From positions 1 to 36,123 of the forward strand of contig PLZP01000085.1 of the NCBI GenBank assembly GCA_003152215.1: a stretch of 36,123 bases of DNA, in the 5' to 3' direction. Every line of letters starts with the position of its first letter. Position 1 is the first letter of the stretch. A model generated the notes under the pieces. The model worked only from the letters and a program-made list of their open reading frames with translations, made no database searches and was not told where the DNA came from. The stretch is from Acidimicrobiaceae bacterium (GTDB taxonomy: Bacteria; Actinomycetota; Acidimicrobiia; Acidimicrobiales; RAAP-2). Positions 1-36,123 of the stretch are shown one piece after another. The translations under genes were made by a program, and so were the position numbers.

Positions 1-88
1 GGCCGTCAGTCCAGTTCCACATGGCGCCGCGTATCTTGGACGTAACGCAGGTTTCTACGAGTCAGTGTGCCGCGACCGTTGGGAGGTC

Positions 89-286
89 GTGAAGGTGCGT
101 GCAATCATCCGGGAACTGGAGCTAGACGGTTGGTTCCAAGTTCGCCACAAAGGCAGCCATCGTCACTACCACCACCCGCTCAAGCCAGGCACCGTCACGG
201 TGCCTGGCGCGCTGGGTGATGAGGTGTCAAAGCCGGTCCTCGGTAGCATTGTGCGACAGGCAAGTTTGGAGAGGAGATTCCGGTGA
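89..286 (+). CDS. hicA: HicA-family mRNA interferase toxin (first hicAB pair)
   Basis: Toxin of a type II toxin-antitoxin pair. HicA proteins are small double-stranded-RNA-binding-fold ribonucleases that cut mRNA and are held inactive by HicB. The 65-residue product has the family layout: an MKVR start, a DGW motif at 13-15, the GSHR motif with the catalytic His24, an HHP stretch and the KPGTVTVPG strand. The start is the GTG at 89, chosen because family members begin MKVR and the second copy in this window is also 65 residues. A longer GTG start at 65 is open, and GTG 95 would sit better behind GGGAGG at 81-86. Its stop overlaps the hicB start by four bases (GTGA), so the two are translationally coupled. 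The C-terminal tail is Arg-rich. All key residues are intact, so the toxin is probably functional. Confidence 0.9.
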   Translation: MKVRAIIRELELDGWFQVRHKGSHRHYHHPLKPGTVTVPGALGDEVSKPVLGSIVRQASLERRFR

Positions 287-498
287 ATGAATACACGATT
301 GTGATAGAAGACGCAGGATCTAACTTCGCCGCCTATGTCTTGGACTTTGACGGCTGCATTTCCACTGGAGCAACCATCGAGGAAGTCACGGCCAACATGC
401 GGGAGGCAATCGCCGCTCACATTGAAGTCATGATTGAGCATGGAGAAGATGTTCCAGAGCCGATGCCATTTGTGATGACGAAGAAAATCGCCGTCTAA
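283..498 (+). CDS. hicB: HicB-family antitoxin (first pair)
   Basis: Antitoxin that binds and neutralises HicA. The 71-residue product is the short HicB type: a single partly degraded RNase-H-like fold, with the opening strand YTIVIEDAGSNFAAYV, then a DFDGC motif where the family usually has DLPGC, then the helix TIEEVTANMREAIAAHIE. There is no C-terminal helix-turn-helix or ribbon-helix-helix, so autoregulation by this protein alone is not evident. It starts with GTG at 283 inside the hicA stop, preceded by AGGAG at 272-276. It is about half identical to the HicB at 1413, showing that the two cassettes are related but have diverged. Confidence 0.9.
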   Translation: MNEYTIVIEDAGSNFAAYVLDFDGCISTGATIEEVTANMREAIAAHIEVMIEHGEDVPEPMPFVMTKKIAV

Positions 499-590
499 AC
501 GCAAACATCGTTGATTCTCGCAACGGTCGGTGGATCAGTCTGTTCAGGTACGCGCTCGGAAGTTGAGTCATATTCATGCTTGGGCAACGT

Positions 591-596
591 TAGGTT
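591..596 (+). promoter_or_regulatory. Candidate -10 element TAGGTT of a leaderless promoter
   Basis: TAGGTT ends 6 bases before the ATG at 603, so transcription would begin at or next to the start codon. No good -35 is visible. The rest of 499-590, between hicB and this site, shows nothing recognisable. Confidence 0.5.
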
Positions 597-602
597 TACG
601 CA

Positions 603-1082
603 ATGAATAAGAAGATTGACCACCCGGCTGCGAGTCAGTCGATTCTTCGAAGCCGACGCAGTTGGGTTGTGCTGTCATTTCTGATTGTTGCCGCCATCGT
701 TGCAACGACGCTCTATTTTCGGCCAGCTCATTCTTATGCGGTCAGTGGAAACAGCGAAGTTTGGAGTGCCGACGTCAAGATTGCTCTCGCTGAAAGTGGC
801 GCAGGTGGGATCTTTGCGCCTACAGGTGCGCTTCGAAATCTTCCAGGCGTGGGGAAGATACAAGAGGTCGTTGTTGATAAGTCAACCTTACGAAAAGCGA
901 TAACAGTACTCTTTCTGATTGGCATCGACAAGAGTTATGGTGGGCTCGCTTACCTTGAAGGGTACCCGCCACCACCCGATTCGTGCAGCGTCCACCCGAC
1001 CGGTCCTTGGTGGCAAGTAACTCACATCAATGTTTCAACCATGGGATGCCCCAGAGGCTTCAGCTTCACGGGCGGCGGTTAA
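603..1082 (+). CDS. Membrane-anchored protein of unknown function
   Basis: No family is recognised. The 159-residue product begins with a polar, Arg-containing segment, followed by one hydrophobic helix at about residues 21-39 (VVLSFLIVAAIVATTLYF), which suggests an N-in anchor or uncleaved signal with the rest outside the cell. The exposed part has a glycine-rich stretch and a C-terminal region with two cysteines (about 128 and 149) around a PTGPWWQ motif that could form a disulfide, and ends in GGG. It has its own leaderless-type promoter and is followed by an intrinsic terminator, so it is a self-contained unit between two hicAB pairs. Small secreted cargo genes of this kind are common in accessory arrays. 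Its coding reality is supported by the promoter, the terminator and the sensible topology rather than by homology. Confidence 0.6.
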   Translation: MNKKIDHPAASQSILRSRRSWVVLSFLIVAAIVATTLYFRPAHSYAVSGNSEVWSADVKIALAESGAGGIFAPTGALRNLPGVGKIQEVVVDKSTLRKAITVLFLIGIDKSYGGLAYLEGYPPPPDSCSVHPTGPWWQVTHINVSTMGCPRGFSFTGGG

Positions 1083-1119
1083 TTGGTCATACCAGTACTT
1101 TCGCTTCTACCCAGATGTA

Positions 1120-1143
1120 GTAGACGAATGTCTACACTTTTTT
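1120..1143 (+). terminator. Intrinsic terminator after the membrane-anchored protein
   Basis: A perfect 6-base stem GTAGAC / GTCTAC with the tetraloop GAAT (1120-1135) is followed after two bases by six T residues (1138-1143). It lies 37 bases after the stop at 1082 and separates that gene from the second hicAB pair. Confidence 0.75.
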
Positions 1144-1218
1144 CATAGAAAGTCGCTGGCGGCCACGTACGGCGGGCTCTTGTCATCAAACGTGAGGCTG
1201 TTGCAACCGTTGTGGGTT

Positions 1219-1416
1219 GTGAGGGTTCGTGAGATGATTCGAGTACTCGAACGCGACGGTTGGCGTCAGGTGCGGCAACGAGGAAGCCACCGCCAATTCC
1301 ACCATCCGACGAAACCGGGAACCGTGACCGTTGCCGGACATCTTGGGTTGGACCTACGATTAGGAACGCTGATTGAAATCTACAGGCAGGCTGGGTTGGA
1401 AAGGAAGAAGTCATGA
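1219..1416 (+). CDS. hicA: HicA-family mRNA interferase toxin (second hicAB pair)
   Basis: Second HicA ribonuclease of the window, 65 residues from the GTG at 1219. It has the MRVR start, DGW at 13-15, the GSHR motif with catalytic His24, HHPTKPGTVTVAG and a Gln-Ala-Gly-Leu tail typical of HicA. A longer reading frame runs upstream to 1030, but it overlaps the terminator at 1120-1143, so the family-length start is preferred. No clear Shine-Dalgarno precedes it. The gene ends in an ATGA overlap with hicB. Compared with the first HicA, the helix and the GSHR-to-TVTV core are strongly conserved while the C-terminal third differs, which fits separate acquisition or long divergence with different partner specificity. 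Confidence 0.9.
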   Translation: MRVREMIRVLERDGWRQVRQRGSHRQFHHPTKPGTVTVAGHLGLDLRLGTLIEIYRQAGLERKKS

Positions 1417-1628
1417 CGGAGTACGCCATCATCATTGAAGACGTCGGTAGCAACTTCTGCGCCTATGTTCCAGATCTTCCTGGCTGTGTTGGAGCAGCCG
1501 ATACGGCAGAGGAACTTCAGGAGTTAATGCGCGAGGCCATCGAGTTCCACATTGAAGGAATGCGATTGCACGGTGAGGAAGTACCCGTGCCTCACTCGAG
1601 AGCCGCTTCTGTTCAGGTTGCATCCTAA
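1413..1628 (+). CDS. hicB: HicB-family antitoxin (second pair)
   Basis: Cognate antitoxin of the HicA at 1219, again 71 residues and of the short type. It has the opening strand EYAIIIEDVGSNFCAYVPDLPGCV, with the canonical DLPGC motif, and the helix TAEELQELMREAIEFHIEGM. No separate DNA-binding domain is present. It starts with the ATG at 1413 in an ATGA overlap with the hicA stop, and AAGGAAG at 1401-1407 is a good ribosome-binding site. After it, bases 1629-1706 hold only a short AGGGG-AAGG-CCCCT hairpin (1686-1699) without a T run, and a second copy of the 10-mer AGACGAATGT (1658-1667) that also lies inside the terminator at 1120-1143. Confidence 0.9.
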   Translation: MTEYAIIIEDVGSNFCAYVPDLPGCVGAADTAEELQELMREAIEFHIEGMRLHGEEVPVPHSRAASVQVAS

Positions 1629-1706
1629 AAGGCGATTCGCGCTAGTCAATATTCCGCAGACGAATGTTTATCGCTTAAGCCGTTAAGGGGAAGGCCCCTC
1701 GGGCAT

Positions 1707-1712
1707 TACCCT
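1707..1712 (+). promoter_or_regulatory. Candidate -10 element TACCCT
   Basis: TACCCT ends 7 bases before the GTG at 1720, consistent with a leaderless transcript of the methyltransferase gene. No ribosome-binding site is present. Confidence 0.45.
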
Positions 1713-1719
1713 TGGTCGA

Positions 1720-2340
1720 GTGTCGAGCAGTCGGGCTTTCTGGGATCAGGTGTATCGAGAAAGATCCTCGACGAATGTGAGTTGGTTCCAACGCAGCCCC
1801 GCTATTTCCATTCGACTTGTCACGTCCGTGTCAAGTCGAGATTCAAGCGTCATTGATATAGGAGGAGGCGCTTCGTATCTTGTCGATTCACTTTCTGAGC
1901 TGGGATATCACGACCTTTCGGTGCTGGATATTTCGGATGATGCCCTTAGTGGGGTTCGTTTGCGTATGGAGACGTCTGGCGCCCCTGTATCTTTGCTCCA
2001 TAGTGATGTCACTGAATGGTCGCCGCAGCGTCAGTATGACGTATGGCACGATCGGGCCGTCTTTCATTTCATGGTGACCGCAGAGAACCGTGAAGCGTAT
2101 CTATCGGCCATGAGAGACGCGGTTGCACCAGGCGGGCATGTGTTACTTGCGACGTTTGCCGAAGATGGACCGGAGCAATGTTCGGGGCTACCAGTTCAGA
2201 GATACTCAGTTGACGAGCTGGCGACAATCGCAGGTGCCGGTTTCGCATTGGAAGCAAGCGAACGTGAAATTCACACAACGCCTTGGGGTTCTCAGCAGCC
2301 GTTCAACTGGGTGGTCGTGACCCGCACACGGATGGCGTAG
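1720..2340 (+). CDS. Class I SAM-dependent methyltransferase
   Basis: Small Rossmann-fold methyltransferase of 206 residues; the substrate is unknown. Motif I is VIDIGGGASYL at about 44-54, the acidic residue that would hold the ribose hydroxyls is Asp70 in SVLDIS, and a YDVWHDRAVFHF stretch at about 107-118 fills the motif IV position. The opening AFWDQVYRERSSTNVSWFQ is typical of a group of short methyltransferases related to TehB and thiopurine methyltransferases, in which a Trp near the start caps the cofactor. It starts with GTG at 1720 behind a leaderless-type -10. It stands alone between the second hicAB pair and a decayed third hicA, on the same strand, as part of the accessory array. 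Confidence 0.85.
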   Translation: MSSSRAFWDQVYRERSSTNVSWFQRSPAISIRLVTSVSSRDSSVIDIGGGASYLVDSLSELGYHDLSVLDISDDALSGVRLRMETSGAPVSLLHSDVTEWSPQRQYDVWHDRAVFHFMVTAENREAYLSAMRDAVAPGGHVLLATFAEDGPEQCSGLPVQRYSVDELATIAGAGFALEASEREIHTTPWGSQQPFNWVVVTRTRMA

Positions 2341-2417
2341 CTTCTACCAAGAATCCGCACACCAGTGCGTACAGGTTTTCGCTAGAAGGTTGAACTTTCC
2401 ACGACCTTTGAGTCGTT

Positions 2418-2578
2418 GTGAAGGTGAGGGACATCGTCAAGGAACTCAAAGCGGATGGGTCGTACCAAGACCGCTATCGCGGAAGCCATCGACGATTGCC
2501 TGCAAGGCGGTGACGTGACCGTCGATGACGCTCTCCGATCGCGGGATGCGAGTTGAAGTCGTGCTCACCAATCCGTCT
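2418..2578 (+). pseudogene. hicA: Decayed third hicA, frameshifted, with no hicB partner
   Basis: The GTG at 2418 opens a frame reading MKVRDIVKELKADGSYQDRY, then RGSHRR, then a stop at 2511-2513. This aligns residue for residue with the two intact HicA proteins up to His24, including the catalytic GSHR motif, but the conserved Trp of DGW is Ser. Shortly after, a different frame reads LQGGDVTVDDALRSRDAS (about 2500-2556), corresponding to the PGTVTV strand and the region after it, so the gene lost its frame near the HHP segment. No hicB follows; the next gene is an acetyltransferase. It is best read as the relic of a third hicAB cassette. Bases 2341-2417 before it show nothing else. Confidence 0.75.
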
Positions 2579-2592
2579 GCAAGTATTTTCCA

Positions 2593-3003
2593 ATGTACAT
2601 TCGAGAACTAGGCGACGAGTTCCGAGACTCGGTCATCGCGTTGTGGGACCAAGCGGGTCTGACTCGCCCATGGAATTCGCCGAAGGACGACTTTGACCGC
2701 GCGTCGAAGGGGGATTCGTCCGTTGTTCTCGGGGCACTCGACGAAGGTTTGTTAGTCGCAACTGCGATGGTCGGTCACGACGGACATCGAGGCTGGGTTT
2801 ACTACTTGGCCGTAGCCGAGTCGAGGCGGCGCACTGGACTCGGCGACTTGATGATGAGCGCAGCGGAGGGGTGGGTCCGCCGAAACGGGATTCCCAAAAT
2901 CCAACTCATGATTCGCGAGGACAATGTGAACGCGAGAGACTTTTACCTTCAAGCTGGCTACGAAAAATCGGATGTTACCGTGTACGGCCGCAGGCTCGAC
3001 TAG
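2593..3003 (+). CDS. GNAT acetyltransferase, YpeA-like
   Basis: Acetyl-CoA-dependent N-acetyltransferase of 136 residues; the acceptor is unknown. It matches the YpeA-type group: an opening with ALWDQAGLTRPWNSPKDDF, the core VGHDGHRGWVYYLAVAE at about 60-76, then the acetyl-CoA loop RRRTGLGD (78-85), the strand IPKIQLMIREDNVNA and the closing FYLQAGYE. These carry GNAT motifs A and B in order and the length is that of the family. It starts with the ATG at 2593; no strong ribosome-binding site is seen. The gene follows directly on the hicA relic, in the place where a hicB would be expected. Confidence 0.88.
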   Translation: MYIRELGDEFRDSVIALWDQAGLTRPWNSPKDDFDRASKGDSSVVLGALDEGLLVATAMVGHDGHRGWVYYLAVAESRRRTGLGDLMMSAAEGWVRRNGIPKIQLMIREDNVNARDFYLQAGYEKSDVTVYGRRLD

Positions 3004-3011
3004 CGACATTA

Positions 3012-3046
3012 ATCCGTGTGCATAATTGGTCCGTGACTGCACGGAT
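3012..3046. repeat. Inverted repeat ATCCGTG / CACGGAT
   Basis: ATCCGTG at 3012-3018 is the exact reverse complement of CACGGAT at 3040-3046, with 21 bases between. A further TCCGTG lies within the loop at 3030-3035. It sits between the acetyltransferase and the esterase. It could be a weak terminator stem or an operator; no T run follows. A candidate -10 TACGTT (3118-3123) for the esterase lies further on. Confidence 0.35.
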
Positions 3047-3159
3047 ACTGGCGGTGGATCGGCAGAACGTGGCGCGCATTCGCCAGCTCCTGTTGATTAG
3101 AACAGCGGCCAAACGTGTTACGTTCATGCCAAATCGAGCGAATGACGAGAGGTAGGGCC

Positions 3160-4194
3160 ATGGCGTACGACATAGAAGGTGACCCACGGATCGATCCCCG
3201 CGTGAAAGCGCTATTGGCCGGCTTGCCCGCGGCCGAACAGCCCAGTGATGTCTCGAGTCGAGAAGAGATGCTCGAAGAGGCGTCGTCTGAATCGGCTCTC
3301 GCGGAGGAGGCTCTTCTCAGGGGCCTCCTGGAGATGGCCGATGACGAGGCAATCGCGCCGTCCAAGGGACTACGCATCGTCACCCACGCCGTAACGTCGT
3401 CCCCCGACGGAAACATCATCAACATCCAGTACATCCGACCGGACAACGACGACGTCGTACCGTGCGTTTATTACATCCACGGTGGCGGGATGGCCACGAT
3501 GTCGTGCTACTACGGCAATTACCGGGCGTGGGGAAAGATGATCGCCCACCACGGTGTTGCCGTGGCGATGGTCGACTTTCGAAACTCACTCATGGCGTCA
3601 TCAGTCCCGGAGATTGCTCCGTATCCCGCCGGTCTCAACGACTGCGCCTCGGGACTCAAGTGGGTGCTGGCGCACGCGGACGAACTGGGTATCGATTCAT
3701 CACGCGTGATCATCGCGGGCTAGAGTGGGGGCGGGAACCTGACGCTGGCGCTCGGCATGAAGCTTCTTCGCGAAGGTGACGTCGGCCTCGTAAGTGGTCT
3801 CTACGCGTTCTGTCCCTACATCGCCGGTGAATGGCCTCAGCCCGACCTCCCCTCGTCGACCGAAAACAACGGCATCTTTTTGAATCTCCACAGCAATCGT
3901 GGCAAGTGGATGTACGGAATAGACGGCTTCGAGTCTCGAGACCCGTTGGCGTGGCCGCGATTCGCGTTGGCTCAGGACGTGAAGGGGCTTCCCCCAGTCG
4001 TTATCAGTGTCAATGAGTGTGATCCGCTTCGTGACGAAGGCATTGCCTTCTATCGGCTCCTGATCGCTAATGGCGTTGCGGCTCGATGCCGTCAGTCAAT
4101 GGGAACAATGCACGGCACGGAGATCCTTCCCATCTTGTGTCCGGACATCTCCGCGGACGCCGCCCGAGACGTCGCGGGCTTCGCTATTGGTTGA
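3160..4194 (+). pseudogene. HSL-type alpha/beta hydrolase (esterase) interrupted by an amber codon at the nucleophile elbow
   Basis: The frame reads through 345 codons except for a TAG at 3721-3723 (codon 188). The N-terminal part has the oxyanion-hole motif HGGG at 107-110, typical of hormone-sensitive-lipase-type (family IV) esterases that hydrolyse short acyl esters. The text around the stop is VIIAG-stop-SGGGNLTLA: the family motif is G-(D/E)-S-x-G-G, so the stop replaces exactly the acidic residue before the catalytic Ser189. GAG to TAG would be a single change. The rest of the triad is intact: Asp288 in NECDPLRDEG and His318 in GTMHGTEI. The ATG at 3160 follows GAGAGG at 3148-3153. Everything else looks under selection, so this is a very recent mutation, a sequencing error, or less likely a read-through codon. 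Confidence 0.85.
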
Positions 4195-4213
4195 GTCGCG
4201 ATTCCCACCCCGG

Positions 4214-4219
4214 TACTGT
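4214..4219 (+). promoter_or_regulatory. Candidate -10 element TACTGT
   Basis: TACTGT ends 7 bases before the GTG at 4227 and supports that start over longer in-frame alternatives inside the esterase. Confidence 0.45.
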
Positions 4220-4226
4220 GGGCAGC

Positions 4227-4517
4227 GTGATTGAGGTAATGAAGTTTCGGCTGAACGACGCGACGAGCGTCGAGGATTTTGTTGCGATCAACGCAAAGTA
4301 CCAAACGGATTTTGCGTATCAGCAGGTAGGCCTGCGACGCCGAACGGTCGCCCCTGGTCTCGGCGGAGAGTGGCTGTCGCTCACGGTCTGGGGCTCGAAG
4401 TCCGACGTTCACCGCGCGGACGAAGAAGTTGCGCTTTCGATTGTTGCGCAAGAGTTTGAGGCGTGTTTAGAACCGTCATCGAAGACGGTGGAGTACTTCA
4501 GAGAGCTTCCGGGCTGA
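4227..4517 (+). CDS. Small protein, possible dimeric alpha/beta-barrel type
   Basis: 96 residues, not assigned to a named family. It opens with the strand IEVMKFRLND, followed by a helix (SVEDFVAINAKYQTDFAYQQVG), an Arg-rich turn, and the strand EWLSLTVWGSKSDVHRADEEV. This beta-alpha-beta-beta-alpha order, with a quoted WLSLTVWGS strand, resembles stress-responsive dimeric barrel and antibiotic-monooxygenase-like proteins. The start is GTG at 4227, supported by the TACTGT element. It lies 32 bases after the broken esterase and is the last gene of the same-strand array; the next gene converges on it with a one-base gap. Confidence 0.6.
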   Translation: MIEVMKFRLNDATSVEDFVAINAKYQTDFAYQQVGLRRRTVAPGLGGEWLSLTVWGSKSDVHRADEEVALSIVAQEFEACLEPSSKTVEYFRELPG

Positions 4518-4518
4518 T

Positions 4519-4872
4519 CTATTGCTGAACCAACATGAGGTGGTTGCCCTCTGGGTCGCTTATCGCAGCGAGACTCGGGCCACCTTCAATGTCGAAGGGA
4601 GCCAATAATTCGGCGCCTCCAAGTTCAATCGCGCGATCGATTGTCGTGCGCAGGTCGGCGACCTGGATATAGAGCGAAGTGCGTGCGGTAGATCCGGCTT
4701 GGATGTGGCCGGCCGGGCCAGGTTCTGGTCCACCAATACCGGCGGCGACCTGCATGAACGGTCCATCGCCGATCTCCCAATTGAAGAGGTCAGCGTAGAA
4801 GGCACGTTGACGCTCCGGATCAATCGCTTCGATGGACCAGTGCACGATCGGACGGGCCCAGTCTGAGGTCAT
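4519..4872 (-). CDS. VOC-family protein (glyoxalase / bleomycin-resistance fold)
   Basis: 117-residue vicinal-oxygen-chelate protein. It has WARPIVHWSIEAIDPERQRAFYADLFNWEIGDGPFMQVAAG, the standard first beta-alpha-beta-beta-beta unit, and ends with AISDPEGNHLMLVQQ, whose Glu is the usual second metal ligand; His in VHWSIEA is the first. Proteins of this size dimerise to form the metal site and act as glyoxalase-like lyases, dioxygenases or antibiotic-binding proteins; the substrate is not evident. The longer in-frame ATG at 4974 would overlap the divergent VOC gene, so the ATG at 4872 is chosen; TATCTT lies 7 bases upstream of it on its strand. Confidence 0.85.
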   Translation of the reverse strand: MTSDWARPIVHWSIEAIDPERQRAFYADLFNWEIGDGPFMQVAAGIGGPEPGPAGHIQAGSTARTSLYIQVADLRTTIDRAIELGGAELLAPFDIEGGPSLAAISDPEGNHLMLVQQ

Positions 4873-4879
4873 GGCTTTA

Positions 4880-4885
4880 AAGATA
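4880..4885 (-). promoter_or_regulatory. Candidate -10 element TATCTT (minus strand)
   Basis: Read on the minus strand, TATCTT ends 7 bases before the ATG at 4872. It shares the 76-base divergent intergenic region with the + strand element at 4937. Confidence 0.45.
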
Positions 4886-4936
4886 CTGACTGTTCCTCCC
4901 GCGATGCCCTCGTTCAGTGAGTAACCATTGCCGAAA

Positions 4937-4942
4937 TAGTCT
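4937..4942 (+). promoter_or_regulatory. Candidate -10 element TAGTCT
   Basis: TAGTCT ends 6 bases before the ATG at 4949, fixing the start of the second VOC gene. Confidence 0.5.
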
Positions 4943-4948
4943 GTCTCG

Positions 4949-5356
4949 ATGGGTATTGAACTGGTGTCGGTCATTGTGCGCGATTACGACGAAGCAATTC
5001 AGTTCTTCGTTCACGCCCTCGGATTCTTCGTCGCGGAAGACTCTCCCTCACTGGACGGTGACGGCCAGCCCAAGCGTTGGGTCGTCGTGAAATCCTCCGG
5101 CGCTCCGACCGGGATTCTCTTGGCGCAGGCTCGAGGAGAGGAACAAGTGAACTTGATTGGCCACCAGTTCGCTGGACGAGTCGGTCTGTTCCTTCGCGTT
5201 GACGACTTCGACGAAGCGTACGAGCGGATGTCGAAGTACGGAGTGGAGTTCCACACGGCGCCCCGGGCTGAACCCTACGGCCAGGTGGCCGTGTTCAGCG
5301 ACCTCTATGGCAACAAGTGGGATCTGCTCGGGCCGCCACATTCGAGTTCAACGTGA
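4949..5356 (+). CDS. VOC-family protein (glyoxalase / bleomycin-resistance fold)
   Basis: 135-residue VOC protein. It opens IELVSVIVRDYDEAIQFFVHALGF, the usual first strand and helix, and ends with VAVFSDLYGNKWDLLGP, the closing strand of the fold. In the position of the usual metal-binding Glu of EGNxxEL motifs it has Asp (YGNKWDL), and the first strand has Ser-Val in place of a His, so classical metal binding may be altered. It is divergent from the VOC gene at 4519 but not closely similar to it (that one has HWSIEA and DPEGNH), so the two are neighbours of one fold rather than a recent duplication. Confidence 0.85.
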   Translation: MGIELVSVIVRDYDEAIQFFVHALGFFVAEDSPSLDGDGQPKRWVVVKSSGAPTGILLAQARGEEQVNLIGHQFAGRVGLFLRVDDFDEAYERMSKYGVEFHTAPRAEPYGQVAVFSDLYGNKWDLLGPPHSSST

Positions 5357-5476
5357 CTCGCACGGTCACGCACAGTCGAAGCGCGGCGTAGGGCCGAGCG
5401 TCGGTCCGCCCACGTCCGAAGCTGTTCCGCGGTACGCGGCGTTCCTCCGCCACGTCATGATCGGGCGGCCCAACGG

Positions 5477-5742
5477 ATGAACTACACGCTGGCCATTCGG
5501 CTGAGTGACAATCGCGGAAAGAGCGACGGCATGGACACGCCGGATCTTCCCGGAGGAACGTACGTCGCGTGCGAGCACGTGGGTTCACTCGTCACGCCCG
5601 GTGCGACGACTGCGTGGTTTTATTTGGAGCACCTGCCATGCCGGAATGGAACATTCGCGACGGCTATCACTTGGAGATCTACGACGATCGTTTCGATGCC
5701 GAATCCGACGACTCCGTCGTTCCTATTCGCGCACCGGTGTAG
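5477..5742 (+). pseudogene. GyrI-like effector-binding domain, frameshifted
   Basis: One frame from the ATG at 5477 reads NYTLAIRLSDNRG, then DTPDLPGGTYVACEHVGS and TTAWFYLEHLP. The match to GyrI-like small-molecule-binding proteins (SBPs of the AraC-effector fold) then stops. From the ATG at 5638, another frame reads MPEWNIRDGYHLEIYDD, then RFDAESDDSVVPIRAPV and a stop at 5740-5742, which is the usual end of the domain with its acidic YDD segment. One base inserted near 5638 would rejoin the two halves into a natural EHLP-MPEWNIRDG sequence. The first half of the domain is not clear in 5357-5476, so the remnant may also be truncated at its start. Bases 5743-5985 show no gene or RNA. Confidence 0.65.
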
Positions 5743-5985
5743 CCAGCGCCGAGGCAATCGTCTGAACTCCTGTTGCTCATTGTTGGCCGTCGATCACTAC
5801 GAGATGCCTCGATCGTCGTAACGGGCGACGCGAGGTTGCTTGAATTCTGGCTGGCAAATTCGGCGTTCGAGTAGTGATTGCGGCCCGGCTTTCCGTCCTC
5901 ACCTTTAGAAACCCTCGGCAGTCTTTGGTGGGCCCGGCGACGTCATCTCTTTCGAAGGGCGTGGCGTTCGCGGCCGTCAGATTTG

Positions 5986-5991
5986 TAGGCT
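5986..5991 (+). promoter_or_regulatory. Candidate -10 element TAGGCT
   Basis: TAGGCT ends 6 bases before the GTG at 5998. Confidence 0.45.
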
Positions 5992-5997
5992 GCGTCA

Positions 5998-6567
5998 GTG
6001 GCTGACGAACTACGTGCGGTGAACACCCATCTCGATCGCATCGTCATTCAAGGACCTTCGGGCAGTGGCAAGACGACGCTCGCGGCGCTACTCGCCACCA
6101 GGTTGAAAATTCCGCATTTGGAGTTGGACGGGTTGTTCCACCAACCCAATTGGACGCCGCTAGACCTCGAGGCGTTCCGTTCCGCCGTTGACGTATTCAC
6201 CGAACAATCGCGGTGGGTCGTCGACGGCAATTACAGCCACGTGCGCGACATTGTGTGGACGCGCGCGGACCTGATCGTGTTCATTGACCTCCCGAGGAGA
6301 GTCGTGACGCTACGTGTCGTGAAGAGGACCTTCCTTCGTCTCCTTCGTCGTGAAGAGCTTTGGAATGGGAATCGCGAATCGATTCGCAACGTACTCTCGA
6401 CGGACCCGACGAAGAACATCGTGGTGTGGTCGTGGAAGACACACGCGAAGTATCACGACGAAGTGCCCGAGGAAGCGCGAGCGCTGGCGGACCACGCCCG
6501 CGTCGTGACGTTGATCAGTGCCCGAGATGTCGAATCGTTTCTCGAGACTGTTGTTGCGACGCCGTGA
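5998..6567 (+). CDS. P-loop NTPase of the adenylate-kinase / FlaR (topology modulation) type
   Basis: 189-residue nucleotide-binding protein. The Walker A loop is GPSGSGKTT at 19-27, followed by IPHLELDGLFHQPNWTPLD (38-56), a stretch characteristic of small kinase-like proteins annotated as AAA-family ATPase or DNA topology modulation protein FlaR. Further along are the WVVDGNYS and VFIDLPRRV segments that form the core strands, and an Arg-rich lid-like helix region (RTFLRLLRREELWNGNRES). These proteins are probable small-molecule or nucleoside kinases, but no member's substrate can be inferred here. It starts with a GTG behind a leaderless -10 and is convergent with the phosphotransferase gene. 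Confidence 0.85.
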   Translation: MADELRAVNTHLDRIVIQGPSGSGKTTLAALLATRLKIPHLELDGLFHQPNWTPLDLEAFRSAVDVFTEQSRWVVDGNYSHVRDIVWTRADLIVFIDLPRRVVTLRVVKRTFLRLLRREELWNGNRESIRNVLSTDPTKNIVVWSWKTHAKYHDEVPEEARALADHARVVTLISARDVESFLETVVATP

Positions 6568-6588
6568 CGTACGTGCTGCATTCCTTGT

Positions 6589-7452
6589 TCAATGGGAAGG
6601 GTCGACGAAGTTGATCGCGTTTTCAATGGCGCGACGCCCGATCGGTCCGTACGACGGTTCATCACTCTTTCCCAAGAGCATGAACATGAGACCGAAGTGA
6701 ACGGCCCAGCCGAGCGTTCGCTGCTTCGTCGCGTCATCGACGTCACCATACTCATCGAAAAATTCTTCGAGGGTCCCCAATGAGAGAGAGAGGAACGCAC
6801 CGGCGAGATCGGTGGCCGGATCACCGGCACAGAGATCTCCGAAATCGATAACACCAACAACGACGCCGCCACGAAAGATGATGTTGGCGGGGTGGAGATC
6901 GCCGTGGATCCAGAGAGGTTCGAGTGACCACGGCGGCGCGTCGACGGCGGCGCGCCAAATCCGGAGAACTGCCTCAGCGTCAATGTCGTCTATCGGACCG
7001 ATGCGGGTGAGAAATGACGTTTCGTACCGGCCAAGTGCCACACCGCGGAACTCGTTCGACGGTGCCGCCGCTGGTGCTGCTACGTGAAGCGATCGAAGGA
7101 ACGCCGCGAGGGGCTTGGTCGCGGTACTCAATGTGGACGAGGGGACAACGTTGCCTGGGGATCCATCAATCCACTTCGAAATCGACCATGGCCACGAGAA
7201 CTCTTTGCTGGGTTGCCCCGCTCGAAGTGGCGTCGGTATCTCGAGCGTCATTCGCGGTGCGAGTTCGGGGAGCCACCGCAGTTCGTGCTCCATCAGCCGC
7301 GCCCCAATGGCTCGACGAGGGAGGCGAATGACCAGGTCATCGCCAAGTCTCCAAATGGTGTTATCGAATCCGGACGTCGATTCACGAATCGAGAGGTCCG
7401 CAAGGTCGGGATACTGACTGCGCAGGAGCTGAGTAACCAGTGCGACGTCCAT
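6589..7452 (-). CDS. Aminoglycoside-phosphotransferase (APH) family kinase
   Basis: 287-residue protein with the APH/choline-kinase fold. Visible parts are the nucleotide-binding SGFDNTIWRLGDDLVIRLPRR at 27-47 (with the strand Lys replaced by Arg in VIRLP), the catalytic loop HGDLHPAN at 183-190 (Asp185, Asn190) and the metal-binding DFGD at 203-206. The closing part is hydrophobic and lid-like. Family members phosphorylate aminoglycosides, macrolides, homoserine, fructosamine or other hydroxylated metabolites; the chromosomal setting gives no clear substrate. The start is the ATG at 7452, with GGAAG 5 bases upstream, rather than the in-frame ATG at 7479. It is convergent with the P-loop gene (21-base gap) and divergent from the ketopantoate-reductase-like gene. 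Confidence 0.9.
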   Translation of the reverse strand: MDVALVTQLLRSQYPDLADLSIRESTSGFDNTIWRLGDDLVIRLPRRAIGARLMEHELRWLPELAPRMTLEIPTPLRAGQPSKEFSWPWSISKWIDGSPGNVVPSSTLSTATKPLAAFLRSLHVAAPAAAPSNEFRGVALGRYETSFLTRIGPIDDIDAEAVLRIWRAAVDAPPWSLEPLWIHGDLHPANIIFRGGVVVGVIDFGDLCAGDPATDLAGAFLSLSLGTLEEFFDEYGDVDDATKQRTLGWAVHFGLMFMLLGKSDEPSYGPIGRRAIENAINFVDPSH

Positions 7453-7542
7453 CGTCACTTCCGGTGGGGGCCAATTCACAGGTCAGACCTTAGGTCCGTC
7501 CGTCGCGACGGCGTCGAAGTTCGAGTTGCGTCCGGTGCTCGA

Positions 7543-7548
7543 TACTCT
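7543..7548 (+). promoter_or_regulatory. Candidate -10 element TACTCT
   Basis: TACTCT ends 6 bases before the ATG at 7555. It supports that start over a long upstream in-frame extension that would run back into the phosphotransferase gene. Confidence 0.5.
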
Positions 7549-7554
7549 CGTGTC

Positions 7555-8544
7555 ATGACACATGACTTCCCAGCTCGGCGTGTGGTCGTCATTGGCGCGG
7601 GTGCCGTCGGGGCGCCACTTGCCGCCGCACTCCACGAGCACGGTCACCCAGTTTTATTGGTCGCTCGTGGCGCGAACTTCGAAGTGATTGCGCGCGATGG
7701 TCTCACCGTCGCCACCCCGGAGCGAGTGCTGGTCTCGCGCCTTGACGTGGCGGACGGCGCTGCGGCGGTTGCGTTTCAACCGGACGACGTGGTGATCCTC
7801 GCTACCAAGAGTCAAGATACCGTCAGTGTGCTGGACGACATCGCGGCGTCGACCTCCTCAACGCTGCCCATCCTCTGCGCCCAGAACGGTGTCGCGAATG
7901 AACGGGTCGTCGGCGAGCGATTCAAGAACGTCTACGGCATGTGCGTGATGACGCCGGCCTCCTACCTCGAACCTGGTCGCGTTGATGTCTTCACCGCGCC
8001 GCTGCTCGGGGTCCTCGACGTGGGCCGTTGGCCCGACGAGGCCGATACCTTGAGCATCGAGATGCCAAGTCTCTTGCGCGACAGCGGGTACGCCTCAATG
8101 GCGACCGCCGAGATTGCGACGTTGAAGTACGGAAAGTTACTGTCGAACGTCTTGAACGTCCTCGAAGTCCTGTGCGGGAGAAAGTCCGTGAGTGACGAGA
8201 TGGCAGAGTGGATACTCGACGAGGCGCGTGCGTGTATGCGGGCCGACGGCGTCGACGTCGCTCGAGCACAAGCACTCGCCGACGAACGCTCAGAGCTCGT
8301 GTCCTACCAGCCGATCGAAGGAGTGAAACGCGTGGGGAGTTCCTCGTTTCAGAGCGTGCTACGAGGCACCGGCAACGTGGAAACTGACTATCTCAATGGA
8401 GAGATCGTTGCGTTGGGTCGTAAGCACCACATCGCGACGCCGGTGAATGAGTTGCTTCAGCAACGGGCCGACGAACTGGTGCGCAATCGTCGGCCACCGG
8501 GTTCTGTCGCGGTGAGCGAGTTGCGCGCGCAACTCGGGCGATAG
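7555..8544 (+). CDS. Ketopantoate reductase (ApbA/PanE) family protein
   Basis: 329-residue NADPH-dependent oxidoreductase. The Rossmann loop GAGAVG is at 14-19 after VVVI, CAQNGV at 108-113 is the family's QNG motif, and LKYGKLLSNVLN at 190-201 supplies the catalytic Lys194 and the conserved Asn. The C-terminal half has SSSFQSVLRGTGNVETDYLNGEIV, the substrate-contacting motif of the family (SSMxQD, with D of TDYLNG). Ketopantoate reductase makes pantoate for coenzyme A, but the family also contains paralogues acting on other 2-keto acids. No panB, panC or other CoA gene is near, so the biosynthetic role is open. It is convergent with the nitrilase gene with a 7-base gap. Confidence 0.88.
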   Translation: MTHDFPARRVVVIGAGAVGAPLAAALHEHGHPVLLVARGANFEVIARDGLTVATPERVLVSRLDVADGAAAVAFQPDDVVILATKSQDTVSVLDDIAASTSSTLPILCAQNGVANERVVGERFKNVYGMCVMTPASYLEPGRVDVFTAPLLGVLDVGRWPDEADTLSIEMPSLLRDSGYASMATAEIATLKYGKLLSNVLNVLEVLCGRKSVSDEMAEWILDEARACMRADGVDVARAQALADERSELVSYQPIEGVKRVGSSSFQSVLRGTGNVETDYLNGEIVALGRKHHIATPVNELLQQRADELVRNRRPPGSVAVSELRAQLGR

Positions 8545-8551
8545 CAGCCGC

Positions 8552-9397
8552 CTAACCGTCGACGACGTGCACGGGGGCGGCGTAGACGTCAGGACGACGA
8601 AAGTCCATTACCGCGATCTGTCGTCGTCGTCGTGCCGCTTCGTCGAGGTTGAGTGTTGCGGTGATGACCTCAGGTCCTTCGCTCGTTGACTCAGCGAGGA
8701 CCTCCCCCCAAGGGTCGACGATCAGTGAATGCCCGTAGGTGGCGATACCTTCCTTCGTCGTGCCTACCTGGGCCGCGGCGATGACGAACGCGTGATTCTC
8801 GATAGCGCGGGATCGAATGAGAATCTCCCAATGTGCTCGTCCGGTGACCGCGTTGAACGCGGCCGGAATGGCGAACACGTCGGCACCGCTCGCGGCGAGC
8901 GCCCGAAACATCTCGGGGAAGCGAACATCGAAACAGATCGAGAGCCCAAGGCGAACATCGGCCAGCCTGAGGACGACCAACTCGTCGCCGGGCGCGATGA
9001 CGTCGGACTCTCGCTGCACGATGGCGTCGGGCACATCAACGTCGAAGAGGTGGACCTTTCGATAGGTCGCCACGATCTCGCCGGCGGGCCCGATCACCAC
9101 GCTGGTATTGAAGAACTTCCCTGGCGTTGGTGACGTTTCCAGGAGGCTGCCGAGATGGAGGGTTACGCCACGCGACAGCGCAATCGCTGCCATTCGTGTA
9201 GTTGTCGGGCCGGGAATGGTTTCGGCCGCGCCAGCGAAACCTTTGGCCGGGCCGAGGTAGTTGAAGTATTCCGGCACTTGGATATACGTTGCGCCCCTAT
9301 CCGCAGCCACATTGACCAGTTCGGTGACGTCATGCACGTTGCGCGTGACGTCAGTCCCGGAGGAGAGCTGCACCGCTGCGACCGTCACCGTCGTCAT
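8552..9397 (-). CDS. Carbon-nitrogen hydrolase (nitrilase superfamily, Nit-like amidase)
   Basis: 281-residue amidase with the full Glu-Lys-Cys triad: Glu43 in VPEYFNYL, Lys114 in YRKVHLFD and Cys155 in SICFDVRFPE. The SICFDVRFPEMFR stretch and the FDVDVPD and RRRQIAVMDFRRPDVY segments place it with the Nit1/Nit2 group, which hydrolyse the amide of deaminated glutathione or of 2-oxoglutaramate (omega-amidase). This suggests a metabolite-repair role in the cytosol. The ATG at 9397 is preceded on its strand by GAGGATGAG, which may serve as a ribosome-binding site. It lies 67 bases after the DinB-like gene on the same strand and could be co-transcribed with it. Confidence 0.9.
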   Translation of the reverse strand: MTTVTVAAVQLSSGTDVTRNVHDVTELVNVAADRGATYIQVPEYFNYLGPAKGFAGAAETIPGPTTTRMAAIALSRGVTLHLGSLLETSPTPGKFFNTSVVIGPAGEIVATYRKVHLFDVDVPDAIVQRESDVIAPGDELVVLRLADVRLGLSICFDVRFPEMFRALAASGADVFAIPAAFNAVTGRAHWEILIRSRAIENHAFVIAAAQVGTTKEGIATYGHSLIVDPWGEVLAESTSEGPEVITATLNLDEAARRRRQIAVMDFRRPDVYAAPVHVVDG

Positions 9398-9464
9398 CTA
9401 CTCATCCTCAGCCGTACCGAGCAATTCGGCCGGCAATCGCGACAGGCTCGAAGGGGCAACTCAC

Positions 9465-10022
9465 TCACACAGTGTCGTTGGCGGCGTCGAACATCGCCAG
9501 ATTCTCTTTGGCGTCACTGAGATGATGCTCACATTCGTGCACCGCATTCGAAAAGGTGGATGAGATGGGCACTTGGACGGGCGTGCGTGAACTGTAGATG
9601 AGTCCACGGGTATCGAAGTGGGCGGGCAAGGTCGTGACCGTCTTCGCAAACAGTTGCGCCGCCATCTCGAGTTCGTTCATGACCTGCGCGGCGGTGTCTT
9701 CGGCGTAAAAGCCGAGATCGATTCGCTCGTCACGAAATATCGGCGATCCGGTCGGGATGTCGACGATTGACGCGAGAATCACACGCTCTCGGATGCTCAA
9801 CAGAACGTCGCGTACGTGTCCGCCGTATTCGAGGACGGACCATCGATCTGGATTCGGTCGAACCGTTACTCGCGGGCCGGCCTCCTTGATCACGGTGACG
9901 AGGGACGACACGGCGCGATTGATCCGTTCGCTGACTTCGCTTCTCGCGAGCACGGCCCACGAGAATCCGCACACCGGGCAGCTCTGGACTTCATCGGTCG
10001 ACTCTTCGGTCACGAGACTCAT
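9465..10022 (-). CDS. DinB-superfamily protein with N-terminal CPVCGF motif
   Basis: 185-residue four-helix-bundle protein of the DinB/YfiT type. The metal-site histidines are placed as expected: His69 in LEYGGHVRDV and the HECEHH cluster (His162, His166) near the end. The helix carrying PNPDRWSVLEYGGHV is the family's signature. It carries an unusual N-terminal segment with CPVCGF at 15-20, half of a zinc knuckle, before the first bundle helix. In actinobacteria, DinB-like proteins include mycothiol-dependent transferases, which use the same three-His site; that activity is possible but not shown. The start at 10022 is chosen because the longer frame to 10352 overlaps the next gene in antisense codon patterns. 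Confidence 0.82.
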   Translation of the reverse strand: MSLVTEESTDEVQSCPVCGFSWAVLARSEVSERINRAVSSLVTVIKEAGPRVTVRPNPDRWSVLEYGGHVRDVLLSIRERVILASIVDIPTGSPIFRDERIDLGFYAEDTAAQVMNELEMAAQLFAKTVTTLPAHFDTRGLIYSSRTPVQVPISSTFSNAVHECEHHLSDAKENLAMFDAANDTV

Positions 10023-10051
10023 CCTGACACAGGTTCGTGACGGCCAACGCG

Positions 10052-10375
10052 CTAGGTCGTCGTCCGCCACTCGTAATGTCGAACGATCTCCGCGACTTCT
10101 ATCTCGTACTCCTCGTAGAAGTTGGAACGACCGAGCGCCTGCGCCTCGCGGTGCACAGGGTTCTCCCTCCACGTCGACAACGAGGCCATACTCTCGAAGT
10201 ACGAGATGGTGACGCCGCGCCCGGTGCTCTCGTCGCGGAAGCTGACGTGGCCGATGTAGCCGGGCACCGTGACGACGAGTTGATCCTGACGCTCGGACCA
10301 CTCGGCGTAATCGGCTGATGAGTGGGCCGTCCGCGTTGATCGGAAGATGCATACGACGTGGTGGTCATCGTCCAT
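10052..10375 (-). CDS. Antibiotic-biosynthesis-monooxygenase-like dimeric barrel protein
   Basis: 107-residue small protein. HHVVCIFRSTRT opens the first strand, QDQLVVTVPGYIGHVSFRDE gives the helix-to-strand turn, and GVTISYFESMASLSTWRENPVHREAQALGR is the characteristic ABM segment, where WRENPVHREAQ matches the common W-(R/K)-x-(D/N)-P-x-H motif. Proteins like this act as cofactor-free oxygenases, heme-degrading enzymes or of unknown function. The start at 10375 is preferred because TACGAT lies 6 bases upstream of it on the minus strand. It is divergent from the methyltransferase at 10422, with only 46 bases between the starts. Confidence 0.85.
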   Translation of the reverse strand: MDDDHHVVCIFRSTRTAHSSADYAEWSERQDQLVVTVPGYIGHVSFRDESTGRGVTISYFESMASLSTWRENPVHREAQALGRSNFYEEYEIEVAEIVRHYEWRTTT

Positions 10376-10381
10376 CGACGC

Positions 10382-10387
10382 ATCGTA
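10382..10387 (-). promoter_or_regulatory. Candidate -10 element TACGAT (minus strand)
   Basis: On the minus strand TACGAT ends 6 bases before the ATG at 10375. It lies 22 bases from the divergent element at 10410. Confidence 0.45.
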
Positions 10388-10409
10388 TCGGGGTCGTGCG
10401 GCGCGCTCG

Positions 10410-10415
10410 TACACT
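10410..10415 (+). promoter_or_regulatory. Candidate -10 element TACACT
   Basis: TACACT ends 6 bases before the GTG at 10422. Its -35 region would overlap the -10 of the divergent gene, so the two promoters probably compete for polymerase. Confidence 0.5.
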
Positions 10416-10421
10416 TTGAGC

Positions 10422-11270
10422 GTGAGTACTCCCGCCGATCGTTATACGCACGGGCACCATGAGTCGGTCTTGCGCAGCCACACGTGGCGGACGGCCGAGA
10501 ACTCCGCCGGCTTCCTACTGCCACATCTACGAACTGGTCAGTCCGTGCTGGATGTTGGTTGCGGACCGGGAACGATCAGCGCCGACCTCGCACGTTTGGT
10601 GGCGCCGGGCAAAGTCGTCGGTATCGACCTCTCGAATGAAGTGATTGCGACGGCCCGTCAGAGCATCGCCGAGTCCGGACCGTCGAATCTCTCATTTCAG
10701 GTCGGCGACGTCTACGACCTCGCCTTCACCGATTCGTCGTTCGAGGTCATCTACGCCCACCAAGTACTCCAACACCTCAGCGATCCCGTCCGCGCGCTCC
10801 GCGAGATGCGACGCGTGTTGCTGACCGGCGGGCTCCTCGCGGTGCGTGACGCGGACTACAGCGAGTTCACCTGGTCACCTTCAGAACCGAGACTTGATCG
10901 ATGGTTGGCGTTGTATCACCAGATCACGAAGCGAAATGACGCCGAGGCCGACGCCGGGCACTTTCTTGCGGACTGGGTTCGCGACGCCGGATTCGATGTC
11001 TGGTCCACGTCAACTTCGGAGTGGACCTTTCGAACGGCGGAGGAGCGCACGTGGTGGGGAGATCTCTGGGCCGATCGGGTCCTGTACAGCGAGTTCGCGC
11101 ATCAGGGTATCGAATTTGGTCTCACGACGCCAGAAGAACTGCACGACATTAGTTCAGCGTTTCGTGAGTGGTCTCAGAGTGTCGGCGCGGTCTTCGTCGT
11201 GGCCCACACCGAAGTATTGGCTCGAAATGGCGTGCCAATTCGAGGCCCCGCTAATCGGTCGATGAGCTGA
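10422..11270 (+). CDS. Class I SAM-dependent methyltransferase (UbiE-like)
   Basis: 282-residue methyltransferase. Motif I is VLDVGCGPG at 42-50, the ribose-binding acidic residue is Asp69 in VVGIDLS, motif II region is FQVGDVYDLAFTDSSFEVIYAHQVLQHLSDP, and motif III is LREMRRVLLTGGLLAVRDADY. The order and spacing match the UbiE/Methyltransf_11 class. The opening TPADRYTHGHHESVLRSHTWRTAENSAGFLLPHL is the form found in a common actinobacterial group of uncertain substrate. The C-terminal 100 residues, Trp-rich, probably form the substrate cap. It starts with GTG behind a leaderless -10 and is convergent with the VOC gene. Confidence 0.88.
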   Translation: MSTPADRYTHGHHESVLRSHTWRTAENSAGFLLPHLRTGQSVLDVGCGPGTISADLARLVAPGKVVGIDLSNEVIATARQSIAESGPSNLSFQVGDVYDLAFTDSSFEVIYAHQVLQHLSDPVRALREMRRVLLTGGLLAVRDADYSEFTWSPSEPRLDRWLALYHQITKRNDAEADAGHFLADWVRDAGFDVWSTSTSEWTFRTAEERTWWGDLWADRVLYSEFAHQGIEFGLTTPEELHDISSAFREWSQSVGAVFVVAHTEVLARNGVPIRGPANRSMS

Positions 11271-11289
11271 AGACCGGCGTGCGTCGCCG

Positions 11290-11652
11290 CTAGCTCGCAA
11301 CGAAATGTGGGTTGTAGATGAGTCCTACGAGGTGCCCGTGGGGATTCTCAATCGATGCGACGATGATGCCGTCACCAACCTCCTGGGGGGCCTCGCGCAC
11401 CGTCGCACCGCGCGCCTCAGCTTCAGCGATCGCGTCGGGGACGTCGTCGACGGCCCAGTAGGTCGTAGGAGTTGACGTTGCGTCCTCGGTCGGAATCACG
11501 CCGAGTTCGTAGCCGCCGACATTGAACCCAACGTAAAAAGGTTCATCGAAGTAGGGAGCGACGCCGAGAAAGTCGGTCCACCACTCCTTCGCGGCTTTGA
11601 GGTCGGATGATGGGTAGATGACGGTGCGAAGACCGTGAAGTCGCGCTGACAT
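11290..11652 (-). CDS. VOC-family protein (glyoxalase / bleomycin-resistance fold)
   Basis: 120-residue protein with one complete VOC domain: LRTVIYPSSDLKAAKEWWTDFLGVAPYFDEPFYVGFNVGGYELGV for the first half, DDVPDAIAEAEARGATVREAPQEVGDGIIVASIENPHGHLVGLIYNP for the second. The usual Glu of the closing motif is replaced (PHGHLVGLIY), so it may bind ligand without a canonical metal. The start at 11652 is favoured by TACGTT 6 bases upstream on the minus strand; the frame continues to 11916 but that part is the antisense shadow of the amidase end. It lies 34 bases downstream of the amidase gene on the same strand. Confidence 0.87.
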   Translation of the reverse strand: MSARLHGLRTVIYPSSDLKAAKEWWTDFLGVAPYFDEPFYVGFNVGGYELGVIPTEDATSTPTTYWAVDDVPDAIAEAEARGATVREAPQEVGDGIIVASIENPHGHLVGLIYNPHFVAS

Positions 11653-11658
11653 GGCGTC

Positions 11659-11664
11659 AACGTA
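11659..11664 (-). promoter_or_regulatory. Candidate -10 element TACGTT (minus strand)
   Basis: On the minus strand TACGTT ends 6 bases before the ATG at 11652, giving the VOC gene a promoter of its own although the amidase gene ends just upstream. Confidence 0.45.
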
Positions 11665-11686
11665 GCAAAGGACCGAGACATCGACA

Positions 11687-13168
11687 TCAACCCCGTTGTG
11701 GCGGGATGAAGCGAGGCACCAGCGCGTCACCCTCGAGCAACCCCAGCGCGCTTTCGAAGTGCGCCGCGACCGCAAGCATGGTCGGCTCTGCGCCTGGTCG
11801 TGCGACGATGGAGAGGCCCACGGGTAGTCCGTCGACCAAACCCATTGGAACCGTGGCGATCGGCCACCCAGCGATGGCGGCCGCCTGAGTGACTTCAGAC
11901 CAACGGGCGCTGCCACTTCCTCCTAGGACCAGGTCGTTTTTCCACGCGGGGCTGTAACAAGGTGCGATGAAGCAGTCGGTAGTGCTCAGCGCGGGCTCGA
12001 GACATTCCTCCACTGCCCACTTGACATTCCTCGCCCGCGCCTCGCTGTATATCTCGCCACCGCGACCGCCGGTCGCGAGGGACTGGTCGAAGAATTCGTG
12101 CCCGAAAAATGGCAGTTCGACGTCCGCGTGATCGTTTTCGAATGCGATGACCTCCTCGAGCGAGGTCGGGCCGACGCCACCACGACGCTGGAGAAAGGCT
12201 GTCAAGTCATCGGACATCTCACATAACAGCACGGTCAACTCATCGGCTCCAACGGAGGCGTCAGGCTTCGCGACCGAGATATCGGAGAGATTCATCCCCG
12301 CGGCGCGTGCCGTCGCCACGGCTCTGTGGAATAGATCATCCGTGGCTGGATGTTCGGTCATGAGGTTTGTCGCTACAGCCACCCGAACGTCATCGACGCC
12401 GCGATTGACTGTCTCAACCACGCCCGTGACGTCGGCCAGTACTTCGTAGAGTGCGGCGACGTCGCCGATGGTGCGGGCCATCGGTCCGGGACTGTCTTGA
12501 CTCGAGGAGATCGGAACGACGCCCTCGCTCGGCACGGTGCCGACAGCCGGCTTGATGCCAGCGACGCCGTTGAGCGATGCGGGGCAGGTGATCGATCCGT
12601 CCGTTTCGGTTCCGATTGCGAGGGGCGCCAGTCGCGCGGCGAGGGCCGCCCCCGAACCTGACGAGGATCCTCCCGCGCATCGATCGAGGCGATAGGGATT
12701 CGCGGTGAGGCCACCTACGGCCGACCAACCACTGGTGGAGAAGGGGGAGCGCATGTTGGCCCACTGCGAGAGATTGGTCGATCCGAGCACGATGAGGCCC
12801 GCGGCGCGGAGTCGTGCGACGAGTGGCGCGTCCTGGGTGACCGCACGACCGAGTAGTGACGTTGAGCCCGCGGTACCGGGAAGTCCAACAATCTCAATAT
12901 TGTCCTTGACCAGAATTGGCACACCGTGCAGGCGGCTGCGAATCGTTCCCTCACTTCGTTCGTCGTCACAGCGCTGCGCCGAGGCGAACGCCTCGGGTGC
13001 GATGGCGACGACACTTCGCAGCGCGATGTCGGTGCCAGGTGCGTCGATTCGCGCAATCCGTTCCAAGAGCGCCGTGACAATGTGCACCGAAGTGGTCTCG
13101 CCTCGCTCGAGCAGCGTCACGAGTTCACTTGCCGTTGCTTCGCATAACTCGGAATTGGACGGTCCCAC
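11687..13168 (-). CDS. Amidase-signature family amidohydrolase
   Basis: 493-residue amidase. The Ser-cisSer-Lys triad can be read: Lys88 in ILVKDNIE, the Gly/Ser-rich AGGSSSGSGAALAA at 165-178 with the cis-Ser, and the nucleophile Ser192 in TETDGSITCPASLNG. The full-length match includes PGPMARTIGDVAALYEVL (about 223-240) and closing AIAGWPIATVPMGLVDGLPVGLSIVARPGAE. Such enzymes hydrolyse amides, carbamates or amide-linked metabolites; it lacks the GatA context (no gatB or gatC). The start is GTG at 13168 with AAGGAG just upstream on its strand, and TAATCT (13190-13195) is a likely -10 for a short leader. Confidence 0.92.
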   Translation of the reverse strand: MGPSNSELCEATASELVTLLERGETTSVHIVTALLERIARIDAPGTDIALRSVVAIAPEAFASAQRCDDERSEGTIRSRLHGVPILVKDNIEIVGLPGTAGSTSLLGRAVTQDAPLVARLRAAGLIVLGSTNLSQWANMRSPFSTSGWSAVGGLTANPYRLDRCAGGSSSGSGAALAARLAPLAIGTETDGSITCPASLNGVAGIKPAVGTVPSEGVVPISSSQDSPGPMARTIGDVAALYEVLADVTGVVETVNRGVDDVRVAVATNLMTEHPATDDLFHRAVATARAAGMNLSDISVAKPDASVGADELTVLLCEMSDDLTAFLQRRGGVGPTSLEEVIAFENDHADVELPFFGHEFFDQSLATGGRGGEIYSEARARNVKWAVEECLEPALSTTDCFIAPCYSPAWKNDLVLGGSGSARWSEVTQAAAIAGWPIATVPMGLVDGLPVGLSIVARPGAEPTMLAVAAHFESALGLLEGDALVPRFIPPQRG

Positions 13169-13189
13169 GTGGCTCCTTCGTCGTGGCCG

Positions 13190-13195
13190 AGATTA
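13190..13195 (-). promoter_or_regulatory. Candidate -10 element TAATCT (minus strand) for the amidase
   Basis: TAATCT on the minus strand lies 21 bases before the GTG at 13168, with AAGGAG between them, so this gene would have a short leader rather than a leaderless transcript. Confidence 0.4.
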
Positions 13196-13261
13196 ACATT
13201 CGCCATTCACGAAGGGCGCCCGACGCGGGTCGTGAACATCAATTTAGAAGGTATCTCCAAC

Positions 13262-13267
13262 TATGGT
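13262..13267 (+). promoter_or_regulatory. Candidate -10 element TATGGT
   Basis: TATGGT ends 6 bases before the ATG at 13274 and argues for that start of the GNAT gene. Confidence 0.4.
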
Positions 13268-13273
13268 TTTCGA

Positions 13274-13735
13274 ATGGTCAATTTGGAAGTGAAGACGGCT
13301 GACGAGCTCTCGACGTGGCTCCCCGGCATGTGGGAAGACTACGCAAACGAGCGAATCAAAGCGGGCGAGGACCCCGAGTCGGCCCAGAAGGGGGCGCTCG
13401 CTCAGAAGGAGCAACTGTTCCCGAATGGCGATCCCGCCGAAGGGCAGTTCGTGATGAACGTACTGGTCGATGAGGACGTTGTCGGCACACTCTGGATGGG
13501 CCAACCGTTCTCAGGGAGCCGTGACACGTGGTTCGTCTTCGACGTCGAAATCGCCAAGGGGCATCGAGGTCGCGGGTATGGAAGGGCCGCAATGCAAGCC
13601 GCAGAGCAGTGGACCCGCAATCGAGGTGGCAACCGCGTCGCGCTCAAGGTCTTCGGTCCCAACTTGGCCGCGCGGTCGCTCTACGACTCGCTTGGCTATG
13701 AGGTCCTCGCTACGTCGATGTTCAAAGACCTCTAG
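13274..13735 (+). CDS. GNAT acetyltransferase
   Basis: 153-residue N-acetyltransferase. The N-terminal third, TADELSTWLPGMWEDYANERIKAGEDPESAQKGA, is the helical pair seen in a group of GNATs that begin with a long substrate-side helix. The acetyl-CoA part is canonical: VFDVEIAKGHRGRGYGRAAMQAAEQW at about 93-118 with the loop HRGRGYGR, and the last part is NRVALKVFGPNLAARSLYDSLGYEVLATSM. The acceptor is unknown. An in-frame extension to 13169 exists, but the part before 13274 has no similarity to GNATs, and TATGGT 6 bases before the ATG supports the shorter form. It is divergent from the amidase gene. Confidence 0.87.
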   Translation: MVNLEVKTADELSTWLPGMWEDYANERIKAGEDPESAQKGALAQKEQLFPNGDPAEGQFVMNVLVDEDVVGTLWMGQPFSGSRDTWFVFDVEIAKGHRGRGYGRAAMQAAEQWTRNRGGNRVALKVFGPNLAARSLYDSLGYEVLATSMFKDL

Positions 13736-13761
13736 CCGAGACTCGTCGCCATTGCCCAATA

Positions 13762-13778
13762 GGGTCAAGGGGTGACCC
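13762..13778. promoter_or_regulatory. Inverted repeat GGGTCA-N5-TGACCC overlapping a -10 (operator candidate)
   Basis: GGGTCA (13762-13767) and TGACCC (13773-13778) form a perfect palindrome with a 5-base centre, 13 bases before the ATG of the permease. TAGGGT at 13760-13765, a possible -10, overlaps its left half, so a bound repressor would block promoter opening. No regulator gene is adjacent. Confidence 0.45.
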
Positions 13779-13791
13779 AAAGAGACCGGCA

Positions 13792-14835
13792 ATGAGCGTC
13801 TTCCTCAGTGCGCTCGATCAGGTCTGGGAGCCGTTCGTCCTGATTCTCGGACTGATCTTCATTGGTCACGCGTCGGCCAGTGACGGGCTCTTCAATTCCA
13901 TCGGCGCTCGACTGGCGAATCTCCCCGGCGGTGGCGTGAGTCTCTTCGTCTACATGATGGTCCTCGTCGCGGTGGTGACGGCCACGCTCAATCTCGACAC
14001 GTCCGTCGTGTTCCTCACTCCGATTCTCTTGCACACGGCGCGACATCGCGGCGTCGATGAACGCGCGTTTCTCTACGGATCGATCTTCATGGCAAACGCC
14101 GCGTCATTGTTGCTGTTGGGTTCGAATCTCACCAATATCCTGGTCTTCACCGGACGAAACGTACGGGGCGTGGAGTTCACCCGGACGATGTTGTGGGCGT
14201 GGATCACTTCGGTTGTCATCACGACGCTCGTGGTCGTGGCGTGGAACTGGAAGCCGTTGCGGTCGAAGGTCGTCTCGGACAAGGAGATCCCACCGCCGTT
14301 TCGCATCGGCGTGGGATTGATATCGCTTGGGGTTGCGACCGTCCTGATGCTCGCCGTACGAAATGCGGCCCTACCGGTCGTCATCGTGGGTGTCGCCGCG
14401 GAATTCGTCGAGATCGTCATTCTGCGACGCACGACCGTTCGCCAGTCGACGAAAGTGGCAAACGTGCCGCTCCTGGCTGTGCTCTTCGCGCTCGCATTGG
14501 CCGTGGCGTCGCTCGCACGGGTCTGGCACTACCCCGCACACGTCATGGCGAGTGCCGGCACGTGGGCGACGGGCGCAATTGGTGCGGGCTCGGCCAACGT
14601 CATCAACAATCTCCCGGCCGCTGCACTTCTCTCCTCGAGGCTGCCCGCTCATCCGTACCAGTTGCTCTTGGGCTTGGACCTTGGACCAAACCTCTGCGTG
14701 ATCGGCGCGATGTCGTCACTACTGTGGCTGCGCATCGCACGCCAGAACGGCGCCCATCCGTCAGCGCGTACCTTCAGTCAAATTGGAATCGTCGTGACGG
14801 GTCTCACTCTGGTGGTCGCTCTCGCAGTGACGTAG
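13792..14835 (+). CDS. ArsB/NhaD (SLC13-like ion transporter superfamily) permease
   Basis: 347-residue polytopic membrane protein with about ten hydrophobic segments. The first half has LILGLIFIGHASASDGLFNSIGARLANLPGGG and then VTATLNLDTSVVFLTPIL, the re-entrant-loop motif of the ion transporter superfamily (Asn-Leu-Asp-Thr-Ser). The second half has AIGAGSANVINNLPAAALL, its inverted-repeat partner (NNLPAA), and LGLDLGPNLCVIGAMSSLLWL, a region typical of ArsB and NhaD proteins. Substrates in this group include arsenite, Na+/H+ and dicarboxylates. No arsR, arsC or arsA is near, so arsenite export is not supported by context. At 347 residues it is shorter than typical ArsB (about 430), lacking some N-terminal segments. 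Confidence 0.87.
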   Translation: MSVFLSALDQVWEPFVLILGLIFIGHASASDGLFNSIGARLANLPGGGVSLFVYMMVLVAVVTATLNLDTSVVFLTPILLHTARHRGVDERAFLYGSIFMANAASLLLLGSNLTNILVFTGRNVRGVEFTRTMLWAWITSVVITTLVVVAWNWKPLRSKVVSDKEIPPPFRIGVGLISLGVATVLMLAVRNAALPVVIVGVAAEFVEIVILRRTTVRQSTKVANVPLLAVLFALALAVASLARVWHYPAHVMASAGTWATGAIGAGSANVINNLPAAALLSSRLPAHPYQLLLGLDLGPNLCVIGAMSSLLWLRIARQNGAHPSARTFSQIGIVVTGLTLVVALAVT

Positions 14836-14867
14836 CCACTTCCGTGGACCCGTTGGGCTGGCACGAT

Positions 14868-15458
14868 TCAGCGCTTGCGACAGACCAGCTCGCCCTTACC
14901 TACCGTGGCAATCATCGAGTCAACTCGGTGATCATTGAGCGCGAACTCCAGCATTGGTGCGAGGTCGTCGAAGTGACTGGTGGCGTTATCGGCGACGAGA
15001 ATTCCACTGGGAACCAGCCTGGGAATGACCGCGTCGTAGCACTCCTTGTACACGTCCTTCTCGGCGTCGAGGAAACAGAAGCCGATGCGCTCGAACACCT
15101 GCGCATGCGAGAGGAAGTCGGCCTCGACGAGCGTCACGACGTCGCCGACACCGGCCCGCTTGAATGTCTCACGGGCGAGAAGGGCCTTCTCGGGGAGGAT
15201 CTCGAACGTCGTGAGGGTTCGACCGGTGAGTCGACAGGCCTGCGCCAACCAGAGTGCCGAGTAACCCGCGCTCGTGCCGATTTCAATCATCGATCCCTCC
15301 GGCGCGGAGGCGCCCCAGAGTGCAATGAACCTCCCCGTGTCGGGCGTAATCTGGCGAAGTCGCTCGAGGCGCGGTGTGCCGTTCGCACGGTCCATCGCGT
15401 CGCGTCGCTCGAGGTCGCGCATGGTGTCTCTGACGTTTTTTGGAATATTGTTGAACAC
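14868..15458 (-). CDS. O-methyltransferase (SAM-dependent, catechol-OMT-like)
   Basis: 196-residue protein of the Methyltransf_3/24 type. Motif I is [16 protein letters not shown] at 57-72, then [22 protein letters not shown] supplies the acidic residue (Glu86), [22 protein letters not shown] holds the metal-side Asp131 in the DAEK motif, and ILVADNATS at 153-161 is the family's second metal segment. Such enzymes methylate hydroxyl groups with Mg2+. It starts with GTG at 15458, with GGGGAGA upstream. A TAGATT (15482-15487 on the minus strand) is a possible -10. It converges on the permease gene with a 32-base gap. Confidence 0.87.
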
Positions 15459-15481
15459 GCCATCTCCCCAACGGTTTTTCC

Positions 15482-15487
15482 AATCTA
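15482..15487 (-). promoter_or_regulatory. Candidate -10 element TAGATT (minus strand) for the O-methyltransferase
   Basis: TAGATT on the minus strand lies 23 bases before the GTG at 15458, leaving room for the GGGGAGA ribosome-binding site in a short leader. Confidence 0.35.
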
Positions 15488-15509
15488 TCGTCGGTCACCT
15501 GATTTCAGA

Positions 15510-16445
15510 TCAAGAAGACGTACCGCTCACCGCAGAAAAGGATGTGATCGTTGCGTTCAGCGCATCGTCCCATGGCGTCGGTTCGAGTCCAAACGTTGAG
15601 CGCGTCTCGGAGTCGTCGATGACGAATGGAGCGGCGAATTGGTAGAGCGTGGTCGGGAGTTCGCGGATGTCGGTGTTGAAGAGGCCGGCGACGCGCAGGA
15701 CTGGCGTCGGCACCCTCGTCAGTTTGACGGGCGTGCTGTCGGCCACCCTCGCGATGTCCTGGGTCGCCTGTCGTACGGAACGCGGTGGGTTGGCGGGCGC
15801 GTGCCATGCTCGTCCCCATGAACGGTCATCGCGGGCACAGGTGATGAGGGTACGAGCGACGTCCGCGGTGTAGTTCCAACTGTGCGTTGCGTCGATATCA
15901 CCGATTACCTGGCAGCGCTTTCCCGCGAGAATCCGCGGTACCAGGAGGTTGAGGTAGCCCTGGGCCTTGGGACCAATGAAGTCCGAGGCTCTGACCTCGG
16001 TCGCCCTAATCCGCCCGTCATCGTGCGCCCGTTTCGCTTGACGCCACATGTTCGCCCGTACTTGCGCTTTCTCGTAGTTCGCACTCAGGGGATCGTGCGG
16101 TGTCATCGGACCGGTGGGCTGACCGTAGATGTAGAGGTTGCTCAACGTCACGAGGCCGCTTCCCGTCGACGCCGCCGCCGCGAGGAGGGCGTCGGCGATG
16201 GGGGGCCAGTCAGTTGGCCACCGGTGATAGCGGGGATTCGCACAGTTGAAGAGAGCGTCGGCGCCCTTCGCGTGCGTCGCAACTGTCGCGGTATTTGACG
16301 CGTCCCCCTCGATTCGTTGAATCGACGGATGGTCGGGTCCGCTGCCGCGCCGCGAGAGGAGACGTACGTCGTGTCCATCGTGCGCCAACATTTCGGCCGC
16401 CACGGTTCCGATGGCCCCCGCGCCAACTATCAAGTACGTTCCCAT
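15510..16445 (-). CDS. Atypical extended SDR / NAD-dependent epimerase-like protein
   Basis: 311-residue nucleotide-sugar-epimerase-fold protein. The Rossmann loop is GAGAIG at 8-13, with RLLSRRG after the second strand, suggesting NADP(H). FNCANPRYHRWPTDWPPIADALLAAAASTGSGLVTLSNLYIYGQPTGPM is the mid-domain, where TLSNLYIYG replaces the usual S-x-YG; the classical YxxxK is not present, NYEKAQ being the nearest match. Later parts (RASDFIGPKAQ, SWNYTADVARTLI) match atypical extended SDRs of unknown substrate. The start at 16445 follows GAGGAGACGAA. It is divergent from the TetR gene across two palindromic operator copies, so it is probably the TetR target. Confidence 0.87.
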   Translation of the reverse strand: MGTYLIVGAGAIGTVAAEMLAHDGHDVRLLSRRGSGPDHPSIQRIEGDASNTATVATHAKGADALFNCANPRYHRWPTDWPPIADALLAAAASTGSGLVTLSNLYIYGQPTGPMTPHDPLSANYEKAQVRANMWRQAKRAHDDGRIRATEVRASDFIGPKAQGYLNLLVPRILAGKRCQVIGDIDATHSWNYTADVARTLITCARDDRSWGRAWHAPANPPRSVRQATQDIARVADSTPVKLTRVPTPVLRVAGLFNTDIRELPTTLYQFAAPFVIDDSETRSTFGLEPTPWDDALNATITSFSAVSGTSS

Positions 16446-16462
16446 TTCGTCTCCTCTGTTCA

Positions 16463-16477
16463 GAGAGCACCGCTCTC
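16463..16477. promoter_or_regulatory. TetR operator, copy 1 (GAGAGC-ACC-GCTCTC)
   Basis: A perfect palindrome with 6-base arms and a 3-base centre, 18 bases upstream of the SDR start at 16445. It abuts a possible minus-strand -10 (GATACG, 16477-16482) and would cover the transcription start of the SDR gene. Copy 2 shares 14 identical bases. Confidence 0.75.
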
Positions 16478-16511
16478 GTATCCAGTTTGACACGTCCGGC
16501 GAGATTTTGCA

Positions 16512-16525
16512 AGAGCACCGCTCTC
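16512..16525. promoter_or_regulatory. TetR operator, copy 2 (AGAGC-ACC-GCTCT)
   Basis: The same 14-base text AGAGCACCGCTCTC as in copy 1, starting 48 bases further on in the same orientation. It lies just upstream of the presumed -35 of the TetR gene. Two copies between divergent TetR and target genes are the classic layout of an autoregulated TetR unit. Confidence 0.75.
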
Positions 16526-16554
16526 TTTGTTATGCAACGGCCGGCGAGACCTGC

Positions 16555-16560
16555 GATACT
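16555..16560 (+). promoter_or_regulatory. Candidate -10 element GATACT of the TetR gene
   Basis: GATACT ends 6 bases before the ATG at 16567. It deviates from TAnnnT in its first base but keeps the same distance to the start codon as the other leaderless genes here. Confidence 0.4.
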
Positions 16561-16566
16561 GGCTCG

Positions 16567-17262
16567 ATGACCGACGCACGTCCCACGAGAGCCGAGGCGC
16601 GGCTCCTCCAGATTGACCGCATCAAGACGACCTCGCGGCGGCTCATGGCCGAAAAGGGAGCGCCGGCACTCTCGTTGCGCGAGGTCGCGCGCGAGATGGG
16701 TCTCGTCTCATCGGCGCTCTATCGCTACTTCGCGACGCGCGATGAACTGCTCACGGCGTTGATTGTCGACGCGTACAACGACCTCGGCGACTGCGTCGAG
16801 CGAGCCCAGCGTCGGGAGGCGTCGAAGGACGCGCGCCACCAGCTCCACGCCGCTTCCTCGGCGATCCGAAGGTGGGCGAAGCGCAATCCCAACGAGTACG
16901 CCCTGCTCTACGGCTCGCCCGTACCCGGCTACGAGGCGCCCTCGTACACGGTTGAACCGGCCGCCCGAGTCGCCCTCGTCCTGGGATCGATCGTGGCGCA
17001 GTCGTGGCGAACGAACCCGCCGGTTCGCGTCAAGGCCGTCGATCCTTCATTGAAGGGTGTGCTGGAGACCCAGAACCTGGACGAGGCCATGTCCGGCATT
17101 CCAGAGGGTGCGCGCGTCTTGACGTTGATGATGTGGTCGCAGATCTTTGGCTGCATCAGTTTCGAACTCTTCGGTCACTACAAGGGATCAGTCCGCAGCG
17201 CCAACCGCTTTTTCAATATCGTGGTCGACGAGGTCGCGAATCTCGTTCTCGCGCGCGAATAG
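16567..17262 (+). CDS. TetR/AcrR-family transcriptional regulator
   Basis: 231-residue repressor. The N-terminal domain has the helix-turn-helix at about 36-57, with LSLREVAREMGLVSSALYRYF followed by ATRDELLTALI, the standard TetR signature. The C-terminal domain, with AAARVALVLGSIVAQ-type segments and the WAKRNPNEYALLYGSPVPGYEAP stretch, matches the WHG-domain subgroup of TetR regulators, which bind small hydrophobic ligands. The gene is divergent from the SDR across two palindromes, so it probably represses both. The ATG at 16567 has no Shine-Dalgarno site and a -10-like GATACT at leaderless distance. The GNAT gene follows 21 bases downstream, possibly co-transcribed. Confidence 0.93.
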   Translation: MTDARPTRAEARLLQIDRIKTTSRRLMAEKGAPALSLREVAREMGLVSSALYRYFATRDELLTALIVDAYNDLGDCVERAQRREASKDARHQLHAASSAIRRWAKRNPNEYALLYGSPVPGYEAPSYTVEPAARVALVLGSIVAQSWRTNPPVRVKAVDPSLKGVLETQNLDEAMSGIPEGARVLTLMMWSQIFGCISFELFGHYKGSVRSANRFFNIVVDEVANLVLARE

Positions 17263-17283
17263 AACCTAGAAATCAGGAGGAAG

Positions 17284-17868
17284 ATGCAACTTCTAGAACC
17301 TCTCGAAAGCGATCGTCTCACCATTCGTCCCCTACATCCCGACGACCTCGCGCGTCACTTGGTGATCTACTCCAACCCCGACGTCGTGCGCTACCTCTAC
17401 GAGGAGCCGTTCGAACTCGAAGCGGCGCGCCAGCATCTCAATCGCCGTTGCAGCGTCGACCTACCGAGTGAAGGTTCGTGGATAAACCTCGGCGTCGAAG
17501 TACGGGGCGACGGTGTGCTCATCGGTGAGGTCGGTCTGGCGTTGCTCAGTGTCGTGCACGCTCACTGCGAGATTGGCTACGTCTTCGATCCCGCGTACGG
17601 AGGGAACGGTTTCGCCACCGAAGCAACGGCGGTCATGGTTGAGTTGGCCTTCTCGGTGCTCGGTGCCCATCGGGTCAGCGGCCGTCTTGACGCTCGCAAT
17701 GACGCGTCCGCTCGCGTGCTCGAGCGACTCGGAATGCGACGCGAGGGGCACCTCGTCGAGAACGAGTTTGTGAAGGGGGAGTGGACCGACGAGGCGATCT
17801 ACGCCGTATTAGAAGATGAGTGGCGCGCCGTGCGAGGACCGGCGAGGACGTTTCATCTCCGTGCGTAG
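17284..17868 (+). CDS. RimJ/RimL-type GNAT acetyltransferase
   Basis: 194-residue acetyltransferase of the Acetyltransf_3 type, typical of ribosomal-protein-modifying and antibiotic-modifying RimJ/RimL relatives. It opens LLEPLESDRLTIRPLHPDDLARHLVIYSNPDVVRYLYEEPF, the standard form. The core is EIGYVFDPAYGGNGFATEATAVMVELAFSVLGAHRVSGRLDARNDASARVLERLGMRREGHLVENEFVKGEWTDEAIYAVLEDEW, with the acetyl-CoA loop YGGNGFATE, the RNDASARVLERLGM helix and the closing Y-A-(V/M)-L-E motif. The acceptor is unknown. AGGAGG at 17276-17281 just before the ATG is a strong ribosome-binding site, one of the few such strong sites in the window, and the gene probably follows TetR in one transcript. Confidence 0.9.
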   Translation: MQLLEPLESDRLTIRPLHPDDLARHLVIYSNPDVVRYLYEEPFELEAARQHLNRRCSVDLPSEGSWINLGVEVRGDGVLIGEVGLALLSVVHAHCEIGYVFDPAYGGNGFATEATAVMVELAFSVLGAHRVSGRLDARNDASARVLERLGMRREGHLVENEFVKGEWTDEAIYAVLEDEWRAVRGPARTFHLRA

Positions 17869-17881
17869 CGAGGCGAAGAAC

Positions 17882-18487
17882 TTACGCCAACTGCTGTCGA
17901 TTGGGCCGGAACCACTTGTACTCAATTCCTTTGGCGATCTGTTGGGCGAGCACATCATTGAGTTCGCGCGCCACCAGCCAGAGGGCGAGGTCCAGCCCAC
18001 TCGTGACTCCACCACAGGTGATGAGGTCGCCATCGTCGACGACGCGCTCTGGCACCACGTCAACGCCGAGTTCGGCGAGTTCTTCGAGTGCCGAATGGTG
18101 TGTGCTCGCGCGACGCCCCGTTATGACACCGGCGTGTGCCCACAACATCGTGCCCGTGCAGACGCCCGCGATAACGCTCGCGCTTGATGCCGCGGCCACG
18201 AGCAGTGGCGTGAGCTCACCTTTTTGATACTCGGCCCACGCGCCGTGCTTGGCGTGCGCATTCCAACCGCCGCCGGCCACGAGGACGATCTCAGCCTCAC
18301 CCGGCGTGAAGGGGGCGTCGACTGAGAATGTCAATCCGCACGCACCTCGAACAGTGTCGCTTCCCGTGTGGGTAACGAGTCGAGCGGAGAAGTCATCGGT
18401 CCCTTGCTCGGCTCGTCGAAGTATCTCGAGGGGACCAAGCGCGTCGAGTTCATCGACGCCATCGAAGACCACAATGTCGACCAACAT
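17882..18487 (-). CDS. DJ-1/PfpI-family protein
   Basis: 201-residue class I glutamine-amidotransferase-like protein. Its nucleophile elbow is VIAGVCTGTMLWAHAGVITGRRASTHHSALEELAELG, with Cys110 in the AGVCTGT turn, and DIVVFDGVDELDALGPLEILRRA is the N-terminal strand with the acidic residue that stabilises the Cys. This is the AraC-N-domain-like subgroup of DJ-1/PfpI (the RASTHH motif after the elbow), whose members include isonitrile hydratases. The exact activity is open: protease, hydratase or chaperone have all been reported in the family. The ATG at 18487 is 6 bases after TACACT on its strand. It converges on the GNAT gene with a 13-base gap. Confidence 0.88.
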   Translation of the reverse strand: MLVDIVVFDGVDELDALGPLEILRRAEQGTDDFSARLVTHTGSDTVRGACGLTFSVDAPFTPGEAEIVLVAGGGWNAHAKHGAWAEYQKGELTPLLVAAASSASVIAGVCTGTMLWAHAGVITGRRASTHHSALEELAELGVDVVPERVVDDGDLITCGGVTSGLDLALWLVARELNDVLAQQIAKGIEYKWFRPNRQQLA

Positions 18488-18493
18488 GCTTTG

Positions 18494-18499
18494 AGTGTA
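18494..18499 (-). promoter_or_regulatory. Candidate -10 element TACACT (minus strand)
   Basis: On the minus strand TACACT ends 6 bases before the ATG at 18487. Confidence 0.5.
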
Positions 18500-18614
18500 C
18501 GAGTGTCACTCCGTCGCGTCAGTGACAACGCGGTATTTCAGGTTCGGCCCATTCGAATCGGTCGCGCGACGACCGCTGTTTTGGCTGCCCCGTCGTAAGA
18601 ATCTCTTAAAATAT

Positions 18615-18648
18615 GAGACTCTGTAACGAAGTCTCGGCCCTCGAGACT
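18615..18648. repeat. GAGACT / AGTCTC inverted and direct repeats upstream of dipZ
   Basis: GAGACT (18615-18620) and AGTCTC (18630-18635) form a 6-base palindrome around a 9-base centre containing TGTAAC, and a further GAGACT (18643-18648) overlaps the downstream promoter block. ATCTC at 18601-18605 is another half-match. The three sites embrace the putative alternative-sigma promoter, so a regulator could act on it. Confidence 0.45.
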
Positions 18649-18651
18649 GTT
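18618..18651 (+). promoter_or_regulatory. Putative ECF-type promoter of dipZ
   Basis: ACTCTGTAACG (18618-18628) and GACTGTT (18645-18651) are separated by 16 bases. The same two blocks at the same distance occur at 35838-35871, upstream of the secreted protein next to the ECF sigma factor. TGTAAC would be the -35 and (G)ACTGTT the -10. From TGTAAC to ACTGTT is 18 bases, in the range of ECF promoters. Transcription would start near 18658, leaving about 87 bases before the dipZ start. Confidence 0.6.
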
Positions 18652-18744
18652 GATCATGACTCCAAGCGCGCGGGGGACATTTAATGTTCACTCAATGGGT
18701 CGCACGTCGAATGGGCGTTGCGACTCCAAGCTGGGAAGTCGATT

Positions 18745-20451
18745 GTGACACTGATTTTCGTGGCGCTGGCCGCTGGACTGATTGCGGGCATCTCGCCGTG
18801 CATCTTGCCCGTCCTTCCCATCATCTTTGTGGCCGGTGCCGCGAACCGCGACGTCGCCGAATCGGGCAAAGGAAATTGGCGGCGATCGGTCGCCATCGTT
18901 CTTGGTCTTGCCGTCAGTTTCAGCCTTCAGATTCTCGCCGGCTCCGAGATACTTTCGTTGCTGCATCTTCCCCAGGACTTCTTACTTTGGTTCGGCGCTG
19001 GAATCCTCGGTCTCGTCGGCCTCGGTTTCTTGATCCCTCAACTCGAAAATCTCATAGAGCGTCCCTTCGCCAGGATCACTGGACGCCAGCCCAGTAGTTC
19101 GAACGGCGGCCTCGTCATTGGCCTCATGCTCGGCTTGGTTTTCACCCCCTGCGCCGGTCCGGTACTTGCGGCGGTGATCGCTATTGGGGCACGGCACGCA
19201 GTCAATCTCATGTCAGTGTTCGTTACGCTGGCCTTCGCCATTGGCGCAGCCATCCCTCTACTCTTCATTGCGCTCGCCGGGGGACGTCTTGTTGGACGCG
19301 TGAAATCCGTGCGTGAACACGCGCCGTTGTTGCGCCGGATTGGCGGTGTCGTGATGATTCTCATGGCGGTGGGAATCGGGACGAGTGCATTCAACTTCCT
19401 TACTGCGGTTCCGGGTTACACCAACGCGCTCCAGAACAGGTTTGAAAATACGCCTTCGGATCGAAAGGCGCTGGACAATCTGCCGAGCGGCAAAGCAGCC
19501 ACCGGCAAATTGGTCAACTGCCCCGCGGCGTCGCCGGGGCTGGTGAGCTGTGGTCCAGCACCGAACTTCACTGACATCACGTCGTGGCTGAACACGCCAC
19601 ACGATGAGCCACTCAGCATGTCGAGCCTTCGCGGGAAGGTCGTGATCGTCGACTTTTGGACCTATTCATGTATCAACTGCCAACGGACTCTTCCCCACGT
19701 CGAAGCCTGGTACAAGCGTTACGCCCCCTACGGACTCGAAATCGTGGGGGTGCATACGCCGGAGTTTGCGTTCGAGCACGTGGTGAGCAACGTGAAGGCA
19801 CAGTCCAAGTCATTGGGGGTCAAGTACCCCGTCGCCATCGACGACGACTACGGAACGTGGCACGCGTATCACAACAACTACTGGCCGGCCGAATACCTCA
19901 TCGACGCGTCGGGCGTGGTGCGCCACGTCGACTACGGCGAAGGCGGCTACTCGTTGACCGAGAGCCTGATCCGAACGCTTCTCCTCAAAGCCAATCCCGG
20001 CATTAAGTTGCCCCCACCGACGACGGTTCCTAATCTCACTCCGACTGAGGAGACCAATCCAGAGAGCTACGTCGGGTACAGCTACGGACTCACGTACTTT
20101 GATTCGACCACCGAACCACCTTCGAACGTTGCTACCAAATACCACTTTCCGAAGTCGTTGTCGCTCGGAACCTTCGCGTTCTCGGGGGTATGGGACGAAC
20201 ACGCGGAGGAGGCAACGGCTGGCAAAGGCGCAAAATTGGAGCTGGGTTACCTCGCGAGGAACGTGTATCTCGTCATGGGTGGCACGGGAACGGTCACGGT
20301 GTCGGCCGGGGACGGCACGCCGGCGAGGACCATTCACGTCAGTGGCGTGCCGACGCTCTATCGGCTCTTGCACTTCGATTCCTCTTCGAGCGGCACGATG
20401 GTGATGACGCTCTCTGCGGGCGTGCAGGCCTATGACTTTACGTTTGGTTGA
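18745..20451 (+). CDS. dipZ: DipZ: fused CcdA-like membrane domain, thioredoxin-like domain and C-terminal domain
   Basis: 568-residue protein that passes reducing power across the membrane to extracytoplasmic disulfides and haem-protein maturation. The membrane part (about 1-225) has six hydrophobic segments and the paired redox motifs of CcdA/DsbD: GISPCILPVLP (Cys19) and FTPCAGPVL (Cys136). A linker with two further Cys residues (NCPA, SCGP) leads to an AhpC/TSA-thioredoxin-like domain (about 280-425) with the active site YSCINCQRTLPH (Cys309, Cys312). The last 130 residues match the C-terminal carbohydrate-binding-like domain of mycobacterial DipZ. The GTG at 18745 follows GGGAAG and begins MTLIFVALAAG, the family start; TTG at 18718 is the longer option. 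A putative ECF-type promoter precedes it. Confidence 0.93.
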   Translation: MTLIFVALAAGLIAGISPCILPVLPIIFVAGAANRDVAESGKGNWRRSVAIVLGLAVSFSLQILAGSEILSLLHLPQDFLLWFGAGILGLVGLGFLIPQLENLIERPFARITGRQPSSSNGGLVIGLMLGLVFTPCAGPVLAAVIAIGARHAVNLMSVFVTLAFAIGAAIPLLFIALAGGRLVGRVKSVREHAPLLRRIGGVVMILMAVGIGTSAFNFLTAVPGYTNALQNRFENTPSDRKALDNLPSGKAATGKLVNCPAASPGLVSCGPAPNFTDITSWLNTPHDEPLSMSSLRGKVVIVDFWTYSCINCQRTLPHVEAWYKRYAPYGLEIVGVHTPEFAFEHVVSNVKAQSKSLGVKYPVAIDDDYGTWHAYHNNYWPAEYLIDASGVVRHVDYGEGGYSLTESLIRTLLLKANPGIKLPPPTTVPNLTPTEETNPESYVGYSYGLTYFDSTTEPPSNVATKYHFPKSLSLGTFAFSGVWDEHAEEATAGKGAKLELGYLARNVYLVMGGTGTVTVSAGDGTPARTIHVSGVPTLYRLLHFDSSSSGTMVMTLSAGVQAYDFTFG

Positions 20452-20542
20452 GGTCACGGGGATTCCAAAACCCTTTGTCGGTCACGAAAGTTCTACCGTG
20501 GGACTTGAGTGTGGCGCGTTATGGCCGTCGATATTCCTCCGG

Positions 20543-20548
20543 TACACT
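20543..20548 (+). promoter_or_regulatory. Candidate -10 element TACACT for the SPFH gene
   Basis: TACACT lies 58 bases before the ATG at 20607. The transcript would have a leader of about 50 bases with GAAGGG as ribosome-binding site, unlike the leaderless neighbours. Confidence 0.35.
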
Positions 20549-20606
20549 CCGAAGAACAGGTGAATCTGCGCTTCTGTAAGCAGCGAGCCGAAGTGAAGGG
20601 ATTCAA

Positions 20607-21536
20607 ATGGTTGGGATTGTGTTGGCGGTAATCGCGGGAATCATCGTGCTCCTCGTCTTGGCGGCGATTTTGAAAGCCGTTCGCATCGTGCAGCAAGGGT
20701 TTGTCGGAGTCATTACCCGGTTCGGTGAGTTCAAGGACATCAAGAACCCCGGATTGACATTCATCATTCCCTTCATCGAGGTGATGAAGATCGTCGACGT
20801 CCGAGAGACGCCGCGTACGGGTGACCGTCAACAGGTAATCACCCGTGACAACGTGGCCGTGATCGTGAACGCGACGATCTTCAGTCAAGTCGTCGACGTG
20901 CGTCTCGCACTGTTCACCAACTCTGACTACCTCGTCAGCGTCGACAACCTGGCGCGCACGTCGGTTCGCGCGGTCTTTGGCAGTATTACGCTTGACGAGG
21001 CCTTCTCCCAGCGCGAACGCATCGGCACGATGCTGCAGACGCAGATGGAAGAGGCGACCGACAAGTGGGGCGTGCGAATCAATCGTGTCGAGGTTCTCGA
21101 GATCACGCCACCCGAACAGATCCTCCAAGCAATGGCCCTCCAGAAGCAGGCCGATCAGGAGAAGCGTGCTCGCATTCTCGAATCTGAAGGTCAACAGCAG
21201 TCGGCGGTGAACGTCGCCGACGGCCAACGTCAGGCCGCAATCAAAGAGGCCGAAGGTGCCCAGCAGTCTGACATTCTGCGCGCGCAGGGCCGACGACAAG
21301 CGCTCATCTTGGAAGCGGAGGGTCGTGCACAAGCCATTGCGTCGGTCTATGCCGCGATCAAGGCGCAGGCACCCGACCCGACGTTGGTCGCCATCCTTCA
21401 GCTCGACACCCTGGCCAAGTTCGCCGAGAGCCCGAACACCAAGCTCATCATTCCTGCCGAGAGTGCCGCGCTCCTCGGTGCAGCACAAGCCATCAAGAGC
21501 GTCATGGCCGACGTGCCGTCAACACCGAGTTCATAG
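20607..21536 (+). CDS. SPFH / band 7 membrane scaffold protein (QmcA or paraslipin type)
   Basis: 309-residue protein. It has one N-terminal membrane helix (VGIVLAVIAGIIVLLVLAAIL), then the SPFH core from VRIVQQGFVGVITRFGEF through ITRDNVAVIVNATIFSQVVD and DEAFSQRERIGTMLQTQMEEATDKWGVRINRVEVLEITPPEQI, followed by an Ala/Glu/Gln-rich coiled-coil region (about 175-260) and a short C-terminal segment (LIIPAESAALLGAAQAIKSV). Such proteins assemble membrane microdomains and regulate membrane proteases. In many bacteria they are co-transcribed with an NfeD protein; here the NfeD gene faces it. GAAGGG at 20595-20600 is the ribosome-binding site. Confidence 0.92.
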   Translation: MVGIVLAVIAGIIVLLVLAAILKAVRIVQQGFVGVITRFGEFKDIKNPGLTFIIPFIEVMKIVDVRETPRTGDRQQVITRDNVAVIVNATIFSQVVDVRLALFTNSDYLVSVDNLARTSVRAVFGSITLDEAFSQRERIGTMLQTQMEEATDKWGVRINRVEVLEITPPEQILQAMALQKQADQEKRARILESEGQQQSAVNVADGQRQAAIKEAEGAQQSDILRAQGRRQALILEAEGRAQAIASVYAAIKAQAPDPTLVAILQLDTLAKFAESPNTKLIIPAESAALLGAAQAIKSVMADVPSTPSS

Positions 21537-21564
21537 GACACTGTTTCACGCTGCACCGTCGTTA

Positions 21565-21578
21565 CTCGCCTGCGCGAG
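21565..21578. terminator. Small hairpin between the convergent SPFH and NfeD genes
   Basis: CTCGC / GCGAG with the loop CTGC. The stem is only five bases and no T run follows on either strand, so it is a weak candidate for a two-way terminator. Confidence 0.25.
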
Positions 21579-21591
21579 CACGAGTGAATGA

Positions 21592-22035
21592 CTAAACGGG
21601 GTCGACCCAGAGGGTCGTGCCGTACGCCTTCTTGACAACTACCGGTGTGCCATCAGGCAACTGTGCGGGCCAGTCGGTCACGGCCTTCCACGATTCTCCC
21701 TGAATCTTCACTCGACCGGGGTGTGTGGCGTCGCCGACGGGCATTTCAACAAAGCCGTGCATGTCGGTCATGGCAGTATTCGTTGGCTGGGACATGTTGA
21801 TCTCGAAGGCGTGATGGTGGAACCTGCGCATTGCGAACGGTCGCAAAGTGACCAAGGTAATTGCCGAGACAGCCAACCAGGCGCCGGCCTGGAACGCGAA
21901 AGGAAGACCCGCCAAAGCGAGGACGAAAGAGATGGCCGCGCCAAAGCCGATGAAGACCGCGATGAAGGCGTTCGAGTGCAGTTCGAGGACGAACGAGAAC
22001 CCGACAATCAGTACCCAGAACAGGACAGCGACCAT
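21592..22035 (-). CDS. NfeD-like membrane protein
   Basis: 147-residue partner type of SPFH proteins. It has two or three hydrophobic segments in residues 1-65 (VAVLFWVLIVGFSFVLEL; AFIAVFIGFGAAISFVLALAGL; AWLAVSAITLVTLRPFAM), a His-rich turn (RRFHHH), and a C-terminal OB-fold domain from about 85 (GFVEMPVGDATHPGRVKIQGESWKAV), ending GTTLWVDP. It belongs to the short NfeD1b-like class without a protease domain. The gene is convergent with the SPFH gene rather than downstream of it on one strand, so the usual operon has been split by an inversion or the pair arose differently. TATACT lies 7 bases before its ATG on the minus strand. Confidence 0.88.
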   Translation of the reverse strand: MVAVLFWVLIVGFSFVLELHSNAFIAVFIGFGAAISFVLALAGLPFAFQAGAWLAVSAITLVTLRPFAMRRFHHHAFEINMSQPTNTAMTDMHGFVEMPVGDATHPGRVKIQGESWKAVTDWPAQLPDGTPVVVKKAYGTTLWVDPV

Positions 22036-22042
22036 AAATCGA

Positions 22043-22048
22043 AGTATA
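22043..22048 (-). promoter_or_regulatory. Candidate -10 element TATACT (minus strand)
   Basis: TATACT on the minus strand ends 7 bases before the ATG at 22035; it is among the best matches to the -10 consensus TATAAT in the window. Confidence 0.55.
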
Positions 22049-22151
22049 TGGCCGACTCAGATTTCCGCACGGGCACACGATTGTGTTCCTAATAGGCCTG
22101 TTTTTCGACGTTGCCGCTATCAATCTGAGGGGTATTTCTCTGCCCCATCGT

Positions 22152-22157
22152 TAGCAT
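22152..22157 (+). promoter_or_regulatory. Candidate -10 element TAGCAT
   Basis: TAGCAT ends 6 bases before the GTG at 22164. Confidence 0.45.
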
Positions 22158-22163
22158 GAGGCC

Positions 22164-23051
22164 GTGTTGGTTGACGACATCGAAATCACCCCAAGTCGTG
22201 AAGCGACGGTGGGGCCACTTAGCGTGCGTCGCGCGCTTCCGACCCGGGGCCGGCGCACTGTAGGAGCGTGGTGTTTCGCCGATCACATGGGTCCCCTTTC
22301 GCTCACACCTGATCGATCAATCGATGTCGCGCCGCATCCCCACATTGGACTGCAAACGGTGACGTGGCTCTTCAGTGGTGAGTTCCTGCATCGTGACAGT
22401 CTTGGTTCAGAGCAGCTGATTCGAGCCGGTCAGCTGAACCTGATGACCTCGGGACACGGTATTGCGCATTCGGAAGAGAATCCGGGACGAACCTCAGGCG
22501 AGTTGCACGGATTACAGCTCTGGGTGGCACAACCATTGAATACCCGCGATGGGTCGGCCGAATTCGTGCACCTCGCCGAACCTCCCAGGATGACGTTGGA
22601 GAATGGCATCGCCACGGTGTTAGTGGGCGAGTTCGCCGACGCTCAATCGACTGCTCGCCGCGACACCGACCTCGTCGGCGTGGAGCTTGATCTCCACGGT
22701 GGCGACACAGCCTTCGGACTTGATCCGACGTTCGAGTACGCACTCATCGTTGCGAACGGTGAGGTGAACGTCGGGACGACGCCCGTGCGACCAGGACAAC
22801 TCGCGTACCTCGGAAAAGGAGCTGACGAGTGCCGATTGAATTCCTCGCATTCGAGCCGAGCGATGTTGATCGGTGGCGTGCCGTTCGATGAACGGTTGTT
22901 CATGTGGTGGAACTTCGTTGCTCGCACGCAAGATGAGATCTCTGATGCGTGGCGCGCGTGGGCGGCGCGGGACGAACGTTTCGGCAGCGTCGCGTCGCCG
23001 TTCGACCGCATCGAAGTGAGTGCGCCGCCATGGATGCTGCAAACGCGCTGA
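22164..23051 (+). CDS. Pirin-family protein
   Basis: 295-residue bicupin. The metal site of the N-terminal cupin is visible: His58 and His60 in VAPHPHIGLQTVTW, His102 and Glu104 in GHGIAHSE, all in the pirin order, flanked by GAWCFADHMGP (34-44) and SGELHGLQLWV (about 110-120). The C-terminal cupin (about 165-240) has VANGEVNVGTTPVRPGQLAYLG. Pirins bind Fe2+ and have been reported as quercetinases and as redox-sensing partners of regulators; which applies here is unknown. The gene starts with GTG behind a leaderless-type -10. After its stop, bases 23052-23226 contain only the palindrome at 23105-23121. Confidence 0.92.
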   Translation: MLVDDIEITPSREATVGPLSVRRALPTRGRRTVGAWCFADHMGPLSLTPDRSIDVAPHPHIGLQTVTWLFSGEFLHRDSLGSEQLIRAGQLNLMTSGHGIAHSEENPGRTSGELHGLQLWVAQPLNTRDGSAEFVHLAEPPRMTLENGIATVLVGEFADAQSTARRDTDLVGVELDLHGGDTAFGLDPTFEYALIVANGEVNVGTTPVRPGQLAYLGKGADECRLNSSHSSRAMLIGGVPFDERLFMWWNFVARTQDEISDAWRAWAARDERFGSVASPFDRIEVSAPPWMLQTR

Positions 23052-23104
23052 CGCAGTTGACCTGTTCACCATTGCGAGCACGCAACGTCACCACGTTCAT
23101 CGTC

Positions 23105-23121
23105 GTGACCTGGTAGGTCAC
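23105..23121. promoter_or_regulatory. Inverted repeat GTGACC-N5-GGTCAC
   Basis: A perfect 6-base palindrome with a 5-base centre, 106 bases before the ClC start. Like GGGTCA-N5-TGACCC at 13762 it is built from GGTCA/TGACC half-sites with five bases between, but in everted orientation. It could be an operator of the transporter or the stem of a terminator after the pirin gene; there is no T run. Confidence 0.35.
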
Positions 23122-23226
23122 CGAGTCACCGTGGGCCGCCATGGGCGTGGAACACCATTTTTCCCAGAGAGTTACTGGCGTATTGGTGCGCATTACCATG
23201 GGTCGAGCGGGGCCGTGGAGAGGTTT

Positions 23227-24633
23227 ATGGTGCGTAGGCGCAGCAGAGAGAGCGAACGCCTTCGCGTCCCGCCACCGATTCTTAAGCGGCGTGTTCCGTC
23301 GGGACGTGGCGCCATGGAGCAGCCCAACGTCACCCACGACGGTGACGCCCGTCTCACGCCACAGTTCTGGATCGCCGTTGTTCTGACTGGTATTGCCACT
23401 GGCCTGTTCGGCGATCTCTTGATGTGGGTTCTCGCTCTGGCGGAGCGTGCGGGCTTCAACGACCGCTCCGGTAGCTTCCAGAGCGCCGTGGCTGCGGTGT
23501 CGTCGAGTCGGCGAGTCTTGTCACTGTTGATTGCCAGCGTCATCGGTGCTGTTTCGTGGTATCTCATCCGTCGCTATCTACGTCGCGAGAGTTCCGACAT
23601 TGACGACGCCATCTGGAATGGTGACGGTGAACTCTCCGTTCGACGAAGCTTCCTTACGTCAATTGTCTCTGAGGTCGTCATTGGACTCGGTGCGTCAATC
23701 GGTCGAGAGGCGGCGCCGAAGTTGATGGGTGGTGCTTCAGGCAGCGTCGTGTCGCACTGGTTTCAGTTGAGTTCGGAGCAAAAGCGCCTCCTCGTTGCCT
23801 GCGGTGGGGGTGCGGGTCTGGCGTGCGTCTACAACGTGCCCCTCGGCGGTGCGATCTTCACGGCCGAAGTGCTCTTTGGAAGCTTCGCGTTACCCGTGGT
23901 GCTACCGGCTCTCGCGACGTCGTTGATTGCCACGATGGTGGCTTGGCTCTACCTGCCAAACGGTGCGACGTACGCCGACATCCCGCAGTATCGATTCAGC
24001 GGTTCGCTGATGGTCTGGTCGATCGTGGCGGGTGTCCTTATCGGCGTCCTGGCGGTTTTGTACGTCCGACTCATTGCGTGGGCGTCGCACTTTCGAGCGA
24101 AGGGGTCGCAGATCTTCTGGATGATGCCGATCGCGTTCGTCGTCCTTGGCGTGCTCGGCATCTGGTATCCCCAGCTTTTCGGGAACGGCAAGGACATGGC
24201 GCACGATGCGTTTCTTGGCATCGGGGGGATTGGCCTACTCTTCGCACTCTTCGCCCTCAAACCTCTGGTGACGGCGCTCGTGCTTGGGAGTGGTGCCGCC
24301 GGCGGTGTCTTCACGCCCTTCCTCGCGACGGGCGCCATCTTTGGTGCTTTCTTTGGCGCCGCGTGGATCCATATGTGGCCCGGCACCCCGGTCGGCGCCT
24401 TCGCGCTCGTGGGTGCGGCCGCGATGGTTGGTGCGTCCATGCAGGCGCCCTTGGCCGGACTGGTGCTCGTGCTGGAGCTCACTCACATCGGGTTCTCGCT
24501 GGTCATACCAATGATGGCGGCGACGACTATCGCGACGGTTCTGGTGCGACAGATCGATGGCTACAGCATCTACTCTGCGCGCCTCCCTCGACGTGACAAT
24601 GATGGCGTTATGGAAAATCCTGAGGGAACGTGA
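23227..24633 (+). CDS. ClC-family chloride channel / Cl-/H+ antiporter
   Basis: 468-residue membrane protein with the ClC inverted-repeat fold. The visible Cl- path motifs are GLGASIGREAAPKLMGGASG at 153-172, which holds the gating Glu161 (GREGP in most relatives, here GREAAP), GLACVYNVPLGGAIF at 196-210, and GSGAAGGVFTPFLATGAIFG at 353-372 (GGxFxP). The first canonical motif GSGIPE is absent, as in several bacterial subgroups. It has no CBS domains. The ATG at 23227 is 6 bases from GGAG (23217-23220); ATG 23314 is the alternative. It probably exports or exchanges chloride or fluoride-like anions; the fluoride-type signature is not evident. An SRPBCC gene follows after 19 bases. Confidence 0.9.
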   Translation: MVRRRSRESERLRVPPPILKRRVPSGRGAMEQPNVTHDGDARLTPQFWIAVVLTGIATGLFGDLLMWVLALAERAGFNDRSGSFQSAVAAVSSSRRVLSLLIASVIGAVSWYLIRRYLRRESSDIDDAIWNGDGELSVRRSFLTSIVSEVVIGLGASIGREAAPKLMGGASGSVVSHWFQLSSEQKRLLVACGGGAGLACVYNVPLGGAIFTAEVLFGSFALPVVLPALATSLIATMVAWLYLPNGATYADIPQYRFSGSLMVWSIVAGVLIGVLAVLYVRLIAWASHFRAKGSQIFWMMPIAFVVLGVLGIWYPQLFGNGKDMAHDAFLGIGGIGLLFALFALKPLVTALVLGSGAAGGVFTPFLATGAIFGAFFGAAWIHMWPGTPVGAFALVGAAAMVGASMQAPLAGLVLVLELTHIGFSLVIPMMAATTIATVLVRQIDGYSIYSARLPRRDNDGVMENPEGT

Positions 24634-24652
24634 GGATCAGAAAGCATTGACG

Positions 24653-25147
24653 ATGGGTGACGAGCCCCGGACGGTGTTGCACCGATTATTCGCCGGTCCC
24701 CTGGATGAGGTCTTTCGCGCATGGACGGACGCCACGATTCTCCAGGCCTGGTACGGGCCGTTCGACTTCGAGGTGCGCGAGTGTGAGATGGACTTTCGTG
24801 AAGGTGGACAGTTTCGCATCGTCATGGCACACGAAGACGGTCTCGTGTTCGTGACGACCGGTAATTTTGACGACATCATCGCGCGCGAGCGATTCACGAT
24901 GGTCACGCACCTCGATGAACACCCCGACGAATTCATCGAGATCTTTCGACCGCGAGGTTCCAACATTGAGCACGTGCCGCTCATCTGGAACCTCGAAGCC
25001 GGCTTTGAAGATCGCGGGGACGCCGCGCTCGTCACGCTGACGACGACCTATCCGGTGATGGCCGACCGCGACCAGTTCGTTTCCATGCACGGAGAACGTG
25101 GATGGGCGGAAGGCTTTGTGAAACTCGATCGTTTGCTCGGCGCGTAA
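24653..25147 (+). CDS. SRPBCC (AHSA1-like) ligand-binding domain protein
   Basis: 164-residue single-domain protein of the START/Bet v 1 fold. It opens TVLHRLFAGPLDEVFRAWTDATILQAWYGP, the classical AHSA1 start in which a Trp-Tyr-Gly-Pro motif follows the first helix, then FEVRECEMDFREGGQFRIVMAHEDG and the strand FTMVTHLDEHPDEF, and ends with SMHGERGWAEGFVKLDRLLGA, the typical long C-terminal helix (G-W-x-(E/Q)-x-(L/F)-x-x-L-x-x-L). These proteins bind hydrophobic ligands or act on client proteins. The ATG at 24653 lies 19 bases after the ClC stop; a TTG at 24647 is an alternative. It may be translated from the ClC transcript. Confidence 0.87.
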   Translation: MGDEPRTVLHRLFAGPLDEVFRAWTDATILQAWYGPFDFEVRECEMDFREGGQFRIVMAHEDGLVFVTTGNFDDIIARERFTMVTHLDEHPDEFIEIFRPRGSNIEHVPLIWNLEAGFEDRGDAALVTLTTTYPVMADRDQFVSMHGERGWAEGFVKLDRLLGA

Positions 25148-25181
25148 CGTTCATCCCAATTGTTCGTGAAACAATGGTGGG

Positions 25182-25799
25182 ATGTACGTTCCTTCGAAAC
25201 ACGCCGTCGACGAAGAGGCCGCGTGGTCCATCGTGCGCGAAGCCGGCGCGGGCATGCTGGTCGCCGACACGCCCGAAGGGCTCAAGAGCGTCTTCGTGCC
25301 GGTTGTCGTCAGTGACGACCGCGCGACAATCCTCACCCACGTCGCGAAGGCGAACTCGTGGTGGCGTTCATTGAAAGACGGCGATGAAGTCCTGGCTCTG
25401 TTTCTCGTTGCGAGCGCGTACGTGTCACCGTCGAATTACCCGAGCCGCTTTGAGAACCCCGGCGTCGTGCCCACGTGGAACTACGTGGCCGCCGAAGTTC
25501 GCGCAAAGGTCCGCGTGCACGACGACCCCGAGTGGCTAGGACGTCAGGTGCGTCTCGTCACCGATCAGTTTGAAGCGGAGCGATCACCGAAGTGGAGCGT
25601 TGACGATTCGTCGGTCCCGTACGTCGCCGCACAGGTAAAGGCGATCGTGGGCATTGAGATGGAAGTGGTTGCTATCACCGGCAAAGCCAAACTCTCCCAG
25701 AACCGACCGGGCGTCGACCACGATTCGGTGCACGACAACTTCGCCGCAGGCACCCCGTCTGAGCGCAACGTGGCGGCGCGCATGTCCGATGATGGGTGA
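25182..25799 (+). CDS. PAI2-type FMN-binding protein
   Basis: 205-residue protein of the PaiB/PAI2 family (split-barrel flavin-binding fold). Characteristic stretches are YVPSKHAVDEEAAWSIVREAGAGMLVADT at the start, ILTHVAKANSWWRSL, AYVSPSNYPSRFENPGVVPTWNYVAAEVRAKVRVHDD (about 79-115), and KAKLSQNRP near the end (about 167-175). The family was first described as a repressor-like gene affecting protease and sporulation genes in Bacillus; the sequence itself looks like a flavin- or haem-binding enzyme, with no clear DNA-binding element. The gene has a weak AACAAT (25170-25175) 6 bases before its ATG. Its end overlaps the next gene, so it heads a three-gene translationally coupled run. Confidence 0.9.
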   Translation: MYVPSKHAVDEEAAWSIVREAGAGMLVADTPEGLKSVFVPVVVSDDRATILTHVAKANSWWRSLKDGDEVLALFLVASAYVSPSNYPSRFENPGVVPTWNYVAAEVRAKVRVHDDPEWLGRQVRLVTDQFEAERSPKWSVDDSSVPYVAAQVKAIVGIEMEVVAITGKAKLSQNRPGVDHDSVHDNFAAGTPSERNVAARMSDDG

Positions 25800-26286
25800 G
25801 GCGACAATCACCATTCGTCGTAGCGAGCGCGACGACTGGCGAGCGTTGAAGACGATTCGCCTCGAGGCGCTCGCCGACACTCCCGACGCCTACGGTTCCA
25901 CCTGGAAGGAGAATAGTAAGTGGTCCGACGCTCAGTGGAAGAACGCCGCGACCAATCGCCTGTACTACCTCGCGTATCGCGACGACGTTGTGGTCGGCAT
26001 GGTGTCGGGTGGTCTGAACGAGGTGCACCCGGGAACCCGTTGGCTCTACGGCATGTACGTCACACCATCGGATCGAGGAAGCGGGACCGCAGACCGACTC
26101 GTCGCAACGATCTGTGCGTGGGCGCGCAGTGAAGGCGTCGACGCGGTGTACTTGCATGTGACATCGAGTGTCGCGCGAGCTCGCGCCTTCTACACCAGGT
26201 TGGGTTTTCGACCTACTGGCGAATCGTTCCCGATGGACCGTGACAGCGCACTGAGGCTCGAGACGATGGTCCTTGATCTTGACTGA
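25792..26286 (+). CDS. GNAT acetyltransferase (overlaps PAI2 gene)
   Basis: 164-residue acetyltransferase. It opens ATITIRRSERDDWRALKTIRLEALADTPDAYGSTWKEN, typical of a broad actinobacterial GNAT group. The core has YYLAYRDDVVVGMVSGGLNEVHPGTRWLYGMYVTPSDRGSGTADRLVATICAWARSEGVDAVYLHVTSSVARARAFYTRLGFRPTGES, with the acetyl-CoA loop RGSGTADRL and a Val-Tyr-Leu-His-Val strand. Two ATGs, 25789 and 25792, lie before the PAI2 stop, so the genes overlap by 8 to 11 bases and are coupled. In Bacillus, paiA (a GNAT that acetylates polyamines) and paiB are also adjacent, so this arrangement may be an equivalent polyamine-modifying pair; this is inference. Confidence 0.9.
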   Translation: MGEATITIRRSERDDWRALKTIRLEALADTPDAYGSTWKENSKWSDAQWKNAATNRLYYLAYRDDVVVGMVSGGLNEVHPGTRWLYGMYVTPSDRGSGTADRLVATICAWARSEGVDAVYLHVTSSVARARAFYTRLGFRPTGESFPMDRDSALRLETMVLDLD

Positions 26287-26749
26287 CGAGTTCCGTGTCG
26301 AGCGAGTTGCGTCGCATCAACTCCATGATTTGCGTCGGCGAGTCCTGCGCAACGATGACGCGGCGCTGTATCACCCCGATGCTCGCGACGACGAAGTGAC
26401 GTCAATTCACTTCGGCGGACTCCTGGGCGACCGTCTCGTCGTCAGCGCATCCTTCTTTCCCTCGTCGCCGCCGATGAACCCGACGCTGGTGACGTACCAA
26501 CTGCGCTACATGGCGACGGACTTTGACGTGCAGGGTCGTGGCTACGGTGCACTGGTCTTGGCCGTGGCCGAGGACGAACTTCGAACACTCGGCGCCCAAC
26601 AGATTTGGGCGAACGGTCGTGACACCGCACTCGGCTTCTATCGGGCCGTGGGATGGCTGAGCGTTGAGGGTTCAGAGCATTTGAGCCCGGAGACCCAGTT
26701 GCCGCACACGGTGATCTTCAAGCGCTTGGACGACGACGCGCAATTCTAA
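26279..26749 (+). CDS. GNAT acetyltransferase, third gene of the coupled run
   Basis: 156-residue (158 from the longer start) acetyltransferase of a different GNAT subgroup from its neighbour: ERVASHQLHDLRRRVLRNDDAALYHPDAR at the start, then VTYQLRYMATDFDVQGRGYGALVLAVAEDELRTLGAQQIWANGRDTALGFYRAVGWLSVEG with the acetyl-CoA loop GRGYGALV and the FYRAVGW motif. The end, LPHTVIFKRL, matches proteins annotated as GNATs acting on small amines. It begins at TTG 26279 (or TTG 26273), within the stop of the preceding gene, so translation is coupled through an 8- to 14-base overlap. The end of the operon is marked by a new promoter 17 bases later. Confidence 0.85.
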   Translation: MTDEFRVERVASHQLHDLRRRVLRNDDAALYHPDARDDEVTSIHFGGLLGDRLVVSASFFPSSPPMNPTLVTYQLRYMATDFDVQGRGYGALVLAVAEDELRTLGAQQIWANGRDTALGFYRAVGWLSVEGSEHLSPETQLPHTVIFKRLDDDAQF

Positions 26750-26765
26750 GCGCATCGACGTTTAC

Positions 26766-26771
26766 TAGGTT
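26766..26771 (+). promoter_or_regulatory. Candidate -10 element TAGGTT
   Basis: TAGGTT ends 6 bases before the ATG at 26778, separating this gene from the coupled run upstream. Confidence 0.5.
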
Positions 26772-26777
26772 TGGTGT

Positions 26778-27797
26778 ATGCGCAAGCCTCTGGTCTACGT
26801 GACCGTCCTTATTGTCATTGTCGCGGCCGGCGTCTTCGCCCTCATTCATTTCAAGAGTTCGCCGACCCCCACCACGACGACGACGAGCACGACCACCACC
26901 ACGGCTCCGAAATATCCGACCGCTCCTTTGACCGGTCTCCCCGATCCCTCCCTCCAGTCGGGACGACGGCCGGCGCTCACGGTCAAAATCGAGAACACGC
27001 CCGAGGCACTTCCCCAGTGGGGCATTGATCAAGCCGACGTGGTGTACGAGGAGATTGTGAATGGCGGCATCACCCGCCTGGCCGCGATCTTCAACTCTCA
27101 TGCGCCCGTCAAGGTGGGACCCGTTCGATCGGTGCGCCCAACCGACACGCAGGTCGTGTGGCCGCTCGGCGGCATCTTCGCCTACTCGGGTGGCGCGCCC
27201 TACGCGGTGGCGAGTATCTCGACCGTACCGGGATTGAATCTGAAGGACGAGTCAAGTGCCGGCGCCGCCATGTTCCGCGACCCCCAGCTGTACGCGCCAC
27301 ACAACCTGTTCGCGATCGCGCCCAAGCTCTTCGCCTTCGGCGGCACGCCGGTACCGCCGCCGAAGCTGTTCACATATCTCACCAAGACGCAACCGTTCAG
27401 TGGTCGCCCCATCGCGAGTTTCGTCGTCCCCTTTCCGAGTATCTACGGGGTGACCTGGACATGGGACGTCGCCACGTCGTCATGGGACCGAACGCTCTTT
27501 GGAAAGGCCGACGTCACCGGAACGGGCGTGCGAGAGTCGCCCAAAAATGTGATCGTCATGTGGGTGAACTACGTCAATGGCATCGGCACCGAAGCCTCCT
27601 ACGCGAACCTCCAGGGTTCGGGGAAGGCGGCCTTCTTCTCCGACGGCAAGGAGACCGTCGGGACTTGGTCACGCGGCCCATCCAAAGGCGACGTTCTCGT
27701 GTACACATTGGCGAACGGCAAGCCCGCGCTGCTCACGCCCGGTCAGACCTGGGTCGAACTGCTCAACACTGGTGCCGGACTGCCCATCACGCCGTAA
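26778..27797 (+). CDS. DUF3048 (YerB-like) exported protein
   Basis: 339-residue exported protein. It has an N-terminal membrane helix (YVTVLIVIVAAGVFALIHF, about 7-25), no lipobox Cys, and then a low-complexity Thr/Pro/Ser linker (about 28-45) typical of actinobacterial anchored proteins. The rest matches the DUF3048 domain of Bacillus YerB: ALTVKIENTPEALPQWGIDQADVVYEEIVNGGITRLAAIFNS, GPVRSVRPTD and AYSGGAP at the start of the domain, and VNYVNGIGTEASYANLQGSGKAAFFSDGKETVGTWSRG near the end. The function is unknown; the family is thought to act outside the cell. Its ATG lies 6 bases after TAGGTT. It converges on the SRPBCC gene with an 11-base overlap. Confidence 0.9.
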   Translation: MRKPLVYVTVLIVIVAAGVFALIHFKSSPTPTTTTTSTTTTTAPKYPTAPLTGLPDPSLQSGRRPALTVKIENTPEALPQWGIDQADVVYEEIVNGGITRLAAIFNSHAPVKVGPVRSVRPTDTQVVWPLGGIFAYSGGAPYAVASISTVPGLNLKDESSAGAAMFRDPQLYAPHNLFAIAPKLFAFGGTPVPPPKLFTYLTKTQPFSGRPIASFVVPFPSIYGVTWTWDVATSSWDRTLFGKADVTGTGVRESPKNVIVMWVNYVNGIGTEASYANLQGSGKAAFFSDGKETVGTWSRGPSKGDVLVYTLANGKPALLTPGQTWVELLNTGAGLPITP

Positions 27798-28218
27798 CGA
27801 TCGACTCGAGACGTTCCAGCGTCGCATCCATGGCGACTCGATTGCGGTCGGGAAACTTGAACCATTCAATGGCGAAGCCCCATGGTCGGTTGTAGTCGAA
27901 GGATTCAGTGACGTTCGTTCCACCCTCGACCTCCTCGAGGTCGTAGCGCCAGATGAATCGGGCGACGTGGTGCCAGGCAATGGAACGGTTCTCTTCGAAC
28001 ACCACGACTCGATTGCGTGTCACGTAGCCGAGTTTCATCTTCATGTCCATCGAGAATGTGGAGCCGAGCGCGAGTCGTACCGGTGCGTCTTTCACGCCGG
28101 TCACGGTGCCCGAGCCGTCAAAGAGCGAGTGTTTGCGCGGATCGGCCAACAGGTCAAAGATCGTCGCGGGGGGTGCGGCCATAAACCGGGTCACTGAAAT
28201 CGTTCGTAACGATGCCAT
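27787..28218 (-). CDS. SRPBCC-superfamily protein (polyketide-cyclase-like)
   Basis: 143-residue protein of the polyketide-cyclase/dehydrase-type START fold. The opening TISVTRFMAAPPATIFDLLADPRKHSLFDGSGTVTGV is the usual start (the D-P-x-x-H motif follows the first helix), with MDMKMKLGYVTRNRVVVFEENRSIAWHHVARFIWRYDLEEVEGGTNVTESFDY forming the strands and the end, YNRPWGFAIEWFKFPDRNRVAMDATLERLESIV, the C-terminal helix. It is common in mycobacteria and relatives and has no assigned ligand. It starts at 28218, 6 bases after TACGCT on its strand. Its stop overlaps the end of the DUF3048 gene by 11 bases. Confidence 0.87.
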   Translation of the reverse strand: MASLRTISVTRFMAAPPATIFDLLADPRKHSLFDGSGTVTGVKDAPVRLALGSTFSMDMKMKLGYVTRNRVVVFEENRSIAWHHVARFIWRYDLEEVEGGTNVTESFDYNRPWGFAIEWFKFPDRNRVAMDATLERLESIVTA

Positions 28219-28224
28219 TGGCCC

Positions 28225-28234
28225 AGCGTAGGGT
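28225..28234. promoter_or_regulatory. Overlapping divergent -10 elements (TACGCT on minus, TAGGGT on plus)
   Basis: AGCGTA (28225-28230) is TACGCT on the minus strand, 6 bases before the SRPBCC start. TAGGGT (28229-28234) is a -10 for the hydrolase on the plus strand. They share the central TA, so only one of the two promoters can open at a time. Confidence 0.45.
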
Positions 28235-28262
28235 GGTGAGTTGAGCGAAGGATCGGTGGTTG

Positions 28263-29144
28263 ATGGCCTACGAAAAGCGGATGTTCGAGAGCCCGGACGG
28301 GCGAGTGCTCGAGGTTGCGACCGTCGGCGATCCGTCACATCCGACGGTCTTCTTTCATCACGGCACGCCCGGTTCAGCCTCCTTGGTTCGAACCATCGAA
28401 GAGATTGCCACGAAGGGCGATCTCTTTCTCGTCACTATGTCGCGCGCCGGCTATGGCGCGTCGAGTCGTCAGCAAGGTCGCAATGTCGCGGCCGCGGTGC
28501 CCGATACGAGAACGGTGCTCGACGCACTCGGCCTCGATCGCTACGCCGTGGTGGGTTGGTCCGGTGGTGGACCGCACGCGCTGGCGTGTGCCGCGCTCGA
28601 CGCACGCTGCATTGCCGCGTGGTCAATCGCGGGCGTCGCACCCTTTACCGCTGACTTCGATTGGACCGACGGGATGGGACCGGAAAACATCGAGGAAATG
28701 GAGCTCGCGGTGAAGGGCGGTCCCGAGTACGAAGCGCACATGGAGATGATCGGAACCGCCTTGGGCGATGCGAACGCTGACAACGTGATCGATCTGTTCG
28801 GGGGCCTCTTGTCGGACCCCGACAAGGAGACATTGGCGCCGTTGGCGGCTCGCGAACTTTTCGCCGACTCACTTCGTCAAGGCTTCGTGAACGGTTGGAG
28901 CGGTTTCTTCGACGACGACCGAGCGATGATGAGCGACTGGGGCTTCGAACCGGGCGCGATCACGATTCCCGTCGCGGTGTGGTTCGGCGACAATGACCTC
29001 ATGGTCCCTCCGACGCACGCCGCATGGCTGTTACGAACGATCAAAACGTCGAGTGGGCATCACTATCCCGGGGAGGGCCACCTCTCCATCATGGCGAATC
29101 ACTTCGACGAGTTGGCCGCCGACATCAAGAAAGCCGTCGCGTGA
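28263..29144 (+). CDS. Alpha/beta-fold hydrolase
   Basis: 293-residue hydrolase. The oxyanion motif is HHGTPGS at 32-38 and the nucleophile elbow is VVGWSGGGPHALAC with Ser100. The acidic residue is in VWFGDNDLMVPP near 245, and the catalytic His in YPGEGHLSIM near 275. The long variable cap lies between about 130 and 225. Close relatives are annotated as alpha/beta hydrolases of unknown substrate or haloalkane-dehalogenase-like, but the Ser nucleophile points to an esterase or peptidase. The start is ATG 28263, preceded by GAAGGA; TTG 28260 is an alternative. It is divergent from the SRPBCC gene with -10 elements that overlap. Confidence 0.9.
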   Translation: MAYEKRMFESPDGRVLEVATVGDPSHPTVFFHHGTPGSASLVRTIEEIATKGDLFLVTMSRAGYGASSRQQGRNVAAAVPDTRTVLDALGLDRYAVVGWSGGGPHALACAALDARCIAAWSIAGVAPFTADFDWTDGMGPENIEEMELAVKGGPEYEAHMEMIGTALGDANADNVIDLFGGLLSDPDKETLAPLAARELFADSLRQGFVNGWSGFFDDDRAMMSDWGFEPGAITIPVAVWFGDNDLMVPPTHAAWLLRTIKTSSGHHYPGEGHLSIMANHFDELAADIKKAVA

Positions 29145-29175
29145 GCGGGTCACGTCTCTGGTCGCGGACAACATT

Positions 29176-30186
29176 GTGCGCATAGGCAATCTCTACGGCG
29201 CCGATTCGACCTTCCTTGGTGTCCCGAGCGCCGACCCCGACGTAGCTGGCGAATGGTCGAGTGCCGCCGCGGCGATTATCGGCGCGCCCTTCGACGGGGG
29301 AACGTCGCATCGACCGGGCTGTCGCTTTGGGCCACAGGCCATCCGCGTCACCGATTATCTTCCTCACGACGGCATGCGACCGAGTCTGTCCCTGGGCGTG
29401 GACCCACTGATCGACCTCGGCGTCGTTGATTTGGGCGACGTTGAGATGCCCTCGGGTGATACTGAGCTATCACTTCGCCGTCTCGAAGAGCGTGTGACCG
29501 CCGTCGCGAGTGCCGGTGTCATTCCCATCATCCTGGGCGGGGATCACACGATTGCGTTGCCCGACGTCACGGGTGTCGCGCATCACGTCGGGTGGGGACG
29601 AGTATCGGTCATCCACTTCGACGCCCACGCCGACACGGGCAACACGCAGATGGGTTCGCTCTACGGTCACGGCACACCGATGCGACGGCTCATTGAGTCC
29701 GGCGCATGTCGCGGTGACCGATTCTTGCAGATTGGACTTCGCGGGTACTGGCCCGAACCAGCGACGCTGGACTGGATGGCCCAACAGGGCATGCGTTCCT
29801 TCGAGATGAGCGAGATCGTGTCGCGAGGAATGGACGTGGTCCTCGATGAGGCGATTGCGTTGGCGATGACCGACTGCGACGCGGTCTTCCTCTCGGTCGA
29901 CGTCGACGTCGTAGATCCCGGATCGGCTCCGGGTACGGGCACGCCTGAACCGGGGGGACTGACCAGTCGTCAACTCCTCGACGCCGTTCGGCGTGTCGCC
30001 ATGGAGACACCACTCGGCGGCGTCGATGTGGTCGAGGTCTCGCCCCCTTACGACCACGCGGAGATCACTGCGTACCTCGGCAACCGCATCGTGCTCGAGG
30101 CGCTGGGTGGCATTGCTTGGCGCCGAAAAGGCGAACGTGGCGAGCCGACGCGAACTCCCAGCGACCCGCTCTTGAAGGGTCGCTAG
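29176..30186 (+). CDS. Agmatinase / ureohydrolase-family protein
   Basis: 336-residue binuclear manganese hydrolase. The metal ligands are all present: His124 in GGDHT, Asp149, His151 and Asp153 in HFDAHADTG, and Asp242 and Asp244 in SVDVDVVDP, which leads on to GTGTPEPGG, a motif of agmatinases and guanidino-acid hydrolases. The N-terminal region has AIIGAPFDGGTSHRPGCRFGPQAIR. The enzyme would cleave urea from agmatine or a related guanidino compound. The start is GTG 29176; it lacks a good ribosome-binding site, and the frame is open upstream. Its end overlaps the PLP decarboxylase gene by four bases, tail to tail; a link with that decarboxylase in amine metabolism is possible but unproven. 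Confidence 0.9.
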   Translation: MRIGNLYGADSTFLGVPSADPDVAGEWSSAAAAIIGAPFDGGTSHRPGCRFGPQAIRVTDYLPHDGMRPSLSLGVDPLIDLGVVDLGDVEMPSGDTELSLRRLEERVTAVASAGVIPIILGGDHTIALPDVTGVAHHVGWGRVSVIHFDAHADTGNTQMGSLYGHGTPMRRLIESGACRGDRFLQIGLRGYWPEPATLDWMAQQGMRSFEMSEIVSRGMDVVLDEAIALAMTDCDAVFLSVDVDVVDPGSAPGTGTPEPGGLTSRQLLDAVRRVAMETPLGGVDVVEVSPPYDHAEITAYLGNRIVLEALGGIAWRRKGERGEPTRTPSDPLLKGR

Positions 30187-31553
30187 TCCCGCATCGATTC
30201 GAGGATCTCGTCGACCAGTTCGTCGGTGGTATTTGGGTGCAGGAAGGCCAGTCGTCCCACGGTCTCGTCTTCCCACTTGGTCGGTGTCACGAAGGCAATC
30301 TGATCGCGCAGCAACTGGTGGCTCCACTGCGTGTACTGCTCGGTGGTCCAACCCTTACGACGAAAGAGCACGATGGAGAGACTGACGGGACGGACCATCT
30401 CGAGGTGATCCAATTCGTCGATCTTCTTCGCCGTGCGGTGTGCCAGGTCCACGGCGCACTGCACCGCGGACTCGTAGAGGTCGGTGCCATTCGTCACTAA
30501 CGAGAACCAGAACGGGAGGCCGCGAGCCCGCCGTGAGAGATGGATGGCGAAGTCCGACGGGTTCCACTCGTAGTGCTCGTCGTCGCTCGAATGCAGAATG
30601 TCGAGGTAACCGGCCTGTTGGGCGAGGACCTGTCGTGCGACCGTGGGATTGCGATAGAGCAGCGCGCAGCAGTCGAGCGGTCCGAAGAGCCACTTGTGCG
30701 GATCCACAATGAAGCTGTCGGCGTGACGTAGCCCGGCGAGCAGGTGACGTTCGCTCGGTGAGAAGAGCGCGGCACCCCCGTACGCGCCGTCGACGTGAAA
30801 CCACAGGTCGTTTTCGCGTGCGTAGCTGCCCAGACCTTCGAGGTCGTCAACGATGCCGGCGTTCGTCGTACCCGAAGTTGCGGCAATGCCAATGACGCTG
30901 CTCGGATTCGGGTCATCCGCCATGGCCGCTTCGAGACTTACCCTCGTGAATCGGTGGTCGTCGGTCGTGACAACGAGCGGTTCGATGCCGAGCACGTGCA
31001 ACGCCTTGCCGATGCTCGAGTGCGCGTCCGATGAGATTGCGTAGCGCACTTCGTGCGGCGCGAGTTCGGGATGCTTGGCGCGCCCGATGTCGCGCCCGAC
31101 CGTCAGGCTGGAGAGATTTCCGAGCGAGCCGCCCGAGACGAACGCTCCGCCCGATCCCTCTGGCATACCGGCCAGTTCGGCGATGAACTCGAGCGCGAGG
31201 TTCTCGGCCATGACGACGCCACTCGACTCCAGCCAACTCGTGCCGTTGAGGCCCGAGCAGGCGACGACCATGTCGAAGAGCAAAGAGTTTTTCGTCGGAG
31301 CGTTGGGAATGAAGGCGAGGAAGCCCGGCGAGTCGATGGAGACAACGGCCGGTGCCAATTCATCCTTGAAAAATTCGAGGATTTCATCGGCGCTATGACC
31401 TTCGGGACGGATGAATCCCTTCATGTCCCCGGGCGGCATCGCGTGCAAAGAGCCGTAGTCCAACGGCACCGGATCCATTGAAAGGCGGTCTCGGCAGTAG
31501 TCAAAGACCTCATTCGTCAACTCGGCGTTGTACTCAAACATCTGGTGCCCCAT
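30183..31553 (-). CDS. PLP-dependent group II decarboxylase
   Basis: 456-residue fold-type I decarboxylase related to aromatic-L-amino-acid and glutamate decarboxylases. The PLP Lys is Lys287 in VDPHKWLFGPLDC, the pyridine-nitrogen Asp is Asp255 in FHVDGAYGGAA, and the ring-stacking His is His178 in SSDAHSSIGKA. GTTNAGIVDDLEGLG follows the SGTT turn. Further, AFIPNAPTKNSLLFDMVVACSGLNGTSWLESSGVVMAENLALEFIAEL is the opening of the large domain. Substrates in this family are aromatic amino acids, glutamate or 2,4-diaminobutyrate. Its start (31553) follows AAAGG on its strand; ATG 31580 is the alternative. It is divergent from pheA, whose product leads to phenylalanine, so an aromatic amino-acid substrate is plausible. 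Confidence 0.9.
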   Translation of the reverse strand: MGHQMFEYNAELTNEVFDYCRDRLSMDPVPLDYGSLHAMPPGDMKGFIRPEGHSADEILEFFKDELAPAVVSIDSPGFLAFIPNAPTKNSLLFDMVVACSGLNGTSWLESSGVVMAENLALEFIAELAGMPEGSGGAFVSGGSLGNLSSLTVGRDIGRAKHPELAPHEVRYAISSDAHSSIGKALHVLGIEPLVVTTDDHRFTRVSLEAAMADDPNPSSVIGIAATSGTTNAGIVDDLEGLGSYARENDLWFHVDGAYGGAALFSPSERHLLAGLRHADSFIVDPHKWLFGPLDCCALLYRNPTVARQVLAQQAGYLDILHSSDDEHYEWNPSDFAIHLSRRARGLPFWFSLVTNGTDLYESAVQCAVDLAHRTAKKIDELDHLEMVRPVSLSIVLFRRKGWTTEQYTQWSHQLLRDQIAFVTPTKWEDETVGRLAFLHPNTTDELVDEILESMRD

Positions 31554-31644
31554 TGCACGCCTTTCGATTTTGTCCCCCATCTATCGTACGCACTCAAACG
31601 ACCTTGACCGGCTCGGCTCACTTCGGCGGTTGCTTCGGCGCAAG

Positions 31645-31650
31645 TACAAT
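31645..31650 (+). promoter_or_regulatory. Candidate -10 element TACAAT of pheA
   Basis: TACAAT ends 6 bases before the ATG at 31657. It is one base off TATAAT and rules out the longer in-frame start at 31528. Confidence 0.55.
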
Positions 31651-31656
31651 TTCTTG

Positions 31657-32568
31657 ATGGGAAAGGCGCGAATTGGCTATCTCGGGCCGGAAGGCTCGTT
31701 CTCGCACGAAGCCGTGTCCACCATGGAGAGTGTGGAGGGCGTCGTCTGCGATTCCATTGCCGATGTGCTCGAATCGGTCGCCGCGTCAACTCTCGATCAG
31801 GGCCTCGTTCCTTTGGAAAACGCCATTGAGGGCACGGTGTCAGCCACGATTGATGGCCTGGTCTTCGATCATGATCTGGTGATTGTGCGAGAGATCGTCA
31901 TCCCGATCAGGTTGCACTTGCTTGCACGACCCGGCGTCGCCTTGGAACAGGTGACCAACGTCCGAAGTTACGTGCACGCGCTCGCCCAATGTCGGACGTA
32001 TCTTCACACGATGAACGTCACTACCGAACAGACGACCTCCACGAGCCAGGCGGCCAGGGAGGTCGCGGAGTCCACCGAACCGTGGGCCGCCGTCGCCTCA
32101 ACGCTGGCTGGAGAACTCTTCGGACTGGTTGCCCTCGCAACGGACATCGAGGACCACCCCGACAATGCGACCAGATTCGTTCTCGTCGGTCGAAACGTCG
32201 TCGCTGCACCCACGGGCCACGACCGCACCACTATCGTCTGCTTTCAAGACGCAGACCGCCCGGGTTCGCTCTATGGAATCCTTGGACGCTTCGCCGCGCG
32301 CGACATCAACCTGACGAAGCTCGAGAGTCGCCCCACCAAGCGAGGACTGGGCGACTACTGCTTTGTGATCGAGTTCGAAGGTCACGTTGCCGACGACGTC
32401 GTCGCCGACTGTCTCGCCGATCTCCAAGCGCACTTGGCCCGGGTCAAGTTCCTCGGTTCCTATCCCGTCACCGGCGTCGACGCGACCGATCGTCGCGAAG
32501 AGGTGGCGGCCGCGCGACGGTCCGCCGCGACGTGGATTGACGACATTCGCTCGCGCATCTCTTCGTAG
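31657..32568 (+). CDS. pheA: Prephenate dehydratase
   Basis: 303-residue monofunctional prephenate dehydratase that converts prephenate to phenylpyruvate for phenylalanine synthesis. The catalytic domain starts ARIGYLGPEGSFSHEA and contains LVPLENAIEGTVSATIDGL (50-68) and the active-site NATRFVLVG (170-178, the T-R-F motif). The ACT regulatory domain follows (about 192-275), with DRPGSLYGILGRFAARDINLTKLESRPTK, including the ESRP feedback-binding motif (223-226). A 30-residue Arg/Ala-rich tail ends the protein. No chorismate mutase domain is present, as in actinobacteria generally. It is leaderless by position and convergent with the histidine kinase, with a hairpin between. Confidence 0.95.
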   Translation: MGKARIGYLGPEGSFSHEAVSTMESVEGVVCDSIADVLESVAASTLDQGLVPLENAIEGTVSATIDGLVFDHDLVIVREIVIPIRLHLLARPGVALEQVTNVRSYVHALAQCRTYLHTMNVTTEQTTSTSQAAREVAESTEPWAAVASTLAGELFGLVALATDIEDHPDNATRFVLVGRNVVAAPTGHDRTTIVCFQDADRPGSLYGILGRFAARDINLTKLESRPTKRGLGDYCFVIEFEGHVADDVVADCLADLQAHLARVKFLGSYPVTGVDATDRREEVAAARRSAATWIDDIRSRISS

Positions 32569-32570
32569 CT

Positions 32571-32594
32571 GTCTCGGAGCGTTCTCCGCGAGAC
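32571..32594. terminator. Hairpin between convergent pheA and histidine-kinase genes
   Basis: GTCTCGGAG (32571-32579) pairs with CTCCGCGAGAC (32584-32594) around the loop CGTT, with a two-base bulge. It fills almost the whole 31-base gap between the two stop codons and could end both transcripts; no T run is present. Confidence 0.5.
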
Positions 32595-32599
32595 GTGCG

Positions 32600-34549
32600 T
32601 TAGGAACCGGGAGCCCTCTCAAGCTCCTGTTGGGCGAAGGGAAGGGGAAAGCCGGCAATGAAGAGGTGTCGGTCGATGACGTCGAGCAGGTGTTGCAGAT
32701 CGAGCGGTTTTGTAAGATAGTCATCGACACCGGCGTTCTTAAAGCGTCGCTGTTGCCACGTCGTCGCGTCGGCGGAGAGCACGACGACGGGAATGTCGAT
32801 CGTGCGCGAATCGCCGCGCAGGCGTTCGAGTACGTCGTAGCCGTGAATATCGGTCAGGTGGACGTCGAGCAGAATCAGCGATGGCTCGTACTGTTGCGCC
32901 AGATCGACACCGAGCACTCCCCGCAACGCAGTGATGAGGCGAATTGAAGGTCGTTGGAGCAGCAGTCGCTCGACCAGTTGCACATTCGCGACGTCATCTT
33001 CGATGTAGAGCACGGTGATTGTTGGAAAGGACTTCGCTTGACGTACGAGCGACGGCCGGGCGCGCGACGAGAGGGTCTTTGCGTGCTCGGCGACGGGGAG
33101 TTCGATCCAGAAGGTTGATCCCTGTCCCACGACACTGTCGACTCCCAAGGTGCCGCCGATTGCCTCGGTGAGACCTTTCGAGAGCGCGAGACCGAGTCCA
33201 GTGCCTTCGATACCCGACGACTCGGCGTCGAGGCGGTCAAAAGGTGTAAAGAGACGTTCGCGCAGTTCGGGATTGATTCCCGGACCCGTGTCGGTGACGG
33301 AGAGTCGAACCCGTCCACCCTCTTGGGTGCAGTTCAGTGTCACGGTACCGTCAGGACGGTTGTACTTGATTGCGTTGGACAAGAGGTTGAGCAGGACCTG
33401 CTTCAGCCGTTGCTGGTCTGCGAGTACCTGGACGTCGTAACTGGAACGCGAGTTGATCGTGATGCCGAGTTCGTTGGCCTGGGGAGCGACGAGTTCGACG
33501 CACTCGTTCTCGAGTTCCCTCAAGGCGACTGGCTCATTCATGACGCTGATGTGGCCGGCCTCGATGCGCGAGATGTCGAGCACTTCGTTGATCAGCTCGA
33601 GGAGATATTTTCCCGAGTGGTGAATGTAGCCGACCACTTCGAGTGCGTCGGGAGAGGTGAGTTCCATCTCCAAGATTTGGGCAAAACCGAGCACCGAGTT
33701 GAGCGGCGTGCGCAGTTCGTGACTCATGCGTGACATGAACTCGCTCTTGGCTTTGTTGGCGCGCTCGGCCGCCTCCTTCGCATCCTTTAGGCTCATCTCG
33801 TCGGCCACTGACTCGGTGACGTCGCGCGAAACGAGCACAGCGCGAGGTGCGTCACCATTCGCGTCTCGAATGAGTCGCCCCCTCGTCTCGATTGTCAGCA
33901 TTCGCCCGTCAACGTGCTCGGCGCGGAACCGGTAACTGGTGAGGTTCCCGTCTCCACCTTTGAAGAGGCGGTGCAGCTCTGATGCAACGTGAATGCGGTC
34001 GTCGGAGTACACGATGGTGCGCGAGTTCTGCCCGACTCGGTCCACCTTTGACACGCCATAGATTCGGTCAGTGCCCGGACTCACGTCGAGCACGAGGAAG
34101 TTGTCGTCGACCGTGATGATCGAGTCAACGACCGCGTCGAGGATTGCCCGCTTGGTCTCGAGACTCGCGGCCAGCGCGCTTTGGTTTTCGACCTGAGCCG
34201 TGATGTCGCGGCCGGCCGAAAACACCATGCCGTTACGGCCCTGACAGCTCCACTCAATCCAGCGGTACTCGCCGTCACGTCGGCGTTGGCGGTTGCGGAA
34301 TTCTACGAGCGTCGCATCAGGTAGTGAAACCAGTCGATCGAACTCTCGCAGAGTTGCCGCGACGTCGTCAGGGTGAATCAGGTCAATGAATGGACCATTC
34401 TGAAGATCCTCGAGGGTCCAACCCATCGAGTTGGGCCATGCCGAATTGACGACCTTCCAGGTGCCGTCGCTGTCCAGAATCGACATGAGATCGGTGGAAG
34501 TCCAAAAGAACTCCCCGACGTCAGATGCGTCGACTCTCTCCCTGGTCAT
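32600..34549 (-). CDS. Hybrid histidine kinase: two PAS domains, kinase core and receiver
   Basis: 649-residue soluble sensor kinase. Two PAS domains (about 12-120 and 130-250; the first has MSILDSDGTWKVVNSAWPNSMGWTLEDL and its PAC end EFRNRQRRRDGEYRWIEWSC) are followed by a short coiled coil, the H box SHELRTPLNSVLGFAQILEME with His277, the N box LLNLLSNAIKYNRPDGTVTL, the G1 box DTGPGI and the G2 box GTGLGLALSKGL. The C-terminal receiver has IEDD, the phosphoacceptor Asp562 in LILLDVHLTDIHGYD, and the Lys in YLTKPLDL. It therefore autophosphorylates and may pass the phosphate to its own receiver. No signal peptide or membrane segment is present. The start 34549 follows CGGAG; ATG 34627 is the longer option. 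No partner regulator lies adjacent. Confidence 0.92.
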   Translation of the reverse strand: MTRERVDASDVGEFFWTSTDLMSILDSDGTWKVVNSAWPNSMGWTLEDLQNGPFIDLIHPDDVAATLREFDRLVSLPDATLVEFRNRQRRRDGEYRWIEWSCQGRNGMVFSAGRDITAQVENQSALAASLETKRAILDAVVDSIITVDDNFLVLDVSPGTDRIYGVSKVDRVGQNSRTIVYSDDRIHVASELHRLFKGGDGNLTSYRFRAEHVDGRMLTIETRGRLIRDANGDAPRAVLVSRDVTESVADEMSLKDAKEAAERANKAKSEFMSRMSHELRTPLNSVLGFAQILEMELTSPDALEVVGYIHHSGKYLLELINEVLDISRIEAGHISVMNEPVALRELENECVELVAPQANELGITINSRSSYDVQVLADQQRLKQVLLNLLSNAIKYNRPDGTVTLNCTQEGGRVRLSVTDTGPGINPELRERLFTPFDRLDAESSGIEGTGLGLALSKGLTEAIGGTLGVDSVVGQGSTFWIELPVAEHAKTLSSRARPSLVRQAKSFPTITVLYIEDDVANVQLVERLLLQRPSIRLITALRGVLGVDLAQQYEPSLILLDVHLTDIHGYDVLERLRGDSRTIDIPVVVLSADATTWQQRRFKNAGVDDYLTKPLDLQHLLDVIDRHLFIAGFPLPFAQQELERAPGS

Positions 34550-34729
34550 GTACAGCTCCGTTCGGCAAGTAATTGATGTTGTTGGCGGTGACGTCGCCGA
34601 AGTCAGTGTCTCTGGTGTGAAAACCACGTGGCGTCTCTACAACGTTACCCTTGAAGAATTTCGTCACTCCCATTGGTATGGCGTGAACACGCGTTTCGAT
34701 GTCCCAGGTCACAAATATGTTTTGCGGTT

Positions 34730-34766
34730 GACGTCGCGTTGCGATTCGTTTCGACGTCGCGTTGCG
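34730..34766. repeat. Direct repeat of the 14-mer GACGTCGCGTTGCG
   Basis: Two exact copies, 34730-34743 and 34753-34766, start 23 bases apart. They lie in the 263-base stretch (34550-34812) between the histidine kinase and the thioredoxin-reductase fossil, where no gene is visible. They could be regulatory sites of the kinase gene or the trace of a slippage or deletion event. Confidence 0.55.
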
Positions 34767-34812
34767 CCAACGTGCGTGACGACACACAACGAGATGAATT
34801 GTCAACGACGAA

Positions 34813-34963
34813 TCAGGCTCGTTGCACCAGTGCGTCGAGGTAATAACGAATCTGAATCGTGACCGCGGCACCTTCGCCGACCGCTGACGTCCAACGCACC
34901 ATCGAGAAAACTCGTATTGGGATCGAGTCCGATGAAGACGAAGGCGCCGGCACGATCTTTCAG
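34813..34963 (-). pseudogene. trxB: Fossil of a thioredoxin reductase C-terminus
   Basis: On the minus strand, 34963 to 34886 reads DRAGAFVFIGLDPNTSFLDG then ALDV, the strand-turn-strand that precedes the second FAD motif in thioredoxin reductases (GVFVxIGxxPNT). From 34887 to the stop at 34813-34815 a shifted frame reads SAVGEGAAVTIQIRYYLDAL then VQRA, the C-terminal helix that follows it. Between them about 40 residues, including the GDV FAD-binding motif, are missing. The two pieces abut exactly, so one internal deletion explains the change. The remaining 250 or so N-terminal residues are absent and the fragment touches the anti-sigma gene's stop. It is not translatable as an enzyme. Confidence 0.75.
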
Positions 34964-35214
34964 TTATCGGAGCGGTATTGACGAAAGAGATTGACGAGGC
35001 CCTCAACGACGTCGCCCGGCAGATCCTCGGGCCCGACGCGGCCGCTGGCGGCGACGGTCGCACGAACCTGTTCCACGTACGCCTGACAGGCATCGCACGC
35101 CGCGAGGTGCTTTTCGAGGCGTCGCCGATCGCGCCGAGAGAGGGTACCGTCGAGATAATCGCTGACGAGTTCGACTGCGTCGCGGCAGACCAGTGGCGAT
35201 GGGAGCAACTTCAT
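34960..35214 (-). CDS. Zinc-finger (zf-HC2) anti-sigma factor
   Basis: 84-residue anti-sigma protein without a membrane segment. It has the zinc-binding anti-sigma motif, with Cys10 in VCRDAVELVSDYLDG, His36, Cys40 and Cys43 in LEKHLAACDACQAY (H-x3-C-x2-C), followed by a helix that would wrap the sigma factor. Small soluble ZAS proteins of this type are often redox-responsive, as RsrA is for SigR in Streptomyces: oxidation releases zinc and frees the sigma factor. Whether this one is redox-active cannot be told from sequence. Its ATG (35212-35214) overlaps the sigma TGA as ATGA, so the pair is coupled. Confidence 0.92.
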   Translation of the reverse strand: MKLLPSPLVCRDAVELVSDYLDGTLSRRDRRRLEKHLAACDACQAYVEQVRATVAASGRVGPEDLPGDVVEGLVNLFRQYRSDN

Positions 35215-35810
35215 ATCTTCGTTCCCCTCATGGCCGATTCAACTATTCCTCGAACCTTCGCTCGACCGCGGTGCAAGATAACTCGCACATTCGCCTCGCT
35301 GAGTCCGAGCAGTGTGGCCACCTCCTCGGTAGATAGTCCTTCAACGTCGCGAAGCGTTACGATCGCTAACTGTGGTTCGCCAAGTGATGCGATGGCGTCG
35401 CGCACTGCGTTCACCAACACACTGTTATCCAGTCGCGCATCGACGGTGTCGGTGAAGGGGACAGGCGGATCGCTCCACATTCCGCCACTGTTAAATCGAG
35501 AAGGGGGGACCGAGGGGCCCGACTCTCTTGGGTCGGTCGGCACCGTCCGATGCTCCTTCACCCCTAACGTTCGCGCTCTATTGATACAGATTCGAAGCAA
35601 CCAGGTTTTGAAGGAGCTGCGTCCTTCGAACTTCTCTGCGCCGCGTATCACGGCGACCCACGTGTCTTGGGCGACATCTTCGGCCGAGGCGTGGCTCTTG
35701 ACGTAGTAGCCCGCGACTTTTACCAGTGTCGCATGGTAGCGGTGGACGAGTTCGCTAAACGCCGCCTCGTCGCCACCGAGCATTCGCCCCAAGAGCTCTG
35801 CGTCATCCAC
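35211..35810 (-). CDS. ECF (group IV) RNA polymerase sigma factor
   Basis: 199-residue extracytoplasmic-function sigma factor. Region 2 (about 10-80) has DEAAFSELVHRYHATLVKVAGYYV, then AEDVAQDTWVAVIRGAEKFEGRSSFKTWLLRICINRAR, the -10-recognising part. Region 4 (about 135-185) has LGEPQLAIVTLRDVEGLSTEEVATLLGLSEANVRVILHRGRAKVR, the helix-turn-helix for the -35. Between them is a long linker with GGMWSDPP, a motif seen in one actinobacterial ECF group. It starts with GTG at 35810, 7 bases after TACTGT on its strand, so it is probably expressed from a housekeeping promoter. It is divergent from the secreted protein that carries the putative ECF promoter. Confidence 0.95.
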   Translation of the reverse strand: MDDAELLGRMLGGDEAAFSELVHRYHATLVKVAGYYVKSHASAEDVAQDTWVAVIRGAEKFEGRSSFKTWLLRICINRARTLGVKEHRTVPTDPRESGPSVPPSRFNSGGMWSDPPVPFTDTVDARLDNSVLVNAVRDAIASLGEPQLAIVTLRDVEGLSTEEVATLLGLSEANVRVILHRGRAKVRGIVESAMRGTKI

Positions 35811-35817
35811 GAAGCAA

Positions 35818-35823
35818 ACAGTA
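35818..35823 (-). promoter_or_regulatory. Candidate -10 element TACTGT (minus strand) of the sigma gene
   Basis: On the minus strand TACTGT ends 7 bases before the GTG at 35810, the same layout as the leaderless genes elsewhere in the window. Confidence 0.45.
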
Positions 35824-35837
35824 CTGCCCGAAGAAAA

Positions 35838-35871
35838 ACTCTGTAACGCGATCCGCGCTCGTCGGACTGTT
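35838..35871 (+). promoter_or_regulatory. Putative ECF-type promoter of the secreted-protein gene
   Basis: ACTCTGTAACG (35838-35848) and GACTGTT (35865-35871) with 16 bases between, identical in both blocks and in spacing to the site upstream of dipZ (18618-18651). Transcription would begin near 35878, 28 bases before the ATG. Confidence 0.6.
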
Positions 35872-35905
35872 CTTTCGGCGCCCTCGCCACAACCAAGGAG
35901 AACAC

Positions 35906-36123
35906 ATGAAGGTACACCGCATACTTCGAACGCTCGCTGCGACGAGCCTGATTGTCGGCGTTGGCGTTATCGCGACGACGACATTCGCGGGAGCGACATC
36001 GGCCAAGGACCTTGCACCGACGGGTCACGCCCTCTTCGTCGAGACCGACGCATCTGCTGGTAACTCGGTGCTGAGTTACACCCGCGGCACCGACGGGACA
36101 GTCTCGTACGTCGCGACGTACGA
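35906..36123 (+). CDS. Secreted protein, possibly a lactonase-type beta-propeller (cut by window end)
   Basis: Only the first 72 codons are inside the window. The ATG at 35906 is preceded by AAGGAG (35895-35900). The product starts MKVHRILRTLAATSLIVGVGVIATTTFAGATSA, a Sec signal peptide with an Arg/Lys start, a hydrophobic core and an Ala-x-Ala-type cleavage region. The mature part begins KDLAPTGHALFVETDASAG then NSVLSYTRGTDGTVSYVATY, matching the first blade of lactonase/3-carboxymuconate-cyclase-like beta-propellers (ALFVxTNxxxGNxVxxY-x-R-x-x-DG-x-L). The divergent ECF sigma factor and a putative ECF promoter suggest that it belongs to the sigma factor's regulon. The assignment is moderate because most of the protein is not seen. 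Confidence 0.75.
   Translation, partial: MKVHRILRTLAATSLIVGVGVIATTTFAGATSAKDLAPTGHALFVETDASAGNSVLSYTRGTDGTVSYVATY

Follow-up and report, generated by a model that had tools for sequence, protein, structure and literature searches.

What gene once stood directly behind a sigma/anti-sigma pair of a peat-dwelling member of the Acidimicrobiaceae, and what does its wreck tell us about the pair? The question was raised by a sequence-only reading of a 36,123-nucleotide stretch of DNA (hereafter, the window), which noticed the debris of a thioredoxin reductase behind an anti-sigma gene and took it as a sign that an ancestor had carried sigma, anti-sigma and trxB as one unit with a role in thiol stress. 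Here we trace the remnant, its intact counterparts in related genomes and the candidate targets of the sigma factor.

A reductase remnant behind the anti-sigma gene

The minus strand of the window at 34813-34952, beginning 7 nt past the anti-sigma stop codon, contains two pieces of a thioredoxin reductase-like C-terminus in two frames (Table 1). Translation of one frame yields GAFVFIGLDPNTSFLDGALD (the same piece is also given as AGAFVFIGLDPNTSFLDGALD), and that of the second frame yields AVGEGAAVTIQIRYYLDALVQRA followed by a stop codon. A profile made from the proteins of seven relatives and run over the entire window scored 29.7 bits on piece 1 (profile positions 320-345) and 29.2 bits on piece 2 (positions 367-397); the runner-up stretch of the window scored 2.1 bits, and the maximum among 500 dinucleotide-preserving shuffles of a 412-nt region was 8.9 bits. 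With both pieces far above the shuffles and the rest of the window, the relic is real. The span originally assigned to it, 34813-35214, does contain the fossil but also takes in the intact anti-sigma gene. Joined into one peptide, the fossil pieces had no match in Pfam and a single one in NCBIfam, to AhpF at 19.1 bits, and the DNA of 34813-35810 had no match among plasmid records.

Table 1. Positions of the remnant, the deletion junctions and the neighboring features in the window
Feature	Position	Strand	Description
PAS/histidine kinase/receiver gene	32600..34549	-	In relatives, also found behind the reductase gene
Residual open frame, 46 aa	34813-34953	-	GTG spans junction 1; ends in the reductase C-terminus; no sign of being a gene
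Fossil piece 2	34813-34889	-	Frame B; last 24 codons of the reductase, SAVGEGAAVTIQIRYYLDALVQRA, and stop at 34813-34815
Junction of deletion 2	34889..34890	-	104 nt absent compared with 6/6 relatives; frameshift
Fossil piece 1	34890-34952	-	Frame A; 20 reductase codons, AGAFVFIGLDPNTSFLDGAL
Junction of deletion 1	34952..34953	-	Past the anti-sigma stop and ahead of piece 1, 961-971 nt of six relatives absent
zf-HC2 anti-sigma gene, 84 aa	34960..35214	-	PF13490, 52.8 bits; 4-nt overlap with the sigma gene
ECF sigma factor gene, 199 aa	35211..35810	-	GTG start; Sigma70_r2, 61 bits; Sigma70_r4_2, 52.1 bits
Candidate promoter TGTAACG-N15-GGACTG	35842..35869	+	Only exact-pattern match in its own genome; points to the lactonase-like gene
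Lactonase-like gene (PF10282), 5' part	35906..36121	+	Beta-propeller; runs past the window end

The intact row in related genomes

We surveyed 99 genomes of the genus, 33 of which carry the sigma factor. In six of these 33, the sigma gene, the anti-sigma gene and an intact reductase gene stand in a row, which is complete in G072, G067, G034, G076 and G010 and, in G105, runs open into the contig end with nine residues missing. The anti-sigma stop is separated from the start of the reductase gene by 9-12 nt in the four genomes that were measured (G034, G072, G067 and G010). The gene order of the window is the same as that of these relatives: typA precedes the row in all six, a PAS kinase gene and pheA follow it in five, and a decarboxylase gene in four, the flanking genes absent from these counts being those beyond contig ends or the ends of the compared stretch. 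A tree of 23 sequences, built on the sigma and anti-sigma factors, unites the window with the six row-bearing genomes and also, when G105 is set aside, with the other five, both groupings having an ultrafast bootstrap of 86, below the usual 95; the pairing of the window with G010 received just 42. Given this grouping, we place the window inside the row-bearing clade. Thus, the supposition that an ancestor had the sigma gene, the anti-sigma gene and a gene of the thioredoxin reductase type in a row is borne out by six congeners that keep the row, share the neighborhood and group with the window.

The lost gene itself, however, is not trxB as it had been named. The intact counterpart directly behind the anti-sigma gene in the congeners encodes a 403-residue glutaredoxin-thioredoxin reductase fusion (hereafter, GrxTR). 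In the protein of G034, the N-terminal glutaredoxin domain (PF00462, 50.3 bits at residues 8-66) carries the motif CPDC, and the C-terminal Pyr_redox_2 domain (PF07992, 152.9 bits at residues 92-382) carries CATC; the fossil has lost both CxxC motifs. The fusion scores below the cut-off of the TrxB model TIGR01292 (278 bits for G034 and 276.4 bits for G010 against 343.45, with all 300 positions matched) and below that of the mycoredoxin model TIGR02200 (75.5 bits for G034, and 67.6 bits, against 89.5). In the 48 solved sequences that match GrxTR, the best stretch never starts before residue 84, so the glutaredoxin part is unmatched there. Eight listed of 931 plasmid records match GrxTR over 96-97% at 35-42% identity, and among these eight listed matches, seven are named FAD-dependent oxidoreductase.

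The genome that the window comes from also encodes an intact TrxB, on a separate contig (C55:66770-67690; 388.4 bits, above the TIGR01292 cut-off). An origin of the fragment from this housekeeping gene was rejected, trxB being intact there and the relatives carrying the fusion at the place of the fossil. The neighbors of trxB, named from their ORFs, are parA, parB, an amidase gene, a gene for a small membrane protein and murJ, and no sigma gene was seen beside trxB among the ORFs of that region (G000:C55:62000-73000; L130, L131). The same 127-contig draft yielded no GrxTR match at an E-value of 1e-70.

A tblastn search with GrxTR (E-value 0.05) over 31 sigma loci, some of them from the same genome, returned the already known GrxTR matches only and hence no further relics. 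An apparent second decayed GrxTR, in G066 (L087), was rejected, its break being an N run near the contig end. In the titles and abstract openings of the open-licence literature, we found no description of such a row or of the fusion beside a sigma factor.

Two deletions in a gene that was probably lost recently

Alignment of the window to the six row-bearing relatives mapped two deletions. Gone with deletion 1 are the start codon, the glutaredoxin domain in full and, together with the CATC motif, most of the FAD/NADPH thioredoxin reductase part; just ahead of the junction survives GAAAG, which overlaps the anti-sigma stop and resembles a ribosome-binding site. Deletion 2 had been described as a clean internal deletion of about 40 residues; an internal deletion indeed exists, but it removed about 35 codons and shifted the frame. 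With two deletions and a frameshift compared with six counterparts at the same place, we consider it highly probable that an ECF sigma/zinc-type anti-sigma/GrxTR row once stood here and that 34813-34952 is what remains, as a pseudogene, of its third gene. Loss from an ancestral row is the simplest reading. Among the 47 retained codons, 12 differ by an amino acid change between the window and G072, compared with 14 between the intact genes of G072 and G010. The fossil codons being about as conserved as those of living copies, the loss looks recent, and no claim can be made that the fossil decays faster than the living copies do. In itself, the fossil looks like ordinary gene loss.

This level of codon change would also fit an assembly artefact, in which the assembler collapsed or mis-joined a GrxTR gene that the living organism has in whole form. 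The source genome, the only one of its species in the comparison, is a draft metagenome assembly of 127 contigs with 89.5% completeness, so an intact GrxTR could sit in the missing part, and two-base N runs interrupt the neighboring lactonase-like gene just beyond the window end (L027:6125-6126 and 6337-6338), about 1.2 kb from the fossil on the contig. However, there are two separate deletions, neither of which has N at its junction; the anti-sigma stop, GAAAG and the flanking genes are all in place; and junction 2 has a 3-base overlap, CGT, as a real deletion at short homology may leave. We therefore regard an assembly artefact as very unlikely. That the remnant is still a gene, with the 46-aa frame translated by coupling to the anti-sigma gene and serving a new role, strikes us as extremely improbable: although its GTG lies at a workable distance behind GAAAG and the frame stays open to the reductase C-terminus, the first 22 or so residues are out-of-frame sequence, too little is left for a reductase domain, and there is no relative for comparison.

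Linkage of GrxTR to the sigma factor

At an E-value of 1e-70, GrxTR was detected in 61 of the 99 genomes: 28 of the 33 with the sigma factor and 33 of the 66 others (Fisher p 0.0009, ignoring relatedness). The five sigma-bearing genomes without it are that of the window, G005, G009, G018 and G077. Of the 28 genomes with both genes, 13 have them no more than 4 kb apart, in one of three arrangements: six show the row, in two (G071 and G015) GrxTR comes after the lactonase-like gene on the divergent arm, and in five (G036, G075, G066, G120 and G064) it sits 2.7-3.8 kb from the sigma gene on the same strand. In G025, a contig without a sigma gene carries GrxTR behind the lactonase-like gene. Altogether, GrxTR is linked to the sigma factor in 14 of the 28 genomes; in the other 14, which are drafts, it is not near the sigma gene on the same contig. 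Separately, the two arms look as if divided between two copies of the sigma gene in G064 (C210, C211): one copy adjoins the lactonase-like gene, and GrxTR lies 2.7 kb from the other.

A divergent lactonase-like gene and its candidate promoter

On the other side of the sigma gene, the divergent lactonase-like gene encodes a protein whose N-terminus looks signal-like. This gene was detected, at an E-value of 1e-25, in 21 of the 99 genomes, all 21 of which carry the sigma factor; in 17 it is located beside the sigma gene and in four it is not. Conversely, 12 of the 33 sigma-bearing genomes lack the lactonase-like gene compared with the five that lack GrxTR. Because all 21 genomes with the lactonase-like gene also have the sigma factor, we consider it the best candidate for a target. 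Among the window and the row-bearing genomes, it is present between typA and the sigma gene in the window, G067 and G076, and undetected in G072, G034, G010 and G105. In G034 (L028:1341-1800), the lactonase motif and the start-codon region seem to be kept and the gene body was not found, which is perhaps the mirror image of the loss in the window.

The motif TGTAACG-N15-GGACTG, first seen by eye, recurs upstream of many sigma genes, oriented toward the divergent lactonase-like gene and away from the sigma gene. An exact-pattern search with a spacer of 14-16 nt found it at 19 places in 15 of the 99 genomes, compared with seven for the reversed control. Nine of the 19 places are just before a lactonase-like gene, two are upstream of a sigma gene without a detected lactonase-like gene, two are inside sigma genes, and six are elsewhere, about the control level. 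The exact motif thus precedes just nine of the 21 lactonase-like genes, with near variants at some others. Since it faces the lactonase-like gene, the motif gives no support for control of GrxTR by the sigma factor in the row-bearing genomes. Transcription of the sigma genes themselves seems to be leaderless, from a TANNNT-like box; a GAAC-type promoter upstream of them was rejected, the regular-expression matches being scattered and unconserved.

The sigma/anti-sigma pair and its possible role in thiol stress

The sigma factor of the window is of the ECF type, with 90.9 bits against a cut-off of 42.9 for TIGR02937 (sigma70-ECF) and with Pfam regions 2 and 4. Its anti-sigma factor, probably soluble to judge from size and sequence, has C10 and H36-x3-C40-x2-C43, and an N-terminal cysteine together with H-x3-C-x2-C, the motif of RsrA-type zinc anti-sigma factors, is found in all 23 anti-sigma factors compared. 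According to part of PMC7406223, soluble anti-sigma factors are enriched for a motif of this type, which is possibly structural. The kinship to SigR/RsrA assumed in the sequence-only reading does not hold, with both proteins far below the family cut-offs: 35.1 bits against 251.55 for the sigma factor (TIGR02947, SigR/SigH_actino) and 33.7 against 62.5 for the anti-sigma factor (TIGR03988, RsrA). None of 10 genomes contains a protein above the TIGR02947 cut-off. In G015 (L040/L093), the sigma frame crosses a run of N and continues into the anti-sigma gene, and we treat this fusion as apparent only, an assembly gap seeming to join the two on paper.

How far, then, do the reductase and the pair belong together? 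It is possible, if on the unlikely side, that GrxTR and the pair are functionally unrelated and owe their proximity to neighborhood inertia. The two are unlinked in half of the genomes that have both, half of the genomes without the sigma factor still carry GrxTR, the candidate promoter is on the other side of the sigma gene, and no such motif precedes GrxTR in the cases at 2.7-3.8 kb (L084, L086, L087 and L089); yet linkage recurs in three arrangements, and GrxTR is significantly commoner in sigma-bearing genomes, relatedness being ignored. At the opposite extreme, the locus could be a full thiol-stress unit of the SigR/RsrA type, with trxB among its former targets. A fusion of a mycoredoxin-like domain and thioredoxin reductase adjoins the pair in six genomes, the cysteine and H-x3-C-x2-C are present in all 23 anti-sigma factors, and mycothiol is likely, not sure, in the genome of the window because of an MshC-like match (420.5 bits against a cut-off of 485.1, with one TAG inside; none of 10 genomes is above this cut-off). 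SigR promoters are of the GGAAT/GTT type. The low family scores, a motif that is not of this type and a trxB proper that occupies another locus, where no neighboring sigma gene was seen, all argue against such a unit, which we consider improbable.

Between these extremes, a thiol role of the sigma factor is plausible. The type of the enzyme, its recurrent linkage and the conserved zinc motif speak for the thiol-stress role that had been proposed; the one promoter-like motif found at the locus, which faces the lactonase-like gene, and the persistence of the pair without the enzyme speak against it. To judge from the short gaps, GrxTR would be co-transcribed with the pair. With electrons from NADPH, it could reduce oxidized or mycothiolated proteins by way of its own mycoredoxin-like domain, which it would reduce first. 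A thiol or oxidant signal in the cytoplasm might cause the anti-sigma factor to free the sigma factor, which would then act on a small set of targets, the divergent lactonase-like gene being the best candidate. In the lineage of the window, the enzyme arm apparently was lost recently, whereas the sigma factor, the anti-sigma factor and the lactonase promoter were kept, so the switch, if working, works without a reductase of its own; the housekeeping TrxB may cover for the lost GrxTR. More speculatively, and with rather long odds against it, the row could be a self-resetting thiol switch, in which GrxTR directly reduces or de-mycothiolates the oxidized anti-sigma factor and a secreted lactonase-like protein is the output. 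If so, the window would be a natural case in which the reset arm has been lost, and would show that the switch can persist once the general TrxB takes over.

The main use of the remnant is the hint it gives about the purpose of the regulator. The wreck beside this regulator pointed correctly to a row that is still extant in sister species, a useful indication that gene fossils beside regulators betray former partners. Here, an ECF sigma factor of peat Acidimicrobiaceae that fits neither the SigR nor the SigH models is tied to a mycoredoxin-thioredoxin reductase fusion and a lactonase-like protein, and genomes with and without the reductase offer a natural comparison for what the sigma factor responds to.

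Comparison with known systems

The fusion resembles AhpF-like and glutaredoxin-thioredoxin reductase FAD-dependent oxidoreductases in having a redoxin-type domain before a low-molecular-weight thioredoxin reductase; it differs in its single mycoredoxin-like domain and in a reductase part below the TIGR01292 cut-off. With SigR/RsrA of Streptomyces and SigH/RshA of Mycobacterium and Corynebacterium, the pair shares the order of an ECF sigma factor followed by a small H-x3-C-x2-C anti-sigma factor, as well as the association with a redox enzyme. Unlike those systems, the pair of the window is below the family cut-offs and has a different candidate motif.

In mycobacteria and corynebacteria, a locus has the order sigM, anti-sigma, trxB, trxC, and in mycobacteria sigM and its anti-sigma gene sit beside trxB, between the murJ side and the parB/parA side. 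The order trxB2-trxC-cwlM is given in part of PMC7527780, and a paper on SigM and disulfide stress appears, by title, in the reference list of PMC3489674. The sigM locus is the nearest known arrangement, likewise having an ECF sigma gene, an anti-sigma gene and a thioredoxin reductase gene in a row. At the comparable place in the genome of the window (murJ, small membrane protein, trxB, amidase, parB, parA), however, trxB stands without a sigma pair, and the row of the window, with no thioredoxin gene seen in it, is a separate locus built around a glutaredoxin-thioredoxin reductase fusion.
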